Virus record (IMG/VR): IMGVR_UViG_3300031696_000001
Coordinates: 1 to 62,169 of that record
Length of the DNA stretch: 62,169 nucleotides
Strand: one strand, 5' to 3'
Source of the DNA: a virus
In this document: piece after piece, positions 1 to 62,169 of the stretch
Position numbering within the stretch: the stretch's first letter is position 1
Layout of the letters: the number at the start of each line of letters is the position of its first letter
Notes under the pieces: generated by a model
Databases searched by the model: none
Seen by the model: the letters and a program-made list of their open reading frames with translations, nothing else
Told to the model about the DNA's origin: nothing
Position numbers and translations under genes: made by a program

Positions 1-86
1 ATATAAATTCGTTTATAGATTCTTCTTAGCCTACCTCCTGACGCTCCGTTGTTCCAATTTTTAAAATTTAATGTAATTGTTTTCAT
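1..86 (-). CDS. partial small ORF running off the left edge
   Basis: An ATG at 86 on the minus strand opens a frame that stays open for 28 codons to base 1. It begins MKTITLNFKNWNNGASGG and then becomes strongly basic (RLRRIYKRIY). It follows the same direction as the upstream early genes. If the molecule is circular, the frame continues in phase from base 62169 for ten more codons and stops at TGA (62138-62136), giving a basic protein of about 39 residues. No family is recognised. It could be chance, because the stretch is short. Confidence 0.35.
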   Translation of the reverse strand, partial: MKTITLNFKNWNNGASGGRLRRIYKRIY

Positions 87-254
87 AATTCTATTTCGCC
101 TATAATTAGTGAGAGGGACTTTACTCTTAGTTAATTGTATTGGGGAGGTAACCACACCCCCCCTCTACTACTCAGGGCTGAAAAATTAAATGCTTTTAGG
201 TCTTACCCTTTATTTATTATTAATTATTTCCTGAGTGTTAATTTAAAGTTATGT

Positions 255-461
255 TTATGCTCTTGGCCCTGTGTCTGGTGATAATCCACCTGTTCGTGTT
301 TTACCTCCATACTGATCAGATTTTTCATTGACTTGTATTTTTACCCACACTTCTGCAAAGCGTATCAATTGTTCTTCAGTATACTCTTGCTTTCCTCCTG
401 GATCAAATATTGTATCCCATTCATTTAATTCATCAGAGTGTAAAAATTCTTTTGCTTTCAT
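255..461 (-). CDS. small hypothetical protein (68 aa)
   Basis: A 68-residue protein beginning MKAKEFLHSDELNEWDTIFD. The first two thirds are acidic and look helical; the tail is Gly/Thr/Pro-rich and probably disordered. Six bases separate it from the upstream 127-residue gene, so it belongs to the leftward early operon. No family is recognised. About 170 bases without a convincing gene follow it before the partial ORF at 86. Confidence 0.6.
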   Translation of the reverse strand: MKAKEFLHSDELNEWDTIFDPGGKQEYTEEQLIRFAEVWVKIQVNEKSDQYGGKTRTGGLSPDTGPRA

Positions 462-467
462 AACTTA

Positions 468-851
468 TTATATTTCGTGTTCTTTTTTTATGTGTTCGCT
501 TGCTGGTCTGTTTCTATTATACTGGTCTACATTAAAGTTCTTGTCGTAGTTTCTCCTTTCTGCATCTAACTTATAATATAAGAATGCTTGGAAACCGTTA
601 AGGTGTGAGTCAGTAGGAAAGAAATATTTCCATCCCTTAGACATTCCTTTAGTTATATAATAACAAAAAGCAACCCCTATCTTTCCACTGCTCTTTTTAA
701 AATTAATCACAGCAGTATGATCTGAAGTTGGTATAACCTCATCCACTAAAAATGATTCGTTATTTCCATTTCCTTTTCTATTCTTGTGAGAGAATCTCTC
801 CGCTATTACTTTAGCGAATGTATGTAATTCTTTTGCTATTACTTTTTGCAT
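468..851 (-). CDS. hypothetical early protein (127 aa)
   Basis: A 127-residue protein rich in aromatic and basic residues. The central part (KGWKYFFPTDSHLNGFQAFL) has the look of a conserved phage early protein, but I cannot assign a domain. The C-terminal 30 residues are Asn/Arg-rich and probably disordered. It lies 21 bases downstream of the 83-residue acidic protein, and the genes share one transcript direction. Function unknown. Confidence 0.7.
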   Translation of the reverse strand: MQKVIAKELHTFAKVIAERFSHKNRKGNGNNESFLVDEVIPTSDHTAVINFKKSSGKIGVAFCYYITKGMSKGWKYFFPTDSHLNGFQAFLYYKLDAERRNYDKNFNVDQYNRNRPASEHIKKEHEI

Positions 852-872
852 GGCCAGATAACTACTATGTTA

Positions 873-1124
873 TTATTCATATCGTTTTATAAAAATAGGA
901 GTTTTTTCTCCTACGTAAGATCCTACAGTATTGTAGTAAAAATGTTCAAGAGCATCTTCTTCTTCTATTCCGTCTTCTTCTACTAAACTTTTAATACATA
1001 AATCCATATCATATACAGCTACAGGATTTGATCCTTCTGTTATTCCTATTAAAGCTGACTCGTATCCATCAGCAAGAAGACATTCGTTATCACTCAATTG
1101 TTGCATTAATTCTTCATCTATCAT
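873..1124 (-). CDS. conserved small acidic phage protein (83 aa)
   Basis: An 83-residue acidic protein containing NECLLADGYESALIGI, PVAVYDMDLCI and HFYYNTVGSYVGEKTPIF. This pattern is typical of a small protein found widely in phages of marine and environmental bacteria, with no known function. Its start overlaps the stop of the HNH-like gene by ATGA (1121-1124), which implies translational coupling. The family resemblance is from memory of the pattern and was not searched. Confidence 0.75.
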   Translation of the reverse strand: MIDEELMQQLSDNECLLADGYESALIGITEGSNPVAVYDMDLCIKSLVEEDGIEEEDALEHFYYNTVGSYVGEKTPIFIKRYE

Positions 1125-1465
1125 TTAATTCTTCTTTTATCTGTTACTATTCTATGGCAGTTAGCACACCTGACCTCACACTTGTCCATCTCTTTTGATA
1201 TTGCATTAATACAATAAGCTTTGTTTGACATATCAGAAATTGCCAGAATCTTATCTCCTTTAACGTGATCAAAATCTAATACTAAAGGGTTATTCTCTCC
1301 ACAATCTATACACTCTGATATTTCTTTTATAGACATTACAAACTCTCTATTTCTTAATCTCTGTATTTTGTTTCTTTTAAATGAACGGGCCTTAATTTCT
1401 TCTTTATTTTTTAAATAATGACGTCTTACTGCTGCTTTCTGATCTTTAGGATCTTTATAAGGCAT
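1121..1465 (-). CDS. HNH-like endonuclease
   Basis: A 114-residue basic protein. The N-terminal half is a Lys/Arg-rich helix. The second half carries paired CxxC-type sites: CIDCGENNP, then LDFDHVKGDK, then CEVRCANCHRIVT near the C-terminus. This is the spacing of small zinc-binding HNH proteins, in which the DH and the final CxxCH supply catalytic and zinc ligands. Such proteins nick or cut DNA, for packaging or homing, but a purely structural zinc role is possible. It overlaps the next gene by ATGA. Confidence 0.75.
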   Translation of the reverse strand: MPYKDPKDQKAAVRRHYLKNKEEIKARSFKRNKIQRLRNREFVMSIKEISECIDCGENNPLVLDFDHVKGDKILAISDMSNKAYCINAISKEMDKCEVRCANCHRIVTDKRRIK

Positions 1466-1473
1466 TTTTAATT

Positions 1474-1665
1474 TTACAGTTCATCCTCCATAGACTCAAT
1501 TATATCTTGCAATACTTTTATTAATTCTATACACCTGTCTTGTGCTTGATCATAATCTCTTTTCATCATATCCTCCTTCATATCATAGCCAAATCTATGT
1601 ATATTATCACAGGTAAATTCTATATGGGCTATCATCTTTGAATCTTTAGGAGATACTTTGGCCAT
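1474..1665 (-). CDS. hypothetical helical protein (63 aa)
   Basis: A 63-residue protein with a long predicted helix (KEDMMKRDYDQAQDRCIELIK) and an acidic end. No family is recognised. It is eight bases upstream of the HNH-like gene. About 80 AT-rich bases without a gene lie between it and the next gene upstream. Confidence 0.55.
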   Translation of the reverse strand: MAKVSPKDSKMIAHIEFTCDNIHRFGYDMKEDMMKRDYDQAQDRCIELIKVLQDIIESMEDEL

Positions 1666-1748
1666 TTGTCTTATTTAACTATTTTTGAACATTAATTATG
1701 GACAAATTTAACAATTTATTTTTCTTTACCAACTATTTTAGATCTTTT

Positions 1749-1949
1749 TTAATTTAATTTTTTAAACTTCTCCTTAAATATCTTATCTATAGTTTCTTTA
1801 GATACATTAAAAAACCTTTCTACTTCAGTAACATTATTAGCTACCGAAAAAGATTTTAATATTTTATCTTTCTTTTCTTGGGTTAGACTGAGAAATGTTT
1901 TATTTTTCTTTGGTCCTCCACGTTTTATTTTAAGGCTTGGATGTGTCAT
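1749..1949 (-). CDS. small helix-turn-helix-like protein (66 aa)
   Basis: A 66-residue basic protein. Residues about 33-60 (FSVANNVTEVERFFNVSKETID) look like a helix-turn-helix, with a conserved-looking turn before NVSKETI. The N-terminus is Lys/Gly-rich. It could be a small transcriptional regulator or a recruitment factor in the early operon. Its start overlaps the end of the upstream acidic gene by four bases (1946-1949). Confidence 0.6.
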   Translation of the reverse strand: MTHPSLKIKRGGPKKNKTFLSLTQEKKDKILKSFSVANNVTEVERFFNVSKETIDKIFKEKFKKLN

Positions 1950-2263
1950 TTTATACTTAATTTTAAATTTAGTAGATCTAAATACTCATCCATAGATATA
2001 AGCTGTACATCTGCTAAAATAATATACTTTGAATCATCCTTTATTACTTCTAATGCAAAAGTAATTGGTTCTTCATCATCATCCACAATTACACCTCCTA
2101 AAACTGTAGATATTAATTTATTTGTAGGAACTGAATCTACATTTTGCTCAATAAACTTTGCAATTTTTATTCCAGTCCTAATATCCATGTCAGAAATACT
2201 TTCCATAAAGTCTTCTGCTACATCATAGCCCGCCTCCCTTATATACTTCTGTTCTGCACCCAT
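1946..2263 (-). CDS. hypothetical acidic protein (105 aa)
   Basis: A 105-residue acidic protein with hydrophobic strands (KYIILADVQLIS). No family is recognised. The first ATG used here overlaps the VRR-NUC gene by 41 bases; a later ATG at residue 20 (about 2206) would remove that overlap, so the start is uncertain. Its end overlaps the next gene by four bases. Confidence 0.6.
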   Translation of the reverse strand: MGAEQKYIREAGYDVAEDFMESISDMDIRTGIKIAKFIEQNVDSVPTNKLISTVLGGVIVDDDEEPITFALEVIKDDSKYIILADVQLISMDEYLDLLNLKLSIK

Positions 2264-2471
2264 GTTTTTCTAATTCTTTTAATCTATACTCTTGTAATTT
2301 TGACAGTTTACCTGTTGGTCTTTTTACTTCTGAAAATAATACATCACAATTAGGAGGAATTGCAAGGAGATCGGGGATTCCATTCTTATTAGTCTTTATT
2401 AGCTTAAGAACATAGTATCCTTCCGACTCCAGTTGCTTAATCCTCTTTGCTTGTATTTGTTGTTCGGTCAT
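2223..2471 (-). CDS. VRR-NUC domain nuclease
   Basis: An 82-residue protein that fits the small phage VRR-NUC nucleases almost end to end. The PD-(D/E)xK core is visible as GIPDLLAI (metal-binding Asp), SEVKRPTGKLSKLQ (E-x-K catalytic pair, then the conserved Gln) and the closing basic strand RTEVYKGGG. Family members cut Holliday junctions or flaps and are often encoded next to phage helicases, as here (SNF2-like gene 0.2 kb upstream). Its start overlaps the stop of the 57-residue gene by ATGA. Confidence 0.88.
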   Translation of the reverse strand: MTEQQIQAKRIKQLESEGYYVLKLIKTNKNGIPDLLAIPPNCDVLFSEVKRPTGKLSKLQEYRLKELEKHGCRTEVYKGGGL

Positions 2472-2641
2472 TTCTTATGTGAACTCTCTGTTTGTCCGCA
2501 GTTAATACACCACCTCTCTTCATCTCCCATAAAATCATCATAAGTGTAAAACATATCGCATTTTTTTGGTTTGGTTAATACTTTAATAGTACCAACACTA
2601 CCTCCTTCTCCTTGTTCTTCTTTTTTTATTCCTTTTTTCAT
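2468..2641 (-). CDS. small zinc-finger-like protein (57 aa)
   Basis: A short frame beginning MKKGIKKEEQGEGG and ending RWCINCGQTESSHKK. The CxxC near the C-terminus plus a downstream His and an earlier Cys suggest a single metal site. It fills the space between the helicase and VRR-NUC genes, starts nine bases after the helicase stop, and ends in an ATGA overlap with VRR-NUC. That tight packing is the main support that it is real. Confidence 0.65.
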   Translation of the reverse strand: MKKGIKKEEQGEGGSVGTIKVLTKPKKCDMFYTYDDFMGDEERWCINCGQTESSHKK

Positions 2642-2650
2642 AATTATTAT

Positions 2651-3883
2651 TTACAAATTTATAAATTTTCTTCTAAAGTGTGTAAGGGTGTAGTCTTTCT
2701 TTTTTATTACAGCCTTGTATATATCACTCTCTATACCTCCTTTACTAAATATCCAATAGATATCATTCTTAAGTCTATCCTTAGTTGTCATCCGATCTCT
2801 ACTCTGCCAATATGATGTAGCACTAAAGTCAATATTGTAATATACTAAGGCATTAGCCTTTCGTAAACTAATACCTTCTCTTCCACTTACAATTTGAAGT
2901 GCTATATTTTTATCAGTGGTATTAAAACAATCTAACTCCGTACATATGTCATCTCCAAAAACTTCTTTAATAGCATTTAACTCTTCTTTAAATTTATAAA
3001 ATATACCTATTTTAAATCCTCTAAATGTTTTCTTTATAAACTCAGCTTTACTTAAATCAATTACCATAGAATTACCACTCTCAAACTTAATGGTTCCGCT
3101 ACATAGCTGATGTACCTTAGTCATTAGTTTAACTGACGTGTCAGCCAATATTACCTCAGAATCACCCTCTACTACTAAATCTCTTTTTAGTTTGCTTATA
3201 AGCTTTGTGGTGGATGATTTCATCTCAACCTCTAATACATGCTCATTGGTTTGTACAACAAACCCAGCGTCCTTCTGACTAAAGTTTATAGTATAAGGAG
3301 ACATAGCCTCAATAATTTTTTTACTTCCTTTTGAATAGTCATTGATATATAGACCTCCTATCTTTTTTTGAGTAACCTTTACATAGTCCTTAGCAAATTG
3401 ATAGAAATTTTTATAATGTGCAAAAGGATTATTGGGTATAAAAGAAATTTGATTATACATCTGAGAATAAGACTCTGGTGTTGGAGTCCCACTAAGTAAT
3501 ATTACATAAGGATTAGACCTAAATATAATGTTCTTTACTTTTTTAGTTCTACCACTTGGTTTTGGAAATGCTCCCATACCATGGGCCTCATCACAGATAA
3601 CTACATCCCATCCAGTCTGTCTAATTTTATGTAGAGACTCATAGTTTATAACCTCTAACTCAAACTGAGGCATTAGTAATTCAAAGTCATTAACAATACT
3701 TGATATTGCTTTCTTCTTTGTAATAAATAAAACTTTCTTAGCATCAATAAGATCACAAATTCCTAAACTTGTTAAAGTCTTTCCAGTCCTAACCTCCATA
3801 GCTAAGTAAAGAAATCTATGTTGTTTTATTATACCCACACCATCTGATATAATATGATTTTGGTACTCTCTAAACTCTATCAT
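2651..3883 (-). CDS. SNF2-like superfamily 2 DNA helicase/translocase
   Basis: A 410-residue ATPase. Motif I is RTGKT (residues 32-36), motif II is DEAH (98-101), motif III is SGTP (131-134), and a motif VI-like QSRDRMTTK lies near residue 370. Before motif I stands the Q-like start EFREYQNHII. The DEAH box and compact size match phage SNF2-type helicases that travel with primase-helicase and VRR-NUC genes. The role is probably branch processing or replication-fork remodelling. It overlaps the upstream primase-helicase by 14 bases, so the two are probably translated together. Confidence 0.9.
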   Translation of the reverse strand: MIEFREYQNHIISDGVGIIKQHRFLYLAMEVRTGKTLTSLGICDLIDAKKVLFITKKKAISSIVNDFELLMPQFELEVINYESLHKIRQTGWDVVICDEAHGMGAFPKPSGRTKKVKNIIFRSNPYVILLSGTPTPESYSQMYNQISFIPNNPFAHYKNFYQFAKDYVKVTQKKIGGLYINDYSKGSKKIIEAMSPYTINFSQKDAGFVVQTNEHVLEVEMKSSTTKLISKLKRDLVVEGDSEVILADTSVKLMTKVHQLCSGTIKFESGNSMVIDLSKAEFIKKTFRGFKIGIFYKFKEELNAIKEVFGDDICTELDCFNTTDKNIALQIVSGREGISLRKANALVYYNIDFSATSYWQSRDRMTTKDRLKNDIYWIFSKGGIESDIYKAVIKKKDYTLTHFRRKFINL

Positions 3884-6281
3884 TTGTATATTCTTGATGT
3901 TTTGATTTACTTATATAACTAATCCATTTACCTAACATATCTTTTCCTTGTAAAGGATTACAATCAAACTTATAATTTCCATAAGATATGAGCCATTTAC
4001 CAAACTTTATTCGGCTCACAGTCATTTTTGCTTTTGGACCATAGTCAGGATACTCATTAATAAAATCTAAATATAAATCATTTTGATAAATTCTTGTATC
4101 TAAACATAGCTTAGGGTTATCTATCCCATCAATTATTCCGCACCACTCAATAAATTCGTGAGATGTATCGGCAGATAGTACACGAGTCTTAAGATTTACA
4201 AATTCACTTTTTAACAAACCTTTTTCTAAATATAATTGTAAACACGTGATCATATAATTATCAAACTGACACCAATCATTATCATTCCATTCTCCAAACA
4301 TTAACTTACCGAACTCTACCAATGGAGTAAACTCTTTAGTATAAAATTGACTAAGTTCTAACTCCCACTTTCTACGAGCAAAAGAATTACCCTTTCCTTT
4401 TATAGCATAGTTAGTAGTGATAGCCACCTTTGGAGATTTACTAAATGGTATCTTAATAGAATCTTTATTTTTCTTTTCTAAAGTTAATCCTTCCGTAACC
4501 ACACTAAACAATCTCTCAAAGTCAAAGTGTTTTTTTACATCATCAAAACATAATATTTGAGTGTCAGCGGAAACTAATTGATAGGCAAATGATTTATCAA
4601 AGTTAAATGACTTACCATCTATCACTACTAACTTTTTCATTTGTGCTAACCCATTCATAAATAATCCCTTCCCTGTTCCTCCTTCAGGATTGTCAGATAT
4701 AACCTCATCATTTAGTATTGTAGCTGGACAATAGGATAAGTTTTTCCATCCATGTAATAAGTATCCAGTAGTAGATTCCATAGATAATGTTCTTTTAGCA
4801 TCCCCTCCCGATATATTATATATAAAGGTTTTAAAATCACAATCAGTAACATCACATACATCAAATACTCTATCAATAACATGATCCTTCCAAACATAAC
4901 CTCCTAAATCTAAATAATCAATAGGAATAATTTCATTTTTAGTTATCTTAACTGCACAATTAATGTAGTAAAGATATGCTGTGTTTTTAGTGTCAGCTAC
5001 AAAGTATACATTTATAGATCCAAGTAGAGTTAGAAATTCTTCTCTAAAATATTTTACACTTTCAGCAAAATAATTATATATACTCTTATCATCTATGTCT
5101 AAAAGAAAAGTTAATACAAAATCTTTTATTTCTTTTTCAGATGTATGGTCAATTAAATTGTTAGTTACCTTTACAAAAACATAACTTTTACTTCCCTCGG
5201 GACTAAACTTATAAAATCCATTATCTTCTAAGAATTGTTTAAAAGATATATGTATAATTTTTACAACTCCCTTCTCACTTTTTGTCCAAAACTTTTGTTC
5301 GTCTTGTTCTTCCTCTAACCTTTTTACTACATTATCTAAAACCTGATCCTCAACATCTAAGTTCTCTGCAATCTCAGATTTAATTTCAGAGGCAGTAGCC
5401 CCCTTTCTTAATTTTCTTTTAACATTATTTACCTTTTCCTCATCCTCATAATATTTAGTTCCAAAGTTTTGTACTTGCTTATATGCTGAATTAATAGTTC
5501 TTATTATTTCATTTTTTGGAAAATCTTTGCTTACAAAATTACCCATAACATACTCTGCTAAAGTTTTATTAATTCCAAAGTCATTAAACGCTGATGCCAA
5601 TATAAATACATTTTGATTTCTCTCTCCACTATTCAAACCATACTTTCTTTCCCACCACTTTAAAAGAATTTCTATAATCTTATTCTCATTAGTTATTGGT
5701 ATAGTCTGTACATCTTTATGCTTAACAACCTCTTGATACTCTTGCTCTATAACTTGATTAAAAATACTTGACTGCTCATTAATATATATTAACGGATCAT
5801 AGGATTCATAACATACTCTTGATACATTCTTACAAGATATATCAAAGTATTCACTATCATAATGATATTGTAAAGAATTAAAAAATTGTTTATGTGTTTC
5901 TTCTTCTGCTGGTATCTTAACTAATACCTTTAATCCTAAACCACTTGGTGATATAAAAACAGAAAATGTATATCTGTCTTTAGTTAGGGTTTCTTTTTTT
6001 TCCAACATATCTTTCTCTGAGGGAAAGTTATCAAAGTCTAAACACATAATTCCACTATGCTCAACTAAAGAAGAATCATTTCTTTTAGTAAATTTACCAC
6101 TAAAACATATAGCTGGTAATGATTGCTTTAATTTATTTCTTATTTCTTTATCCTTTTCTCCTCTTATTGACTTTACTATGTCTTGGGATGATCCTACTTG
6201 AATCCTTTCTAATATTCTTGATACGTCTCTATAGAAAGGTTGAGCAGTATCTTTAATATCTTTAAATATTGTTATTTCCAT
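3870..6281 (-). CDS. primase-helicase (VirE-N/BT4734-like plus SF3 helicase)
   Basis: An 803-residue replication protein. The N-terminal part (to about residue 175) matches the VirE-N/BT4734-type domain common in Bacteroidota primases, with SGIMCLDFDNFPS (77-89) and FVFISPSGLGLK-type strands. A helical linker follows. The C-terminal part is an SF3/D5-type helicase: Walker A GGTGKG (534-539), Walker B ILCFDDV (576-582), a sensor ITTNY (621-625) and Arg residues at RRKWELE (636 on). It would unwind and prime phage DNA for a host polymerase, since none is encoded here. No clear TAnnTTTG box was found in its 240-base leader. Confidence 0.9.
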   Translation of the reverse strand: MEITIFKDIKDTAQPFYRDVSRILERIQVGSSQDIVKSIRGEKDKEIRNKLKQSLPAICFSGKFTKRNDSSLVEHSGIMCLDFDNFPSEKDMLEKKETLTKDRYTFSVFISPSGLGLKVLVKIPAEEETHKQFFNSLQYHYDSEYFDISCKNVSRVCYESYDPLIYINEQSSIFNQVIEQEYQEVVKHKDVQTIPITNENKIIEILLKWWERKYGLNSGERNQNVFILASAFNDFGINKTLAEYVMGNFVSKDFPKNEIIRTINSAYKQVQNFGTKYYEDEEKVNNVKRKLRKGATASEIKSEIAENLDVEDQVLDNVVKRLEEEQDEQKFWTKSEKGVVKIIHISFKQFLEDNGFYKFSPEGSKSYVFVKVTNNLIDHTSEKEIKDFVLTFLLDIDDKSIYNYFAESVKYFREEFLTLLGSINVYFVADTKNTAYLYYINCAVKITKNEIIPIDYLDLGGYVWKDHVIDRVFDVCDVTDCDFKTFIYNISGGDAKRTLSMESTTGYLLHGWKNLSYCPATILNDEVISDNPEGGTGKGLFMNGLAQMKKLVVIDGKSFNFDKSFAYQLVSADTQILCFDDVKKHFDFERLFSVVTEGLTLEKKNKDSIKIPFSKSPKVAITTNYAIKGKGNSFARRKWELELSQFYTKEFTPLVEFGKLMFGEWNDNDWCQFDNYMITCLQLYLEKGLLKSEFVNLKTRVLSADTSHEFIEWCGIIDGIDNPKLCLDTRIYQNDLYLDFINEYPDYGPKAKMTVSRIKFGKWLISYGNYKFDCNPLQGKDMLGKWISYISKSKHQEYTNDRV

Positions 6282-6485
6282 TTTATTTGATTTATTATTT
6301 ATTATGTTAACTTTATGTTAACTTTTTTTTACTAACTACTACTTATATATTCTTTATTTATGACTATATGATAAGAAATATATATATATATATATAAAAG
6401 AAGTAAGTTTAGGTTTAGGCTTTATATAGAGAGTATATAAATTACAAGTAAAATCGTCATCTCATCATTTTTAAGAGGAAAGAAA
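6282..6485. other. AT-rich spacer upstream of the primase-helicase, with GTTAAC repeats
   Basis: No gene was found. The spacer holds a tandem repeat of ttaactttatg/ttaactttt (6306-6327), an alternating TA run (6379-6398), and short repeats of the type aggtttaggc. It sits between the terminator of the SSB-like gene and the start of the primase-helicase. It could hold that gene's promoter or a replication origin; neither is proven. Confidence 0.4.
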
Positions 6486-6502
6486 AGGGGCATGAAGCCC
6501 CT
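6479..6502 (-). terminator. intrinsic terminator after the SSB-like gene
   Basis: Read leftward, AGGGGC - TTCAT - GCCCCT forms a perfect 6-bp GC-rich stem (arms 6502-6497 and 6491-6486), followed by TTTCTTT. It lies 24 bases after the stop of the 84-residue gene and would end the recombination-gene transcript ahead of the primase-helicase leader. Confidence 0.8.
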
Positions 6503-6525
6503 AATCTATTCTCTTGGGTTGAAAT

Positions 6526-6780
6526 TTAGAAAGGTAAATCTTCCTCAACTGCTGGTGCAGTTTCTTTCTTTGGCTCTGGTTTCCATGTGTCAACCGCTAC
6601 ATAATGAGTATTTCCGTACTCATCTACCGCCTTTTTTTCTTGTACAAGTAGTTTGATGTACTTCTTTCCGTTGTACTCAAACATGTGTTCTTGAGGTAAG
6701 TCTGTTAAACATACGCTACAAGCAACTTGGTTTCCATCAAATTTTGATGTTCCGTTTCCTACATAGATCTTTTCTGACAT
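6526..6780 (-). CDS. small ssDNA-binding-like protein with SSB acidic tip (84 aa)
   Basis: An 84-residue protein starting MSEKIYVGNGTSKFDGN, with a compact beta-rich body (YNGKKYIKLLVQEKKAVDEY, THYVAVDTWKP), a Pro/Glu linker and the C-terminus EEDLPF. That ending is the classic acidic tip by which bacterial SSB recruits partner proteins. The body is much shorter than a standard OB-fold SSB (about 110 residues for the fold), so it may be a minimal SSB or a protein that mimics the SSB tip. It is the last gene of the exonuclease/annealing set and is followed by a terminator. Confidence 0.75.
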   Translation of the reverse strand: MSEKIYVGNGTSKFDGNQVACSVCLTDLPQEHMFEYNGKKYIKLLVQEKKAVDEYGNTHYVAVDTWKPEPKKETAPAVEEDLPF

Positions 6781-6783
6781 GAT

Positions 6784-6948
6784 TTAATTTTTATAAATTA
6801 TTTTTTCCAACTGATTCATTGTAGCCTCCATGAGATTATCTCTTTCGGCTTGAGTATATAGATTGGTTGGAATTTCAATCCATACACTTTTTTTTGTTAC
6901 ATTAAAGTACTTCTTTAATGATATAATTTTCAATATCTTCTTTAGCAT
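6784..6948 (-). CDS. small hypothetical protein overlapping the exonuclease gene (54 aa)
   Basis: A 54-residue frame beginning MLKKILKIISLKKYFN and ending QLEKIIYKN. It starts inside the 3' end of the RecE-like gene (47-base overlap) and stops three bases before the SSB-like gene, filling an otherwise empty gap. The N-terminus is a basic amphipathic helix; the rest contains SVWIEIPTNLYTQAERDN. No family is recognised. A later non-ATG start is possible. Confidence 0.5.
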   Translation of the reverse strand: MLKKILKIISLKKYFNVTKKSVWIEIPTNLYTQAERDNLMEATMNQLEKIIYKN

Positions 6949-7639
6949 TTTTTCCATAAAATTTATTATACACTTCTATTGCTCTTTCTACTTTTTCCTT
7001 ACCATTCATTAGAAATGTTTGTGATGGATGGTATATGCCTAACTCAAATGTAGTCTTATCAACTACATAGAATACCATAGGCTTATCAAAGAATTGTTGG
7101 TATAGGTATGCTTGACTATCATAGTTATATTTCCTCGCACTATACTTAAAGTCCTTTATGTTTCCAGTAGTTTTAAGGTCAATTAACATATCTTTTCCTA
7201 CAATATCTGCTTTACCCTTCCACATCATACCCATAACCTCTTGTACTGCGGGTACTTCAAACTCATTAGCATCATCATAGATATCCTCAAAGAACTCTAA
7301 GTTATATTTCATTACAAGTACTGCACTATCTATTTTAGCTTTTTCTTTATCTAACATCATTAAAGTCCTACCATAACCAAGTATTTCTTCCTTGTACTTT
7401 TTAGAATTTCTACTTGTTACATCTATGCTTGTAAACTCTTCTGACACTAACTTCTCAGGCTCTAACATTGCAGTATGAAAATACCTACCGAGTAGCATTG
7501 GCATTGTAAAGTCTTTAGGCTTTCTAAATTCTTTAGGGTTATTAAGTAGGGTTATAATATCTGAATTAGATAAGTATTGTTTACCAAACTCCCCATAGTA
7601 ATGGTCATCATCTTTTAATTTTTCTAATATATCTTTCAT
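6902..7639 (-). CDS. RecE/lambda-exonuclease-like PD-(D/E)xK exonuclease
   Basis: A 245-residue nuclease of the exodeoxyribonuclease VIII-like type. Visible motifs are LGRYFHTAMLEP (50-61, conserved His), WKGKADIVG (140-148, metal Asp 145), MLIDLKTT (151-158, D154-x-K156 catalytic pair) and DSQAYLYQQF (174-183, conserved Gln). Such enzymes digest 5' strands and hand the 3' tail to an annealing protein. That partner is encoded about 330 bases upstream (7968-8573), which supports the call. It overlaps the preceding gene by ATGA. Confidence 0.9.
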   Translation of the reverse strand: MKDILEKLKDDDHYYGEFGKQYLSNSDIITLLNNPKEFRKPKDFTMPMLLGRYFHTAMLEPEKLVSEEFTSIDVTSRNSKKYKEEILGYGRTLMMLDKEKAKIDSAVLVMKYNLEFFEDIYDDANEFEVPAVQEVMGMMWKGKADIVGKDMLIDLKTTGNIKDFKYSARKYNYDSQAYLYQQFFDKPMVFYVVDKTTFELGIYHPSQTFLMNGKEKVERAIEVYNKFYGKNAKEDIENYIIKEVL

Positions 7640-7968
7640 AATTCTTTAAATAATTTTTCACCTTCAGTTCTTAATAATTCTAACTCATTTTCTTTATCTT
7701 GATCAAGTTTTTCAACCTTACTGAAATACCACTTAGCAAAGTTATCACACGCTGGTGGATCAGTAGATGCTACAACAGATATATTAATAGAATTATAATA
7801 TACATTAACAAGGAGTTGATTCTTATCTTTATTTTCTCCTATATTTTTATAATAATCTATTGTAACTGAAAACCCCTCTTCACTTATTATAGAAGAATCA
7901 TCATAATCTATCCAAGTTAATTTATCTAACTTAGTATTTATAAGTTCTTTAAGGTCTTTAAACTCCAT
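7636..7968 (-). CDS. hypothetical protein in the recombination operon (110 aa)
   Basis: A 110-residue acidic protein of unknown family. It sits between the annealing protein (one shared base at 7968) and the exonuclease (ATGA overlap at 7636-7639), so its product is made together with both. The beta-rich middle (QLLVNVYYNSINISVVA) and helical C-terminus (EKLDQDKENELELLRTEGE) suggest a small folded accessory protein. Confidence 0.7.
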   Translation of the reverse strand: MEFKDLKELINTKLDKLTWIDYDDSSIISEEGFSVTIDYYKNIGENKDKNQLLVNVYYNSINISVVASTDPPACDNFAKWYFSKVEKLDQDKENELELLRTEGEKLFKEL

Positions 7969-8573
7969 TACTTAATGTATTTAGATATTTCCTTTTTTAC
8001 CAATGGCTTTATCTTATACTTAACCTCTAAGTTCTTTACAATTTTAGGTAGTCCAAGATCCTTATTATCTCCTACATACTTTAATACCTTAGCAAAGTTT
8101 TCATCTCCAATATTTAATTCAACATGGGTTGGCTTACTTGGTACTGGAGTTTTACTTACTGCCATAGATGGCTTGATAGTTTGTACAATATCCTCTCCAA
8201 TCCATAAACTTAATCCTAATCCATGCATAGCAATTGCCTTTGCAGTTGATCGTTGGATTGCAGTATTCACATCCATTGAAGTTACCTTTTCAATTGCTAT
8301 TGAATTATTTCTATAATCCATAACTGGTAGGTAGTCTATATGCTCCATTCCCTCAATAATAATTCCTACCTTAACATAAGCAGTTTTACCATCAGTAAAA
8401 AAATTAAGTCCAGTATGCTCAGATTCATATACAACTCTTTGTGCAGTAGGGTGTTCTGATTTTATCATACTCCAAGCAGATGCCCAAGATAGATAACTAA
8501 ACTTTCCTTTCTTTTCTGTTTTATCCTTTACAGATATGGATGATAAATCCTTAAAAATGTTTTCGTTTTTCAT
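7968..8573 (-). CDS. Sak3/DUF1071-like single-strand annealing protein
   Basis: A 201-residue protein. Residues about 24-135 carry the pattern of the DUF1071 (Sak3-type) annealing proteins: FSYLSWASAWSMIK, then GKTAYVKVGIIIEG, YLPVMDYRNNSI, and TAIQRSTAKAIAMHGLGL.LW.GED. These proteins coat ssDNA and anneal complementary strands. The pairing with a RecE-like exonuclease downstream makes a two-component recombination system likely. The C-terminal 60 residues are basic and probably bind DNA or partners. Confidence 0.85.
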   Translation of the reverse strand: MKNENIFKDLSSISVKDKTEKKGKFSYLSWASAWSMIKSEHPTAQRVVYESEHTGLNFFTDGKTAYVKVGIIIEGMEHIDYLPVMDYRNNSIAIEKVTSMDVNTAIQRSTAKAIAMHGLGLSLWIGEDIVQTIKPSMAVSKTPVPSKPTHVELNIGDENFAKVLKYVGDNKDLGLPKIVKNLEVKYKIKPLVKKEISKYIK

Positions 8574-8576
8574 AAT

Positions 8577-8960
8577 TTAATTTAATTTATTTAATTGTTT
8601 TTGTCTTTTTGAATAATTAATAAGTAAGTTTTCTCTACTTGTTTTTAATTTTTGAATATGCTTATCATTCTTACGAGTATTTACCTCATTCCTTATTCTA
8701 TCCTCTATCATGTCTAATTTTCTCTTATAATTCATCATTGATAATCTTAAGCCTCCTTTGATCCATCCATGAATGAAAAATAAATCATACTCATCTTCAT
8801 TGCAGTCTTGGAAGTAATCTCCATTTCTACTACAATTTAGTATCTGAATATCAGAGTCAAATTTCTGAATCTTAACTCCATAATTTATAATACTATTTTG
8901 TGAGTGAATGGCTTTATAATCACTTAATGCTTGAGAATATATATCCTCTATACTATGCAT
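8577..8960 (-). CDS. conserved hypothetical protein with C-terminal coiled coil (127 aa)
   Basis: A 127-residue protein. The N-terminal half has DIQILNCSRNGDYFQDCNEDEYDLFF, a pattern seen in small phage replication-region proteins of unknown function. The C-terminal half (MMNYKRKLDMIEDRIRNEV on) is a basic helix that probably forms a coiled coil. It overlaps the DnaA-like gene by eight bases and precedes the annealing gene by three bases. Confidence 0.7.
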   Translation of the reverse strand: MHSIEDIYSQALSDYKAIHSQNSIINYGVKIQKFDSDIQILNCSRNGDYFQDCNEDEYDLFFIHGWIKGGLRLSMMNYKRKLDMIEDRIRNEVNTRKNDKHIQKLKTSRENLLINYSKRQKQLNKLN

Positions 8961-9246
8961 CTTGTAATTTATTTACCACATCTTTAAAGTCTTGGTCGCT
9001 ATCAATAAGTTCTTTAGCTTTCTTATATCCATGTATGATAGTAGAGTGAGCAACTGAGTGTCCTTGTTCCTCCATGAATCTTTGGATGTATGAAATTCTA
9101 ATTGGTCTCTCCATACATAAATAGTATAGCATTTGTCTTGCATCTACTATCTCCCTCTTCTTTGTTTTATCAAACATCTGATCCATTGTCAGATGAAACT
9201 GCTTGGCTATTGCTATTGCATAACCATCAAAAATATCTTTTTTCAT
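8953..9246 (-). CDS. stand-alone DnaA domain IV-like DNA-binding protein
   Basis: A 97-residue protein that matches only the C-terminal DNA-binding domain of the replication initiator DnaA: KKREIVDARQMLYYLCMER (basic loop and helix), then GHSVAHSTIIHGYKKAKEL, the equivalent of the DnaA signature HsTv.ha..ki. The AAA+ ATPase part is absent. It could bind DnaA-box-like sites to start phage replication, attract the host helicase loader, or titrate host DnaA boxes. The 152-base leader contains a strong RNA hairpin. Confidence 0.85.
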   Translation of the reverse strand: MKKDIFDGYAIAIAKQFHLTMDQMFDKTKKREIVDARQMLYYLCMERPIRISYIQRFMEEQGHSVAHSTIIHGYKKAKELIDSDQDFKDVVNKLQDA

Positions 9247-9262
9247 ATTTAATTTAATTATA

Positions 9263-9359
9263 TAATATCAAGTGCAGTAGTCTAAATCTCGTTAGCCATT
9301 CTATTGATATTCCTTCCAATCCCTACTACACTTAATATTAAATTTATTTAGGTGGCTAA
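9263..9359 (-). ncRNA. structured leader RNA (18-bp stem, possible pseudoknot) before the DnaA-like gene
   Basis: Arms 9340-9323 and 9280-9263 pair over 18 bp around a 42-base loop. The two positions that are not Watson-Crick (9334/9269 and 9328/9275) are G-U pairs only in the leftward transcript, the strand that is actually transcribed; in the other strand they would be A-C mismatches. In addition 9359-9353 (TTAGCCA) is complementary to loop bases 9298-9292, which gives an H-type pseudoknot order. The element ends 16 bases before the ATG at 9246. It is probably a regulatory or processing element. Confidence 0.6.
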
Positions 9360-9360
9360 G

Positions 9361-9376
9361 ATAATACTTTAGTATT
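9361..9376. promoter_or_regulatory. small palindrome upstream of the DnaA-like gene
   Basis: AATACT - TT - AGTATT (9363-9376) is a perfect 6-bp inverted repeat just upstream of the structured leader. It could be an operator or a short hairpin; nothing proves which. Confidence 0.35.
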
Positions 9377-9398
9377 ACTTTACCAAATTTTGTTCAAT

Positions 9399-9734
9399 TT
9401 ATTTTAAATTATTTAATTTATCTATCTCAAACCTAAGATGATTAATGGCTTTCTCAATGTCCTCAATGTGCTTAGCCTTATTATCCATCCCTTGTTCAAA
9501 TTTCTTTCCACACCTTAGTAAATAGCTGGTGGCAGTACCTATATTGTATGATAAATTCCAATCCTCAATTACTTTCCTTGCCTCATAACCATAGACCGAT
9601 CCAATGTAATAGTTTGGTATATTAATATTATCATTATCTGAAACTTTAATAGGTAAATCATTACTACCGAATTTAAATAATTCCTCTAAATTTTCTATTT
9701 GATCCTTAGTTCCTTTAAATTTTATTGTCTTCAT
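9399..9734 (-). CDS. DUF3310-like phage protein
   Basis: A 111-residue protein. From residue about 45 the pattern YGYEARKVIEDWNLSYNIGTATSYLLRCGKK, then KHIEDIEKAINHL, resembles DUF3310 (the nucleotide-kinase-like phage early family: evI.dw.l.f..Gna.KYl.R...K ... Dl.KA..yl). The biochemical role of the family is not settled. Its start forms an ATGA overlap with the 39-residue gene upstream. Confidence 0.8.
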   Translation of the reverse strand: MKTIKFKGTKDQIENLEELFKFGSNDLPIKVSDNDNINIPNYYIGSVYGYEARKVIEDWNLSYNIGTATSYLLRCGKKFEQGMDNKAKHIEDIEKAINHLRFEIDKLNNLK

Positions 9735-9850
9735 TTCTTTATTTTTTTAATGTAATCTGCCATTTGTTGTAGTTTTTGTATGATTTTTTTATTAGGATTT
9801 GGCTTTAATTTCTCTAATAATATCTTTTTATATATTTTAATTTTCTCCAT
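9731..9850 (-). CDS. micro-protein upstream of the DUF3310-like gene (39 aa)
   Basis: A 39-residue, very basic helical frame beginning MEKIKIYKKILLEKLK and ending MADYIKKIKK. It lies five bases after the 122-residue gene and ends in an ATGA overlap with the DUF3310-like gene. The tight fit is the evidence; no family is recognised. Confidence 0.55.
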   Translation of the reverse strand: MEKIKIYKKILLEKLKPNPNKKIIQKLQQMADYIKKIKK

Positions 9851-9855
9851 TTTAT

Positions 9856-10224
9856 TTAATCTATTAAGTTAATTTCACTAATTTGCTCTACATATTCCCA
9901 GTACATTCCTATCTCGGAATGTGTCTGCCCATCTTCTCCAAGTCCTACACAAAATACAGTATCCTTACCGAAAGGATCTTTATTACATCCTTTAGAATCT
10001 TGTTTCTCTAACCAATTCATAATCTCTTTACACCAATCATCTGAATCGTACCATTGAATGTAATTGAATGTATAAAAGGTTTTATCATTTGGGTCTTCAT
10101 GTACATGTAGGTAATCTCCATCTGTTTTGTTTACGTCAATTTCATGTTTCCTTAGTATTTTATCAAATTCTTTTGACAAATCTCCAGTTTTTACTCCTAT
10201 AATTACTTTGCTTCTATATCCCAT
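9856..10224 (-). CDS. conserved hypothetical phage protein (MGYRS-type, 122 aa)
   Basis: A 122-residue acidic protein starting MGYRSKVIIGVKTGDLSKEF, with TFYTFNYIQWYDSDDWCKEIMNWL in the middle and VGLGEDGQTHSEIGM.WE near the end. This start and middle are familiar from small phage proteins of unknown function. It is translated from an AT-rich leader (taaaataaa) with no Shine-Dalgarno sequence. Confidence 0.75.
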   Translation of the reverse strand: MGYRSKVIIGVKTGDLSKEFDKILRKHEIDVNKTDGDYLHVHEDPNDKTFYTFNYIQWYDSDDWCKEIMNWLEKQDSKGCNKDPFGKDTVFCVGLGEDGQTHSEIGMYWEYVEQISEINLID

Positions 10225-10235
10225 TTTATTTAATT

Positions 10236-10439
10236 TTAATTTATACTGGCTTGATGATAGTCATTATCATCATCATCATCATAATACCCTCTTACCGAAT
10301 TCTCTTCTCTCTCTATTGAAGCAAGACAATCTTCTAAGTCCCTTTTTTTATGGGTTTCGTTGTAATTCCCATACATCTCTATTTTCCTTGCCTTAATATT
10401 TTTCAACTCTTTATGTAATCCTTGTAATTTAGTTTGCAT
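10236..10439 (-). CDS. hypothetical protein with poly-Asp stretch (67 aa)
   Basis: A 67-residue protein with a basic N-terminal helix and a run of Asp (GYYDDDDDND) near the C-terminus. The ATG at 10439 is chosen because it follows the upstream stop by seven bases. In-frame ATGs at 10463 and 10526 would overlap the upstream gene by 17 and 80 bases. The Asp run is encoded by a short gat/gac repeat. Unknown function. Confidence 0.55.
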   Translation of the reverse strand: MQTKLQGLHKELKNIKARKIEMYGNYNETHKKRDLEDCLASIEREENSVRGYYDDDDDNDYHQASIN

Positions 10440-10446
10440 AATATAT

Positions 10447-10725
10447 TTATAAGTGTCCTCCATATGAATGACCATCTTCATCAACGGGACATTGAAATCT
10501 CCATTCACTATCCATTTCAGTTTCATTCATTCCATCATAATCATCTACCCCACTTCCAAACTCTACTTTTGAGAATGTATACTTTGCATCCATTTGGTCA
10601 GCCCATAATTGCTCGTTATCATTTATCCAATCCATCATATCATCTTGTTCAACATCATTAGGAACTTCAATTTCTATCTCTGTAAACTTGTGGTACACAC
10701 TTCTTTGTTGTATTTTTACTATCAT
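10447..10725 (-). CDS. hypothetical acidic protein (92 aa)
   Basis: A 92-residue strongly acidic protein (EIEIEVPNDVEQDDMMDWIN, then GSGVDDYDGMNETEMD), with aromatic residues and a C-terminal CPVDEDGHSYGGH. Very acidic small early proteins can act as DNA mimics or host-takeover factors, but nothing specific shows that here. One base separates its start from the stop of the upstream gene. Confidence 0.65.
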   Translation of the reverse strand: MIVKIQQRSVYHKFTEIEIEVPNDVEQDDMMDWINDNEQLWADQMDAKYTFSKVEFGSGVDDYDGMNETEMDSEWRFQCPVDEDGHSYGGHL

Positions 10726-10726
10726 T

Positions 10727-10894
10727 TTATTTAGTTTCTACTGAACACATTATTACTACACTATCATCTAATTTAGATAATTCATTTTCAAACTCTTCAG
10801 CCATCATTTCAAAGTCATAAGTTATACTACCATCTTTATTTCTCATATAGTATGCTGGTACTATAATTTGGTTTACTGCAATTTCTCTTTCCAT
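10727..10894 (-). CDS. hypothetical small protein (55 aa)
   Basis: A 55-residue frame starting MEREIAVNQIIVPAYYMRNK and ending VVIMCSVETK. It is acidic in the second half (FEMMAEEFENELSKLDD). The stop of the upstream 56-residue gene shares a base with its ATG (TAATG), a typical coupled junction. No family is recognised. Confidence 0.6.
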   Translation of the reverse strand: MEREIAVNQIIVPAYYMRNKDGSITYDFEMMAEEFENELSKLDDSVVIMCSVETK

Positions 10895-11064
10895 TATTTT
10901 ATTTTTAGTCCATCGTTAATTTTAATAGCTTTCTTTAAGCTAAGTGTCCAGTCTTTGATAACATTATCAATATTTTTATCTATTGTAGCATTATGCTTAC
11001 CCTTAGATTTTTTAAGTTTCTCAATCTCTTGGATTAAGAATTCTTGTAATTTGTTATTTTTCAT
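10894..11064 (-). CDS. hypothetical small helical protein (56 aa)
   Basis: A 56-residue basic helical frame beginning MKNNKLQEFLIQEIEKLKKS and ending NDGLKIK. It is packed between the 91-residue gene (five bases upstream) and the 55-residue gene (TAATG junction). No family is recognised. Confidence 0.6.
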   Translation of the reverse strand: MKNNKLQEFLIQEIEKLKKSKGKHNATIDKNIDNVIKDWTLSLKKAIKINDGLKIK

Positions 11065-11069
11065 CTTAT

Positions 11070-11345
11070 TTATATTAAATTAATCATTACAGTACCAGCA
11101 TCATACCACTCAGAGTACCATCCTCTTTTCTTTAACTCTTCTTCCCATTTATTAAGTACTCCAAATACTCTGTTATTATGATCCTCAGAATAGTAGTCAT
11201 ATATTACCTCTCCTTTATACTCCTCCATAGATTCTCCACATAAGTGTATACCTCCAGTGCCTCCGCTAAAGTCTTCTGATGTACCTACAAACTCTTGATG
11301 TTTTGATAACCAATTCATCATTTGGTTTCTTTTTATTGCTTTCAT
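11070..11345 (-). CDS. conserved hypothetical protein, first gene after an internal early promoter (91 aa)
   Basis: A 91-residue protein: NWLSKHQEFVGTSEDFSGG, GGIHLCGESMEEYKGE, then WYSEWYDAGTVMI at the end. The compact, strongly patterned sequence suggests a conserved small early protein, but no function is known. A well-formed Bacteroidota promoter (11378-11385) lies 33 bases upstream, so this gene heads its own transcript unit. Confidence 0.7.
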   Translation of the reverse strand: MKAIKRNQMMNWLSKHQEFVGTSEDFSGGTGGIHLCGESMEEYKGEVIYDYYSEDHNNRVFGVLNKWEEELKKRGWYSEWYDAGTVMINLI

Positions 11346-11377
11346 TGTTTATTTAAATTTGATTATTAATTCGTTTG

Positions 11378-11407
11378 CAAAGATAAGTAATATATATTTA
11401 TTACACA
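11378..11407 (-). promoter_or_regulatory. Bacteroidota-type promoter, early arm
   Basis: Read leftward, TTG (11407-11405) is followed after 20 bases by TATCTTTG (11385-11378), the -33/-7 arrangement of primary sigma-factor promoters in Bacteroidota. Transcription would start about five bases further left and enter the 91-residue gene. Confidence 0.8.
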
Positions 11408-11430
11408 AGTTTTATACAACTTATTTACAC

Positions 11431-11778
11431 TTATCGGTAGTCATCACAAAATAATTGCCATTCCATCCATCGCTCAATCTTTACCAGCTCTTTGATGGAT
11501 GTTAATTGCACATTTAATATTAATATTGATTTATCATTCTCTTTACTTATCTCATCACTATACTTTGGCATAATATCATCTCCATCATTGTTATACCAAA
11601 ACTCCCCAATAATTTCTCCACATATTGCCTCTATCTCAATTAAAGAATCATTGTAGTATCCTCCAGTACCTTTGTGCAATGCCTTTGAAATCTTATTAAC
11701 TATTGATTGCATCTCCTTAATTTGCTTATCTTGTTCTTGTGGTATCTCAACCTCGTATACATCGTTAAATACTTTCAT
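11431..11778 (-). CDS. hypothetical early protein, GGYYNDS paralogue 1 (115 aa)
   Basis: A 115-residue acidic protein. The segment MQSIVNKISKALHKGTGGYYNDSLI aligns by eye with the 109-residue protein at 12453-12782 (LMRKIANQVGKSTGGYYNDSII). Both continue with an acidic, aromatic part and a C-terminal KELVKIE/KMVKVE helix, so the two genes are probably duplicates. Each is preceded by a structured RNA in its leader, and here the leader ends AAAGCACACAAA before the ATG. Function unknown. Confidence 0.7.
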   Translation of the reverse strand: MKVFNDVYEVEIPQEQDKQIKEMQSIVNKISKALHKGTGGYYNDSLIEIEAICGEIIGEFWYNNDGDDIMPKYSDEISKENDKSILILNVQLTSIKELVKIERWMEWQLFCDDYR

Positions 11779-11798
11779 TTTGTGTGCTTTAAATTTTA

Positions 11799-11862
11799 GG
11801 AATCAACTGTTGACTCCTTGTACCACCAAAACCTCACTACTTTCGTAGCAAGGCAAATGGTG
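11799..11862 (-). ncRNA. intergenic structured RNA A (long GNRA hairpin plus short hairpin)
   Basis: In the leftward transcript, 11862-11824 folds as CACCA - UUU - 10-bp stem (GCCUUGCUAC) - GAAA loop - GUAGUGAGGU - UU - UGGUG. It is followed by an 8-bp hairpin with a triloop (11817-11799, GGAGUCAA/UUGAUUCC), and then an unstructured A/C-rich leader to the ATG at 11778. The layout equals that of element C (13645-13581), with different but compensating bases in the upper stem. It could be a processing site (RNase III-like) or a ribozyme of unknown class. The hammerhead occupies the equivalent place before the paralogous gene. Confidence 0.6.
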
Positions 11863-11875
11863 TCCAACACACAAT

Positions 11876-12160
11876 TTATCTATTTAAGGCATTCATTATA
11901 CCTTTACCTATTATCCTTTGTCTTTCTCTAAATTCAGAACAATCTATCTCTACCTTATCAAACCATTTTACATCCTTACTATTATCTAATTTGATGATGA
12001 CATCTCCATATTTATTTAGGATCTGTTGCTTGTACCTAATAAGACTATCTTTATCATACACTAATCTCATACTATCTCCTCCATTAGGCATATGTACTTG
12101 TCCTAAAAATATCTCCATTAACATATCATATGTTAACCATCTTAATTTCATTCTTATCAT
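11876..12160 (-). CDS. hypothetical protein (94 aa)
   Basis: A 94-residue basic protein starting MIRMKLRWLTYDMLMEIFLG, with KDSLIRYKQQILNKYGDVII in the middle. A second ATG three codons in is an equally possible start. The intergenic structured RNA A begins 13 bases after its stop. No family is recognised. Confidence 0.6.
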   Translation of the reverse strand: MIRMKLRWLTYDMLMEIFLGQVHMPNGGDSMRLVYDKDSLIRYKQQILNKYGDVIIKLDNSKDVKWFDKVEIDCSEFRERQRIIGKGIMNALNR

Positions 12161-12165
12161 ATCTA

Positions 12166-12450
12166 TTATATTTCAGTTAATATTCCGTTAATCTCCTCAT
12201 ACTCATAGTCTTCAGGACATTCCCATTCAGTCCAATAGTAAATTTCATCATTGTAAGCCCATTCAAGTAGTCCATCATCATCTAATAAACTTAGAGGTAT
12301 ATCGTTTCCCTCTTCATCTTCAGCAGTCCAATCCTTACTCCTGAGTAGCTTAATTAAGTCCTTCTTATGCTTGATATATTCATTGTCATTGAATACATAA
12401 CCATCATTCATTCCCTCTCCCGTTACCGAGCAACATCTTGCATATTTCAT
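12166..12450 (-). CDS. conserved hypothetical protein (CCSVTGEGMNDGYV-type, 94 aa)
   Basis: A 94-residue acidic protein beginning MKYARCCSVTGEGMNDGYVF. The CC.VTGEGMN.GYVF start recurs in small proteins of Bacteroidota and their phages and may form a metal or nucleotide site. The remainder is rich in Trp, Tyr and acidic residues (EWAYNDEIYYWTEWECPEDY). It starts two bases after the upstream paralogue gene. Function unknown. Confidence 0.7.
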   Translation of the reverse strand: MKYARCCSVTGEGMNDGYVFNDNEYIKHKKDLIKLLRSKDWTAEDEEGNDIPLSLLDDDGLLEWAYNDEIYYWTEWECPEDYEYEEINGILTEI

Positions 12451-12452
12451 AA

Positions 12453-12782
12453 TTATCTTTTTATTTCCTCCATTAGTAATTCAACCTTTACCATCTTAGT
12501 AATTGATGATAATGTTTCTTTTAAGTCCTTGATAGTAACCTTATTTTGAAGTCCTATCTCAACACTATAAACCATACTCTCCTCCTTTAAGTAGTATCCA
12601 TCAGCATCCATTATTCCATTTGCATAAGCAAACTCATCCCATATATAGCTTGAATCATCAGTACAGATTATACTATCATTATAGTAACCTCCCGTTGATT
12701 TACCTACTTGATTAGCAATCTTTCTCATTAAGGATGATACCTCCTTAATCTGTATCTGTTGAATTTGTGTATCTAATTTCAT
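12453..12782 (-). CDS. hypothetical early protein, GGYYNDS paralogue 2 (109 aa)
   Basis: A 109-residue protein, a paralogue of 11431-11778 through MRKIANQVGKSTGGYYNDSII and the closing KMVKVELLMEEI. The region between (SSYIWDEFAYANGIMDADGYY) is acidic and aromatic. Its mRNA should begin at a hammerhead cleavage site 32 bases upstream of the ATG, leaving a 5' hairpin followed by an unstructured CAAUUAACACCAACAAC leader. Function unknown. Confidence 0.7.
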   Translation of the reverse strand: MKLDTQIQQIQIKEVSSLMRKIANQVGKSTGGYYNDSIICTDDSSYIWDEFAYANGIMDADGYYLKEESMVYSVEIGLQNKVTIKDLKETLSSITKMVKVELLMEEIKR

Positions 12783-12799
12783 GTTGTTGGTGTTAATTG

Positions 12800-12813
12800 G
12801 TATCTTATGATAC
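12800..12813 (-). ncRNA. 5' hairpin exposed after hammerhead cleavage
   Basis: Immediately after the predicted cleavage point, GUAUC - AUAA - GAUAC (12813-12800) can fold into a 5-bp hairpin at the new 5' end. The same GUAUC strand forms stem I of the uncut ribozyme, so the two folds exclude each other. Cleavage would release the strand and leave a capped, probably more stable mRNA 5' end. Confidence 0.65.
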
Positions 12814-12863
12814 TGACACTACTTGCGTAGTGTTTCGGCTAATAGAAGCCTCATCAGAGTATC
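12809..12863 (-). ncRNA. type I hammerhead self-cleaving ribozyme
   Basis: All core nucleotides are present in the leftward transcript. Stem I is GAUACU (12863-12858) with AGUAUC (12814-12809), 6 bp perfect. The core CUGAUGA is 12857-12851. Stem II is GGCU-UCUAUU-AGCC (12850-12837). GAAA follows, in which the last A pairs with U 12816. Stem III is CACUAC-GCAA-GUAGUG (12832-12817), 6 bp with a GNRA loop. The cleavage triplet is GUC, so the cut falls between 12815 and 12814. It lies in the space after the 231-residue gene (stop at 12866) and before the 109-residue gene, so self-cleavage would split the polycistronic mRNA. Confidence 0.92.
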
Positions 12864-12865
12864 TA

Positions 12866-13561
12866 TTATTTGTTATGATGGTGTATGTGAGTCTCTATCA
12901 AATCATCAGAGTATCTCTTGATTACCTCATTCCAATCTATAAGGTTTATATCATTTGCATTGAATTCATCCTCTCTAACTAATCTGAAGAATGTTTGTAA
13001 GATATCCTCTTTCCAATACTCAGTATTATCTAACACTAAACATAATCGGTAGGTTTGGATGTTTGTGTATCCGTTAACCTTTACACTATCCATAATTGAT
13101 TTACCAATTTCATCTCCATTCTCATCAATACAAGCATCATTCTGAGCATCTACCCAAGCATCTGATTGATATTTTTTAACATCAACTGCATCTCCATTCT
13201 CATCAAAATCTCCTAAGATATCCTCATCTCTGCAATCAGGACATATATCACAGAAATCATGTTCTTCTCTTGTCATGTCTTTATCACATACCTCACAAAT
13301 AGGTTCAAACTCCTCTCCAGCTATTCTCGGTAGGAAATGCTCATCCTCTGCATATATACCTTTGAAATCATGCAGTACATCCGTTAACCTATGCTCTAAG
13401 TTATTTACTACTGCTATTACCCATTCTGGGTTTAATTCTACTACTCTGCCTATTGCCGTCTTACTATCTACTCCAAAGTTTAACTGCCAATCTTGGCTAA
13501 GGAAAAAATTCATTGGCATAAGGAAATTTAATCTTGGTACTAACATCTCATCTCTTTTCAT
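12866..13561 (-). CDS. hypothetical protein with zinc-ribbon-like Cys cluster (231 aa)
   Basis: A 231-residue acidic protein. In the middle, CEVCDKDMTREEHDFCDICPDC holds two CxxC pairs plus His and should bind zinc. It ends in His-rich ETHIHHHNK. The ATG at 13561 is preferred over one nine codons upstream because it follows the same AAAACACACAAG-type leader seen before other early genes. The 3' end (12915-12903) repeats 14 bases of the hammerhead that begins just after its stop. Function unknown. Confidence 0.7.
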   Translation of the reverse strand: MKRDEMLVPRLNFLMPMNFFLSQDWQLNFGVDSKTAIGRVVELNPEWVIAVVNNLEHRLTDVLHDFKGIYAEDEHFLPRIAGEEFEPICEVCDKDMTREEHDFCDICPDCRDEDILGDFDENGDAVDVKKYQSDAWVDAQNDACIDENGDEIGKSIMDSVKVNGYTNIQTYRLCLVLDNTEYWKEDILQTFFRLVREDEFNANDINLIDWNEVIKRYSDDLIETHIHHHNK

Positions 13562-13580
13562 CTTGTGTGTTTTAATGGTA

Positions 13581-13645
13581 GGAATCAATTGCTGATTCCC
13601 TCTACCTCGAATAACTCACATATCTCTATGCAAGTCGTTCGGTAG
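13581..13645 (-). ncRNA. intergenic structured RNA C (long GNRA hairpin plus short hairpin)
   Basis: In the leftward transcript CUAC (13645-13642) and the following CGAACGACUUGCAUA pair across a GAGA loop with UAUGUGAGUUAUUCG, then AG bulge and GUAG (to 13602): about 19 bp with one C-A mismatch and several G-U pairs. A perfect 7-bp hairpin GGAAUCA-GCAAU-UGAUUCC (13599-13581) follows. The ATG is 20 bases further on, behind an A/C-rich leader. The fold and the CUUGC/GUGAG pieces match element A while the apical stem differs by compensating changes. Confidence 0.6.
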
Positions 13646-13655
13646 TGGTGTTAGG

Positions 13656-13868
13656 TTAGATAGTATCGTATCCTAACTCAGATAACCATTCGTTATAAAA
13701 TTTGTACATTTCCTCCTTAGTACGGTACATTATACCTGCTGAAGTAGGGTGATTGGATATACTCTGATAGTAAGTAATACATCCGTTACCATCTGACATC
13801 TTCTCCTTATAAAGATATATCTTGTATCCCTCGCAAACCTTGTCCATATGTAATGTGTGTAATAGCAT
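13656..13868 (-). CDS. hypothetical protein (70 aa)
   Basis: A 70-residue protein starting MLLHTLHMDKVCEGYKIYLY and ending KFYNEWLSELGYDTI. A second ATG at codon 8 is possible. Its stop is followed at once by structured RNA C. No family is recognised. Confidence 0.6.
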   Translation of the reverse strand: MLLHTLHMDKVCEGYKIYLYKEKMSDGNGCITYYQSISNHPTSAGIMYRTKEEMYKFYNEWLSELGYDTI

Positions 13869-13886
13869 AATTTATTCTCTTTTTTA

Positions 13887-14162
13887 TTAGTTATTTAGGT
13901 ATAATTCTGATTTCTCAATGTTCTTGATTTCATACTTAGGTAATTCATCTAAGTACATGGTGTAAACATCCCATATTGACTCGCACTTATCATTTATCTT
14001 ATCCCATTCCCTCCCTTCTTCCCCAATTAGATTGGAAATTATATCTCTTGCATCATTACAGGAATGATACTTGCTTAACCATGTTGTTGCCTTGTTTACA
14101 AGGGATTGATTCTTCTTGTTTACTGCTGTAATTGTCTCATCGTAGACTCTAATTTTACTCAT
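13887..14162 (-). CDS. first gene of the leftward early arm (91 aa)
   Basis: A 91-residue protein of unknown family: NKATTWLSKYHSCNDARDII in the middle and an acidic/aromatic end (MYLDELPKYEIKNIEKSELY). It is the first gene after the control region, with a Bacteroidota promoter (14203-14210) and the leader CTTAAAGCACACAATT, nearly identical to the leader before 11778. It is therefore probably made very early. Confidence 0.65.
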   Translation of the reverse strand: MSKIRVYDETITAVNKKNQSLVNKATTWLSKYHSCNDARDIISNLIGEEGREWDKINDKCESIWDVYTMYLDELPKYEIKNIEKSELYLNN

Positions 14163-14202
14163 AATTGTGTGCTTTAAGTTAATGTTGTGTTTAAATTCTG
14201 TG

Positions 14203-14232
14203 CAAAGATAGTTTATTAAATTGGATAATCAA
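14203..14232 (-). promoter_or_regulatory. main leftward early promoter
   Basis: Read leftward, TTG (14232-14230) is followed after 19 bases by TATCTTTG (14210-14203). This is the best-formed Bacteroidota promoter of the early arm and points into the 91-residue gene at 14162. Confidence 0.8.
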
Positions 14233-14280
14233 CTATAATTTCAAAAGAATTGTTGTTCCATATACTCAAGATACTGTAAG

Positions 14281-14328
14281 TGATTGATAATCAGCATACA
14301 TAAGATATCTTAATTTACCTGGTAAATT
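14281..14328. promoter_or_regulatory. two operator-like palindromes
   Basis: TGATT-GAT-AATCA (14281-14293) and AATTTACC-T-GGTAAATT (14312-14328, perfect 8-bp arms) lie just upstream of the leftward promoter. They look like dimeric regulator sites. The lone winged-helix-like gene at 17190-17663 is a candidate ligand, by inference only. Confidence 0.4.
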
Positions 14329-14491
14329 GGTGATATGTTTATGTGTTTGGGGTGTCGATGGGGTACTAAGAGACATCTCTTTGTCTCTATTAATTCTCTT
14401 TAAGTTTATAATGTGGGGAGTATTGGGGAATCCGTAGTCATTAAGGAGTCATTAAGGAGTAAGTAATGCGTGTAACGAGGGAACAGTAGGG

Positions 14492-14534
14492 GTGTGCATG
14501 GGGCTGAGACTGGCAGTGTGCATGGGGCTGAGAC
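14492..14534. repeat. 19-bp direct repeat pair
   Basis: GTGTGCATGGGGCTGAGAC occurs at 14492-14510 and again at 14516-14534, identical, with starts 24 bases apart. GC content here is well above the surroundings. It may be a binding site array or part of an origin. Confidence 0.7.
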
Positions 14535-14669
14535 AAAAAGACGGATTTAAATCAATGAAAATTTAGCTTTTCCAGAAAACTTTTGAAAAAAATATTCGTT
14601 TCCTGAGAGGGGGTGCTGTGCGTATGACATATAATAACCCTCAACCCCGAGACGTCTAAAAAAATTTTT

Positions 14670-14677
14670 TATCTTTG
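14670..14677 (+). promoter_or_regulatory. rightward TAnnTTTG promoter box
   Basis: TATCTTTG stands 14 bases before the ATG of the 15-residue ORF. There is no clear TTG at -33; an A/T run fills that space. Confidence 0.65.
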
Positions 14678-14691
14678 CTAAAATAAACACT

Positions 14692-14739
14692 ATGAAAAAG
14701 AAAACTAAAAAGAAAGTAAAAACAACAAAAGGATATTAA
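14692..14739 (+). CDS. possible 15-residue basic leader peptide
   Basis: ATG AAA AAG through GGA TAT TAA gives MKKKTKKKVKTTKGY, placed right after a promoter box and one base before the next ATG. It may be a real micro-protein or a translated leader that couples to the 75-residue gene. It is too short to judge from sequence. Confidence 0.35.
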   Translation: MKKKTKKKVKTTKGY

Positions 14740-14740
14740 T

Positions 14741-14968
14741 ATGAAAAAAATGACAAACCCATTTATAGGCTCTGACAATGTAGACGGCTTATATGTAAAG
14801 GACGGTAGACTAATGAATGAACGTGAGGACGGTGAGACTGGTATAGCACAGGCTTCTCGTTATAGAAAGCAAATGAAAAAACAATACAAGATTGATTGTA
14901 TAGCGGACGGTATTGAGCGTGCTGAGATGAGAAAAAAAATGGATCGTTTCGATAAATACGATTACTAA
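14741..14968 (+). CDS. hypothetical protein (75 aa)
   Basis: A 75-residue charged protein starting MKKMTNPFIGSDNVDGLYVK, helical and rich in Arg, Lys and Asp in the second half (YKIDCIADGIERAEMRKKMD). It is the first solid gene of the rightward arm and is followed by a terminator-like hairpin, so it is transcribed as a short unit. No family is recognised. Confidence 0.65.
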   Translation: MKKMTNPFIGSDNVDGLYVKDGRLMNEREDGETGIAQASRYRKQMKKQYKIDCIADGIERAEMRKKMDRFDKYDY

Positions 14969-14990
14969 ATAATTTATTTGTTGACTGTTG

Positions 14991-15037
14991 AGAAGGGGTT
15001 GGATGCATTGATTTGATGTTCACCCCCTTTTTTTTAT
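14991..15037 (+). terminator. terminator-like hairpin after the 75-residue gene
   Basis: AAGGGG (14995-15000) can pair with CCCCTT (15026-15031) across a 25-base loop, followed by a run of eight T. The stem is short but the T run is clear, and it lies about 25 bases after the stop. Confidence 0.5.
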
Positions 15038-15040
15038 ATC

Positions 15041-15250
15041 CATGACAAGAACCTGTCATACTCATGATAGCTTAAAAACAAACTCGTCATAGCCTAACTA
15101 ATTGGTTTCTATTCTTTTATATTTATTTATGACAAGATGACAAGAATAAAGTAGTTATTCTATAAAGAAAAGTATAAAGAAGAGTAGTGTATATATATAT
15201 ATATAAATAGAAAACTTTTTTTTATCATATTGTCATATTATATTTTAAAT
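15041..15250. repeat. ATGACAAG motif cluster and TA run upstream of groEL
   Basis: ATGACA-AGAACC-TGTCAT (15044-15061) is a perfect inverted repeat. ATGACAAG recurs in tandem at 15129-15136 and 15137-15144, and ttgtcata appears near 15230. An alternating TA run lies at 15190-15204. No gene is present between 14969 and 15317. The motifs may be regulator sites for the chaperonin operon or origin iterons. Confidence 0.45.
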
Positions 15251-15277
15251 ATAATTCTTTACTTTATTTTATTTTAT

Positions 15278-15285
15278 TATCTTTG
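15278..15285 (+). promoter_or_regulatory. groEL promoter box
   Basis: TATCTTTG 32 bases before the groEL start, with the usual A/T-rich leader (aaattaaatcaatttaaatt). It is probably the promoter of the groEL-groES operon. Confidence 0.75.
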
Positions 15286-15317
15286 CAGCAAATTAAATCA
15301 ATTTAAATTCTATTACA

Positions 15318-16898
15318 ATGCAAGAACAGGGATACGTACCTAAGGACCTTCACTTCGATGAGTCTGCTCGTGAAAAACTAATATCGGGAATCTCCAAAAT
15401 ATCTAATGCAGTTAAGAGTACTCTTGGGCCACAAGGGCAGACAGTGCTTATTGAATCTACAGAACATACTCAAGGATTAACAGTAACTAAAGATGGTGTT
15501 ACTGTAGCTAAGAGTATATTCCTTATTGATCCTGTAGAGAACTTAGCGGTTAGGATGATGAAGCAAGCTTCGGAGAAGACGGCTAACACCGCAGGTGATG
15601 GAACCACTACAGCAATTGTTTTGACTGAGGCATTAGTAAAGGCTGGTCAGAAGTATATTAGTAAAAAGGATAATACTATCCAGGTTGTTAGAGAGATTAG
15701 AGCTGCAGGGGATAAGCTATTAGAAAGAATTAAAAAAGAGTCAAGAGAGGTAACTGACGAAATGCTTGTAGATATTGCAACTATCTCTGCAAATAACGAC
15801 AAGGAGATTGGCGATATCATTGCTAAGGCATACAAAGAGGTTGGTAGAGATGGTATAGTTACTGTAGAGAGATCTCAAACTGATAAGACATATGCTGAGG
15901 TCACTAATGGTATAAAGGTTGATAGAGGGTATACTTCTACAATGTTCATTAATGACCAAAGAAAAGACGAGTGTATTTTGGAAGGGGTTAAGGTTCTCTT
16001 ATGCGATACTGAGATTACTAATATCCTGCAAATTGAGAATATACTTAAACCAATTATTAATTCTGGTGACAAATTACTGATCATAGGTAACTGTTCGACT
16101 AATGTTATTAATACTTTAGCTGCAAATGTGCAGCGTAATGGGTTAAAGTTCTGTAATATTATGGTACCATCCTTTGGATACAAGGCTCACGAGCTAATGC
16201 AAGACATCGCATTCTCTGTAGGAGCTAAATATTTTTCAGAACAAACAGGAGATGACTTATCTTTAATCAGAATGGAGGACTTAGGTATAGCTGATAAAGT
16301 TATAGTAGGTAAAGACTCTACCATTATTATTAAGGATGGTGAGATTACTAAGGAAATAGAGGATCGTGTAGAAGAGCTTAGAGTGCAGCAAACAACTTTA
16401 ACGGCAAAACATGAGCGTGAGTTTGTGAATGAGCGTATAGCGTCCTTAATTGGAGGTATAGGTTGTATTCAAGTAGGTGCTACATCAGACATTGAGCAAA
16501 AAGAAAAATTCGACAGAGTCGATGACTCTGTCTGTGCAGTGCGTTCTGCACTACAGGAAGGAATTGTAGCGGGAGGTGGGTTGTTATTATCTACTTTAGC
16601 TAAAGAGTTTAAGGGAGATAGTGCATGTGATAGAATATTAAAGGAAACTTTAGAAGCACCTATAGCACAGATATTAAAAAATGCAGGATTAGATGTTACT
16701 AAAATATATACTAAAGCATTAAAAGAAAATGAAGGTTATAATGTGGTTACTGGTGAATTTGGGGATATGTTTGAGATGGGTGTTATTGATCCTGCTAAGG
16801 TTACAATACAAGCCCTATCTAACGCAATCAGCGTTGCAACCACAATACTTACTACGAACGCTATTATTACTCATGCAAGAATTCATACCGATGCTTAA
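15318..16898 (+). CDS. groEL: phage chaperonin GroEL
   Basis: A 526-residue group I chaperonin, nearly full length (usual 540-550). Equatorial ATP-site motifs are intact: TLGPQG (35-40), TVTKDGVTVAKS (55-66), GDGTTTA (93-99, catalytic Asp 94), the hydrolysis Asp in RVDDSVCAVR (400-409) and GIVAGGG (415-421), and GYNVVTGEFGDMFEMGVIDP (473-492). The apical domain is present. The C-terminal GGM tail of bacterial GroEL is missing; the protein ends ITHARIHTDA. It would form a ring that folds phage proteins, together with the GroES encoded 68 bases downstream. It probably came from a bacterial gene. Confidence 0.96.
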   Translation: MQEQGYVPKDLHFDESAREKLISGISKISNAVKSTLGPQGQTVLIESTEHTQGLTVTKDGVTVAKSIFLIDPVENLAVRMMKQASEKTANTAGDGTTTAIVLTEALVKAGQKYISKKDNTIQVVREIRAAGDKLLERIKKESREVTDEMLVDIATISANNDKEIGDIIAKAYKEVGRDGIVTVERSQTDKTYAEVTNGIKVDRGYTSTMFINDQRKDECILEGVKVLLCDTEITNILQIENILKPIINSGDKLLIIGNCSTNVINTLAANVQRNGLKFCNIMVPSFGYKAHELMQDIAFSVGAKYFSEQTGDDLSLIRMEDLGIADKVIVGKDSTIIIKDGEITKEIEDRVEELRVQQTTLTAKHEREFVNERIASLIGGIGCIQVGATSDIEQKEKFDRVDDSVCAVRSALQEGIVAGGGLLLSTLAKEFKGDSACDRILKETLEAPIAQILKNAGLDVTKIYTKALKENEGYNVVTGEFGDMFEMGVIDPAKVTIQALSNAISVATTILTTNAIITHARIHTDA

Positions 16899-16983
16899 GT
16901 TTTTAAAAAGTTTATTTACTTTAAAGGAGAGTGGAAACCAAAGATTATTAAGAAAAATAAAAGAATATGAAACCAATAGGTAA
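16891..16983 (+). CDS. possible 30-residue ORF bridging groEL and groES
   Basis: The frame starts at the ATG inside the last codons of groEL and stops within the start of groES: MLKFLKSLFTLKESG then a basic end. It could act as a translational bridge or be chance. The support is only position and an uninterrupted frame. Confidence 0.25.
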   Translation: MLKFLKSLFTLKESGNQRLLRKIKEYETNR

Positions 16984-17224
16984 GTACATTGTAATTAAAA
17001 TGATTAAAGAAGAGCTTAGAACTGAGTCTGGTCTTTTATTGTCTGCTCAAGATGCTTCAGAGTTTAGGTATAAAAAAGGAGAAGTAATTAAGGAAGGTAC
17101 TGATGTGAGTGTTATTACTACTGGAGATATAATTTACTATGATGCAGGAGCTGGTCATAATATGTTAATTGAAGAAAATCCTTACACCATTATTCAGGAG
17201 AGAGATGTCGTTGTTGTTTTATAA
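16967..17224 (+). CDS. groES: phage co-chaperonin GroES
   Basis: An 85-residue GroES-type protein (usual 95). It begins MKPIGKYIVIKMI (first barrel strand), has a mobile loop around 15-32 (EELRTESGLLLSAQDASE) whose GLLL corresponds to the GroEL-binding G-I-V-L, and continues with KGEVIKEG, TTGDIIYY and the final strand VVVVL. It would cap the GroEL ring encoded upstream. Its 3' end overlaps, head to tail, the leftward gene at 17190-17663 by 35 bases. Confidence 0.93.
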   Translation: MKPIGKYIVIKMIKEELRTESGLLLSAQDASEFRYKKGEVIKEGTDVSVITTGDIIYYDAGAGHNMLIEENPYTIIQERDVVVVL

Positions 17225-17663
17225 ATTCATTCATCTCTATAATCATATTTCTATAAACCTTATCCATATAAGAGGCATCATGTCTAAATAAAGGATTTGC
17301 CCTTGGTGTCTCACCAATCTCCTCTCCGTTAAGTTTCTTGTATATAGTATTTATAAGTCGCTTACCCTTATATGATAACTCATATAGAGTTGTTTCATTA
17401 CCCTGTCTCTTTCTCCAAACATGTATCCATCCTTCTTTAAGGAGCTCATGAAACCTGGACTCATCCCAAGACATACACTCTTCAAACTCTTTAAACTTTG
17501 TTTTATTGAATATTTGTTCGCTGTATAGAAAGAATAACATGTCTATAGCGGGAGTTCCGACTTTGTATTTGGCTTTAGCCCAATACCTTATCACCCTCCA
17601 GTACTTCATGTAATCATGAGAGGGTTGAACTCTATCGTAATTCTTACGTATTATATTAGCCAT
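17190..17663 (-). CDS. lone leftward winged-helix-like protein, probable regulator
   Basis: A 157-residue protein from the ATG at 17663, chosen over one ten codons upstream because the latter would fall in the promoter spacer. Residues 40-105 (AIDMLFFLYSEQIFNKTKFKEF, WDESRFHELLKEGWIHVWRK, TTLYELSYKGKRLINTIYKK) fit a MarR/PadR-like winged helix: helix, recognition helix, beta wing. It is the only leftward gene inside the rightward arm, with its own promoter facing the next operon. It may switch early to late transcription; that is inference. Confidence 0.7.
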   Translation of the reverse strand: MANIIRKNYDRVQPSHDYMKYWRVIRYWAKAKYKVGTPAIDMLFFLYSEQIFNKTKFKEFEECMSWDESRFHELLKEGWIHVWRKRQGNETTLYELSYKGKRLINTIYKKLNGEEIGETPRANPLFRHDASYMDKVYRNMIIEMNEFIKQQRHLSPE

Positions 17664-17676
17664 TAAATTTAATTTG

Positions 17677-17721
17677 TATCTTTGCAATACCAAAAGTAAT
17701 AAATAAATATTATTATCTTTG
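17677..17721 (+). promoter_or_regulatory. two rightward promoter boxes facing the regulator promoter
   Basis: TATCTTTG occurs at 17677-17684 and 17714-17721. The second is 26 bases before the start of the Lys-rich gene. The first overlaps the start region of the leftward regulator gene, so the two directions interfere. Confidence 0.7.
17691..17698 (-). promoter_or_regulatory. leftward promoter box of the winged-helix gene
   Basis: TACTTTTG read leftward matches TAnnTTTG and stands 28 bases before the ATG at 17663. A TTG is present upstream but at a longer distance than usual, so the call is moderate. Confidence 0.5.
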
Positions 17722-17746
17722 TCAAAATATTAAAAAAAAATAAATC

Positions 17747-18151
17747 ATGGGAGTTAAAGTAAAACCAAGAGAAGGAGGTCCAAAAGTAAAAGTAAATTTA
17801 AATAGAAAAAAAACCATACCAATGGTTGGAGCCCCTGTTGTTAAGAAAAAGACTGTTGTTAAGAAAAAGACTGTGGTTAATAAAAAGCCTGTGGTTAAAA
17901 AAAAGCCTGTGGTTAAAAAAAAGCCTGTTCTTAAGAATAAAAACATTGTAGATACTAAGATGAAAAATGTAGTACCAATGGTTAAAAAGAAGGTGAGACA
18001 AAAAATAAAGAATATTAAAAATTCTACTCCTAAACAGTTAGTTAAAAAATCAATTAATGCCGTTACAAGTAAGGTTAAAAAATATTACATTAAACCAACC
18101 ATTCGTAGAGCAAAAGCTTTAAAGAGTTTATACGGAAGAATAACAAAATAA
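17747..18151 (+). CDS. Lys-rich histone-like protein with hexapeptide repeats (134 aa)
   Basis: A 134-residue, extremely basic protein. Residues about 31-63 are tandem hexapeptides of the type VVKKKT, VVNKKP, VVKKKP (five to six copies), encoded by near-identical 18-base repeats at about 17837-17936. The C-terminal half is also Lys-rich (KKKVRQKIKNIKNSTPKQLV) and ends RRAKALKSLYGRITK. The composition resembles histone H1-like tails and suggests DNA condensation or packing in the capsid. It begins the small-protein operon. Confidence 0.75.
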   Translation: MGVKVKPREGGPKVKVNLNRKKTIPMVGAPVVKKKTVVKKKTVVNKKPVVKKKPVVKKKPVLKNKNIVDTKMKNVVPMVKKKVRQKIKNIKNSTPKQLVKKSINAVTSKVKKYYIKPTIRRAKALKSLYGRITK

Positions 18152-18351
18152 TGAAAAAGCAAGGTTATAACGCAAGACTTGATGACTCTTTAGGATCAAA
18201 GCATAAAGGATCACACTCACAGTCTATGAAGTCAAGAAGAAATGAGTCTAAGGCTATGTCTAAAAAGATGTATGGACATGAATACGGTGGAGACTATAGT
18301 ATGAAGTATGAAGGTACTAAGAAGGAAAATACTAAGAATATTAGAAAATAA
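18151..18351 (+). CDS. small basic conserved phage protein (66 aa)
   Basis: A 66-residue basic, Ser-rich protein starting MKKQGYNARLDDSLGSKHKG with MKSRRNESKAM in the middle. This NARLD.SLG ... SRR.ESK pattern is familiar in small phage proteins next to structural genes. Its start shares a base with the preceding stop (TAATG) and its stop does the same with the next gene. Function unknown. Confidence 0.7.
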   Translation: MKKQGYNARLDDSLGSKHKGSHSQSMKSRRNESKAMSKKMYGHEYGGDYSMKYEGTKKENTKNIRK

Positions 18352-18548
18352 TGGCTGGTAGAACTAAAAAGAAATTCCCACAAATTAAAAAGTCTAATGA
18401 AGGCAAGTTTACTAAGTGGGCAATGAATAACGGATTCAAAGATGCGTGTAGTGGTGCTTCTGCTGTAATGAAAAATACAAGTAATTATTCTAAGTCAGTA
18501 GTAGAAATGGCAAACTATGCTAAGAACTTTGGATGTAAAACAAAATAA
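18351..18548 (+). CDS. small conserved phage protein ending NFGCK (65 aa)
   Basis: A 65-residue basic protein: MAGRTKKKFPQIKKSNEGKF, then a helical part with DACSGASAVMKN and the end VVEMANYAKNFGCKTK. The closing ANYAKNFGC is recurrent in small phage proteins of unknown function. It is coupled to the previous gene through TAATG. Confidence 0.7.
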   Translation: MAGRTKKKFPQIKKSNEGKFTKWAMNNGFKDACSGASAVMKNTSNYSKSVVEMANYAKNFGCKTK

Positions 18549-18549
18549 T

Positions 18550-18648
18550 ATGATTAAAGAAATTAAATGTAAATGGAACTCGTTATTGAATATGTTAATG
18601 TTTGATACAGATAAATGCCCTTACAAAACCTGTACTTGTAAAAAGTAA
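18550..18648 (+). CDS. micro-protein with Cys-rich end (32 aa)
   Basis: A 32-residue frame MIKEIKCKWNSLLNML... ending CPYKTCTCKK. It fills the gap between two tightly packed genes, leaving one base before it and two after it. Four Cys suggest a metal site or disulfides. Confidence 0.5.
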   Translation: MIKEIKCKWNSLLNMLMFDTDKCPYKTCTCKK

Positions 18649-18650
18649 TT

Positions 18651-18833
18651 ATGAAAAGAACTCGAATAGAACCAAAATCAAAAGGCTTAGGAGATACTAT
18701 AGAAAGATTTACCAGAGCTACAGGAGTAAAAAAAGTAGTAGACACAGTAGTAGAGGCAACAGGCAGTAAGGGATGCGGTTGTGGTGCAAGAAAAGATAAT
18801 CTTAATAGAATGTTCCCTTACAAAAATAAATAA
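18651..18833 (+). CDS. small conserved protein with CGCGARK motif (60 aa)
   Basis: A 60-residue basic protein. GLGDTIERFTRATGVKKVVD is followed by GCGCGARKDNLNRMFPY. The pairing of a GDTIE..T.ATG helix with a CGC..RK..LN..FPY end is seen in phage structural operons of Bacteroidota; function unknown. It is co-transcribed with the spike-like gene that follows. Confidence 0.75.
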   Translation: MKRTRIEPKSKGLGDTIERFTRATGVKKVVDTVVEATGSKGCGCGARKDNLNRMFPYKNK

Positions 18834-18837
18834 AAAA

Positions 18838-19365
18838 ATGGCATATCAAAAATTACAAACCAGAGAAGCTTTAGCAGTAATAACATCAGATGATGTTCGT
18901 ATACCTGATCCTAACACAGTTGTTGTATTAGATACGGCTACAGGAGCTACAGTAGGTGCAGCTGCATTTAATGTTGCAAATACATTAACAGATGTAGGTA
19001 CTGAGTTTTTATCTGCAGGTATAAGCACAGGGGCTATTGTATATAACACTACAGCAGGAAAGGCATACCATGTTGTATCTGTGGATAGTAACACTCAGAT
19101 TACTTTATCTGGATCTACTGCAGGAGGTGCTACTGATTCATATAGTATTTATACTAAACCTACAATTGGATGTACTCTATTTGTTGGTACAACAGGTAAT
19201 GTTAGAGTTCAGATGGCACAACAAAATGGAAACACTTCAACAGCAGCAACACCAGCTAATGAGGCGGTAACCTACAAAAATATTGCAGACGGATCTTTCT
19301 TGCCAATACAGGTAGTTAGGGTAGATGATAATACTACCGCTACTGATATTATAGCAATGTGGTAA
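18838..19365 (+). CDS. putative spike-base or decoration protein (175 aa)
   Basis: A 175-residue beta-rich, Thr/Ala-rich protein. The ATG at 18838 follows the upstream stop by four bases. The body is made of short strands (TVVVLDTATGATVGA, NTQITLSGSTAGG) and ends GSFLPIQVVRVDDNTTATDIIAMW. This ending is typical of phage spike-base-like structural proteins. The position between small structural genes and the lysis genes fits a virion protein. The exact role is not shown. Confidence 0.65.
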   Translation: MAYQKLQTREALAVITSDDVRIPDPNTVVVLDTATGATVGAAAFNVANTLTDVGTEFLSAGISTGAIVYNTTAGKAYHVVSVDSNTQITLSGSTAGGATDSYSIYTKPTIGCTLFVGTTGNVRVQMAQQNGNTSTAATPANEAVTYKNIADGSFLPIQVVRVDDNTTATDIIAMW

Positions 19366-19366
19366 T

Positions 19367-19432
19367 ATGAATTGGATACAAACAAGCACATTAATTGAAG
19401 AGATAATATATATTTCTACTTCTACCAAATAA
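19367..19432 (+). CDS. possible 21-residue ORF
   Basis: MNWIQTSTLIEEIIYISTSTK, one base after the spike-like gene's stop and three bases before the holin candidate. Its only support is tight placement. Confidence 0.3.
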   Translation: MNWIQTSTLIEEIIYISTSTK

Positions 19433-19435
19433 AAA

Positions 19436-19591
19436 ATGACTAAAGAATTGAAAGATACAGTAGAAGTAATCGCTGCCAATGGAGGAGCGTTAGGATTAAC
19501 ATTAGTACAGTGTAATGAAATGCTTCAATTTATTTCACTTACACTCGCAATAGGATTTACACTTTATAAGTTTATTAAGAAAACAAAGTAA
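19436..19591 (+). CDS. small one-TM protein, holin candidate (51 aa)
   Basis: A 51-residue protein: a charged N-terminus (MTKELKDTVEVIAANGG), a hydrophobic stretch (ALGLTLVQCNEMLQFISLTL and AIGFTLYKF) and a basic tail KFIKKTK. Size, topology and the endolysin gene two bases downstream fit a small holin. Another membrane role is possible. Confidence 0.6.
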   Translation: MTKELKDTVEVIAANGGALGLTLVQCNEMLQFISLTLAIGFTLYKFIKKTK

Positions 19592-19593
19592 TC

Positions 19594-19959
19594 ATGAAAT
19601 ATTTTACCTTACAGGAATTTGATTCCTCTGATAAGCCAGGCTCAGGTAAATATATGGATGATGATTTCTTAGAGATGTTAGATTGTGCTCGTGAAGAAGC
19701 ACAGATTCCTTTTAAAATTAATAGTGGGTTTCGTACTGAAGCTAAGAATAATGATATCTATAAGGGTTTAGGTAAGGATCCAGTTAGATCTTCTCATTTA
19801 AAAGGATATGCAGCGGATATACACTGCACTAATTCAAAACACAGATCAATAATAGTTAGAGCTTTAATTAATGTCGGTTATACAAGATTGGGGATTGCAA
19901 AATCATTCATACATGTAGACAACGATCCTGATAAGTCTGACGCAATTTGGTTATATTAA
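19594..19959 (+). CDS. M15-family peptidase endolysin
   Basis: A 121-residue protein that matches the small phage M15A peptidases: INSGFRTEAKN (42-52), SSHLKGYAADIH (66-77, zinc ligands His 68 and Asp 75) and SFIHVDND (104-111, His 107). These enzymes cut peptide cross-bridges of the cell wall and release progeny. It has no signal peptide, so it needs a holin; two candidates flank it (19436 and 20212). Confidence 0.92.
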   Translation: MKYFTLQEFDSSDKPGSGKYMDDDFLEMLDCAREEAQIPFKINSGFRTEAKNNDIYKGLGKDPVRSSHLKGYAADIHCTNSKHRSIIVRALINVGYTRLGIAKSFIHVDNDPDKSDAIWLY

Positions 19960-19960
19960 T

Positions 19961-20215
19961 ATGGCAACTCCAAGAAAGGGAAAGGCTAAAGTAAAAATTA
20001 CCTCAACAGGTAAGAGGATTAGTTATGGTCAGGCAGGAAAAGCTAAAGGAGGTGGTCCGAGAGTTAAACCAGGAACGTCAAAAGGAGATGCTTATTGTGC
20101 AAGAAGCTATGGAATAAAAATGGGATTACCTATAGGTAAAAGAAATGATCCTAACACACCTAATAACTTATCTCGTAAGAGGTGGGGGTGTGTAGGTAAA
20201 AAATCAAGACGATGA
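19961..20215 (+). CDS. small basic conserved phage protein (DUF6321-like, 84 aa)
   Basis: An 84-residue basic protein: TGKRISYGQAGKAKGGGPRV, KPGTSKGDAYCARSYGI, then NDPNTPNNLSRKRWGC. The YCARS.G ... DPN..N.LSRK.W.C pattern recalls the DUF6321-type phage proteins, an assignment from memory. Two Cys and the basic charge suggest metal or nucleic-acid binding. It overlaps the next gene by four bases. Confidence 0.65.
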   Translation: MATPRKGKAKVKITSTGKRISYGQAGKAKGGGPRVKPGTSKGDAYCARSYGIKMGLPIGKRNDPNTPNNLSRKRWGCVGKKSRR

Positions 20216-20619
20216 TAAAAAATATATTAGGAGGTTTGTTTGGTAAGGTTGTTGAGCATGCTGAAGGAATATTAGATGAGATTATTACTACAGATGAGGA
20301 GAGAGATAGAGCGAAGCTTGCTATAAAAAAAATTATGTTGGATGCCGAAAGAGAGGCTTTCAATAAAGAAGTAGAAGACCGAAAGGATGCAAGGTCATTA
20401 TATAAGGACGATGCTATTATTCAAAAAATATTAGCAGCACTTTTTACCTTAGGATACTTTGCACTTACCTACACTATGTTTAAGTATTTCGTTCTCCACG
20501 AAGTTATTTTATCTGAATATGAGATAGGATTTATATCTACTGTATTTGGGGCTATGTCCGCTAAGGTCAATACAATTATAGACTTTTTCTTTGGAGGTAG
20601 TAGTAAGCAAAATAAATAA
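20212..20619 (+). CDS. holin-like membrane protein (3TM-holin-related, 135 aa)
   Basis: A 135-residue protein. The N-terminal half is an amphipathic, charged helix (EERDRAKLAIKKIMLDAER). Two hydrophobic segments follow (IIQKILAALFTLGYFALTYT and IGFISTVFGAMSAKVNTI) and the end is DFFFGGSSKQNK. The order and the FG..SAK..TI.DFFFGSS ending match the 3TM holin family of phages and gene transfer agents. It follows the endolysin, completing a lysis cassette. Confidence 0.75.
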   Translation: MIKNILGGLFGKVVEHAEGILDEIITTDEERDRAKLAIKKIMLDAEREAFNKEVEDRKDARSLYKDDAIIQKILAALFTLGYFALTYTMFKYFVLHEVILSEYEIGFISTVFGAMSAKVNTIIDFFFGGSSKQNK

Positions 20620-20640
20620 AACATATTCCAATCTTTTTAT

Positions 20641-20648
20641 TATCTTTG
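20641..20648 (+). promoter_or_regulatory. promoter box before the tail-fibre block
   Basis: TATCTTTG 32 bases before the start of the 84-residue gene, with an A/T leader ending attaataaaatctattaaa. Confidence 0.75.
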
Positions 20649-20680
20649 TAAAAAATTAATTATTAATAAAATCTATTAAA

Positions 20681-20935
20681 ATGAAAAAGATCGAAGAACA
20701 AGAGTTAGCACAATTACAAGAATTAAATAATGAATTTTCTAAATTAAAAACCAATTTAGGGGATTTAGAATTACAGAAGCATGGTATTTGCTTAAGAGTA
20801 GAAGGAATAAAAAGTGAATTTCAAATTTGCGAAAAATCTTTAATGGAAAAGTATGGTGATAACTCTGTAATTAACTTAGAGACTGGAGAGGTAAAAGAAA
20901 AAGAAGAAGAAGCTGAAGTAATAGAGAGTAAGTAA
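20681..20935 (+). CDS. coiled-coil protein (84 aa)
   Basis: An 84-residue acidic protein, almost entirely helical: ELAQLQELNNEFSKLKTNLG and further heptads, then KYGDNSVINLETGEVKEKEE and a Glu-rich tail. It is first in the tail-fibre transcript and could be a fibre chaperone or a structural rod. No family is firmly recognised. Confidence 0.65.
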   Translation: MKKIEEQELAQLQELNNEFSKLKTNLGDLELQKHGICLRVEGIKSEFQICEKSLMEKYGDNSVINLETGEVKEKEEEAEVIESK

Positions 20936-20941
20936 AACTTA

Positions 20942-21697
20942 ATGAGAATTCAAACATACCCTATAGCTGCAGATATAAAAACTGGAGATAAGTGGATTGG
21001 AACTAAAGAAGGAACCAATGCTACTAAAAATTTCTCTGTTAAAGAAGTCATTGATTTTTTAAATGAAACTTCATCTGTTGATTCTCAAACTTTAAGGTAT
21101 AAGTTTCAATTTTTAAATTTATCTGGAGTAGGGCCTGATCTTGTAAGGGAAAAAGGAACAATATCTTTTAAGCCACAACTACCAGCACCTCCAGGTAAAA
21201 CAATATCGTTAAATTCTGATTTAGAGATTCTTCTTAGTAATTATTCTCTAAAGTATCTATCTCAGCCATTATCTCCAGACATATCTTCTTTTTATACTAA
21301 ATTAATTGATTCACGTGTTTTTTTAACTAATACAGAGGATATCACTCAATTTGGAGTTTATACTTGGGCTAATGCTGTTCAAAATGCAGCAGAACCTAAT
21401 TTTACTGACGTAAGTTTAACTAAAATACAAGGTCAAGGTGACCTTATAGCGGGTAAACAATATTTCATATCTTTGCTGCAATGGGATCCAGCTAATGATA
21501 CAGATAAAAATTTCGTTTTTGATCAAGCAATACCTTCTGCAGTATGGACGGTACAGCATAATTTAAATAAATTTTGTTCTGTTACAGTAGTAAATTCCTT
21601 TGATGAAACAGTTTTTGGCAACGTAGAATATATAGATAAAAATAATTTAACAATAACATTTGCATCTCCTTTTTCTGGAGAAGCATTTTGTAACTAA
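20942..21697 (+). CDS. tail-fibre-like structural protein (251 aa)
   Basis: A 251-residue protein. The N-terminal segment (TYPIAADIKTGDKWIGTKEG then NFSVKEVIDFLN) resembles the start of the 920-residue fibre (VYPTVLPASNDLLIATDVSN ... TFLVSSL), suggesting a shared virion-docking domain. The C-terminal part (WTVQHNLNKFCSVTVVNSF, NVEYIDKNNLTITFASPFSG) is a fibre-type beta domain. It is the first of four fibre genes in a row. Confidence 0.7.
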   Translation: MRIQTYPIAADIKTGDKWIGTKEGTNATKNFSVKEVIDFLNETSSVDSQTLRYKFQFLNLSGVGPDLVREKGTISFKPQLPAPPGKTISLNSDLEILLSNYSLKYLSQPLSPDISSFYTKLIDSRVFLTNTEDITQFGVYTWANAVQNAAEPNFTDVSLTKIQGQGDLIAGKQYFISLLQWDPANDTDKNFVFDQAIPSAVWTVQHNLNKFCSVTVVNSFDETVFGNVEYIDKNNLTITFASPFSGEAFCN

Positions 21698-21709
21698 CAA
21701 AAAAAGATA

Positions 21710-23605
21710 ATGGCAATTAAGTTTTTAGACAATTTAGACCTAACAGGACTACAAATAACCAAAGTAAGACTACAAAACTCAGCAGGTACTCCTGGAACAA
21801 ATCTTGGTGGAGGACAAATAGTATATGATTCAACTGCGGGTACTATAAAGTACTACGATGATGTAACTAATGCTTGGATTGAGTTAGATGGGGAAGGTTC
21901 TGGTGGTACAGTTACCTCTGTTGGTGGAGGTACCTCTACATTTGTTACCAATACAGTTACTAATGGTTCATCTAATGCAGTATTAACGTCTACATTAAGT
22001 GCTACTGGAACTCCAAATTCAACAACTTTCTTAAGAGGTGATAACAGTTGGGCAACTATCCCAGCAGCAATGAGTTTTTCTATCTCGGATGGATCTGCTT
22101 CTTATACTGTTACTCAAGGGGATACTGTTACGTTATCAAGTCCAAATAGTACAATATCTATAAGTGCAGCAGTAGCTGACACAATAAAGCTTGACTTAAC
22201 AGCTTCAGGAGTAACAGCAGGAGCTTATACTTCAGCAAATATTACAGTAGATACTTTTGGTAGAGTTACAGCAGCCTCTTCAAGTGGTGGAGGAACAATG
22301 ACATCATGGAAAATTGGTTCAACAAGTGGTGCTGATCAAACAGTTAGTAATGGTGAGGTAGTTGATGTTGTTGGTGGAACAGCAATATCAGGAACTATAG
22401 CTGGTACTCGAACTGTAACTCTTAATCATGATGCATTTGGTACAGCAGCAACATTCGCTTATCCATCTTCAGTTACAACTAATAGTACTGGTCACATAAC
22501 TTCTATAACTGCAGGTTCTGCTCCAGGGACAATGTCAAGTTTTACATTAACTGGTGATACTGGTACTTCTCAGACTGTAGGTAACGGACAAACGGTAAGT
22601 TTACTGGGTTCTGTAGGAATAGACACAGTGGTTAGTAATACAGATACTGTAACAGTTAACTTAGACTTAAACGAATTAGTTACAACATCAACATGGACTC
22701 AAGCTTCTGATTTTTTAACTGTAGTTGATGGAGGTAATAATAGAAAAATATTATCAGGTAATATCCCAATAAATGATTGGGGAACTGCTGATGGTAATAT
22801 TTCAATGGATGGAAATAAATTTACAGGGCTTGGAGCTGGTACTGCTGGTAGTGATTCAGTTAATTTATCACAAGTTCAAGCTTTAGTTGCAGGTGTTGGT
22901 GTATTCCAAGGAGCATATAATGCAACTACTAACTCTCCAGCATTAACTGGAAGTAGTAATGTGGCTCTTACAACAGGTGATTACTTTGTTGTATCAGTAG
23001 ACGGTACTAATGCAGTATTAGGAACACTTGAAGTTGGTGATTTAATATTTGCTAATAATAATATTGCAGCGAATTCTTCTCCAGCTATTGCTAATTATAC
23101 AGTAGTAATTCAAGACGCAAACATTGCAGGTGCAGGATCGACAGATGGAGGTACTGAAAAAGGTGTTGCTGGATTTGACTCTGCAAACTTTACTGTATCG
23201 GCTAATGGATGGGTTCAATTAGGAACTTCAGGCGTAACTGCTGGTGTTTACGGATCAGCTTCATCAGTTGGAAAATTCACTGTAGATGCTGAAGGGTTAA
23301 TAACATTAGCATCAAATCAAGCAATAGATATAGCAGCATCACAGGTTCAGAACTTTTGTACTGAGGTTGAATCATGTATCTCAACTGCTACAACTAAAAA
23401 CGGAATTCTTGGAGCTGGAACTTCCTTTCCAATTACTCATAATTTTGGAACAAGAGCGGTTCAGGTAGAGGTGTACTTAAATAGTGGTAATTACGATACT
23501 GTTTATGCAAGGGTAATAAGACAATCTGTAAATGCAATAACAATTACGGTAGCAGCGTCAGTAACGGCAAATACATTAGCATATAGTATAATTAAAGCAG
23601 CATAA
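21710..23605 (+). CDS. tail fibre protein (631 aa)
   Basis: A 631-residue Gly/Ser/Thr-rich protein with low-complexity beta repeats. The start LDNLDLTGLQITKVRLQNSA, with GGGQIVYDSTAGTIKYYDD, is a fibre attachment domain common in Bacteroidota phages. Residues about 100-115 hold TTFLRGDNSWATI, the module repeated in the 920-residue fibre. The C-terminus carries NGILGAGTSFPITHNFGTRA and a YARVIRQ beta domain that may be the receptor-facing knob. Confidence 0.8.
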   Translation: MAIKFLDNLDLTGLQITKVRLQNSAGTPGTNLGGGQIVYDSTAGTIKYYDDVTNAWIELDGEGSGGTVTSVGGGTSTFVTNTVTNGSSNAVLTSTLSATGTPNSTTFLRGDNSWATIPAAMSFSISDGSASYTVTQGDTVTLSSPNSTISISAAVADTIKLDLTASGVTAGAYTSANITVDTFGRVTAASSSGGGTMTSWKIGSTSGADQTVSNGEVVDVVGGTAISGTIAGTRTVTLNHDAFGTAATFAYPSSVTTNSTGHITSITAGSAPGTMSSFTLTGDTGTSQTVGNGQTVSLLGSVGIDTVVSNTDTVTVNLDLNELVTTSTWTQASDFLTVVDGGNNRKILSGNIPINDWGTADGNISMDGNKFTGLGAGTAGSDSVNLSQVQALVAGVGVFQGAYNATTNSPALTGSSNVALTTGDYFVVSVDGTNAVLGTLEVGDLIFANNNIAANSSPAIANYTVVIQDANIAGAGSTDGGTEKGVAGFDSANFTVSANGWVQLGTSGVTAGVYGSASSVGKFTVDAEGLITLASNQAIDIAASQVQNFCTEVESCISTATTKNGILGAGTSFPITHNFGTRAVQVEVYLNSGNYDTVYARVIRQSVNAITITVAASVTANTLAYSIIKAA

Positions 23606-23618
23606 ATAAATTTAAATA

Positions 23619-24698
23619 ATGGCAATAGTATTTAAGGATGATATTGAAGTGCCAGATATACAGGTTGGCGGATTAGCTTTAGGAACTTTAGCATTCTCAA
23701 GCGCTACAATTCCTACTAATAACAATCAAATAACCAATGGAGCTGGTTATGTAACTTCAAGCGGAAACACAACTATAGGTATTAATCAAAATAATACTCT
23801 TAACACTTCTACTGTATTTGCAACTTTAAACTTTACAAATGGTGTAGCTACATCTGCAACAACAAGAACTCTAACACTTGGAAACCTTGGATTTACAGGA
23901 GCAACTAATGCTAATTATATAACTAATAATAATCAGTTAAGTAACGGTGCTGGTTATACTACAAATACAGGAACAGTTACAGCAGTAACGGGTACATCTC
24001 CTGTTGTATCATCAGGAGGCACAACTCCAGCAATTTCAATGCCAGCTGCAACTTCATCAGCTAATGGTTACTTAACAAGTGCTGATTGGCAACTTTTTAA
24101 TAATAAGACTTCTAATGTAGGTACTATTACTAATGTTATTGCGGGATCAGGATTGAGTGGCGGAGGAACATCTGGTGCAGTTACACTAAACGCAACAGGT
24201 CCGTCAGGAGATAAAGGATCTTTTTATCCTACATCAACGCAATCAATTGGTTCTGGAGGTTCTGTGTTATCAAGAACAACATTATTATTACCAGGAAATA
24301 GTATTGTTGCTGTAAATATGTCATCTAATTCAAATGGAAATGAAATTACAGTTGATAATACACAAACTATAGAAATTAATTTAAATTTTGCAAGTATTGC
24401 AAGTACAAATCCTAATAGAATATTAGCCGCAGCTGTTGTTCAGAAACTAAATGATTCAGGAGAAAGGTGGGAAGATATACAAGGAACAGAGGTTTATAAT
24501 TATGATAGAGGAGTTGGTCAAGCCAGCTCATCATATGGGTATATATATGCGGGAAGTGGTTCAAGCACTGTTTTAGAAGATATAGAACAAGAAAGTTCTA
24601 AATTTAGGGTACAATTTTGGATAGAAGGTAGAGCTTCAACAGGAACGGGGATCACAACTGTTATTACTGGATGTCGACTATCAATAAAAGGAGTATAG
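23619..24698 (+). CDS. tail fibre protein (359 aa)
   Basis: A 359-residue protein starting MAIVFKDDIEVPDIQVGG, a short virion-docking segment. It continues with NNNQITNGAGYVTS and NYITNNNQLSNGAGYTTN, duplicated inside the protein, and a collagen-like/trimerisation type stretch (SGLSGGGTSGAVTLNATGP). The C-terminal 120 residues differ (EDIEQESSKFRVQFWIEGRA) and are probably the tip. Confidence 0.75.
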   Translation: MAIVFKDDIEVPDIQVGGLALGTLAFSSATIPTNNNQITNGAGYVTSSGNTTIGINQNNTLNTSTVFATLNFTNGVATSATTRTLTLGNLGFTGATNANYITNNNQLSNGAGYTTNTGTVTAVTGTSPVVSSGGTTPAISMPAATSSANGYLTSADWQLFNNKTSNVGTITNVIAGSGLSGGGTSGAVTLNATGPSGDKGSFYPTSTQSIGSGGSVLSRTTLLLPGNSIVAVNMSSNSNGNEITVDNTQTIEINLNFASIASTNPNRILAAAVVQKLNDSGERWEDIQGTEVYNYDRGVGQASSSYGYIYAGSGSSTVLEDIEQESSKFRVQFWIEGRASTGTGITTVITGCRLSIKGV

Positions 24699-24713
24699 TA
24701 AATTTATTTTTAT

Positions 24714-24721
24714 TATCTTTG
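24714..24721 (+). promoter_or_regulatory. promoter box of the 920-residue fibre gene
   Basis: TATCTTTG 14 bases before the ATG at 24736. The gene can therefore be transcribed separately from the fibre genes upstream. Confidence 0.7.
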
Positions 24722-24735
24722 TAAAAAACTAAGTA

Positions 24736-27498
24736 ATGGCAAAAATAGAAAATACCACCGTATATCCTACGGTACTTCCTGCATCAAATGACTTACTAAT
24801 TGCAACTGATGTTAGTAATGATAACGCAACCGTTACATTTTTAGTAAGTAGTTTAACAGGGGCTGGAGGAGTTGCTCAAGATTTACAATCAGTTTTAACT
24901 ACTGGTAATACCGCAGTAGAAGATATTAACCTTACGGGTAACATAATAGTTACAGGTATGGTTCAGCCTACTACTATAGGAGCTAATAATGGAGTGGGTA
25001 CGGCAGGGCAGGTTTTAAGTTCTACTGGTGCAGGATTACAGTGGATTGCTGCGGCTGGGGCTACTAATCAAAGCTTAGATCAAACGCTAACAGTAGGGAA
25101 TACATCTTCACAAAACATAATATTAAACAGTGGTATATTTACAGCAAATGGAGTAGGTAGTGGAGTAGCTATAAACTCTGCTGGAACTTTAACAAATGCA
25201 GGAGTTAGTACATTCACAGGTAATGTAAATATTAATTCTACAGACTTAATTTTTAACACTACAGGTCAAATAAGTGCTGGGGGATCAACAGGTACAGTAG
25301 GGCAATGGTTAGTATCTACAGGCACAGGATTAGAGTGGTCAAGTTCTATACCATCAGCATCTTGCTGCCCTTTACAGTCTACTTTACTTGGAGGAAATAC
25401 CGCTAATAATATTGGAATAATATTCACAGGAACAAGTACAACATCATTTACGGCTAACAATAGTATAACTTCATTAGGAACAAATTCTTGGGGAGGACAG
25501 AATACATTTAGTGGACCAATAATATTATCATCAACAGTTTCTGACGGTACTACTATTGGAACAGCTGGGCAGGTGTTATCATCAACAGGATCTGGAGTTT
25601 CATGGATTACACCAGCATCAAGTACAAACACATTACAACAAGTATTAGATGCGGGTAATACCGCTACAGGAACTAATGCACTTATAAATATAACAGGTTC
25701 TCTTACTGCTGGTACTATATTAGATACATCTTTATCTCCTGGAGGATCAGGTCAAATATTAAGCTCAACAGCAACTGGATTATCTTGGGTGAATATAGCT
25801 TGCTGTAATTTAGATAATACTCTATCAATGGGTAATACCTCTGCTCAAAGTATACTTTTAACAGGAACTTCAACTTTAACTGTACCAAAAGTTATCCCTG
25901 CAAGCATACAAGATACGGGAGGATCTATAGGAGCAAACGGTCAGGTTTTAGGAATTTTAGGAGGTGTTCTTTCATGGGTTTCTCCAGGTTTGGTAGATAC
26001 TACTTATACTTATGACGTGCCAAATGGAACAACTTCTCTAAGTTTATTAGATAGCAATGCGGGAGTTCAAGATATTAGCTTAACAGCAACAGCACCAGGC
26101 CTAACAATTACAAGAAATAGTTCGTCACAATTAACATTCAAAAATACTGGTACAACTTCTTTAATTGCAAATACTTCATTACTTAACACAACTGCAATTG
26201 TTGAGGGTTGTACAATTAATAATACAGCTGGATCCGCATCTACAATTACCTTATTAAGATATAATGGTGGTTCAAATATAGGTATGGTTCCTACAGGAGG
26301 AAATAATACAACATTCCTAAGGGGTGATGGTACATGGCAACCTGGAGCTGGTGGTGTAACATCATTAAATTTAACAACAGCAATACCCTCAGTAAATTCA
26401 TCTCCATTAGCACTTAATGCAACAACAGGAGCGGTTGTAATTACTCCTAAAACGTATGCTGGAGGTGGTTCTATAGGTTTTGTTCCACTTGGCGGAACTG
26501 CTACTACTTTTTTAAGGGGTGATGGTACATGGCAAGTAATTGGTGCAGGTGCAGGTGTAACTACTTTATCTTTAACTACAACTTCTGGACTAACATCACC
26601 TGTATCAGGTAGTATAGGTGGGGCTACATTAACTTTGAATTCAAATGTATTTGGTGGATCTAATCTTGTAGGATATGTTCCAGATTCATCAGCTTCAGAT
26701 CAAAGCACAACATTCTTAAGAGCAGATGGTAGTTGGGTAACCCCTGTAGGTTCGGGTGTTCAGTCCGTAACTCAGACTTTAGGAAATAATAATACTGCTC
26801 CATTGAATGCTTCAATTGCTGGTACTGTATTGAGTCTTCAAAACAATGTATTTAGTGGATCTAATTTTGTAGGATATGTTCCATCTTCAATAGCATCTTC
26901 ACAAACAACAACTTTCTTAAGGGCAGATGGTACATGGGCAACACCAGCAGGAGGAGCAGGAGGAGCAGGAGGATATATAGAAAGATTTACTTTTTCTGCT
27001 GTTAATACAAATTTTAATCAATCCTTTGGATTTCATTCTTTTGGTAATGTTCTGCAAAATGGATTTAATTCACTTAGAGCGGATACTCTTGTCTCAATTG
27101 GATCTCCAAATGCTCCAAATAATTGGAATGATATAGAATTAATAGGAGGTACAGTTTTTTCAAATGATTATACAGGTGAAGGTTCATGTGCAGCTGGCGC
27201 AGAGGGAAGTAAAGTATGTTCTGCTCATATTACAGGTGTTGCAAATAACGAACTTTCCCTTACTTTTGACTTATATAAACTTGATTTATGTAACGGAGAA
27301 GTTGCAACTGGAGTAGGTACAGTTACGGTACCAGTGGGAGGTGGTAAATTTTGTGCAGACTTTACTGCTCTTGGAGGAGGGGCTTTAAATATAAGTTTAA
27401 CACAAACACAAAGTCTTGTTTTTACTGTAAGGGGGGATAATGCGACTGTAAGTATACAAGGTTATGTTTCTATGCATATTGTACCTTTTGCAACATAA
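24736..27498 (+). CDS. large modular tail fibre (920 aa)
   Basis: A 920-residue protein built of repeats. Five modules of the kind L..L..GNT...I.LTG ... G..GQVLSSTG.GL.W lie at about residues 50-104, 114-201, 213-291, 300-351 and 359-414. The second half holds four copies of TTFLRGDGTWQ or TTFLRADGTWA. The C-terminal 190 residues change to a non-repeated domain with Cys (GEGSCAAGAEGSKVCSAHIT), probably the receptor-binding tip. Identical repeats can recombine, so the number of modules may vary between relatives. Confidence 0.85.
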   Translation: MAKIENTTVYPTVLPASNDLLIATDVSNDNATVTFLVSSLTGAGGVAQDLQSVLTTGNTAVEDINLTGNIIVTGMVQPTTIGANNGVGTAGQVLSSTGAGLQWIAAAGATNQSLDQTLTVGNTSSQNIILNSGIFTANGVGSGVAINSAGTLTNAGVSTFTGNVNINSTDLIFNTTGQISAGGSTGTVGQWLVSTGTGLEWSSSIPSASCCPLQSTLLGGNTANNIGIIFTGTSTTSFTANNSITSLGTNSWGGQNTFSGPIILSSTVSDGTTIGTAGQVLSSTGSGVSWITPASSTNTLQQVLDAGNTATGTNALINITGSLTAGTILDTSLSPGGSGQILSSTATGLSWVNIACCNLDNTLSMGNTSAQSILLTGTSTLTVPKVIPASIQDTGGSIGANGQVLGILGGVLSWVSPGLVDTTYTYDVPNGTTSLSLLDSNAGVQDISLTATAPGLTITRNSSSQLTFKNTGTTSLIANTSLLNTTAIVEGCTINNTAGSASTITLLRYNGGSNIGMVPTGGNNTTFLRGDGTWQPGAGGVTSLNLTTAIPSVNSSPLALNATTGAVVITPKTYAGGGSIGFVPLGGTATTFLRGDGTWQVIGAGAGVTTLSLTTTSGLTSPVSGSIGGATLTLNSNVFGGSNLVGYVPDSSASDQSTTFLRADGSWVTPVGSGVQSVTQTLGNNNTAPLNASIAGTVLSLQNNVFSGSNFVGYVPSSIASSQTTTFLRADGTWATPAGGAGGAGGYIERFTFSAVNTNFNQSFGFHSFGNVLQNGFNSLRADTLVSIGSPNAPNNWNDIELIGGTVFSNDYTGEGSCAAGAEGSKVCSAHITGVANNELSLTFDLYKLDLCNGEVATGVGTVTVPVGGGKFCADFTALGGGALNISLTQTQSLVFTVRGDNATVSIQGYVSMHIVPFAT

Positions 27499-27523
27499 AT
27501 AAAAATAAATTAAATTAAATGAA

Positions 27524-27742
27524 ATGGACATTAGAAAAATATCAATTGGCGCAGACTATAAGTCAGGCGCAATGCACTATATTGTAGGGCAAGACGTCTT
27601 AGGGGGGTCACATAAAATACATCTTATTCAGCATGTAGAGAGTTCATATAAAATATGGATTCAAAAAGGTGATGTTATTTATGTATGGAAAGAATTTTTA
27701 ACTACACTACCAATATCGTTAGAGTTTAATATAAACTTTTAA
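27524..27742 (+). CDS. small conserved protein (72 aa)
   Basis: A 72-residue protein, IRKISIGADYKSGAMHYIVGQDVLGG then an aromatic beta-rich end. The pattern IGADYKSGAMHY.VGQ is seen near morphogenesis genes of related phages; function unknown. Its stop shares a base with the next start. Confidence 0.7.
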   Translation: MDIRKISIGADYKSGAMHYIVGQDVLGGSHKIHLIQHVESSYKIWIQKGDVIYVWKEFLTTLPISLEFNINF

Positions 27743-28305
27743 TGAGGTCTCCATATAACTTTATTGTTACCCCCTTAAATAATAAGAGGTATGACAATAC
27801 AAAAGAAATAGGTAATACTGAATTTATTACAAGCGTTTCTGAAGAAGACCATATTGCATCTAATAGATTAGCTACAGTTATATCCTTACCTATAAATTAT
27901 AATGGACCTATAAAAAAAGGAGACACTTTATTAGTTCACCATAATGTATTTAAGTTTTATAATGACGTAAAGGGTAGGCGAAAAAGTGGACGTAGTTTTC
28001 TAAAAGACAATTTATTCTTAGTAGACCCTGATCAATTCTTTTTATATAAGCAAGATGATAATTGGAAGGCTTGGGGTAAATATTGTTTTATAAAACCAAT
28101 GTCTACTAAAGATTCTTATCTATTTAAAAATTGTAAAGAGGAGCCATTGTTTGGTACGGTAAAATATATTAATCAAGAACTATTAGATTTAGGAGTAAGC
28201 GTTGGAGATCAAATATCATTTACTCCAGAAAGTGAATATCCATTTACTGTGGATGATGAAAAACTATATAGAATGTTTACTAATAATATAACTATGGTAT
28301 TATGA
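27742..28305 (+). CDS. conserved hypothetical protein, possible GroES-like barrel (187 aa)
   Basis: A 187-residue protein. The segment VISLPINYNGPIKKGDTLLVHHNVF resembles the strand pattern of GroES/gp31-like co-chaperonins (K.GD.vlv), and EYPFTVDDEKLYRMF lies near the end. The similarity is weak and could be chance. It overlaps the oxygenase gene by ATGA and precedes it in all likelihood as a partner. Confidence 0.65.
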   Translation: MRSPYNFIVTPLNNKRYDNTKEIGNTEFITSVSEEDHIASNRLATVISLPINYNGPIKKGDTLLVHHNVFKFYNDVKGRRKSGRSFLKDNLFLVDPDQFFLYKQDDNWKAWGKYCFIKPMSTKDSYLFKNCKEEPLFGTVKYINQELLDLGVSVGDQISFTPESEYPFTVDDEKLYRMFTNNITMVL

Positions 28306-28877
28306 TATATACTTTAGATAATTTTATAGATAAAGATTTATTTAAAATTGCTACTGATTATTTAAATAAAGGAGATTTTTTAAAACATACTGTAGGAGAA
28401 AAAGACTTTTACGTACAGGAATCTCCAGAGTCATTCGATAACTACGTTTTAAGGAAGTTAGGGCTAATGGAAGGTAAGTCATTAGAAAAGATATTAAGCT
28501 TCTTTAGAGTGTCTACAGATGAGTTAGACAACACTTGGCGTATACATTCGGATTTAAATATAAAAGGAGAAAAGCCAGATAGAGCAGCGGTTATTTATAT
28601 GTCTCCAAGAGAAAGGGAGGAGCTTCATGGTACAGCGTTTTGGGAACATGAGGTGTATGGTGATAGTTTACCTTCTCATATAACGGATGAAGAATATGAT
28701 AGAACTCTAAGAAAAGATTCAGAGGAATTAGATATGTGGAGATTAGTTTCTGTTTCTGGATATAAGCAAAACAGAATAATATCTTATCCTGCTAATTACT
28801 TTCATAGTAAGTATCCTAATAAGTCTTGGAAAGAAGGAAGACAGGTATATGTAATATTTTATAAATTTAAAAATTAA
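28302..28877 (+). CDS. putative 2OG-Fe(II) oxygenase
   Basis: A 191-residue protein with the iron-site pattern of 2-oxoglutarate oxygenases: WRIHSDLNI (His 82-x-Asp 84), AAVIYMSP strand, then SYPANYFHSKYP (distal His 168) and GRQVYVIFY (Arg 180, the 2OG salt bridge). Comparable proteins in phages hydroxylate proteins or nucleotides. Its position just before the packaging genes suggests a virion or head substrate, by inference only. Confidence 0.75.
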   Translation: MIYTLDNFIDKDLFKIATDYLNKGDFLKHTVGEKDFYVQESPESFDNYVLRKLGLMEGKSLEKILSFFRVSTDELDNTWRIHSDLNIKGEKPDRAAVIYMSPREREELHGTAFWEHEVYGDSLPSHITDEEYDRTLRKDSEELDMWRLVSVSGYKQNRIISYPANYFHSKYPNKSWKEGRQVYVIFYKFKN

Positions 28878-28880
28878 ATC

Positions 28881-29081
28881 ATGGGAGTGCAAAAAAACAT
28901 CGGACTATTAAAATCTAAGAACGATCAGGTAACAGAAAATTTAAAAATGTTAATTATTGAAGAGCAAAAAACAAGAGAGCTTGTTGTTGGCTGTTTAGAA
29001 TTATTAAAATTAATGCCAGGATATGATAAAGCATTAGAGCAATTAACAGAAAGAAATGAAGATGGACATAAGAGAGATTAA
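28881..29081 (+). CDS. small coiled-coil protein (66 aa)
   Basis: A 66-residue helical protein starting MGVQKNIGLLKSKNDQVTEN. It lies three bases after the oxygenase gene and overlaps the next gene. It may belong to the terminase complex, but no family is recognised. Confidence 0.6.
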   Translation: MGVQKNIGLLKSKNDQVTENLKMLIIEEQKTRELVVGCLELLKLMPGYDKALEQLTERNEDGHKRD

Positions 29082-29340
29082 GATAAGTATAATAGAGGCT
29101 GGAGAAAAAGCAGTTAAGCAACTTGTAAAGGTTGCTAAGGCTGAAATTATAAAGGTTGATGCAGAAGATCCTTTAGCTGCTGATAAATTAAAGAATGCTG
29201 CAGCTACTAAGAAGTTAGCTATCTTTGATGCTTTTGAGATACTTAAAAGAATTGAAGAAGAAAAAGCGTTGTTAGATGGAAAGGTAGCTGATAAAAAAAC
29301 TAATACCCCAAAAGGATTTGCAGAGTCAAGATCAAAATAA
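29056..29340 (+). CDS. putative small terminase-like protein (94 aa)
   Basis: A 94-residue helical protein: EIKISIIEAGEKAVKQLVKV, AEDPLAADKLKNAAATKKLA, then a Lys-rich tail. It sits directly upstream of, and overlaps, the large terminase gene, the usual place for the small subunit. The sequence has no obvious helix-turn-helix, so the role rests on position. An ATG two codons later is a possible start. Confidence 0.5.
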   Translation: MKMDIREIKISIIEAGEKAVKQLVKVAKAEIIKVDAEDPLAADKLKNAAATKKLAIFDAFEILKRIEEEKALLDGKVADKKTNTPKGFAESRSK

Positions 29341-31564
29341 ATTATATACTAAAGTAAATAAGCTCATTACAAACTCTGTTATAGTTAATAAGAACAGGGG
29401 TAGGACTTGGTTATATGGGTATAATGAAAAGTATGATGTGGTTGTTATATCAAAGACAGGTCAGATTGGATCTGTTATAGATATTAATGGGCTAAAGATT
29501 GCATTACCAAAACCCCCTAAAGATGTATATAAAAGAGATAATAAAAAAGAAGAACAATACTGGCACTCTACTCCAATACCAAAGGAATTAAATAGGATAA
29601 AATCTATATTTCAGTGGCATGATACTCCTGATATATTTAAGGATAAGTGGGTTGACTATATAGAATCAGAGTTTGATAAACGAGAACAGGGTTATTGGTT
29701 TATGAATAATGGGGTTCCCACTTATATAACAGGAACTCATTACATGTACCTTCAGTGGACTAAGATTGATGTCGGAAATCCCGACTTCAGAGAAGCTAAT
29801 AGAATTTTCTATTTATTTTGGGAGGCATGCAAAGCTGATAAAAGAAGTTTTGGTATGTGTTATTTAAAAATAAGACGTTCAGGATTTTCTTTTATGAGTT
29901 CTTGCGAGGGAGTTAATCAAGCTACTATTACTAAAGACTCAAGAATAGGTATACTTTCTAAAAGTGGAGCAGATGCTAAAAAAATGTTTACAGATAAAGT
30001 AGTACCTATATCTAATAATTATCCATTCTTTTTTAAACCTATACAGGATGGTATGGATAAACCTAAAACTGAATTAGCATATAGAGTTCCTGCGTCTAAG
30101 ATTACTAAAAAGAATATGTTTCATTTAACAGATGATGAGTTAGAGGGATTAGATACAACTATTGACTGGAAAAATACTGGAGACAATAGTTATGATGGTG
30201 AAAAATTACAATTACTCTTACATGATGAGAGTGGTAAATGGGAACGTCCAGATAACATACTTAATAACTGGCGTGTAACTAAAACATGTTTACGATTAGG
30301 GAGTAAAGTTATTGGTAAATGTATGATGGGATCAACATCAAATGCTTTAGATAAAGGTGGGAGAAATTTTAAATCTCTTTTTGATGATTCTCTTCCTTCT
30401 AAAAGAAATGCAAATGGTCAAACAAAAAGTGGATTGTATTGCTTATTTGTTCCTATGGAATGGAACTTTGAGGGATATATAGATGTGTATGGAATGCCTG
30501 TATTTAAAACTCCAAAAGTTCCCATAATGGGAATTGATGGGGAATTAATTACTATAGGAGCTATTAACTATTGGGAAAATGAAGTTGCATCTTTATCTCA
30601 AGATCCAGATGCGTTAAATGAATTTTATAGACAATTCCCTCGTACTGAGTCACATGCGTTTAGAGATGAAAGTAAGCAATCTATCTTTAACTTAACAAAA
30701 ATATATCAACAGGTAGATTACAATGATTCTTTAATAATAGATCATCACATTACAAGAGGATCTTTTTCTTGGGAAAACGGAATAAAAGATACTAAAGTAA
30801 TATGGTCTCCAAATAAGCATGGTAGATTTTTAGTGAGTTGGACTCCGCCTCCTGGTATGGATAATAAAGTTATAATGCAAAGAGGTAATAAAAAACCAGG
30901 GAACGAACATATTGGTTCATTTGGATGTGACTCTTATGATATTTCTGGAGTAGTTGTAGGTAAGGGGTCTAATGGAGCATTACATGGATTGACTAAATTT
31001 ACTATGGATCAAGCGCCAAGTAATCACTTTTTTTTAGAATATATTGCCAGACCACAAACTGCGGAGATATTTTTTGAAGAAGTTTTAATGGCATGTGTTT
31101 ATTATGGAATGCCAATACTTTGTGAAAATAATAAGCCCAGATTATTATATCACTTTAAGAATAGAGGTTATAGGGGGTATTCATTAAACCGACCAGATAA
31201 AGTATATACAAAATTATCTAAAACAGAAAAAGAATTAGGAGGTATTCCTAATACATCTGAAGACGTTAAACAATCACATGCTTCTGCGATTGAATCATAT
31301 ATTGAGAAGCATATAGGTATTGATTTTAATGGAGATTACAGAGAGGCTGGTGATATGGGAGTAATGTATTTTGGAAAAACTTTAGAGGATTGGGCAAAGT
31401 TTGATATAAGTAATAGAACTAAATTTGATGCCGCTATTAGTTCTGGATTAGCTATCATGGCTAATCAGAAGCATTTATATACACCATCTAAACAAAAATC
31501 AAAAATAAGTATTAACTTTGCAAGATATAATAATTCAAGCAATACAAGCAATATAATTACATGA
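29318..31564 (+). CDS. terL: large terminase subunit (crAss-like type)
   Basis: A 748-residue packaging ATPase/nuclease. The Walker A is the unusual KIRRSGFSF (184-192), followed by the Walker B LLLHDESGKW (299-308, Asp 303-Glu 304). The nuclease begins with SFGCDSYDISG (534-544, metal Asp 538), then CENNKPRLLYHF near 605. The RRSG.S/HDE.GKW combination is typical of terminases in crAss-like and related Bacteroidota phages. It overlaps the portal gene by four bases. Confidence 0.94.
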   Translation: MQSQDQNKLYTKVNKLITNSVIVNKNRGRTWLYGYNEKYDVVVISKTGQIGSVIDINGLKIALPKPPKDVYKRDNKKEEQYWHSTPIPKELNRIKSIFQWHDTPDIFKDKWVDYIESEFDKREQGYWFMNNGVPTYITGTHYMYLQWTKIDVGNPDFREANRIFYLFWEACKADKRSFGMCYLKIRRSGFSFMSSCEGVNQATITKDSRIGILSKSGADAKKMFTDKVVPISNNYPFFFKPIQDGMDKPKTELAYRVPASKITKKNMFHLTDDELEGLDTTIDWKNTGDNSYDGEKLQLLLHDESGKWERPDNILNNWRVTKTCLRLGSKVIGKCMMGSTSNALDKGGRNFKSLFDDSLPSKRNANGQTKSGLYCLFVPMEWNFEGYIDVYGMPVFKTPKVPIMGIDGELITIGAINYWENEVASLSQDPDALNEFYRQFPRTESHAFRDESKQSIFNLTKIYQQVDYNDSLIIDHHITRGSFSWENGIKDTKVIWSPNKHGRFLVSWTPPPGMDNKVIMQRGNKKPGNEHIGSFGCDSYDISGVVVGKGSNGALHGLTKFTMDQAPSNHFFLEYIARPQTAEIFFEEVLMACVYYGMPILCENNKPRLLYHFKNRGYRGYSLNRPDKVYTKLSKTEKELGGIPNTSEDVKQSHASAIESYIEKHIGIDFNGDYREAGDMGVMYFGKTLEDWAKFDISNRTKFDAAISSGLAIMANQKHLYTPSKQKSKISINFARYNNSSNTSNIIT

Positions 31565-33996
31565 AAGATGTTACAATAAAAATACAGTCTACTGCTTTCC
31601 CTGATCAATTTGCTTCTGACAAAGAAAAAGCTAAAATTGAATTTGGTTTAAAAGTAGGTCAAGCAATACAATATGAGTGGTTTAGAAAGGATGGTAATGG
31701 ATGTAGGTTTTATGATCAGTGGGGAGAATTTCATAGATTAAGATTATATGCACGTGGAGAACAATCAGTAGCTAAGTATAAAAATGAATTAGCTGTAGAT
31801 GGTGATTTATCTTATTTAAATTTAGATTGGACACCAGTACCTATAATACCTAAATTTGTAGATATAGTGGTTAATGGTATGTCTGATAGATTATTTAAAG
31901 TTAATTGTACTGCTATGGACGCTATGTCAGCTGAGAAGAGAAGTGAGTTTCAGGATATGGTACAAACTAATGTTGTAGCTCAAGACTTATTTAAACAAAT
32001 AGAAAAAGACTTTCAGATGGAGGTGTTTCAGGTTGATCCTAAGACACTACCAACAAGTGATGCTGAAATGGAATTATATATGCAGCTCAATTATAAGCCA
32101 GGGATTGAAATAGCAAATGAAATAGCAATAGATACAATGTTTCGGGAAAATCATTATTCTGATACAAGAAAAAGAATTGACCTTGATATTACTACTTTAG
32201 GTATAGGTATAGCTAAACATAGTTTTCAGAAAGGGGATGGTATTAAGGTTGAGTATGTTGATCCTGCTAATGTTGTTTATAGTTACACAGAAGACCCTTA
32301 TTTTAAAGATACATTCTATTGGGGAGAAATAAAAACTGTTCCTATTGGAGAGGTAGTTAAAATTGATCCAACTGTTACTCTTGAACAGATGGAAGAAATA
32401 TCTAAGTACAGCCAGTCTTGGTATGATTATTATAATAGTCAGGCAATGTATAATAACAGCATGTTTTCAAGAGATACTTGTACTCTTTTATATTTTAATT
32501 ATAAAAGCACAAACAGTTTTGTTTACAAGAAAAAACAAATGGCTGAAGGTACATTTAAAACTGTAGAAAAAGATGATGAGTTTAATCCTCCTCAAGAAAT
32601 GATGGATGAAGGGAATTTTGAAAGAGTAGAAAAAAGAATTGATGTTTGGTATGAAGGTGTTATGGTGATGGGAACAAACATTATGTTAGAATGGAAGATG
32701 ATGGAGAATATGGTTAGACCAAATTCTGCAAACCAATATGCAATGCCTAACTATGTAGCTTGTGCTCCAAGAATGTATAAAGGAAATTTAGAATCTTTAG
32801 TTAGAAGAATGATTCCTTTTGCTGATTTAATTCAAATAAGTCATTTGAAGATACAGCAAGTTGTAGCTAAAGTAGTTCCCGATGGAGTGTTTATAGATGC
32901 TGATGGATTAAATGAAATTGATTTAGGAACTGGTCAGGCATATAATCCTGAAGATGCTTTGCGATTATATTTTCAAACAGGTTCTGTTATTGGTAGAAGT
33001 TATACTCAAGATGGAGAATATAATAATGCTAAAGTACCAATTACTCAACTTACTTCTAATAGTGGTCAGAGTAAAATGCAAATGCTCATAGGGAATTATA
33101 ATCATTATTTAGGAATGTTAAGGCAGGTAACTGGGCTTAATGAAGCAAGAGATGCTTCTACTCCTGATCCAAATTCTTTAGTTGGAGTTCAGAAGTTAGC
33201 GGCTTTAAATTCTAATGTAGCAACACGACACATTTTACAATCAAGTCTTTATATAACTAAAACCTTAGCAGAATGCTTATCTATAAGAACAGCTGATGTT
33301 TTAGAGTATGCTGATTTTAGAGAGGAGTTTGCAATGCAAATAGGTAAATATAATTTAGGAATATTAGAAGATATTAAAAATCTTTATTTACATGACTTTG
33401 GTATATTTATAGAAATGAGTCCAGATGAAGAAGAAAAAGCTCAATTAGAAACTAATATTCAAATGGCCCTACAGCAAGGTGGGATTGACTTGGAGGATGC
33501 TATTGATATTAGAACTATCAATAATTTAAAAATGGCTAACCAGTTGTTAAAGGTTAAGCGTAAGCAAAGTGCTGCTGAGAAGAGAGAACAAGAACAACAA
33601 GCTCAAGCTATGCAAAATCAGCAACAACAACAACTTCAACAACAGGCTGCTCAAGCTGCAATGCAGCAAAGTCAACAGGAAATGCAGACTAAGATTCAAA
33701 TTAAACAGGCTGAGATAGCTTTTGAAATAGAAAAACAAAAGAATGAGGCGGATCTTAAGCGTCAATTAATGCAGGTTGAGTTTAATATGAATATGCAGTT
33801 AAGAGGAATGGATGAGCAGAAGATTGACGCAAGAGAAACTCAGAGAGAGGATGCAAAAGCAAAGCGTATAAGTCAGGCTGGAACTCAACAATCTAAAATG
33901 ATTACTCAGAGAAAAACAGGAGGAACACCTATAAATTTTGAATCTAATGAAGATAGTTTAGATGGTTTTGATTTAGCTGAATTCAACCCAAGATAG
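31561..33996 (+). CDS. portal protein
   Basis: An 811-residue portal of the crAss-like/Bacteroidota podovirus type. WTPVPIIPKFVDIVVNGMSD near residue 95 and DPANVVYSYTEDPYFKDTFYW near 240 are in the clip/wing parts, and VTGLNEARDASTPDPNSLVG near 530 is a highly patterned portal segment. The C-terminal 140 residues form a Gln-rich helical barrel (QQQQQLQQQAAQ) followed by acidic and Arg-rich residues. It follows the large terminase directly and precedes the scaffold. Confidence 0.9.
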   Translation: MKDVTIKIQSTAFPDQFASDKEKAKIEFGLKVGQAIQYEWFRKDGNGCRFYDQWGEFHRLRLYARGEQSVAKYKNELAVDGDLSYLNLDWTPVPIIPKFVDIVVNGMSDRLFKVNCTAMDAMSAEKRSEFQDMVQTNVVAQDLFKQIEKDFQMEVFQVDPKTLPTSDAEMELYMQLNYKPGIEIANEIAIDTMFRENHYSDTRKRIDLDITTLGIGIAKHSFQKGDGIKVEYVDPANVVYSYTEDPYFKDTFYWGEIKTVPIGEVVKIDPTVTLEQMEEISKYSQSWYDYYNSQAMYNNSMFSRDTCTLLYFNYKSTNSFVYKKKQMAEGTFKTVEKDDEFNPPQEMMDEGNFERVEKRIDVWYEGVMVMGTNIMLEWKMMENMVRPNSANQYAMPNYVACAPRMYKGNLESLVRRMIPFADLIQISHLKIQQVVAKVVPDGVFIDADGLNEIDLGTGQAYNPEDALRLYFQTGSVIGRSYTQDGEYNNAKVPITQLTSNSGQSKMQMLIGNYNHYLGMLRQVTGLNEARDASTPDPNSLVGVQKLAALNSNVATRHILQSSLYITKTLAECLSIRTADVLEYADFREEFAMQIGKYNLGILEDIKNLYLHDFGIFIEMSPDEEEKAQLETNIQMALQQGGIDLEDAIDIRTINNLKMANQLLKVKRKQSAAEKREQEQQAQAMQNQQQQQLQQQAAQAAMQQSQQEMQTKIQIKQAEIAFEIEKQKNEADLKRQLMQVEFNMNMQLRGMDEQKIDARETQREDAKAKRISQAGTQQSKMITQRKTGGTPINFESNEDSLDGFDLAEFNPR

Positions 33997-34023
33997 ACCT
34001 TAATGAAACAATAAAAATAGTAT

Positions 34024-34031
34024 TAACTTTG
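34024..34031 (+). promoter_or_regulatory. promoter box of the scaffold-capsid operon
   Basis: TAACTTTG, a TAnnTTTG variant, 20 bases before the scaffold ATG. It would raise expression of scaffold and capsid above that of the portal. Confidence 0.65.
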
Positions 34032-34051
34032 CACAAATTAAATTAAATAAA

Positions 34052-35158
34052 ATGGAAACAGAAGAAAAATTTATCGTCAAGGACGTTAGTGGGGTTGAAA
34101 AATCCAAAGTAGAGGTTGAAGAGCAGTTACTTAAAGAGCATGAAGAAAAATTTGATCCAGTAAGTAATGAGGATTCAATAGACAAGGTAGATATACCTGT
34201 AGAAGAAACTCCCGTATCAGAGTTAAATGATGCAGACGTTCTTTCTTATATTAAGAATAGGTATGATAAAGATATTGAATCAGTAGATCAGTTGTTTGAA
34301 ACGAAAGAATCAAATGAAGAATTACCTGAAGATGTATCTGCTTATTTTAAATATAAAAAAGAGACTGGTCGTAGTATTCAAGATTTTGTTAAATTACAAC
34401 AGAATTATGATGAAATGGACAGCAACAAATTGTTGTCTCAATATTATTCTCAAACTGAAGAAGGTTTAGATAGTGAGGATATAAAAGACTTAATGGAGGA
34501 TAAGTTTGGTTATGATGAAGATTTAGATGAGCCAAGTGATATTAAGAAAATTGAGAGGGCAAAGAAAAGAGAACTTGTAAAAGCTAAAAAGTTTTTAAAC
34601 GAACAGAAAGATAAATATAACATTCCTCTTGAGTCAAGCGGGAATGGATTATCTGGAGATCAATTAGAAGATTTTAATAGCTATAAAAGTTATGTAGAGG
34701 AATCTAACACTGCAAAAGAAGCACAGAAGAAAAGGTATGATTACTTTTTAAATAAGACTGATGAGGTCTTTAACGATGAGTTCAAAGGTTTTGAGTTCAA
34801 TATCGGAGATAAGAGTATAACCTTTAAACCTGGTGATAAAGATGAGTTGAAAAGTAAACAATCTAATGTGAATAATTTCGTGGATAAGTTCATGGATAAA
34901 GAATCAGGATTGATGAATGACGCTCAGGGATATCATAGAGCTATGTCAGTAGCTATGAATCTTGACAAATTTGCTGAATTCTTTTTTAATCAAGGGATGA
35001 CGGATACTATTGATAATGTTTCTAAAAAATCAAAAAACATTAATATGGATGTACGTCCCACCCCTCAGAATTTCAGTAAAGATGGATTGAAGATTAGAGC
35101 TGTAGGCGATTCGAGCAGTGGTAAAGGACTCAAAATTAGAAGTGCAAAAAAATTATAA
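34052..35158 (+). CDS. scaffolding protein
   Basis: A 368-residue, very acidic and helical protein directly upstream of the major capsid gene, as expected for a scaffold. It has a long charged coiled coil (KIERAKKRELVKAKKFL), the segment SNKLLSQYYSQTEEGLDSED found in capsid scaffolds of related phages, and a basic C-terminal end (GKGLKIRSAKKL) that could bind the capsid protein. It should be absent from the mature virion. Confidence 0.85.
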   Translation: METEEKFIVKDVSGVEKSKVEVEEQLLKEHEEKFDPVSNEDSIDKVDIPVEETPVSELNDADVLSYIKNRYDKDIESVDQLFETKESNEELPEDVSAYFKYKKETGRSIQDFVKLQQNYDEMDSNKLLSQYYSQTEEGLDSEDIKDLMEDKFGYDEDLDEPSDIKKIERAKKRELVKAKKFLNEQKDKYNIPLESSGNGLSGDQLEDFNSYKSYVEESNTAKEAQKKRYDYFLNKTDEVFNDEFKGFEFNIGDKSITFKPGDKDELKSKQSNVNNFVDKFMDKESGLMNDAQGYHRAMSVAMNLDKFAEFFFNQGMTDTIDNVSKKSKNINMDVRPTPQNFSKDGLKIRAVGDSSSGKGLKIRSAKKL

Positions 35159-35175
35159 ATTAAAAAACAAAAAAA

Positions 35176-36627
35176 ATGCCAGTAATCACCCCCCCAGGCT
35201 TTGACTTGCAACCAAGTGGTCAGCAAGTAGCCTTAGCATCAAATTACATTACTAACTTTGATTTTCTTAATCAGTATCTTCCAGATACATATGAAAAAGA
35301 ATTTGAAAGATTTGGTAATAGAACAGTAGCATCATTCTTAAGAATGGTAGGTGCTGAAATGCCTTCAAACTCAGACCTTATCAAATGGGCTGAACAAGGA
35401 AGGTTACACACTAAATACACAGCATGTACAGCTCCAGGAGCTGTAGCAGCAGCTAATGATGTATTTACTATTCCAGGAGCACAAGTAAACCCAGGAGTTC
35501 CAGCATCAAGTGCTCCAGCAAATGGATTTACAGCTATTAGAGTAGGTCAAACAGTTATGATCTCTGATGAGACTGCAGGATCTGTATTAAGTAATAAAGG
35601 TATTGTAACAGCAGTAACATCAGTAGCACCATTTACAGTTTCAGTAGCATTCTATGAGGCAGCAGGTAAAGCTATGTTGCCAGCAGCTACAACAACTATA
35701 TTTATTTATGGTTCTGAATTCCAAAAAGGAACTGAAGGTATGGCTGGATCTATCGAAGCTCAAGACTTTATCTTTGAAAATTCTCCAATTATCATTAAGG
35801 ATACTTACGAAGTAAGTGGTTCTGACATGGCACAAATTGGATGGGTTGAGGTAACTACTGAGAATGGTGGTTCAGGATACTTATGGTACTTAAAATCTGA
35901 GCATGAAACAAGACTTCGTTTTGAAGACTATCTTGAGACTGCAATGGTTGAAGCAGTTCCAGCAGCAGCAGGTTCTGGTGCAGCAGCAATTTTACCAGGA
36001 GCTGTAGGAGGAATGGGTAATAAAGGTTCTGAAGGAGTATTCTTTGTAGTAAACAACAGAGGAAATGTTTGGAATGGAGGTAACCCAGTTGCTCTTGCAG
36101 GATTTGATAATGTAATCCAAAGATTAGATAAGCAAGGTGCTATTGAAGAAAATGTTATTTTCTGTAATAGACAATTCTCATTCGATATTGATGATATGTT
36201 AGCTGCACAAAACTCTTACGGAGCAGGTGGAACTTCATATGGTTTATTTGACAATGACGAAGAAATGGCTTTAAACTTAGGTTTCACAGGATTCCGTAGA
36301 GGTTATGATTTCTACAAGTCTGACTGGAAATACTTAAATGATCCTACAATGAGAGGTGGTTTAACAGGAGGTGCAATCAACGGACTTATGGTTCCAGCTG
36401 GTTCAACTACTGTATATGACCAAATCTTAGGTAAGAACGCTAAGAGACCATTCTTACATGTAAGATACAGAGCTTCTGAAACTGAAGATAGACGTTACAA
36501 AACTTGGATCACTGGTTCAGCTGGTGGAGCAAGAACATCTTCTTTAGATGCAATGACTGTTAATTTCTTATCTGAAAGAGCTGTATGTACTTTAGGTGCA
36601 AACAACTTCTTCTTATTTAGAGATTAA
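35176..36627 (+). CDS. major capsid protein
   Basis: A 483-residue HK97-type capsid candidate. The start FDLQPSGQQVALASNYITNF with YLPDTYEKEFERFGN, then SFLRMVGAEMPSNSDLIKWA and EQGRLHTKY, is typical of the crAss-like/Bacteroidota podovirus capsids. Gly/Ala-rich strands follow. A perfect terminator stands 17 bases after the stop and codon choice is clean, both signs of high expression. Scaffold upstream and ring proteins downstream fix the role. Confidence 0.93.
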   Translation: MPVITPPGFDLQPSGQQVALASNYITNFDFLNQYLPDTYEKEFERFGNRTVASFLRMVGAEMPSNSDLIKWAEQGRLHTKYTACTAPGAVAAANDVFTIPGAQVNPGVPASSAPANGFTAIRVGQTVMISDETAGSVLSNKGIVTAVTSVAPFTVSVAFYEAAGKAMLPAATTTIFIYGSEFQKGTEGMAGSIEAQDFIFENSPIIIKDTYEVSGSDMAQIGWVEVTTENGGSGYLWYLKSEHETRLRFEDYLETAMVEAVPAAAGSGAAAILPGAVGGMGNKGSEGVFFVVNNRGNVWNGGNPVALAGFDNVIQRLDKQGAIEENVIFCNRQFSFDIDDMLAAQNSYGAGGTSYGLFDNDEEMALNLGFTGFRRGYDFYKSDWKYLNDPTMRGGLTGGAINGLMVPAGSTTVYDQILGKNAKRPFLHVRYRASETEDRRYKTWITGSAGGARTSSLDAMTVNFLSERAVCTLGANNFFLFRD

Positions 36628-36643
36628 TAAATAACAATAATTC

Positions 36644-36670
36644 GGGGAGGAGAAATCCTCCCCTTTTTTT
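36644..36670 (+). terminator. strong terminator after the capsid gene
   Basis: GGGGAGGA-GAAA-TCCTCCCC (36644-36663), a perfect 8-bp GC-rich stem with a GNRA-type loop, followed by seven T. Confidence 0.92.
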
Positions 36671-36693
36671 AAATTTAATTAAATTATAATAAA

Positions 36694-37449
36694 ATGAAAA
36701 AAGCAACAACCGCTGTTTCAAGACAGTACAGATTAAAAAGAGACGTAGCACCATTATGTTTTATGTTAGCGTCAAACCACAATAAAAGATCCTCATTACT
36801 TTATTTTGATGAAGACACTAATACCAACAGACCACTTCGTTACGCAAGGAATCAGAAAAGCCCATTTGAAGATGAGCAAGATGGAAATGCTATTTTAGAG
36901 CCTGTTGTATTTGAAGATGGATTTTTAAATGTAGATAGATCAAATCAAGTTCTTCAAGAGTTTTTATCTTATCATCCAGGAAATGGAATGATATTTGAAG
37001 AAATAGATAATAAAAAAGATGCAGCTGCAGAGTTAGAGATTGAAGAATTAATTTTAGATGCTCAACTTTTAGCAAGAGATTTAGATATCAAAATGCTGGA
37101 GACGGTATCAAGAGTTCTTATAGGATCTGCAGCAGATAAACTAAGTACAGCAGAACTTAAAAGAGATATATTAGTTTTCTCAAGAAATTATCCTGAAGAA
37201 TTTATTGATGTATTAAATGATCCTGCATTACAAATGTATGATGATGTAGTTCAATTTTTTGGAGTAGGGTATCTTATTATGAAAAATCAAAATAGAGACG
37301 TGTACTTTAACTTGATAAAAAATAAAAGTAAAATGTTAACAGTACCTTATGGAGAAGACCCTACAGATATTGTTGCTTCTTACTTCCAAACAGATGATGG
37401 TGTAGAAACATATAAGCTATTATCTAATACAATGAAAAAAAAGAAATAA
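36694..37449 (+). CDS. conserved capsid-operon protein (251 aa)
   Basis: A 251-residue protein with RPLRYARNQKSPFEDEQDGN near residue 46, VFEDGFLNVDRSNQVLQEFL and an acidic helical middle. The RYARNQ.SPF.DEQDG start is characteristic of a protein that follows the capsid gene in Bacteroidota podoviruses; the function is not known to me. It is bracketed by two terminators, so it forms a separate unit. Confidence 0.7.
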   Translation: MKKATTAVSRQYRLKRDVAPLCFMLASNHNKRSSLLYFDEDTNTNRPLRYARNQKSPFEDEQDGNAILEPVVFEDGFLNVDRSNQVLQEFLSYHPGNGMIFEEIDNKKDAAAELEIEELILDAQLLARDLDIKMLETVSRVLIGSAADKLSTAELKRDILVFSRNYPEEFIDVLNDPALQMYDDVVQFFGVGYLIMKNQNRDVYFNLIKNKSKMLTVPYGEDPTDIVASYFQTDDGVETYKLLSNTMKKKK

Positions 37450-37474
37450 AAATTTCTAATTATAACTCAGAAAG

Positions 37475-37502
37475 AGCATCCTAATAAGGGTGCTTTTTTT
37501 TT
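37475..37502 (+). terminator. terminator after the 251-residue gene
   Basis: AGCATCCT-AATA-AGGGTGCT (37475-37494), an 8-bp stem with one G-U pair, followed by a run of T. A promoter box follows within a few bases. Confidence 0.88.
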
Positions 37503-37505
37503 GTT

Positions 37506-37513
37506 TATATTTG
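37506..37513 (+). promoter_or_regulatory. promoter box of the 92-residue structural gene
   Basis: TATATTTG 33 bases before the ATG at 37547, immediately downstream of a terminator. Confidence 0.65.
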
Positions 37514-37546
37514 CACTTTATTAACCCATTAAAACCTTTTTATAAA

Positions 37547-37825
37547 ATGGAAAAATTTATCAAAGTTACAAATGCTCCTATTACTAATGCATTAATTAGT
37601 CTTAGCGGAGTAAAATCAATCGGTACAACATCTGCAACTGCAACAACAGTTGTGATCAAGTACATGGATGGAACAGCTACTACAGTAACAACTGCAGCAC
37701 AAGTTGCTCACAATGTTTATAATGCTATTGTTATTGCTCATGAAGCTGCTTTAGTTACAAGTTGGACAAGACCAATGTATTCTATTGCATTGCCTAAAGC
37801 TGTAACAAGTATTGTAAATGCTTAA
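37547..37825 (+). CDS. small structural protein, head decoration candidate (92 aa)
   Basis: A 92-residue Thr/Ala/Val-rich beta protein: FIKVTNAPITNALISLSGVK, ATATTVVIKYMDGTATTVTT, ending YSIALPKAVTSIVNA. The ATG at 37547 is chosen because it follows the promoter box with the usual A/T leader; an earlier in-frame ATG lies inside the terminator. Its own promoter and terminator imply high, separate expression, as for capsid cement or decoration proteins. The role is inferred from composition and position. Confidence 0.6.
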   Translation: MEKFIKVTNAPITNALISLSGVKSIGTTSATATTVVIKYMDGTATTVTTAAQVAHNVYNAIVIAHEAALVTSWTRPMYSIALPKAVTSIVNA

Positions 37826-37852
37826 TTAGTTTAAGTATATCAGTAAATAAAG

Positions 37853-37887
37853 AGAGGTCTACAAATAAAGTGGGCCTCTTTTTTTTT
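37853..37887 (+). terminator. terminator after the 92-residue gene
   Basis: AGAGGTCTAC-AAATAAA-GTGGGCCTCT (37853-37879) pairs over 10 bp including G-U pairs and runs into nine T. The T run merges with the next promoter box. Confidence 0.85.
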
Positions 37888-37889
37888 AT

Positions 37890-37897
37890 TATCTTTG
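37890..37897 (+). promoter_or_regulatory. promoter box of the ring/tail operon
   Basis: TATCTTTG fused to the T run of the preceding terminator, 20 bases before the ATG at 37917. Confidence 0.72.
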
Positions 37898-37915
37898 TAA
37901 AAATGTTTAAATAAT

Positions 37916-38869
37916 ATGGCTGCATCAATAAACGAAGTAAGAAATACTGTATTAGCAATAGCGAATAAAAATAACTACGGATATATATCTCCTCAGGACT
38001 TTAACCTTTATGCTAAACAAGCTCAAATGGATATGTTTGAGGATTACTTTTATTCATATAATAATTGGATTAATAGAGAAAATGGAAGAACTTCAGGAAC
38101 AGGATATGCAAATATAACCAAGGGGTTAGTTGAGGTAATAGATGGGTTTTCAACTCAAGTTTTTTTAGCTCAAAATATTTCTAATACTTTCTCTTTACCT
38201 AATGATTTTTATTTAATTAATAAATTATTTTATTATTCTACCCCTTTATTTACAGGAACCGCAACAACTGTACTTGCTAATTCATTGGTAGATTTTAATG
38301 CTGTAGGATGGAATACAATACCAGCATCATCTCCAACACCTAAAATAGGATCGTTAATAGTAAACACAACTACCTTAAAACAAGCTTATGTTACTGGAGT
38401 TGTAAGTACAACTCAAATAACTTTAAGTGATAATATATTTAATGTTATTGGAGAATCTTATATAATATATTCTAACACTAATATTAGGGAGGTGGAACGA
38501 GTAAGTCAAAATAAAATATTTTTGTTAACTAATTCTATGTTAACAGCACCAACTAAAACTTATCCAGCATATGTATTAGGTGGTAATATAGTTACTATAT
38601 ATCCTTCTACAATTTTAAATGCTGGAGATATACAAGCTCAATATGTAAGGTATCCACTTTCTCCAAGATGGACATACTTAAATTTAGAATTAGGAGAGCC
38701 ACAATTTGATCCAACACAATCTGACTTTCAAGAGTTTGAATTACCAGATTCTGATGAGCCTACGTTAATAGCAAAAATTTGTCAGTATGTAGGAATAGAA
38801 ATTAGAGAGGCTGATGTTTATAATTTTGGGGCAACTGAAGAAGGTAACGATACACAAGAAACAAGTTAA
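37916..38869 (+). CDS. ring/head-tail connector protein (crAss-like, 317 aa)
   Basis: A 317-residue protein starting MAASINEVRNTVLAIANKNN, then YGYISPQDFNLYAKQAQMDM, a helical start typical of the first connector/ring protein in crAss-like phages. The middle is beta-rich and the end acidic (DSDEPTLIAKICQYVGIEIR). It would sit below the portal as the first ring of the tail. It is followed two bases later by the second connector gene. Confidence 0.78.
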   Translation: MAASINEVRNTVLAIANKNNYGYISPQDFNLYAKQAQMDMFEDYFYSYNNWINRENGRTSGTGYANITKGLVEVIDGFSTQVFLAQNISNTFSLPNDFYLINKLFYYSTPLFTGTATTVLANSLVDFNAVGWNTIPASSPTPKIGSLIVNTTTLKQAYVTGVVSTTQITLSDNIFNVIGESYIIYSNTNIREVERVSQNKIFLLTNSMLTAPTKTYPAYVLGGNIVTIYPSTILNAGDIQAQYVRYPLSPRWTYLNLELGEPQFDPTQSDFQEFELPDSDEPTLIAKICQYVGIEIREADVYNFGATEEGNDTQETS

Positions 38870-38871
38870 CT

Positions 38872-39792
38872 ATGGCATATATTACAGATTATCAATACTA
38901 TGAAAACGGAGGAGTTATTCCTGAAGACGCTAACTGGGGTTCTTATCAATATGTAACATTAGAAAATATTGTAAATAATTTTATGTTAATGTATCAAGGT
39001 AATAATGAAATTATAAATAATATAAATCGTTATCAAGTTATATTTCATGCAAAGAGAGGAATTCAAGAATTGAATTACGATGCAATGAAAGAAATAAAAA
39101 TATTAGAATTACAAGTTTGTGATCAGTTAAGATTTGTGTTACCACCAGATTATGTTAATTGGGTAAGGATATCAGAAATGAGAGATGGAATGTTATTTCC
39201 TTTAACAGAAAATATTCAAACCAATTGGAGTGGAGCTTATTTGCAAGATCATGACTGTAAAGTATTATTTGATATAGATGGAAATGTTATTAAACCTCAT
39301 GATTCTTTCTTTGATATAGAAAGGTTGGCTGGTAAACAACAAAACATGTATTTAGGTAGTGGTCCTTATAATGGTCAGATGGGATGGAATGTAGATGGTA
39401 ATTGGTGTTTTGATTATAATGTGCAAGGACGATTCGGATTAAATACAGAAACTGCAAATGTAAATCCTACTTTTAGTATTAATAAAAAAGGAGGTGTAAT
39501 TAATTTTACATCAGTAATGTCAGGTAAGTATGTGGTATTAGAATATGTTTCTGATGGAATGGAAAATGGTGATGATTCAAACGTGAGTGTAAATAAAATG
39601 TTTGAAGATTTTATATATGCATATATTAAATACGCTATTTTAAATAGTAGACATGGAGCTCAAGAATATATTATCAATAGAGCAAGAAAAGATAAATCAT
39701 CTTTATTAAGAAATGCTAAAATAAGATTAAGTAATATACACCCAGGGAGGCTTCTAATGAATATGAGGGGTCAGAATAAATTGATAAAATAA
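38872..39792 (+). CDS. tail tubular/ring protein (306 aa)
   Basis: A 306-residue protein: NNINRYQVIFHAKRGIQELN, DQLRFVLPPDYVNWVRISEM and the C-terminal helices KMFEDFIYAYIKYAILNSRH and RNAKIRLSNIHPGRLLMNMR. This pattern is that of the gp11-like tubular/ring proteins of podoviruses in the crAss-like group. It links the connector to the nozzle protein encoded next. Confidence 0.82.
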   Translation: MAYITDYQYYENGGVIPEDANWGSYQYVTLENIVNNFMLMYQGNNEIINNINRYQVIFHAKRGIQELNYDAMKEIKILELQVCDQLRFVLPPDYVNWVRISEMRDGMLFPLTENIQTNWSGAYLQDHDCKVLFDIDGNVIKPHDSFFDIERLAGKQQNMYLGSGPYNGQMGWNVDGNWCFDYNVQGRFGLNTETANVNPTFSINKKGGVINFTSVMSGKYVVLEYVSDGMENGDDSNVSVNKMFEDFIYAYIKYAILNSRHGAQEYIINRARKDKSSLLRNAKIRLSNIHPGRLLMNMRGQNKLIK

Positions 39793-39793
39793 T

Positions 39794-42700
39794 ATGGCAC
39801 AATCACGTACTGATTTCATAGCTGGGAAGATGAATAAAACGGTGGACGAAAGGTTAGTTCCACAAGGAGAATATGTAGACGCTTTAAATGTTAGGTTAGG
39901 ATCTACTGAGGGTACTGAAATAGGCGCTGTAGAGAACTCTAAGGGAAATACTCTTCTTGCAGATGTTCAGTATGGTGGATCCACCTTAAGTCCTGCAGCA
40001 AGGACTATAGGAGTTTATGAGGATGGGGTTAATGAGACTCTATACTGGTTTATAAATGATCCTTCTAATGCAAACTCTGTAGTAACGGGAAAAGTAGATT
40101 TAATAGTTTCTTATAATACAAACACTTCTACTTTAATATATCATGTTATTAGTACATCTGTTTTAAATTTTGATAAAGAGTTTTTAATAACAGGAGTTAG
40201 TAAAATAGAAAATCTTTTATTTTTTACTGATGATTTAAATCCTCCAAGAGTTATAAATGTACAAAAATCACCACCAGGATATTTACAGCCTTTTGCAAAT
40301 ATAGATCTGTTAGTAGAAGAAGATATTAGTGTAATTGTAAAACCACCAGGTTATGAATATTACGATCCTCTTACACAAGTTGCTCCTTTAGGAACACCTC
40401 ATGTAGAATTACTTGATATTCTACCACCAGATCAAGATAACCCTTTATACCCTAATCAAATTACTGTTGGAGGGGAACAGAATTATATAAAAACAAGATT
40501 TTTATCTTTTGCATACAGATATAGATATGAGGATGGTGGGTATAGTGCTATATCTTTATTTTCACTTCCAGCATTTCAACCCGAATCATTTCAATTTAGT
40601 ATTCAAAACTATTTAAATGCTGGTATGTTTAATAGGTACAATGCCTGTAATGTTACCTTTTCTACAGGACCGAAACAGGTAGTAGAAGTAGATTTACTTT
40701 ATAAGCAGACAACAAGTAATGTTATATATGTAATTAAAAGATATAACAAGGTAGATGAAGGATGGTCAAATAATGACTTTCACACAATTCTATTTGATAA
40801 CAGTGAAATATATACGACATTAGGGTCAGATGAATTATTAAGATTATATGATAATGTACCAAGAATTGCTAAGGCTCAAACTATTCAAGGTAATAGATTG
40901 ATTTATGGTAATTATGTAGATGGGTATGATATTAAAGATGCTCCAGGTGGAAATGAAATAAGGATAGAATATAATACACAACCTTTTTCAGAAGATATTG
41001 CAGGAGAAAAAATAGGTGATGCTGGAGCTACTAATCCTATCGTTTCTTCTTCACCCTATACTATATCAGGTACTTCAGTTTCAGGACAAGATTCTGTACT
41101 TACATGGGATCTTTCAGCGGCTAATATTGCAGGTGGAATTCCAATAGGAACAGTGTTTAATTTTAGATTTGAAATAGCTACAACTACTACAATAAGTGGA
41201 TTTAATCAGCAATCTCCATTTACTATAAGCATGACATTTACTGCAGATCAAGTTTATGCAGATGCTACCGCTATGTGTGCTTCTCAAGAATTTAGAAATA
41301 GAATAGGAGGGTCTATAGGTCAAAATCAAGGAATAATGTCAGACCTTTATCCTTGTAATAATTCTGATTCAGGAGCTACATTATCAGATAAATTTTATGG
41401 AGAGGCAGCAGAAATAATTACAGGAACTGCTTTTGAATTAGTTAATGGTGGTAGAGACGCTGCAGACGCATGTACTCCATCAATATTTCCTGCGCCATGT
41501 AATACTACTATTATGGGTTCTGGAACAACTTCCTGTGGTCCTAATCCACCAAATACAATTCTATGCTCTACTGGTGTATTAACAGATGATACTGCTGGTG
41601 TAGATTTTACTGATCCACTTCAATTTCCACCAAATGGTATTGCTGTAGGAGATATAGTTAAAGACAATACAACAGGGTTTACTGCAGAAGCTATAGCTCC
41701 AATAGGTACTAATACTTTGGTTTTAATAAATACTGTATCTGGATTTACACCTAATGGGTTAGATGATGCTGTAGCATTATTAGAGGTGTCAGGCGCTGAC
41801 TATCAAGTATTTTCAGGAGGGGCAGGAACAGCTTCTTGTTCTCCACAGGGGTTTACATATATTTCTGATGCAACTACTACTCCAGATGGATTTAGTATTG
41901 CTCTTCCTTCTACTCAATATTATGATGGAACAACTTCAGAATATATATACTATTATTTTGTACCCTACGGATGTACAGCTGGATACTTTCTAACCTCTGA
42001 TCAAGGTAGTTTACACTCTAATAGAGATTATGAGACAGGGATTGTTTATATGGATGATCAAGGTAGAGCGTCTACTGTATTAGTAAGTAATGAGAATACC
42101 ACATTTTTTGATCCTCAGACATCTGTTTTAAAAAATAAAATAAAAGTAACTCTTGATAATAAACCTCCATACTGGGCTACAAAATATAAGTTTGTAGTTA
42201 AACCAAGTGAGGGTACTTATTTTACTATATTCTCTAATATATTTTACCCTCAAGATGGTTCTGGAAAAGATCCATCTAATGTAGATAATGCTAACGACCC
42301 AAGTTTAGTATGGTTTAAGTTGGATGGTAATAATCAGAATTTAGTAAAAGTAGGTGATGAGCTTATAGTAAAAGTAGATACAGCAGGGCCTGTTTTAGAT
42401 GAAGAGAAAACTACGGTGTTAGCAATTGAATCTTTTAGTTCTCAAGGTATTACAAAAAATTCTTTAAAAGGATTATACATGTTACTTAAGCCAGGAGGAT
42501 GGACTATTGAATCTACTAAACAAAATTACTTTAGAGGAGCAAAAAATAAAGATGCTGATGATAAAGGAAATTTTACAAAAGGATGTATTGATAATTATTC
42601 TCTTAATGTGGATGAATCATCAACAGTAAATCCTAAAGTACCTTATGATATTCCTGCTGGATCAAGTATTAGGATAAAAATTAGTAACTGGCGTGGTGGT

Positions 42701-45034
42701 GGTGGTGGTAATTGTGATAGTAAAAAATTAAAATATGACAAAAGTTTTGTGTCAACAACTGACTACCCAGATTTTCATGCATGGTCAGTAGGTGATGATT
42801 TACAAAGCCAAATGAATAAAGCTAATTCTTCTACAGCTTATGAGATGAACATTAAATTTAATCCTGCTCTTGCTGGTGGTGGATGTGTTTCTACTCAATT
42901 TACAGCTGTGTGTAAGGTAAGAAAATCTGGTAATGGAGGAATGTATTTTGTAAACTCCTGTGGTATACCAAGATGTTGGGAATGGACAGAATATTATAAT
43001 GGTCACTGTCAGACTCTTATTGAAGTAACAAGAGGAGGTTCATTATTAGTGTGGGAGACAGTTCCTTTAGATGCTGATCCAAATTTATTTTATGATGCTT
43101 CAGATTTATTAGATATTAAATCTGCTACTCCAGGTGGTACTCGAAACCACATGGCTGATAGAACTTTTGTACCAGGGCCTAATACATATACTTTTGATGA
43201 TGGAGGGCAAAATCAAAATATAGATTTAGGAGTTCCTTTAATTACAAACTTAGATTTTATAAACTGTTTTACATTTGGGAATGGAGTAGAAAGTTTTAGA
43301 ATTAATGATAGCCCTTCAGGAAAAACATTTAGTTTAGGAGAAAGAGTTTTAGCTGTTTCTAATCAAGATTTTAAAGAGGCAGATCGTTTTGCTGGAATGA
43401 CATATAGCGGAGTATATAGTGATTCTAATAATTCTAATAATTTAAATGAATTTAACTTAGGATTAGTTAATTATAAAGACTTAGAAACTTCATTTGGACC
43501 TATACAAATATTACATTCCAGAGAGACTGATATACTTACTTTACAAGAAGATAGAATATCTTATGTATTAGCAAAAAAGAATGTTATTACTGATTCTACT
43601 GGCGGAGGAGCTATTTCCTCTGTGCCTGAAGTTTTAGGAACGCAAATTGCAAGAATAGAAGAATTTGGTATTAGTTTTAATCCTGAAAGTTTTTCTGCTT
43701 GGGGAGAACAAATATTTTTTACAGATACTAAAAGAGGATCCGTTATTAATTTAAGAGGGTCAGATAGAGGTAATGATAAAATTGAAATTGTTTCTCGTTA
43801 TGGTATGAACTCATGGTTTAGAGATAGATTTAACGCTACCCTAACAAGCCAAAAATTAGGTGCTTACGACCCTTACATGAATGAGTATGTATTAACTATA
43901 AATAATGAATCAGTTCCAAGACCAAAATCTAAACTTCCTTGTGGTACTACTATTAGTCAATTAGGTAATTCTGGAACTCTTACTTATGATGTTGATTTAG
44001 GATTAAATATAGGAGATATTAATATTCCTTATACTGTAACTTTAGGTAGTATTACTATTAATGTAACTTGGAATGGAGTGGTTTATAGTTCAGGAGTTTT
44101 AACACCAGCATCAACTTCAACTTTTAGTTTTGCAAAAACAACTAACGCTCCAACAATTGCAGAAGTAGAGATTGTAGCTTCAGTAGCAAGTACTTATGAC
44201 ATTGAAGTAGAGTGTGCTCCTGAAATTCCTGTAACAATTATACAGGTAGTGGTTAACTCACCTAATTATGATACCCAAACTATACACACTAATTATAGCT
44301 GTACTGATGGTTCATATATTAGTCCCTTTACAGGAATATCTCCTTCAATATTAGTTATACCTCAACCTTCTGAATATCTAATAAGTAATGGGTTTAGAGG
44401 TGTAGGTAATTTTCCATATGATGGTTGGGATGTAACACTTAGAACTGAACAAATAAATCCTGATAATTTTAATTTTGATCCAAATATTCATAAGCTTAAA
44501 ATATTATCTTCTAATACCCTATACACTAATAGTAATGCAGATATAAATGCATTGTTAGCGGCTTCAAGTGTAGCGGGTGGTGGTGTATATACTAATCCAT
44601 CAGCTGGAATATTTCAAGCAACTGAGACAGCATTTAGTATGCCACTTGGTAATCTATATGTATATTTAGTTTGGGAGTTTGTTTTTGAAAATAGTCAAAC
44701 AGTATGTTACTGTTCTACAAGTGCACAAGATGCGTGTTGTGACTGTATACTGCCATGTGAAACAGCTTACTTTAGTCCTCAAGTGCAAGGTCAAACTGGA
44801 GTCTGTAGTGTAAATATTAATAGTCCAGGAAATCTTGGTCAATTAGGATTTAATGGAACAGGATCAATACCTACAATAGGAGATATTGTATTTGATTCAA
44901 GTAATTGTGATAATGGTAATTATTTAGCTAATGGTTTTTATGTTGTAACTCCTGGTTCAACAGCTACAGTTCCTAAAAATTGGATTCAAATAGGTGTTAA
45001 TGGTGAAGTAATAGGTTCAGGAGTATGTCCTTAA
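39794..45034 (+). CDS. giant nozzle/muzzle tail protein (1746 aa)
   Basis: A 1746-residue tail protein. FIAGKMNKTVDERLVPQGEY, VDALNVRLGSTEGTEIGAVE at the start is the hallmark of the tail-tubular-B/muzzle proteins of crAss-like and Bacteroidota podoviruses. A beta-propeller-like middle follows with VGVYEDGVNETLYWFIN and IENLLFFTDDLNPPRVINVQ. The C-terminal part is Cys-rich (SVTCYCSTSAQDACCDCILP-like cluster near 1655). It is far longer than T7 gp12 (794 residues), so it probably carries inserted receptor or lytic modules. It forms the lower tail. Confidence 0.85.
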   Translation: MAQSRTDFIAGKMNKTVDERLVPQGEYVDALNVRLGSTEGTEIGAVENSKGNTLLADVQYGGSTLSPAARTIGVYEDGVNETLYWFINDPSNANSVVTGKVDLIVSYNTNTSTLIYHVISTSVLNFDKEFLITGVSKIENLLFFTDDLNPPRVINVQKSPPGYLQPFANIDLLVEEDISVIVKPPGYEYYDPLTQVAPLGTPHVELLDILPPDQDNPLYPNQITVGGEQNYIKTRFLSFAYRYRYEDGGYSAISLFSLPAFQPESFQFSIQNYLNAGMFNRYNACNVTFSTGPKQVVEVDLLYKQTTSNVIYVIKRYNKVDEGWSNNDFHTILFDNSEIYTTLGSDELLRLYDNVPRIAKAQTIQGNRLIYGNYVDGYDIKDAPGGNEIRIEYNTQPFSEDIAGEKIGDAGATNPIVSSSPYTISGTSVSGQDSVLTWDLSAANIAGGIPIGTVFNFRFEIATTTTISGFNQQSPFTISMTFTADQVYADATAMCASQEFRNRIGGSIGQNQGIMSDLYPCNNSDSGATLSDKFYGEAAEIITGTAFELVNGGRDAADACTPSIFPAPCNTTIMGSGTTSCGPNPPNTILCSTGVLTDDTAGVDFTDPLQFPPNGIAVGDIVKDNTTGFTAEAIAPIGTNTLVLINTVSGFTPNGLDDAVALLEVSGADYQVFSGGAGTASCSPQGFTYISDATTTPDGFSIALPSTQYYDGTTSEYIYYYFVPYGCTAGYFLTSDQGSLHSNRDYETGIVYMDDQGRASTVLVSNENTTFFDPQTSVLKNKIKVTLDNKPPYWATKYKFVVKPSEGTYFTIFSNIFYPQDGSGKDPSNVDNANDPSLVWFKLDGNNQNLVKVGDELIVKVDTAGPVLDEEKTTVLAIESFSSQGITKNSLKGLYMLLKPGGWTIESTKQNYFRGAKNKDADDKGNFTKGCIDNYSLNVDESSTVNPKVPYDIPAGSSIRIKISNWRGGGGGNCDSKKLKYDKSFVSTTDYPDFHAWSVGDDLQSQMNKANSSTAYEMNIKFNPALAGGGCVSTQFTAVCKVRKSGNGGMYFVNSCGIPRCWEWTEYYNGHCQTLIEVTRGGSLLVWETVPLDADPNLFYDASDLLDIKSATPGGTRNHMADRTFVPGPNTYTFDDGGQNQNIDLGVPLITNLDFINCFTFGNGVESFRINDSPSGKTFSLGERVLAVSNQDFKEADRFAGMTYSGVYSDSNNSNNLNEFNLGLVNYKDLETSFGPIQILHSRETDILTLQEDRISYVLAKKNVITDSTGGGAISSVPEVLGTQIARIEEFGISFNPESFSAWGEQIFFTDTKRGSVINLRGSDRGNDKIEIVSRYGMNSWFRDRFNATLTSQKLGAYDPYMNEYVLTINNESVPRPKSKLPCGTTISQLGNSGTLTYDVDLGLNIGDINIPYTVTLGSITINVTWNGVVYSSGVLTPASTSTFSFAKTTNAPTIAEVEIVASVASTYDIEVECAPEIPVTIIQVVVNSPNYDTQTIHTNYSCTDGSYISPFTGISPSILVIPQPSEYLISNGFRGVGNFPYDGWDVTLRTEQINPDNFNFDPNIHKLKILSSNTLYTNSNADINALLAASSVAGGGVYTNPSAGIFQATETAFSMPLGNLYVYLVWEFVFENSQTVCYCSTSAQDACCDCILPCETAYFSPQVQGQTGVCSVNINSPGNLGQLGFNGTGSIPTIGDIVFDSSNCDNGNYLANGFYVVTPGSTATVPKNWIQIGVNGEVIGSGVCP

Positions 45035-45039
45035 TAAAT

Positions 45040-45060
45040 AATAAAATAAAATAAAATAAA
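45040..45060. repeat. TAAAA tandem run before the 841-residue gene
   Basis: The leader is a short tandem of taaaa units (about four copies). It keeps the ribosome-binding region unstructured, as elsewhere in this genome. Confidence 0.6.
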
Positions 45061-47586
45061 ATGTCAAATCCTTCGTGTAATAATCAAACTCAAGTATATT
45101 GGAACGGAACTTCTTTCTTTTCAGCTACTGCATTTTTTAGTGATTCTACTCTTACAACTCCATCACCTGACGGGTGGTATGCTTTTGGTGGTATGATTAG
45201 GCAAATTTTAAACGGTGTTTTATTAAGTGCTGTTCCTTGTGATTCATGTGTAATCCCTTGTGGTGATCCCTTTATGTTTAATGGTGGAGGAACTGGTAAG
45301 TATATAATTAATTTTGGTATGGGGCTTACTTCAGGTGCGGCTGTTATTACTTTTAATACTGGTATTAGTGAAACAACTTGGTTTCCTGTTCCAGATCAGT
45401 GCACATGGACTTATGACGGTGTTAGTGCTTCTGAATACAGCTCTTTAACAGGCGGTTATATGAAAGGACTTATCGGAGGTCCAGATGGAACTAACCCTAA
45501 TAACTCTGGACTTAAGTTTTGTCTTTACCAACAAAATCCTGCAGGGCTAACGACTGTAAACTTAGGTACTGGAGGATTACAGTCAGTTGGAGAGGAGTAC
45601 CCTTATGATATATCTTTAAATAATTTTCCTTCTTCTGGGCCTATAGTCAATTTAGGAAGTCAAGTTGGACCTATTGGATGGACAGGATTAACTAATAATG
45701 CAGGGGCATATCAATCTACATTATTAAATTGGAATTGCGCAGATAAAACAACAGTGAATTGCGGTGGTGGAAATAGTAGTGTAGGAGGAGTAAATACTGG
45801 TATGTTAGGCGTCCCTTCAAGTCCTTATAATGATAGCCTTCCTTTAGCTCCAAACTTACAATCATTTTCTCCAGGAGGAAATACTCAGTGGAATGCTCAA
45901 GGAAATGAAACACGTAATAGTGTAATGGTAGTACCATCTCCACCCAATACAACTTCTAATGTATTAACAATATCTATTGTTGGTCCTTGCTCCAGCACAT
46001 GGTGGGCAATTGATGTTAAATGTCCAGAGCCATTAACAAAAATACCATGCTCAACAACATTTGGTGATTTAGAAGAGCCTTCAATTGGGCAATTAAAAAC
46101 ACCGCTTGCGGATGTTTGTGCTTATCCATTAAACAGATTTATTTATCATGTTCCCGTAGATGCTTGGGGTAATGCTAACCCTAATTCTATTTATCATGTG
46201 CCTGGAGATCTTTTTCCTTTAGCCTCTAATTTTGATCCAATTACTGGCCTTCCTTTAGGTCAGCCAAAGGGAGTTTTAGGATTGGGAGATTGGGTGTTTG
46301 AAGATGAAAACGGAGTAACTCCTGTAGCTGTTGGTGTTTATAAAACTCAGTTTGATGCATTAGATGGTTTAGGTCTTCGTAGTTGGGCGGTACAAGTTGG
46401 ACCCAGAGAATATAAAGACATGGGTTTATCTAATGTAATAGGAGGATTAGTTGCATCGCCTCCTGAAGATTATGTTGATCAAGTTTGGGCTCCAGATTGG
46501 GCAGGAGGAATTACAGCTGCAGATGTGCAACTTACTGGAGCGAGAGTACCTGGCATAGTTAGATCAATTACTCCTTGTGATCCAATTGACTCTTTTGATT
46601 GTGATCCTACAACTGGAAATTGTTCGGATCCAGGTACAGGTTTAGGTCAGTACCTTACATTATCTGATTGTAATGCTAATTGTAATCCACCTCAATCTTG
46701 GGATTGTGTTGGAGGAAACTGTGTAGATCCAGGTACAGGTTTAGGCCAGTACTCTACATTATCTGCTTGTAATGCTGTTTGTAATCCTATAGCTCCTTGT
46801 AGTGGATCTTTTGCTACACCAATATTACCTGTAGGGCAATATAATATAGATATGGATGCAGGTTCAACAACGGGAGCAGTTATTATTCGTTTTGAGCCAT
46901 ACCAAGTTCCTGATAGATGCACATGGACGTATGATGGCGTTAGTGCATCGGAATATAGTTCTCCTACTGTTGGGTATCTACAAGGATTAATAGGGTCAGA
47001 GGATGGTGGTGGAGTAAATGGTTGTGGACAACCAAGTGGATCAAATCCAATGATTACAAATGCAGATGGTTCAGATGGAGTGCAGTTTGCTGGTACTATT
47101 TCAAATTGGGATCCTATTACAAGTACGTTTATTTCAACAGGGAGTTCAGTAAATATGGGTCCTTATACTAATCAGGCTGCTGGAGGCGTTACTCTTACAG
47201 CAGACGCTGCAGGGCCTGGATATAGTATGATGGTAGTACCAAAACCTAATGCAACTCCATCTTTAATGTCATTTCAGATGGATGGTCCTTGTGGTTCAAC
47301 TATATTTAATTTTGAAGCAAATTGCCCTGTTGAATTATCTTTAAAAAATCGTGGTGTTTTAGGCGGTATATGCCAAGCTTATACTACTGATTTTTATACA
47401 GCATCTCCACATACAACTGATGGATTAAGCCAATTCAATTTACAGGTTCATGACTGGGTGTTTGAAGATATAAACGGTGTAACTCCTTTACCTGCAGGTG
47501 ATTATCCTGCAAGATTCCCAGGAGGTCCACATAAAATAATGACGGTATCAAGTAATGGAGTTATAACTGCACTTGTAGGATGCTAA
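45061..47586 (+). CDS. putative receptor-binding tail protein with internal duplications (841 aa)
   Basis: An 841-residue Cys/Pro/Gly-rich protein. CTWTYDGVSASEYSS occurs twice (about residues 118 and 620), WVFED.NGVTP twice (about 418 and 800), and a Cys-rich 30-residue unit CVDPGTGLGQYSTLSACNA twice in tandem (about 520-580). These duplications indicate two related beta domains separated by a Cys knot-like hinge. Position after the nozzle gene and the modular make-up suggest host recognition; no enzymatic motif is seen. Confidence 0.7.
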   Translation: MSNPSCNNQTQVYWNGTSFFSATAFFSDSTLTTPSPDGWYAFGGMIRQILNGVLLSAVPCDSCVIPCGDPFMFNGGGTGKYIINFGMGLTSGAAVITFNTGISETTWFPVPDQCTWTYDGVSASEYSSLTGGYMKGLIGGPDGTNPNNSGLKFCLYQQNPAGLTTVNLGTGGLQSVGEEYPYDISLNNFPSSGPIVNLGSQVGPIGWTGLTNNAGAYQSTLLNWNCADKTTVNCGGGNSSVGGVNTGMLGVPSSPYNDSLPLAPNLQSFSPGGNTQWNAQGNETRNSVMVVPSPPNTTSNVLTISIVGPCSSTWWAIDVKCPEPLTKIPCSTTFGDLEEPSIGQLKTPLADVCAYPLNRFIYHVPVDAWGNANPNSIYHVPGDLFPLASNFDPITGLPLGQPKGVLGLGDWVFEDENGVTPVAVGVYKTQFDALDGLGLRSWAVQVGPREYKDMGLSNVIGGLVASPPEDYVDQVWAPDWAGGITAADVQLTGARVPGIVRSITPCDPIDSFDCDPTTGNCSDPGTGLGQYLTLSDCNANCNPPQSWDCVGGNCVDPGTGLGQYSTLSACNAVCNPIAPCSGSFATPILPVGQYNIDMDAGSTTGAVIIRFEPYQVPDRCTWTYDGVSASEYSSPTVGYLQGLIGSEDGGGVNGCGQPSGSNPMITNADGSDGVQFAGTISNWDPITSTFISTGSSVNMGPYTNQAAGGVTLTADAAGPGYSMMVVPKPNATPSLMSFQMDGPCGSTIFNFEANCPVELSLKNRGVLGGICQAYTTDFYTASPHTTDGLSQFNLQVHDWVFEDINGVTPLPAGDYPARFPGGPHKIMTVSSNGVITALVGC

Positions 47587-47599
47587 TAAATAAATAAAT

Positions 47600-48439
47600 A
47601 TGCCAAAACAATATTATCCACCAACAACATTAACATATAGCCCTGACGTACAGGGGTGGCCATCCTTCTATTCTTACTTAGCAGATTACATGGTAGGTAT
47701 GAATGGGTTTTTTTATACATGGGCGGGAGGTCAATTATATAGACACAATACAAATGTATTGCGCAATAACTATTATGGAGTACAGTATAACTCTACAATA
47801 ACTTCTGTGTTTAATGAGGCTGCTATGACTATTAAATTATTTAAGACTATGTCTTATGAGTCTGATGATAAATGGGAATGTACTTCTTTGTTTACAGACT
47901 TAAGTCAAGGGTCAATGCTGTCTACTTATTTTGTACAAAAAGAAGGAGAGTGGTTTACATTTTTAAGAGAAAATGATGGATCAGTAAACTTTAAAGCAAG
48001 ATCATCAGCTGGTATAGGGACTATACTTAGTGCTACTGGACCTATAGGTGCTATTGTTGTGACGTTTGACTTAGATGATTTAGGAAGTATAATTAGTGTA
48101 GGAGATATAGCTTATCAAGTACTACCTTCCATAGTAGTTCCTACTCCTTTAAATCCATATCCTCCAGCTGGAGCTCCTACTTTGATAGGTCCTATTGATA
48201 ATATTGTTAGAAAAAAGACAACAAATATTGCTACAGGGGTAGTTACTCTACCATCTATTACTATAAATTCTGCAGGTGTTGTTCCACTTGTTGGAAACTT
48301 TTGTTTAGGACTAAAAAATTCAGTTGCAGAGTCTCATGGTGCAAGAGGATATTACTTACATTTTACACTTGAAAATACCAATACTGATACTGTTGAATTA
48401 TTTTCAGTCGGTAGTAGTGTAATGAAAAGTTTTCCGTAG
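47600..48439 (+). CDS. tail protein (279 aa)
   Basis: A 279-residue protein starting MPKQYYPPTTLTYSPDVQGW, then PSFYSYLADYMVGMNGFFYT and GGQLYRHNTNVLRNNYYG. This start is recurrent in a tail protein of Bacteroidota podoviruses, of unknown exact place. The rest is beta-rich and ends YLHFTLENTNTDTVELFSVG. It lies between the receptor-binding-like gene and the GNAT gene. Confidence 0.75.
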   Translation: MPKQYYPPTTLTYSPDVQGWPSFYSYLADYMVGMNGFFYTWAGGQLYRHNTNVLRNNYYGVQYNSTITSVFNEAAMTIKLFKTMSYESDDKWECTSLFTDLSQGSMLSTYFVQKEGEWFTFLRENDGSVNFKARSSAGIGTILSATGPIGAIVVTFDLDDLGSIISVGDIAYQVLPSIVVPTPLNPYPPAGAPTLIGPIDNIVRKKTTNIATGVVTLPSITINSAGVVPLVGNFCLGLKNSVAESHGARGYYLHFTLENTNTDTVELFSVGSSVMKSFP

Positions 48440-48447
48440 AATTTTAC

Positions 48448-48455
48448 TATCTTTG
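48448..48455 (+). promoter_or_regulatory. promoter box with almost no leader
   Basis: TATCTTTG ends five bases before the ATG at 48461. With the usual start about five to seven bases downstream of the box, the mRNA would be leaderless or nearly so. Confidence 0.7.
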
Positions 48456-48460
48456 CATAA

Positions 48461-48871
48461 ATGAAATTAAATATACAACCACTAAAAAAAACAGACTATG
48501 AAGATATTCTGTGTGGTTGGTGGAGAGATTGGAAATGGACACCTCCTTCTAAAGACTTTTTACCTGAAGATGGGATGGGTGGTTTTATGGTTTATGATGG
48601 TGATATTCCAGTATGTGCAGGCTTTATGTATGTAACTAATTCAAAAGCAGTATGGTGTGACTGGATTATATCTAATAGATTTTATTTAGATAGACAAAAC
48701 AGGAAGGATGGCTTAGAATTATTAGTTCAAACTATAAGTGATAAGGCTGAAGGATTAGGAAAAAAATATATATATGCATTAATAAAAAATAAACCTTTAG
48801 TTAATGTATATAAAAAAGTAGGTTTTATTGAAGGGAGTACCTACACCCATGAAATGATTAAAAAAATATAA
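48461..48871 (+). CDS. GNAT-family N-acetyltransferase-like protein
   Basis: A 136-residue GNAT-fold protein. CGWWRDWKWTPPSKDFLPED and GGFMVYDGDIPVCAGFMYVT form the first strands, LGKKYIYALIKNKPLVNVYK carries the strand before the acetyl-CoA helix, and KVGFIEGSTYTHEMIKK is the typical C-terminal GF strand. Its target is unknown; GNAT proteins in this tail position are frequent in related phages. It has its own promoter box. Confidence 0.8.
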   Translation: MKLNIQPLKKTDYEDILCGWWRDWKWTPPSKDFLPEDGMGGFMVYDGDIPVCAGFMYVTNSKAVWCDWIISNRFYLDRQNRKDGLELLVQTISDKAEGLGKKYIYALIKNKPLVNVYKKVGFIEGSTYTHEMIKKI

Positions 48872-48872
48872 T

Positions 48873-49562
48873 ATGGCAGCAGTAACAGCAGCAGTAATAG
48901 GAATAGTAGGTTCGGGAGTTTCAGCAGTGCAATCTTTTTCAGCAGCAGCCGATGCAAAAGAAGCATCTACTCAAGCAAATGAAGCAGCAGCAGAGGCAAT
49001 GGCAGACGCTAAACGAAAAGCAGAGAAAGATGAATACTCAGGATTAGCAATTCCCTTAGATGCCTATGAAGCAGAGTTTGAAAATAACTTACAAACTCAA
49101 ACTCAATCTGTAGAAGCTCTTCAAGAAGGTGATGCAAGAGGTTTAGCGGCAGGGGTTGGAGCAATAGGTGCTCAAGCTACAAATGCGGCAGAAGGAACAC
49201 GTATCGAAATGGGTGAGGAAATTTCAGACTTAAATATGATGAAGGCTCAATCTAAAGATTCTATAAACCAACAACTTATTGAGATGGATGTGGCTAATGC
49301 CAGGGAGCAAAACCAAAGAAGAGCAGATTCGGATGCATTTAGAGCACAAAGTATAAACTCTGGAATTAATTCTGTTACAAGTGGTTTACAATCAGCAGCG
49401 GATTTAGTTCCATTATATAAAAATAATAAAAATTTCCAGGCAGATAGTAAAACTTTTAAAAATGCAGATGGAACGCCTGCTAAATTAATGAGTGAAAGAC
49501 AAAATAAAAAAGATTTTAACTTTTACCAACAAGGAAAAACATTTGGGACTCCAATAAAATAA
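48873..49562 (+). CDS. internal virion protein, gp14-like (229 aa)
   Basis: A 229-residue Ala/Gln-rich helical protein. The N-terminus (AAVTAAVIGIVGSGVSAVQS) is a membrane-like hydrophobic segment, followed by a long coiled coil (ASTQANEAAAEAMADAKRKA). This arrangement is that of the smallest internal/ejection protein of podoviruses (T7 gp14 position). The next two genes are the larger ejection proteins. Confidence 0.75.
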   Translation: MAAVTAAVIGIVGSGVSAVQSFSAAADAKEASTQANEAAAEAMADAKRKAEKDEYSGLAIPLDAYEAEFENNLQTQTQSVEALQEGDARGLAAGVGAIGAQATNAAEGTRIEMGEEISDLNMMKAQSKDSINQQLIEMDVANAREQNQRRADSDAFRAQSINSGINSVTSGLQSAADLVPLYKNNKNFQADSKTFKNADGTPAKLMSERQNKKDFNFYQQGKTFGTPIK

Positions 49563-49577
49563 TAATAAGATATAAAC

Positions 49578-51491
49578 ATGGCAATACCAAGTAAAAGAAA
49601 TATAGACTTTGATGTTTACGAAAGGCAAGACCCCACAACACAGGTAGATTGGGGTGCACAAGCTACTAAAATTACAAAAAAATTTGAAGGAATTCGTGAT
49701 GAAAGACAGGGGAGAAAAGATCTTTTAGAAAAAAACATTGAAGAGCAGAGGGTAGCTCTTAATGATATTGGTGAATATGATTCTCAAAACCTACGGCAAC
49801 TTGCTTTAAAATCATCTCAACAAAGTGCTGATATGCTTACCAGAAAGGCAGAATTAATGAGGAATGGTAAAATTAAACCTAATGAATTGATGCAATTTAA
49901 ATCTAATCAAAGTGCTGGTTGGACTCTATTTAAAAAAAATGCAGAAAATTGGAATGGAAAGTTTGTAGAATATACAGAAAGAATGAATGCCGTACCGCCT
50001 CTAAGTTCTAAGTTAGAACAGCAATTAGCTCAATCTTTAGCGGGGTTTGGTAATTTAGAAAATATGTCTTATCTTGCTGATGATGATGGTAATATGTCTT
50101 ATGTTAGAACAGATGAAGAGGGAAATATTCTTCCAGGGGAATCTATGAGTGCTAACGAACTAACAAACCTTTTAAATCAAAAGATTGATAACTACGATTC
50201 TGTAGCTGCAGCAAAGAAGGCGGGAGAGGAAATTGGTACTATAGTTAATGATACTCTTACTCAAAATGGTATAAGAGTTGATATTGAATCTTTACAAAAG
50301 AGTAAAGCAACGGCTGACTTTTTAGGATCAGAAGAAGCTGCAAAAGTATTAAGAACATTCGCTGAAACAATGACTGCAGTTCCTCAAAACTTAGCGGTTA
50401 TGATGACACAAAATGTTAAGATTCCTAATACTGATACAGTATATGAAGGAGATTATGGTGGAGAATTACATGATGCTTGGGCTAAAGAAAATTCTGGTAA
50501 GGATCAAAGCTTAAACCCTTATATAGCAATGAGGATGAAAAGCGGTACTTATGTACCAGATGTTACTAAAGAGCAAGAAGCTGTAGCTACCGAGTATGCT
50601 GAAGGTTTAATAAGATATACTCTTAACATTAAGAAAACTATAAAAACTTCGAACAGTCAGGTAAGAGGTAAAACTGGAGCTGAATATGAAGAAGAAAAGG
50701 ATAATAAAGAAATACGTAGTACAGGTGTTCTTTTAAATGAATATGTGACTGGGGATATAAATACAGCTAATGCTGCTGGTAATGCTATTGTATTAAAATA
50801 TAATAAAGAAAAAGATAAGGATTCTCCAGTTATGGAGAGCTTTAGAAGAGTAGATAGGAAAGCAACTCAATTGGATGTGGATAAAGGTTATGCTGATGAA
50901 GTAGGGCAGGATATTATAGGATCTTATGAAATAAAAATTAAGGATATGATTCTTGATCCACTGGATGCTTATGATGATGATGGCAACCAACTTAGTGTTG
51001 AAAATGCTATAACAACATTATGGAAAGAAGCAGGTTTAAAAGGTGAACCAACTGATTATTTGAATGATAAAGATAATGAAATCGGAGGGTCTTTAGGTTC
51101 TGGTAATGCTGGGGGTAAGGGTAAACGAAAGGAAAGTAAGTATAATCGAACTCCAGTAGATCCAGCAACGGGAGAAAGAATAGAAATGGAGGATTGGAAT
51201 ACTATAGCATCAAAACATAGCGGAAGAAAGATACGGCATCTAAAACTAAAATTTGACGATTTAATAGCCTCAAGAGGATTTCTGCCACCCGCTTTAAAAG
51301 ATTCTGTTAAATCAATAGAATCAGTGGATGGTCAATTAGTTATCACTATTGGGAAAAGTGAGATTAAAATAGATGATTATGAGAATGTAATAGGTAGTAA
51401 GAATAGGATTTTAATTCAAAAAATACAGGATACTATTGAAAAAGAAAATAAAAGATATAACAAAGGAGGTGGTGGAGGCGAATTAGATTAA
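49578..51491 (+). CDS. internal virion/ejection protein (637 aa)
   Basis: A 637-residue helical protein starting RNIDFDVYERQDPTTQVDWG, QATKITKKFEGIRDERQGRK. The whole is charged, helical and without catalytic motifs. It ends with a Gly run (YNKGGGGGELD-type). It lies between the gp14-like protein and the 3127-residue protein, the same order as ejection-core genes of podoviruses. Confidence 0.75.
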   Translation: MAIPSKRNIDFDVYERQDPTTQVDWGAQATKITKKFEGIRDERQGRKDLLEKNIEEQRVALNDIGEYDSQNLRQLALKSSQQSADMLTRKAELMRNGKIKPNELMQFKSNQSAGWTLFKKNAENWNGKFVEYTERMNAVPPLSSKLEQQLAQSLAGFGNLENMSYLADDDGNMSYVRTDEEGNILPGESMSANELTNLLNQKIDNYDSVAAAKKAGEEIGTIVNDTLTQNGIRVDIESLQKSKATADFLGSEEAAKVLRTFAETMTAVPQNLAVMMTQNVKIPNTDTVYEGDYGGELHDAWAKENSGKDQSLNPYIAMRMKSGTYVPDVTKEQEAVATEYAEGLIRYTLNIKKTIKTSNSQVRGKTGAEYEEEKDNKEIRSTGVLLNEYVTGDINTANAAGNAIVLKYNKEKDKDSPVMESFRRVDRKATQLDVDKGYADEVGQDIIGSYEIKIKDMILDPLDAYDDDGNQLSVENAITTLWKEAGLKGEPTDYLNDKDNEIGGSLGSGNAGGKGKRKESKYNRTPVDPATGERIEMEDWNTIASKHSGRKIRHLKLKFDDLIASRGFLPPALKDSVKSIESVDGQLVITIGKSEIKIDDYENVIGSKNRILIQKIQDTIEKENKRYNKGGGGGELD

Positions 51492-51501
51492 ATAAATAAA
51501 T

Positions 51502-54500
51502 ATGGATAATTTAGAAAAATTATATAACGTTTTAAAAAGGGATGGGTTTATTACTAAATCTTTTGATGAATTCGTTGATCAAGCAACTCAGGATTCTGAC
51601 TATCAGGATAAAATATTTAATGTAGTAAGTCGTGAAGATTTGTTTACTGGAAGTCCAGATGAGTTTTCAAAAAAATATTTTTCAGAACTTGCTACATCTC
51701 CTGTTGAAGAGGTAAAAAAAAAAGACGATTCTCAACCTACTGGGGAAGAGGAAGTTATGGTATCCGATACAGAAGTGGTGGACGAGCGTGGATCATCGGA
51801 GCCTTCTGTTCAGATAAATTCTGAAGAAGAAATTGTTGATCCTGAAACTTTAGGTGAAATAGAACAAATTCAAGAAGTTCCAAATAGATTTGGAGCGGAC
51901 ACTCCCAAAGAAGAGATGTTTCTACATGATGATGAAATTGCTATTGGCGTTCAGCCAGGTGAGGAAGATACTACTATTGAAGAAATATTTGGTAAAAATG
52001 AATTCACTGATTTCTTTGGTGATATGTGGAGAGCTGGAGCTCAAGGGCAAGCTCAAGGAGGGACTGTAGATGAATCATTAGAACTTTTAATGAAAGGAGG
52101 AAATGCTTCTCAGAATGATATAGAAGAATTCTTAATTTCATATCAAGCAATGCAAAGGGCTGGTGTATCTGATGAAATGAATGCCTTCAATAAAATATAC
52201 CAAAAAGATGGCGGAGGTATATTAGGTTTTATAAAAGGAGTTGCCGCTAACCCAACCGTTGTACCTCAATTATTTATCTCATCTGTAAGTGCTATGGTAA
52301 ACCCTACTGTACTTGCAGCGGCTACAGCAGGTGCTGTAGCGGGTAGTGTTATTCCAGGAGCGGGTACTATAGCTGGTGGAATGTTTGCAGCAGGTACTAC
52401 ATTAGAAACAGCCCTTACATTTGGTGAGCTTTTAGAGGAGGCTCTTGATGGTGAGCCAATGACAAACGCTAACATTCGTTCTGTACTTGAAGATGCTGAA
52501 AAAATGAGTAGTATAAGAATGAAAGCACTGGGGCGTGGTTTAGCTATTGGTGCTATTGATGGTTTAACAGGTGGTCTTGCAACTAAGTTAACTACAAGTG
52601 TTGCTAAGGCTACATCAAAAGCTGGTAAAACTGTATCTCGATTAACAGCTGCAACAGCTGGCGGTACACTTGAGGCTGTAGGTGGATCAACAGGTGAAGT
52701 TGTTGGTAGATTAGTTGCGGGTCAAGAAATGGATGTTGCTGAAATATTATTTGAAGGTGTTGCTGGTACTGCTACAGCTCCGATTACTGTAGGTGCTGGA
52801 TTACTTAATGCTGCAAGAAAACCTCCCGTTTATGAAATGAATAAAGGCCCTGCTACAAGAGCAGATATAATAGAGCTTTTAGAAAGTGATGATACTGATG
52901 CTATATTAGATGCTGAAGTTAGTGTTGAAAATGATCCTGAATTAAGTAAACAAGTTGAGGCTGCTAAGAAAAAAATATTAGATAAAAAAGTTTTAAATAG
53001 AGATTTAAAAGATGCTGGTATTACAGATCAAAATGCTATAGATGAAATGACTGCTTTAGAAGAAGAGGCAGAAGCTTTAAAGGGAAATAATACAAGAGCA
53101 GGGAAGAGAAGATTAGCTGAAATTAATCAACGTATTGATGATATACTTGATACGGCAGCAGTAGAACAAGAGGTTGAGGTTACAATCGAAGATAAAGTAA
53201 CTACAGAGTCTGAAAGATTAGCGGCATTAGAAGAAACTTTAGAGGGTAAAGATTTAGAAGTATTGCAACTGATGAGGGATAAAAATAAGAGTCAGGATAT
53301 GATTGATAATCATATTAAAAATAAAGCTAAAAATACTGGTAAAGGAAATCAACTATCAACAAAATTTAAAGCCGAAGACACATTACTAAATCCTGAAGGA
53401 AAATCATTTGCTGAATTAGTATCAGCTTATTCTTTAATATTTGAAGGTAAAAACCTACCAGTAAAAACAATACAAGATATATTAGCGGATACTCCTGATT
53501 TAAGAGATTTAAATTTAGGAAATACTAATAGGTTTTATCCTCTTCAACAAGCTATTCTAAATTTTGAATCTTATCAAAATAAAAAAAATAACCAAAAAAC
53601 TAAACAAGATGCCATTCAAGAGGTAAGCGTAGAAGAACAAGAGGTTGAAATACAAAAAGAGAGGGATGATTATGAAAAAAAATATTTTACCCTTGATGAA
53701 GAAAATCAAAAAAATAAAGATAAAGGAGAGACTTATTCATACTCTGCAGAAAACCTTAACGAAGGATTTACTTTAGAAGAAGCTCAGGAAGCAAAAAGGG
53801 TAATGGAAGCTAAACATGATAATTTATTAAAAACTAAAACTGAACAAAATGCCATTCAAGAGTCAAGCACAGAGAGCGTGGATGTACAAGAACCTACCGA
53901 AAGTAGCACAGAAGTGGGAGACGGAAACACCCAAAGGAACGCTACCCAAGAAAGTATCGAGAGTGAAGCAGATACTGAAACGCAATCGCAAGAGGAAGTA
54001 GAAACGGTTACTGAAAATAGTGATGGAACTTTAAGTATACCTAATCCAAAAACAGGAAAGGTTGCTAAGTTAAAAGGTAAAAAGATAGGGGAAACATCAA
54101 ATCTTTATATTTCAGATATGATATCTGAAAACATAGATCCTTCATATGAAGGTAATACAGAAGCTAAAACTAAGCAAGAGAATTATATAACAAAAATTGC
54201 AATTAAAGCAGCTAAATCTATTGCTAAGTTATTGCCTAATACAAATATAATATTACATAGTACAGAGGCTTCATATAATAAGGGAGCTGGTCAAGTATCT
54301 CAAATATATACAAGAAAAAAGGGATCACGTGGGGTTTTTAAGCCAACCACAAACGATATTCATATTAATATGACTCATGCTAATGCCAAGACAATAGCAC
54401 ATGAAATATTTCATGCTTTACTTTATAATAAGTTTAAGAGTGATGAGAGGATAGGTATTGTTACTTATAAAATGGTTGAGTCTATTAAGAAAAAAATTAC

Positions 54501-57500
54501 AGATCCAAAATTAAAGAAACAACTACAGAAATTTAGTGATAATTATACTGAAACTCCACAGTTTCAAGATGAAGAATATCTTGCTGAATTAATTGGTACT
54601 CTTGCAGATAATTATAAATCATTAAAAAGGCCTGAAAAAACTATAGTTCAGAAGTGGTTAAATAAATTAAAGAATATAATGGGTATGGAGGCAGAGGTAA
54701 TAGATACTGATGCTGATACATTAGATTTATTAGCTACTATTGCTGAGAATATTAAGGAAGGTAAAGAAATTACAGAGTCTGATATTTCTCAATTAGATAC
54801 GTTTGAACAAGGAGAAGGCGGTGAAGTAGGTGTTTTAAACTTTTCAGATAAAGAATCTAAAATAAACCCAGCCCCAAAAGTCGAGTCAGATAGTAGGCCA
54901 TTTTCAAGCCTTATAAAAAATAAAGATATTAGTGACTTTGATGGTCAAAACTTTGTTACCAATATGTATGACTTTACTACAGCTGGTATAGTTGATATTG
55001 GTAATGGTATTACTTTACAGTTGGAGGGCGGTAAAAGTTATGTTCCATTAATGATGAGTAGAAAAGGGTTAAAAATAGGTGATGTATCAAATCTTGCTGC
55101 CTTTAACACTAAGTCTCAAGCTGAAGGGTTTATTAGAAACTCACAAGAGGGTAACGCTAAACTATTTATGCCTCACTCTGGAACATTAGAAGGGTCTTGG
55201 CAGTTCCAACAATCTATATTTGAACAGATTATTAAAGTTATTTTAGACAATAAGATTGTAACAAACAAAGAATTAATATCATCTCTTAGTAAGGGTCTTG
55301 TAAATAAAAAGGGAAAAGAAATAAAAGAGTGGAGAATATTTAAGGAAAATTACAAGAAGGCTACAGGTAAAGACATAAATAACCTTGATTCTTTTGTTAA
55401 AGATCCGTTGCAATTAGTTAAATTATTAGATATTGAAAACAACTACTCTCCAGATTTAAGAAAAAGATTTAACTCATTGGTAATCTCTATCAAAAAATTT
55501 AAAGATGCGACTGGAGTAACAAGTAAAACAGACTTTGCTTTAAAGATAATGGATCCTCTTAATGAAGGTATAGAAGCGTTTGATCTTATGTCCGTTATAG
55601 AGTTTGATAATACAACTTTTGAAATAAGTAAGCCTAAAAAAGGAGATGTTGATTATCATCCATCTTTTGCGTGGACTATTAAAGCAAAAATCAAAGGTAT
55701 ATACCAACCAACTAATTTTCAGAAGTCTTATGATATAACTGATTCATATGTTAAATATAATCAAGAGGGACCTTCAAAATCTACAAGAGATAATAAGTTA
55801 GAAAGAGAATATGGATTAGCGTTAAAAGGAAAAAAGATTAACGATAAAGGAAAGGTTGTAAAGCGAAGTAAATCAGAGATTGGGGGTGAATTTTATGAGG
55901 GAACATACCCAGAGTTTCAAGAATATAAGTTTCAAGTATCTAACGTAGCAAGTAGTGCAGGGTCTATACCAAAGGTAGCTAAAGTAAATAATACAACTGA
56001 TAAAGCACAGAAACTAACAACTGAAGAGGTATATTCTGAAATAGGAATGACTACTGATGAGGTTAAGGCTTGGAAAAAGGATAACAATAAAAGTATTAAA
56101 ATGCCTCATCCTAAGGCAGCTCTTGAGGCAGCTAATAGTTACTCTAATGGAGATATAACTCTTAATGAATACAATGAAATTATTCAAAAAGAAATGCCTA
56201 TTACTCCTTACACTAAGGTTCCAAAGCCTGCTACTATAAAGGATGTAGTTTTAGCATTACAGCCTAATAAAGTTCAGAAAGGAATTATAGGATTAACAAC
56301 AGAAATTAAGGATGGAGAAAAAGTATCATCTCGTTTAGATATACCATCATATCAATCTCATGGTATATATGTAGATACTATTCATGGTCCTAAAGGTAAA
56401 GGAGTACTTGGATACGGGCAGACAGCTGTTCTTAAAAATGTAGAATTTACAAGTAATGCTAAAAAAGCATTAGGGGTAGCTAAAGGTACTCAATCAAAAT
56501 CACCATTTGCCGTTATGGATGGGTCGTATGTTAATGAAAGTACAGAGAGTGCAACTAAGAGAGCTCAAGAAGCTCTTAATAGTAATGAGTGGGTTCAGGT
56601 AGGATTTAATCCTTATCGTCAAGCATCATTCTATAATAAAGCAGATAGCAGGCCTGTTACATCAGCTGCTGAAATTATACAAGTTGGACCATTAGTAATG
56701 GCTAAAGGAGTGAAGTATGGTAAGCCTTTAAAAATATCACCAGATGGAAATGAAAGATTTCAATTAGTGGATGATTATTCTGTAAAAGAAACAGGTCAAG
56801 GAGAGTTTACATTAATGAAGGGAATTAGAAGGGCGGGAGAGATGTCTATTGCTGAATTACAATCTGATAAACCAAGTGTATCCCAAGTGTACATCAAAAA
56901 ATTTGATCAAGGGAAAGGATTAGCTCCTGATATGTATAGAGAGATAGCTAATATATTAGCTCTTAAAGGAAAAATATTAACATCTTCTAAGTTCACTAAT
57001 AATGCTTCACAAGGAGTATGGAAAAGATTAGTTAAAGATGGTGATGCAATAGTTATAGGCAGTCGTATTGATGCTGAGGGTAAAAAAAGAGATCTATATT
57101 CTATGCTTCCTACAGATCCTTTATTAGAAGGAGTATCTAATGAACGTGAGCAAAAAACAACTCCTGATAGTATTGAGGGATATAATAGAATGATTAAGGA
57201 GGTTGAAAATATTATATCTAAATCTGAAAAACGTGGGGTAAAGTTTAATGATATTTCTAAGAATGTAATTAATTACATCCAAGGATCTAAGGTTTATGAA
57301 ATAGCTACTGACATCCAGCGTGAGGATATTATAAGGGATGTGAGAGCAAAATTTGGTATAAAAGAAAAAGCAGCTCCATCAGTAAAGAATGTAATAGGTA
57401 AGGCAATGTCTGTTCTTTTTGGAGAAACAAAAGAAATAAAAAAGTTTACTGTAACAGAGAAACAATTATTAATACAAAGACTTAAGCAATTAAACGAAGG

Positions 57501-60500
57501 AGCTAAAACAGCTAAGAAATCTTTTATGAAGGCCAGTAAAGAACTTGCAGATGGTGTATCTGAAATGGTTTCTATTGGTAAAATATCTACCAAACAAGCT
57601 GCTGCTGTTATAAAAAGATTCAGTAAGGTTAATATGTTTAATGAGGCATCTATAGAAAGATTTGTAGACTATATGGCTAAAGTATTTGCTAATGCTGAAT
57701 ACGCTGAACAGATTGCATTTGCAAGAAAGAAAGTTAAACAGGCTAATAAAAACATCAGAACAAAACTTGGTATAGCAACTGACTTAATTAATCCACTACA
57801 AAGATTATTTAGTATTGATCCAACATTAATTCCTGACAGTGTATTTAAAAAATACCTATCACTTGTAGAGGTGTTTGGGGAAAGAGCAACAGTTCTTACA
57901 TTAGAGCAAAAGCAAGAAACTCTTAAGGAAGTTCAAGATGTACTTGATAAAATAAATGAGGAGCAAAGTCAAGCTGAGGAGATGGCTTTGATATTTGCTG
58001 ATTATAAAAATAAAGTATTCAACGATGATGGTAAACTAAACTACGCTGAGACTATTAAAGCTATGTTAGAAGACGGAAAAATTGATGAAGACTCCGCAGC
58101 TATTATGCGTAAGTATAAGAGTGATATTTTACCTCAAATTGATGCAGTAGAAAAAACTGATGAGCAAATTCAAGAAGAAAAGGATGAGGTTATAGAGGAG
58201 TTTAATAATATAATTATGGATGTCTCTAATCTTCCAAGTCAAGATGAAAGAAATTTAGCTCGTAGATTAAATAAGTTAATAGATACAGTGGCTCTTGATA
58301 AGCTTAATCTTACTCAACTTAAGAACTTACTTAAGGTTATTGATAATATTAATAATGGATACTTGCCTCACTATTCTCAGTTGTTAGTAGAACAAATGAA
58401 TTCAATAAACGATTCAGAAAAATTAACTGACGCTATAGGTAACGCAAAACCATTACTAATTTCTAAATTTATAGCTAAGATTAAAACACTTTTAACAAAA
58501 AAGAAAGATGCTTATTTAGAGATGATAAGAAGAAATCCTTTATATAATATAGACCAATTATTTGGTAATTGGAAAGGGAAAGAAATTTTTGATTCTTTAT
58601 TTTCTAAGGTTGCCGAGGGAGTAGCGACTTATAATTCTGAGTACAATAAAATTCAGAAAAAAATAGAAAAATCTATTAATGATGTATCTAAGTCATTTAA
58701 AGGTAATCCAGCTAAAACATTAGAATCATCATTTAAACAAATGGCTTATATGATTCAGTTAGAGTTTCAATCTAATCCAGATAGCAAACAAGTTAATCCT
58801 GCATCTGAGTATATGAAAAAGACTATAAAAGCTATAAGAGATGGGAAATCTGCTTTATACACAGAGAATGATGCTCAAGTTCTTGAGAAAATACTAAAAG
58901 ACTTTAGTGATAAAGACGGAAATATTAGTTTAGAAAAGTTAGATAAATCATTTAATAATGCTGAAAAAAACTCTATAAAAACTGTTAGAGAAATAAACCA
59001 ATCTCTTTTACCTGTAGCTGAATACACATCAGCTATTATAAGAGGAGATAAAATAAACCCACTAACAAATTACATTCACTTACCTGTAATGAATGAATCA
59101 AAGCCTATAGATGTTACAGCTGATGTTGTTAGAAGTTTTGGTGAATCTCTTAATCCATCTACAAAAGCAAAGTCTTTAATAGAAAGAACTGGGAAGGTTT
59201 CTCCTATCAATTTTAATATATATTCATCGGTTCAAAAAGGATCTAAAATGGTATTGATGGATAGACACCTAACAGAACCTATTAGAACAGCAAGACGTAC
59301 TCTTAATAGGACAGAATCTACATTAGAAACAGAAAATGGAGGAACAATTCCAGTAGAACAAAGAAAGGTGTTTAATGCTATTAAGGCTGCTTTTTTAGAA
59401 TCTTCAGATAATCTTTTACAAAATACATTTACAGAAACTACTATAGCTGATGATGTTGTTAATTATATTAGTAAGCAAGGATATAGATCTGTTCTTGCTG
59501 GTACCCCCAGATTTATGGCTGAACTTACTTCTAATATAGGATTTGCATTAATGATTAATCCTAAGGCATTTAAAACAGGTATTAATAATAGAGGGTTTAT
59601 TTTATCTGCTGAAGCTCCATCTGTAATGCAGAATGTAGGTAGTAAGCAAACAGGCAGAATATTTTCTGGAGATACATTATCTGGTAAAATGATAGACACT
59701 AATATACTTAACCAAAGTGCAGGTACAGAAAATGGCAGAACCAGGGGGATTATAGCTAATAAGATTCAACAAATATATAATCTATCATTAAAGAAATATA
59801 TAAACTTTGTAGAGTTAACTGCTGACGCTTTAATATCTACTCCTGATAAATTAGTAATGAGGCCTATATGGTTTGGGGATTTTGCTAATGTATTTAAGGC
59901 TGAGGCAGGTGTTGAGGTGGACTTCAATAAGATAGCTGCTAATGATGAGGCTTATATGAAAGAGTATTCTGAAGCAATACAGAAGGCTAAAGATGCTGCC
60001 GATGAAACATCTGTTAAGACTGGAGCAACTGATAATCCATTTATGAATGTACTAAAAGGTAAATCAAAACCTAATCAAACAGCTTTTCTTAGAGCTTTCA
60101 ATAACTTTAATGGTTTTATGATGAATTTTTTACTATTTGAATATGTGACAGCAAGAACAGGTCTTTATGCCGCTATGGGTAATGGTACTATTACAAAAAA
60201 GCAAGGGATAGCAACTTTAGCTGCAGTAACAACTCGTATGATAACATATACTCTACTAACTCAAATGCTTGGGTCTGGGTTAATCGGACTTCTGTTTGGT
60301 AGTGATGAGGAAGAAGAAAAAAAATCTATAGGAAAACAGATTGGACAAGCTATTTCTTCTGCATTCACATCATTATTAATTGGAAGAGACTTTGGAAATG
60401 CTGTTAAATCAATACTAAATCAAGGAGTTGAAGTGTTTAACGAAGAGTATCTTGACTTTCTAAGAGAAGGTGAGTATGATCCGTATAAAGATAGTATTCA

Positions 60501-60885
60501 GTACACTATAGTTCCTAAGAAAGCTAAGGAAGATTTTAGAGGTACAGGTATTGGCGATATTCTTCTTAGACTTACAGGGTCATTTGGTCCTGCTTTAAAG
60601 ACACTTGATTTAATAACTAAAAAATATACAGAGAGTGTTAAAAAAACACCAGCTGCTCGAATGAGACAGGTTAAAGAGATAACTCAAAGAATACCATTAG
60701 AGGTATTTGGTCACTTAGGATTAATTCCTCTATATAAAGACATTAGAAAAGTAGTTATGAAAAAACTTTATAAAGATCTCAGAAACTCAGATAAAAAAGT
60801 TTCTAAAAAATCTAAATCTAAATCTAAATCAAAAACATATGATAGTGATATGTTTGATGATTCATCTGGAATGTTTGATGATTAA
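51502..60885 (+). CDS. giant polyvalent ejection protein with zincin protease motif (3127 aa)
   Basis: A 3127-residue protein, 15 percent of the window. Residues 1-60 (LYNVLKRDGFITKSFDEFVD, then YQDKIFNVVSREDLFTG) are a typical start for internal virion proteins of Bacteroidota phages. A hydrophobic Gly/Ala stretch follows (about 250-300). HEIFH at 967-971 is a zinc-protease motif. Around 1565-1740 lies a polyvalent-type ART-like region (EWVQVGFNPYRQASFYNKAD, VGPLVMAKGVKYG). Around 1795-1850 lies a GNAT-like stretch (DQGKGLAPDMYREIANILAL). The C-terminal LPD38-like part (2850-3000) is hydrophobic, and the end is an SK repeat. It would be injected with the DNA. Confidence 0.82.
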   Translation: MDNLEKLYNVLKRDGFITKSFDEFVDQATQDSDYQDKIFNVVSREDLFTGSPDEFSKKYFSELATSPVEEVKKKDDSQPTGEEEVMVSDTEVVDERGSSEPSVQINSEEEIVDPETLGEIEQIQEVPNRFGADTPKEEMFLHDDEIAIGVQPGEEDTTIEEIFGKNEFTDFFGDMWRAGAQGQAQGGTVDESLELLMKGGNASQNDIEEFLISYQAMQRAGVSDEMNAFNKIYQKDGGGILGFIKGVAANPTVVPQLFISSVSAMVNPTVLAAATAGAVAGSVIPGAGTIAGGMFAAGTTLETALTFGELLEEALDGEPMTNANIRSVLEDAEKMSSIRMKALGRGLAIGAIDGLTGGLATKLTTSVAKATSKAGKTVSRLTAATAGGTLEAVGGSTGEVVGRLVAGQEMDVAEILFEGVAGTATAPITVGAGLLNAARKPPVYEMNKGPATRADIIELLESDDTDAILDAEVSVENDPELSKQVEAAKKKILDKKVLNRDLKDAGITDQNAIDEMTALEEEAEALKGNNTRAGKRRLAEINQRIDDILDTAAVEQEVEVTIEDKVTTESERLAALEETLEGKDLEVLQLMRDKNKSQDMIDNHIKNKAKNTGKGNQLSTKFKAEDTLLNPEGKSFAELVSAYSLIFEGKNLPVKTIQDILADTPDLRDLNLGNTNRFYPLQQAILNFESYQNKKNNQKTKQDAIQEVSVEEQEVEIQKERDDYEKKYFTLDEENQKNKDKGETYSYSAENLNEGFTLEEAQEAKRVMEAKHDNLLKTKTEQNAIQESSTESVDVQEPTESSTEVGDGNTQRNATQESIESEADTETQSQEEVETVTENSDGTLSIPNPKTGKVAKLKGKKIGETSNLYISDMISENIDPSYEGNTEAKTKQENYITKIAIKAAKSIAKLLPNTNIILHSTEASYNKGAGQVSQIYTRKKGSRGVFKPTTNDIHINMTHANAKTIAHEIFHALLYNKFKSDERIGIVTYKMVESIKKKITDPKLKKQLQKFSDNYTETPQFQDEEYLAELIGTLADNYKSLKRPEKTIVQKWLNKLKNIMGMEAEVIDTDADTLDLLATIAENIKEGKEITESDISQLDTFEQGEGGEVGVLNFSDKESKINPAPKVESDSRPFSSLIKNKDISDFDGQNFVTNMYDFTTAGIVDIGNGITLQLEGGKSYVPLMMSRKGLKIGDVSNLAAFNTKSQAEGFIRNSQEGNAKLFMPHSGTLEGSWQFQQSIFEQIIKVILDNKIVTNKELISSLSKGLVNKKGKEIKEWRIFKENYKKATGKDINNLDSFVKDPLQLVKLLDIENNYSPDLRKRFNSLVISIKKFKDATGVTSKTDFALKIMDPLNEGIEAFDLMSVIEFDNTTFEISKPKKGDVDYHPSFAWTIKAKIKGIYQPTNFQKSYDITDSYVKYNQEGPSKSTRDNKLEREYGLALKGKKINDKGKVVKRSKSEIGGEFYEGTYPEFQEYKFQVSNVASSAGSIPKVAKVNNTTDKAQKLTTEEVYSEIGMTTDEVKAWKKDNNKSIKMPHPKAALEAANSYSNGDITLNEYNEIIQKEMPITPYTKVPKPATIKDVVLALQPNKVQKGIIGLTTEIKDGEKVSSRLDIPSYQSHGIYVDTIHGPKGKGVLGYGQTAVLKNVEFTSNAKKALGVAKGTQSKSPFAVMDGSYVNESTESATKRAQEALNSNEWVQVGFNPYRQASFYNKADSRPVTSAAEIIQVGPLVMAKGVKYGKPLKISPDGNERFQLVDDYSVKETGQGEFTLMKGIRRAGEMSIAELQSDKPSVSQVYIKKFDQGKGLAPDMYREIANILALKGKILTSSKFTNNASQGVWKRLVKDGDAIVIGSRIDAEGKKRDLYSMLPTDPLLEGVSNEREQKTTPDSIEGYNRMIKEVENIISKSEKRGVKFNDISKNVINYIQGSKVYEIATDIQREDIIRDVRAKFGIKEKAAPSVKNVIGKAMSVLFGETKEIKKFTVTEKQLLIQRLKQLNEGAKTAKKSFMKASKELADGVSEMVSIGKISTKQAAAVIKRFSKVNMFNEASIERFVDYMAKVFANAEYAEQIAFARKKVKQANKNIRTKLGIATDLINPLQRLFSIDPTLIPDSVFKKYLSLVEVFGERATVLTLEQKQETLKEVQDVLDKINEEQSQAEEMALIFADYKNKVFNDDGKLNYAETIKAMLEDGKIDEDSAAIMRKYKSDILPQIDAVEKTDEQIQEEKDEVIEEFNNIIMDVSNLPSQDERNLARRLNKLIDTVALDKLNLTQLKNLLKVIDNINNGYLPHYSQLLVEQMNSINDSEKLTDAIGNAKPLLISKFIAKIKTLLTKKKDAYLEMIRRNPLYNIDQLFGNWKGKEIFDSLFSKVAEGVATYNSEYNKIQKKIEKSINDVSKSFKGNPAKTLESSFKQMAYMIQLEFQSNPDSKQVNPASEYMKKTIKAIRDGKSALYTENDAQVLEKILKDFSDKDGNISLEKLDKSFNNAEKNSIKTVREINQSLLPVAEYTSAIIRGDKINPLTNYIHLPVMNESKPIDVTADVVRSFGESLNPSTKAKSLIERTGKVSPINFNIYSSVQKGSKMVLMDRHLTEPIRTARRTLNRTESTLETENGGTIPVEQRKVFNAIKAAFLESSDNLLQNTFTETTIADDVVNYISKQGYRSVLAGTPRFMAELTSNIGFALMINPKAFKTGINNRGFILSAEAPSVMQNVGSKQTGRIFSGDTLSGKMIDTNILNQSAGTENGRTRGIIANKIQQIYNLSLKKYINFVELTADALISTPDKLVMRPIWFGDFANVFKAEAGVEVDFNKIAANDEAYMKEYSEAIQKAKDAADETSVKTGATDNPFMNVLKGKSKPNQTAFLRAFNNFNGFMMNFLLFEYVTARTGLYAAMGNGTITKKQGIATLAAVTTRMITYTLLTQMLGSGLIGLLFGSDEEEEKKSIGKQIGQAISSAFTSLLIGRDFGNAVKSILNQGVEVFNEEYLDFLREGEYDPYKDSIQYTIVPKKAKEDFRGTGIGDILLRLTGSFGPALKTLDLITKKYTESVKKTPAARMRQVKEITQRIPLEVFGHLGLIPLYKDIRKVVMKKLYKDLRNSDKKVSKKSKSKSKSKTYDSDMFDDSSGMFDD

Positions 60886-61303
60886 AAATTATTTTAAATA
60901 TCTATTTAAAATATTAAAGTATTATGATGTGCAACCTTTACTATTATTTTGGTGCGTATCTGATATATTAAACAATCAAGTTCTTTGGACGGACTATAAG
61001 TATTGGTTTGATTTAGGTCAGCCTAATACATATTATTTATATTGTGCTTACTTGGTGGTTAGTTTAGGAGTTTTTTTATCTATGTATTCTATTAAGAGAT
61101 GTAGTTATTTTGTATCGGCTTATCTAATATTAACTTTATTTGCTACTGTTAGATATGTAGTTAGTTTAGTTTCTAATCCTGAATCTACATTTGACTTATC
61201 TGTATTAAGAGCATTAATAATTACATTCTTTTATTTATTAATATGGGTTTGGATATGGGTTAAATTACAAAGAGAAATGTTAGATAGAAAAATGAAAAAA
61301 TAA
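60878..61303 (+). CDS. four-TM membrane protein (141 aa)
   Basis: A 141-residue hydrophobic protein. The ATG at 60878 overlaps the stop of the giant gene (GATGATTAA), which is preferred over one 13 codons earlier. Membrane segments are PLLLFWCVSDIL, YYLYCAYLVVSLGVFLSM, FVSAYLILTLFATVRYVVSL and LIITFFYLLIWVWIWVKL. The end is basic (REMLDRKMKK). It could be a holin or a superinfection-exclusion protein. Confidence 0.65.
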   Translation: MIKNYFKYLFKILKYYDVQPLLLFWCVSDILNNQVLWTDYKYWFDLGQPNTYYLYCAYLVVSLGVFLSMYSIKRCSYFVSAYLILTLFATVRYVVSLVSNPESTFDLSVLRALIITFFYLLIWVWIWVKLQREMLDRKMKK

Positions 61304-61590
61304 TGGATCAAAATTTAATGACAATAATAACATCATTAATTGCCGTACTATTTGGTGGTGGTGCTTGGAAATTTTATGAGTTTATAATAAAGAAAAAGGC
61401 TGGAGATAAAAAAAGCATTAGATCAGAACAGACTATGTATAGGGATGATCTTATTTCAAGAGTAGAAAGATTAGAAAAAGACAAAGATAATTGTAGTGAT
61501 AAGCTAATGGATATAAGCCAGAAACTTGCAGCTTTAACCGTAGAACTTGAATTTATAAAGAAAGAAAATGAAAGACTAAAATATAAATAA
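61303..61590 (+). CDS. membrane-anchored coiled-coil protein, spanin-like candidate (95 aa)
   Basis: A 95-residue protein with one N-terminal membrane segment (LMTIITSLIAVLFGGGAWKF), a basic stretch (KKKAGDKKS) and a long coiled coil (RVERLEKDKDNCSDKLMDIS to the end). The topology is that of an inner-membrane spanin or a holin-like XhlA-type protein. Its start shares a base with the upstream stop. No outer-membrane partner was found. Confidence 0.6.
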   Translation: MDQNLMTIITSLIAVLFGGGAWKFYEFIIKKKAGDKKSIRSEQTMYRDDLISRVERLEKDKDNCSDKLMDISQKLAALTVELEFIKKENERLKYK

Positions 61591-61591
61591 T

Positions 61592-61828
61592 ATGAAAAAC
61601 TTTAACGAAGACTTGTGTATGAGGAATAGTTATGAATTGCTTTTAGGGAAGAAGACAATAGATCAATTAGTTGATAACAATGATAACTTATATTTAATCT
61701 TCAGTCCTGAGTACAAGCTGGTTATAATGGAGGATGATGTATATGATTCTCTTATTGATTACTTTATTTATACTGAGGAGTATGAGAAGTGTGCGGAGAT
61801 ACTGAACCTTAAGAACTCTTTGGTTTAG
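61592..61828 (+). CDS. conserved small acidic protein (78 aa)
   Basis: A 78-residue acidic protein: NLYLIFSPEYKLVIMEDDVY, DSLIDYFIYTEEYEKCAEIL. The pattern is that of a small phage protein of unknown function. It is the last gene of the rightward arm and converges with the leftward gene at 61809-61934, overlapping it by 20 bases. Confidence 0.65.
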   Translation: MKNFNEDLCMRNSYELLLGKKTIDQLVDNNDNLYLIFSPEYKLVIMEDDVYDSLIDYFIYTEEYEKCAEILNLKNSLV

Positions 61829-61934
61829 ATTTTTTATTATATTTTCTTGATATCTTATCTTCTATATATCTTATAAATATAATCATAAAGGCTATAAACA
61901 ATACTAAAAAGGCTATTAAGTTTAGATACATCAT
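61809..61934 (-). CDS. small membrane protein (41 aa)
   Basis: MMYLNLIAFLVLFIAFMIIF, then a basic tail (RYIEDKISRKYNKKSK). It has one membrane span and an ATGA overlap with the upstream 58-residue gene, so the pair is convincing despite its size. It is the last gene in the leftward direction if the early arm wraps round the ends. Confidence 0.6.
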   Translation of the reverse strand: MMYLNLIAFLVLFIAFMIIFIRYIEDKISRKYNKKSKPKSS

Positions 61935-62107
61935 TCTGATAAAAGTCTTAGTAGTTGGCTGCTTGTGTAAATACGGTCCTCCCCGTCATAATTTTCATAG
62001 ATCATAGTAAAATTATCATCCTTCCAAGTCCATAAAGACCTAACATTCTTTTTGATATTATCTTTTAATATCCATTTAATTGTTTTGTATGTTCTTTTTT
62101 CTTCCAT
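61931..62107 (-). CDS. hypothetical protein (58 aa)
   Basis: A 58-residue basic, aromatic protein: MEEKRTYKTIKWILKDNIKK, WTWKDDNFTMIYENYDGEDR, ending YTSSQLLRLLSE. It is leftward, like the early arm at the opposite end of the window, and is coupled by ATGA to the small membrane protein. Function unknown. Confidence 0.6.
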   Translation of the reverse strand: MEEKRTYKTIKWILKDNIKKNVRSLWTWKDDNFTMIYENYDGEDRIYTSSQLLRLLSE

Positions 62108-62169
62108 AGTTTAATATCCAAATTCTTTGCAGCGTTCATCTTGCTCTGTTAATTATATTTCTTTTAGTT
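62108..62169. other. right-end remainder
   Basis: No complete gene. A leftward frame ending at 62111 encodes EQDERCKEFGY but is cut by a stop 12 codons earlier without a start. A second leftward frame is open to the edge and stops at 62136; it is in phase with the open frame at base 1 if the ends join. Confidence 0.35.

Follow-up and report, generated by a model that had tools for sequence, protein, structure and literature searches.

Can a single small ribozyme, lying between two genes of a phage early operon, split the transcript that carries it, and is such an element peculiar to one virus or part of something wider? We asked this of a 62,169-nt stretch of DNA (the window), which is a whole IMG/VR virus record and encodes groEL, a BT4734-type primase and a Sak annealing protein. 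Its nearest named relative is MW202828, an unplaced podovirus whose primase is 65% identical; the Flavobacterium Elemovirus phages are more distant named relatives, similar in groEL and early-operon layout. The window virus is a virus of marine-type Flavobacteria. A sequence-only reading had placed an intergenic hammerhead in its leftward early region and proposed that it cuts early mRNA, and the analysis reported here supports that proposal.

A type I hammerhead between two early genes

The element occupies positions 12809-12863 of the minus strand, in sense orientation between co-oriented genes, and occurs once in the window. Read 5' to 3' from 12863 to 12809, its segments are GATACT, CTGATGA, GGCT(TCTATT)AGCC, GAAA, CACTAC(GCAA)GTAGTG, T, and finally C and AGTATC on either side of the cut. 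It is a type I hammerhead in which every core base is present (CUGAUGA, GAAA and GUC) and the stems, of 6, 4 and 6 bp, are all perfect, with an A15.1-U16.1 pair in addition; stem I is open. The type, the core, the three perfect stems and the place between two genes had been claimed in the sequence-only reading and can be read directly in the sequence, and the coordinates given there hold. The predicted cut falls between C12815 and A12814. Upstream, the stop codon TAA (12868-12866) ends 2 nt before stem I; downstream, the 109-residue gene begins with an ATG at 12782, 32 nt past the cut. The features of the region, all on the minus strand, are as follows.

12866-13588, upstream 240-aa gene, a TTG-started ORF whose true start is uncertain; stop codon at 12866-12868
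12840-12868, alternative, cleavage-incompetent pairing of UAAUAGA (12868-12862) with UCUAUUA (12846-12840), from fold prediction
12809-12863, type I hammerhead ribozyme, from the sequence and from a custom model (R1; 49.6 bits, E = 1.2e-10)
12858-12863, 5' strand of stem I, GATACT; its 5' flank is A12864, and 87% of 172 non-redundant phage hammerheads among the matches listed have an A here
12851-12857, core CUGAUGA, from the sequence
12837-12850, stem II, GGCU/AGCC with the 6-nt loop UCUAUU; the loop is 5 nt in most relatives
12833-12836, core GAAA, from the sequence; A12833 pairs with U12816
12817-12832, stem III, CACUAC/GUAGUG with a GCAA (GNRA) loop, from the sequence and phage comparison
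12815-12817, GUC cleavage triplet, from the sequence; predicted cut 12815/12814
12809-12814, 3' strand of stem I, AGTATC, with which the downstream product begins; the conserved A12808 comes next
12800-12813, leader hairpin GUAUC-AUAA-GAUAC of the downstream product, which competes with stem I and is identical in relatives at unrelated junctions
12783-12799, leader from the hairpin to the ATG, predicted to be unstructured
12453-12782, downstream 109-aa gene, with no Pfam or PHROG family

A script scan found no other type I hammerhead in the window. By chance, such a structure appeared in none of 400 simulated Markov windows when all stems were required to have at least 4 bp, and 0.04 times per window with stems of at least 3 bp; the RNA fold of the element has z = -3.4. 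The Rfam models, which the sequence-only reading had named as a check, a lack of hits counting as a refutation, matched nothing in the window at their gathering thresholds. The best match below threshold was to the RAGATH-1-hammerhead (RF03152), with 24.5 bits (cut-off 56.3), and Hammerhead_3 gave 12.6 bits (cut-off 48.5). In 21 further phage loci with clear hammerheads, Rfam at gathering was equally silent, so the test is insensitive and its failure here uninformative, and we rejected Rfam as an arbiter. The model R1, built from 43 phage hammerheads with the window sequence excluded, gave a single match over the whole window, the hammerhead itself (E-value and score as listed above). No further hammerhead rose above noise in the early region of the window, even with filters off. 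These results confirm that the hammerhead is real and of type I.

Compared with other phage hammerheads, it keeps A-7, G-6, C+6 and A+7, has U rather than A at +8, and has a loop II one base longer than the norm. The bases AAUA (12867-12864) are predicted to be able to pair with UAUU of loop II; we rejected this pseudoknot as a conserved tertiary contact, as relatives do not have it.

We looked for other sources of a 5' end near the hammerhead. A local promoter was rejected, there being no Bacteroidetes-type pattern nearby, and so was a sigma-70-like promoter, such sites being fewer than in shuffled sequence. There is no tRNA in the window with which the hammerhead could be associated, and INPHARED returned no match to either the DNA region or the 109-aa protein. 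A hammerhead likewise comes after the homologues of the 240-aa gene in three other phages (L443/L453, L454 and L460), with a different downstream gene in each of the three.

Three further observations concern the surrounding sequence. In a contig of the same species (L003), little of the upstream gene is left and the junction lies just before an intact hammerhead. Within the upstream gene of the window, positions 12903-12919 hold a 17-nt near-copy of the 5' strand of the hammerhead. We rejected it as a second, broken hammerhead, since it encodes RYSD residues that are conserved in homologues of the upstream protein; it may be a coincidence or a possible source of that 5' strand. Finally, a 19-nt direct repeat, GTGTGCATGGGGCTGAGAC, at 14492-14534 in the stretch that separates the leftward early genes from groEL, is a possible regulator site.

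Hammerheads in related phages and other viral contigs

We fetched 80 relatives of the window virus via the primase and scanned them with R1. This identified 25 hammerheads, one of them from the window's own species, with up to four per genome, and all 25 are in the sense orientation to the early operon. Covariation is seen in 14 of their 16 pairs, with 127 double-sided changes, though these counts are inflated by an alignment that was fitted to the model. Among relatives with at least 8 kb of upstream sequence, 13 of 29 have an R1 hammerhead and about half have none. Some relatives carry lesions in stem II or adjacent to the core, and one hammerhead (L351:5453) has a long insert in loop III. 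The cultured Elemovirus Flavobacterium phage elemoF 6-3D (NC_055853; L430:9960-10022) has a hammerhead-like element of 38.8 bits with an imperfect stem II, directly upstream of KNV11_gp67; this phage is a possible laboratory system.

Pattern scans of viral contigs yielded at least 407 distinct hammerheads, at least 323 of them of type I. Among the raw core-pattern matches listed, 324 of 359 complete the full fold, against 3 of 376 with shuffled flanks; separate counts of pairs from this set are weaker evidence than the shuffled-flank test, the sequences having been partly selected for pairing. A signature outside the core, consisting of a six-pair stem I, A-7, G-6, C+6 and A+7, is present in 84-87% of the 172 non-redundant hammerheads among the matches listed. 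Type I cuts among these matches lie a median of 26 nt before a same-strand start codon, and an ORF starts within 60 nt of the cut for 281 of the 308 type I elements listed, compared with 760 of 1,615 random sense positions and 88 of 311 antisense ones. The 263 downstream proteins of the listed hammerheads fall in 218 clusters (median 87 aa) and are mostly unrelated; phage hammerheads are thus not tied to one gene family. Few of these proteins have a Pfam family, ArdC-type antirestriction and superinfection immunity being among those found. In other words, the window hammerhead is no rarity: it is one of a large, poorly catalogued set of gene-separating phage hammerheads. Type III hammerheads (84 of the 407 listed) also occur in viral contigs, for example L019, L020, L028, L044 and L103, and they too lie directly 5' of small genes, often after a GC-rich stretch.

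The early operons contain a second intergenic RNA element, present in the window at 11788-11852 and 13570-13634 (minus strand) and about 35 times in relatives (L356, L378, L380, L392 and L426 among them). It consists of a hairpin, CCUCACUAUGAAAGUAGUGGGG, then UUUC/UUUG-GUGGUA and often a second hairpin; it lies upstream of small genes, in sense orientation only in the copies read, and has no Rfam match. Seven of its nine hairpin pairs covary, and in many copies the outer arm complements the leader sequence ahead of the ATG. In one contig (L433:914-1480) it lies directly against the 5' side of a hammerhead that has an enlarged stem III loop of about 50 nt.

The proposed cut and its alternatives

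From position, orientation and comparison between genomes, we consider it likely that the window hammerhead is a co-transcriptional cutter that splits the leftward early polycistronic RNA, and that it serves as general gene punctuation in mobile cassettes rather than as the regulator of a single gene. In hammerhead chemistry the 2'-OH of C17 attacks, so that the upstream RNA ends in a 2',3'-cyclic phosphate and the downstream RNA begins with a 5'-OH. In the cell, the early RNA would be cut as it is made. The upstream message would then end in the stem III hairpin with its 2',3'-cyclic phosphate, the hairpin guarding the 3' end, and the mRNA of the 109-aa gene would receive its own 32-nt leader, whose 5'-OH and terminal hairpin may guard that message. 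Two neighbouring small genes would in this way become separate mRNAs with separate stability and translation. Sense-oriented intergenic hammerheads of this kind would move among gene junctions as small cassettes.

Re-use of the cassette can be seen directly. The hammerhead of the window together with ATAAGATACC recurs in other phages with stems II and III changed, and the cassette precedes six unrelated downstream genes, with 32-33 nt from cut to ATG every time. Elsewhere, hairpins of other sequence copy stem I as well (GUUGC/GCAAC, AUUGC/GCAAU and GUUAC/GUAAC); 10 such hairpins were observed where 2.5 were expected, and none of 1,000 swaps reached 10. The leader hairpin as a universal part of phage hammerheads was rejected, with 10 of 279 non-redundant elements among the matches listed having one.

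The main caution comes from folding predictions, in which an alternative structure of the full leader would oppose cleavage. ViennaRNA, whose model leaves tertiary contacts and Mg outside, gives -21.5 kcal/mol for this inactive fold and -18.8 for the active one; the window's stem I probability is 0.82 before the leader hairpin is transcribed and 0.02 in the full leader. With the inactive fold as the predicted minimum, the ribozyme would have to act during transcription.

These predictions bear on a reading that we regard as unlikely though worth weighing: that the element is a kinetic switch, cleaving only before the downstream hairpin is made, so that late transcripts refold into an uncleavable form. 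On this reading the share of early RNA that is split would depend on how fast the polymerase moves, on pausing or on a bound factor. The drop in stem I probability on addition of the hairpin occurs in all seven cassette members (from about 0.9 to 0.08-0.6 in the others), and the hairpin copies stem I across lineages with different stem I sequences, more often than the swaps allow. However, irreversible product release explains the hairpin equally well: after the cut, AGUAUC can re-pair with GAUAC into a predicted 5'-terminal hairpin that leaves the remaining leader open. Most phage hammerheads have no such hairpin, and the energies leave out tertiary structure. Moreover, in the window it is an added AU-rich helix (UAAUAGA/UCUAUUA), not kept in relatives, that makes the inactive fold the predicted minimum.

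That the hammerhead is decayed or dispensable, a chance leftover of cassette movement with little effect on expression, seems to us improbable. The alternative fold favoured in the full leader would suit this explanation, as would the many relatives with no hammerhead and the lesions near stem II or the core in some others, including the elemoF copy. Against it, the core positions and stems of the window element are all perfect, and its clade covaries strongly and is strictly sense in orientation. It is very improbable that the element is chiefly a DNA-level joint for recombination or gene shuffling, with RNA cleavage secondary, for although near-identical cassettes link unrelated gene pairs and the L003 deletion ends just upstream of the hammerhead, the stems covary, which indicates that RNA pairing rather than DNA identity is conserved, the orientation is sense only, and the chromosomal counterpart is fixed at one locus.

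A chromosomal counterpart and its meaning

We searched genomes of bacteria and archaea for members of the ATACU/AGUAU subfamily and found 11 matches, all in Flavobacteriales/Bacteroidetes assemblies; the likeness of stem I between these chromosomal copies and the phage copies is built in by the query, as this first search fixed stem I. All 11 share one site: a TonB-dependent receptor gene precedes the hammerhead, and the gene after it encodes a small, Cys/His-rich lipoprotein of 93-124 aa with a CHECH-like motif. Each of these assemblies has one R1 match, at that site. Wider searches also picked up copies with other stem I sequences: of 52 genomes in the family 18 had an R1 match, and of a sample of 298 from the order 21 did. 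In the Flavobacteriales assemblies (L462-L472 and L473-L494) the neighbours were the same at 22 of 22 loci inspected, and 11 of 16 pairs covary among the chromosomal hammerheads. The element is chromosomal and apparently non-prophage. The sequence-only reading had thought intergenic use unusual in a Bacteroidota phage; that view did not survive, with up to four hammerheads in relatives and one at a fixed locus in Flavobacteriales chromosomes.

The intergenic phage hammerhead as a kind has already been described. Perreault et al. (2011; PMC3088659) reported intergenic hammerheads in phages and prophages, often several per region, and proposed that they split long transcripts into operon- or gene-length mRNAs. 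In haloviruses HHphage lies 13 nt before the helicase start, tandem phage hammerheads cleave in vitro, the one from Agrobacterium also in E. coli, and many bacterial copies are near integrase genes and were grouped with prophages (PMC3088659). The window and its relatives resemble that set in having sense hammerheads between co-oriented phage genes, with several copies per phage in relatives. By its description, the 2011 set appears to differ from the window clade, which is found in flavobacterial-type phages and has a stem I that is most often 6 bp long, with a closing G-C pair and A/A flanks, and from the window lineage, which has a conserved product hairpin and a fixed distance to the ATG. 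The fixed chromosomal site in Flavobacteriales likewise differs from the integrase-associated prophage copies. With Rfam families RF00163, RF00008 and RF03152 the window element shares the core, the three-way junction and the NUH triplet, although it does not reach their gathering scores. The HDV-like theta ribozymes of gut phages (PMC10879173) are likewise small self-cleaving phage ribozymes, of a different class that is tied to phage tRNAs.

The open-licence literature yielded no paper linking hammerheads to TonB receptors, and this population may have been described since in preprints or subscription journals; by title and abstract, none of the open-licence papers mentioning hammerheads and flavobacteria is about a hammerhead at this site. 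Within the open-licence papers covered, two things may be new: the chromosomal locus in the host, and the cassette that is re-used along with its product hairpin.

Current Rfam models miss the phage hammerhead population, and annotation therefore undercounts it. The role of natural bacterial and phage hammerheads has been open since 2011, and the window offers a compact test of it: one ribozyme between two small genes, in a cassette re-used at constant spacing. We suggest tentatively, as a possibility somewhat short of even, that flavobacterial phages and their hosts share a system of RNA punctuation, in which hammerheads of one architecture would split co-transcripts at gene borders, the phage cassettes being partly timed by the hairpin and the host element lying between the TonB receptor and the lipoprotein. 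In one bacterial family the chromosomal counterpart keeps to a single site, and what it does to the two genes beside it could be measured there.
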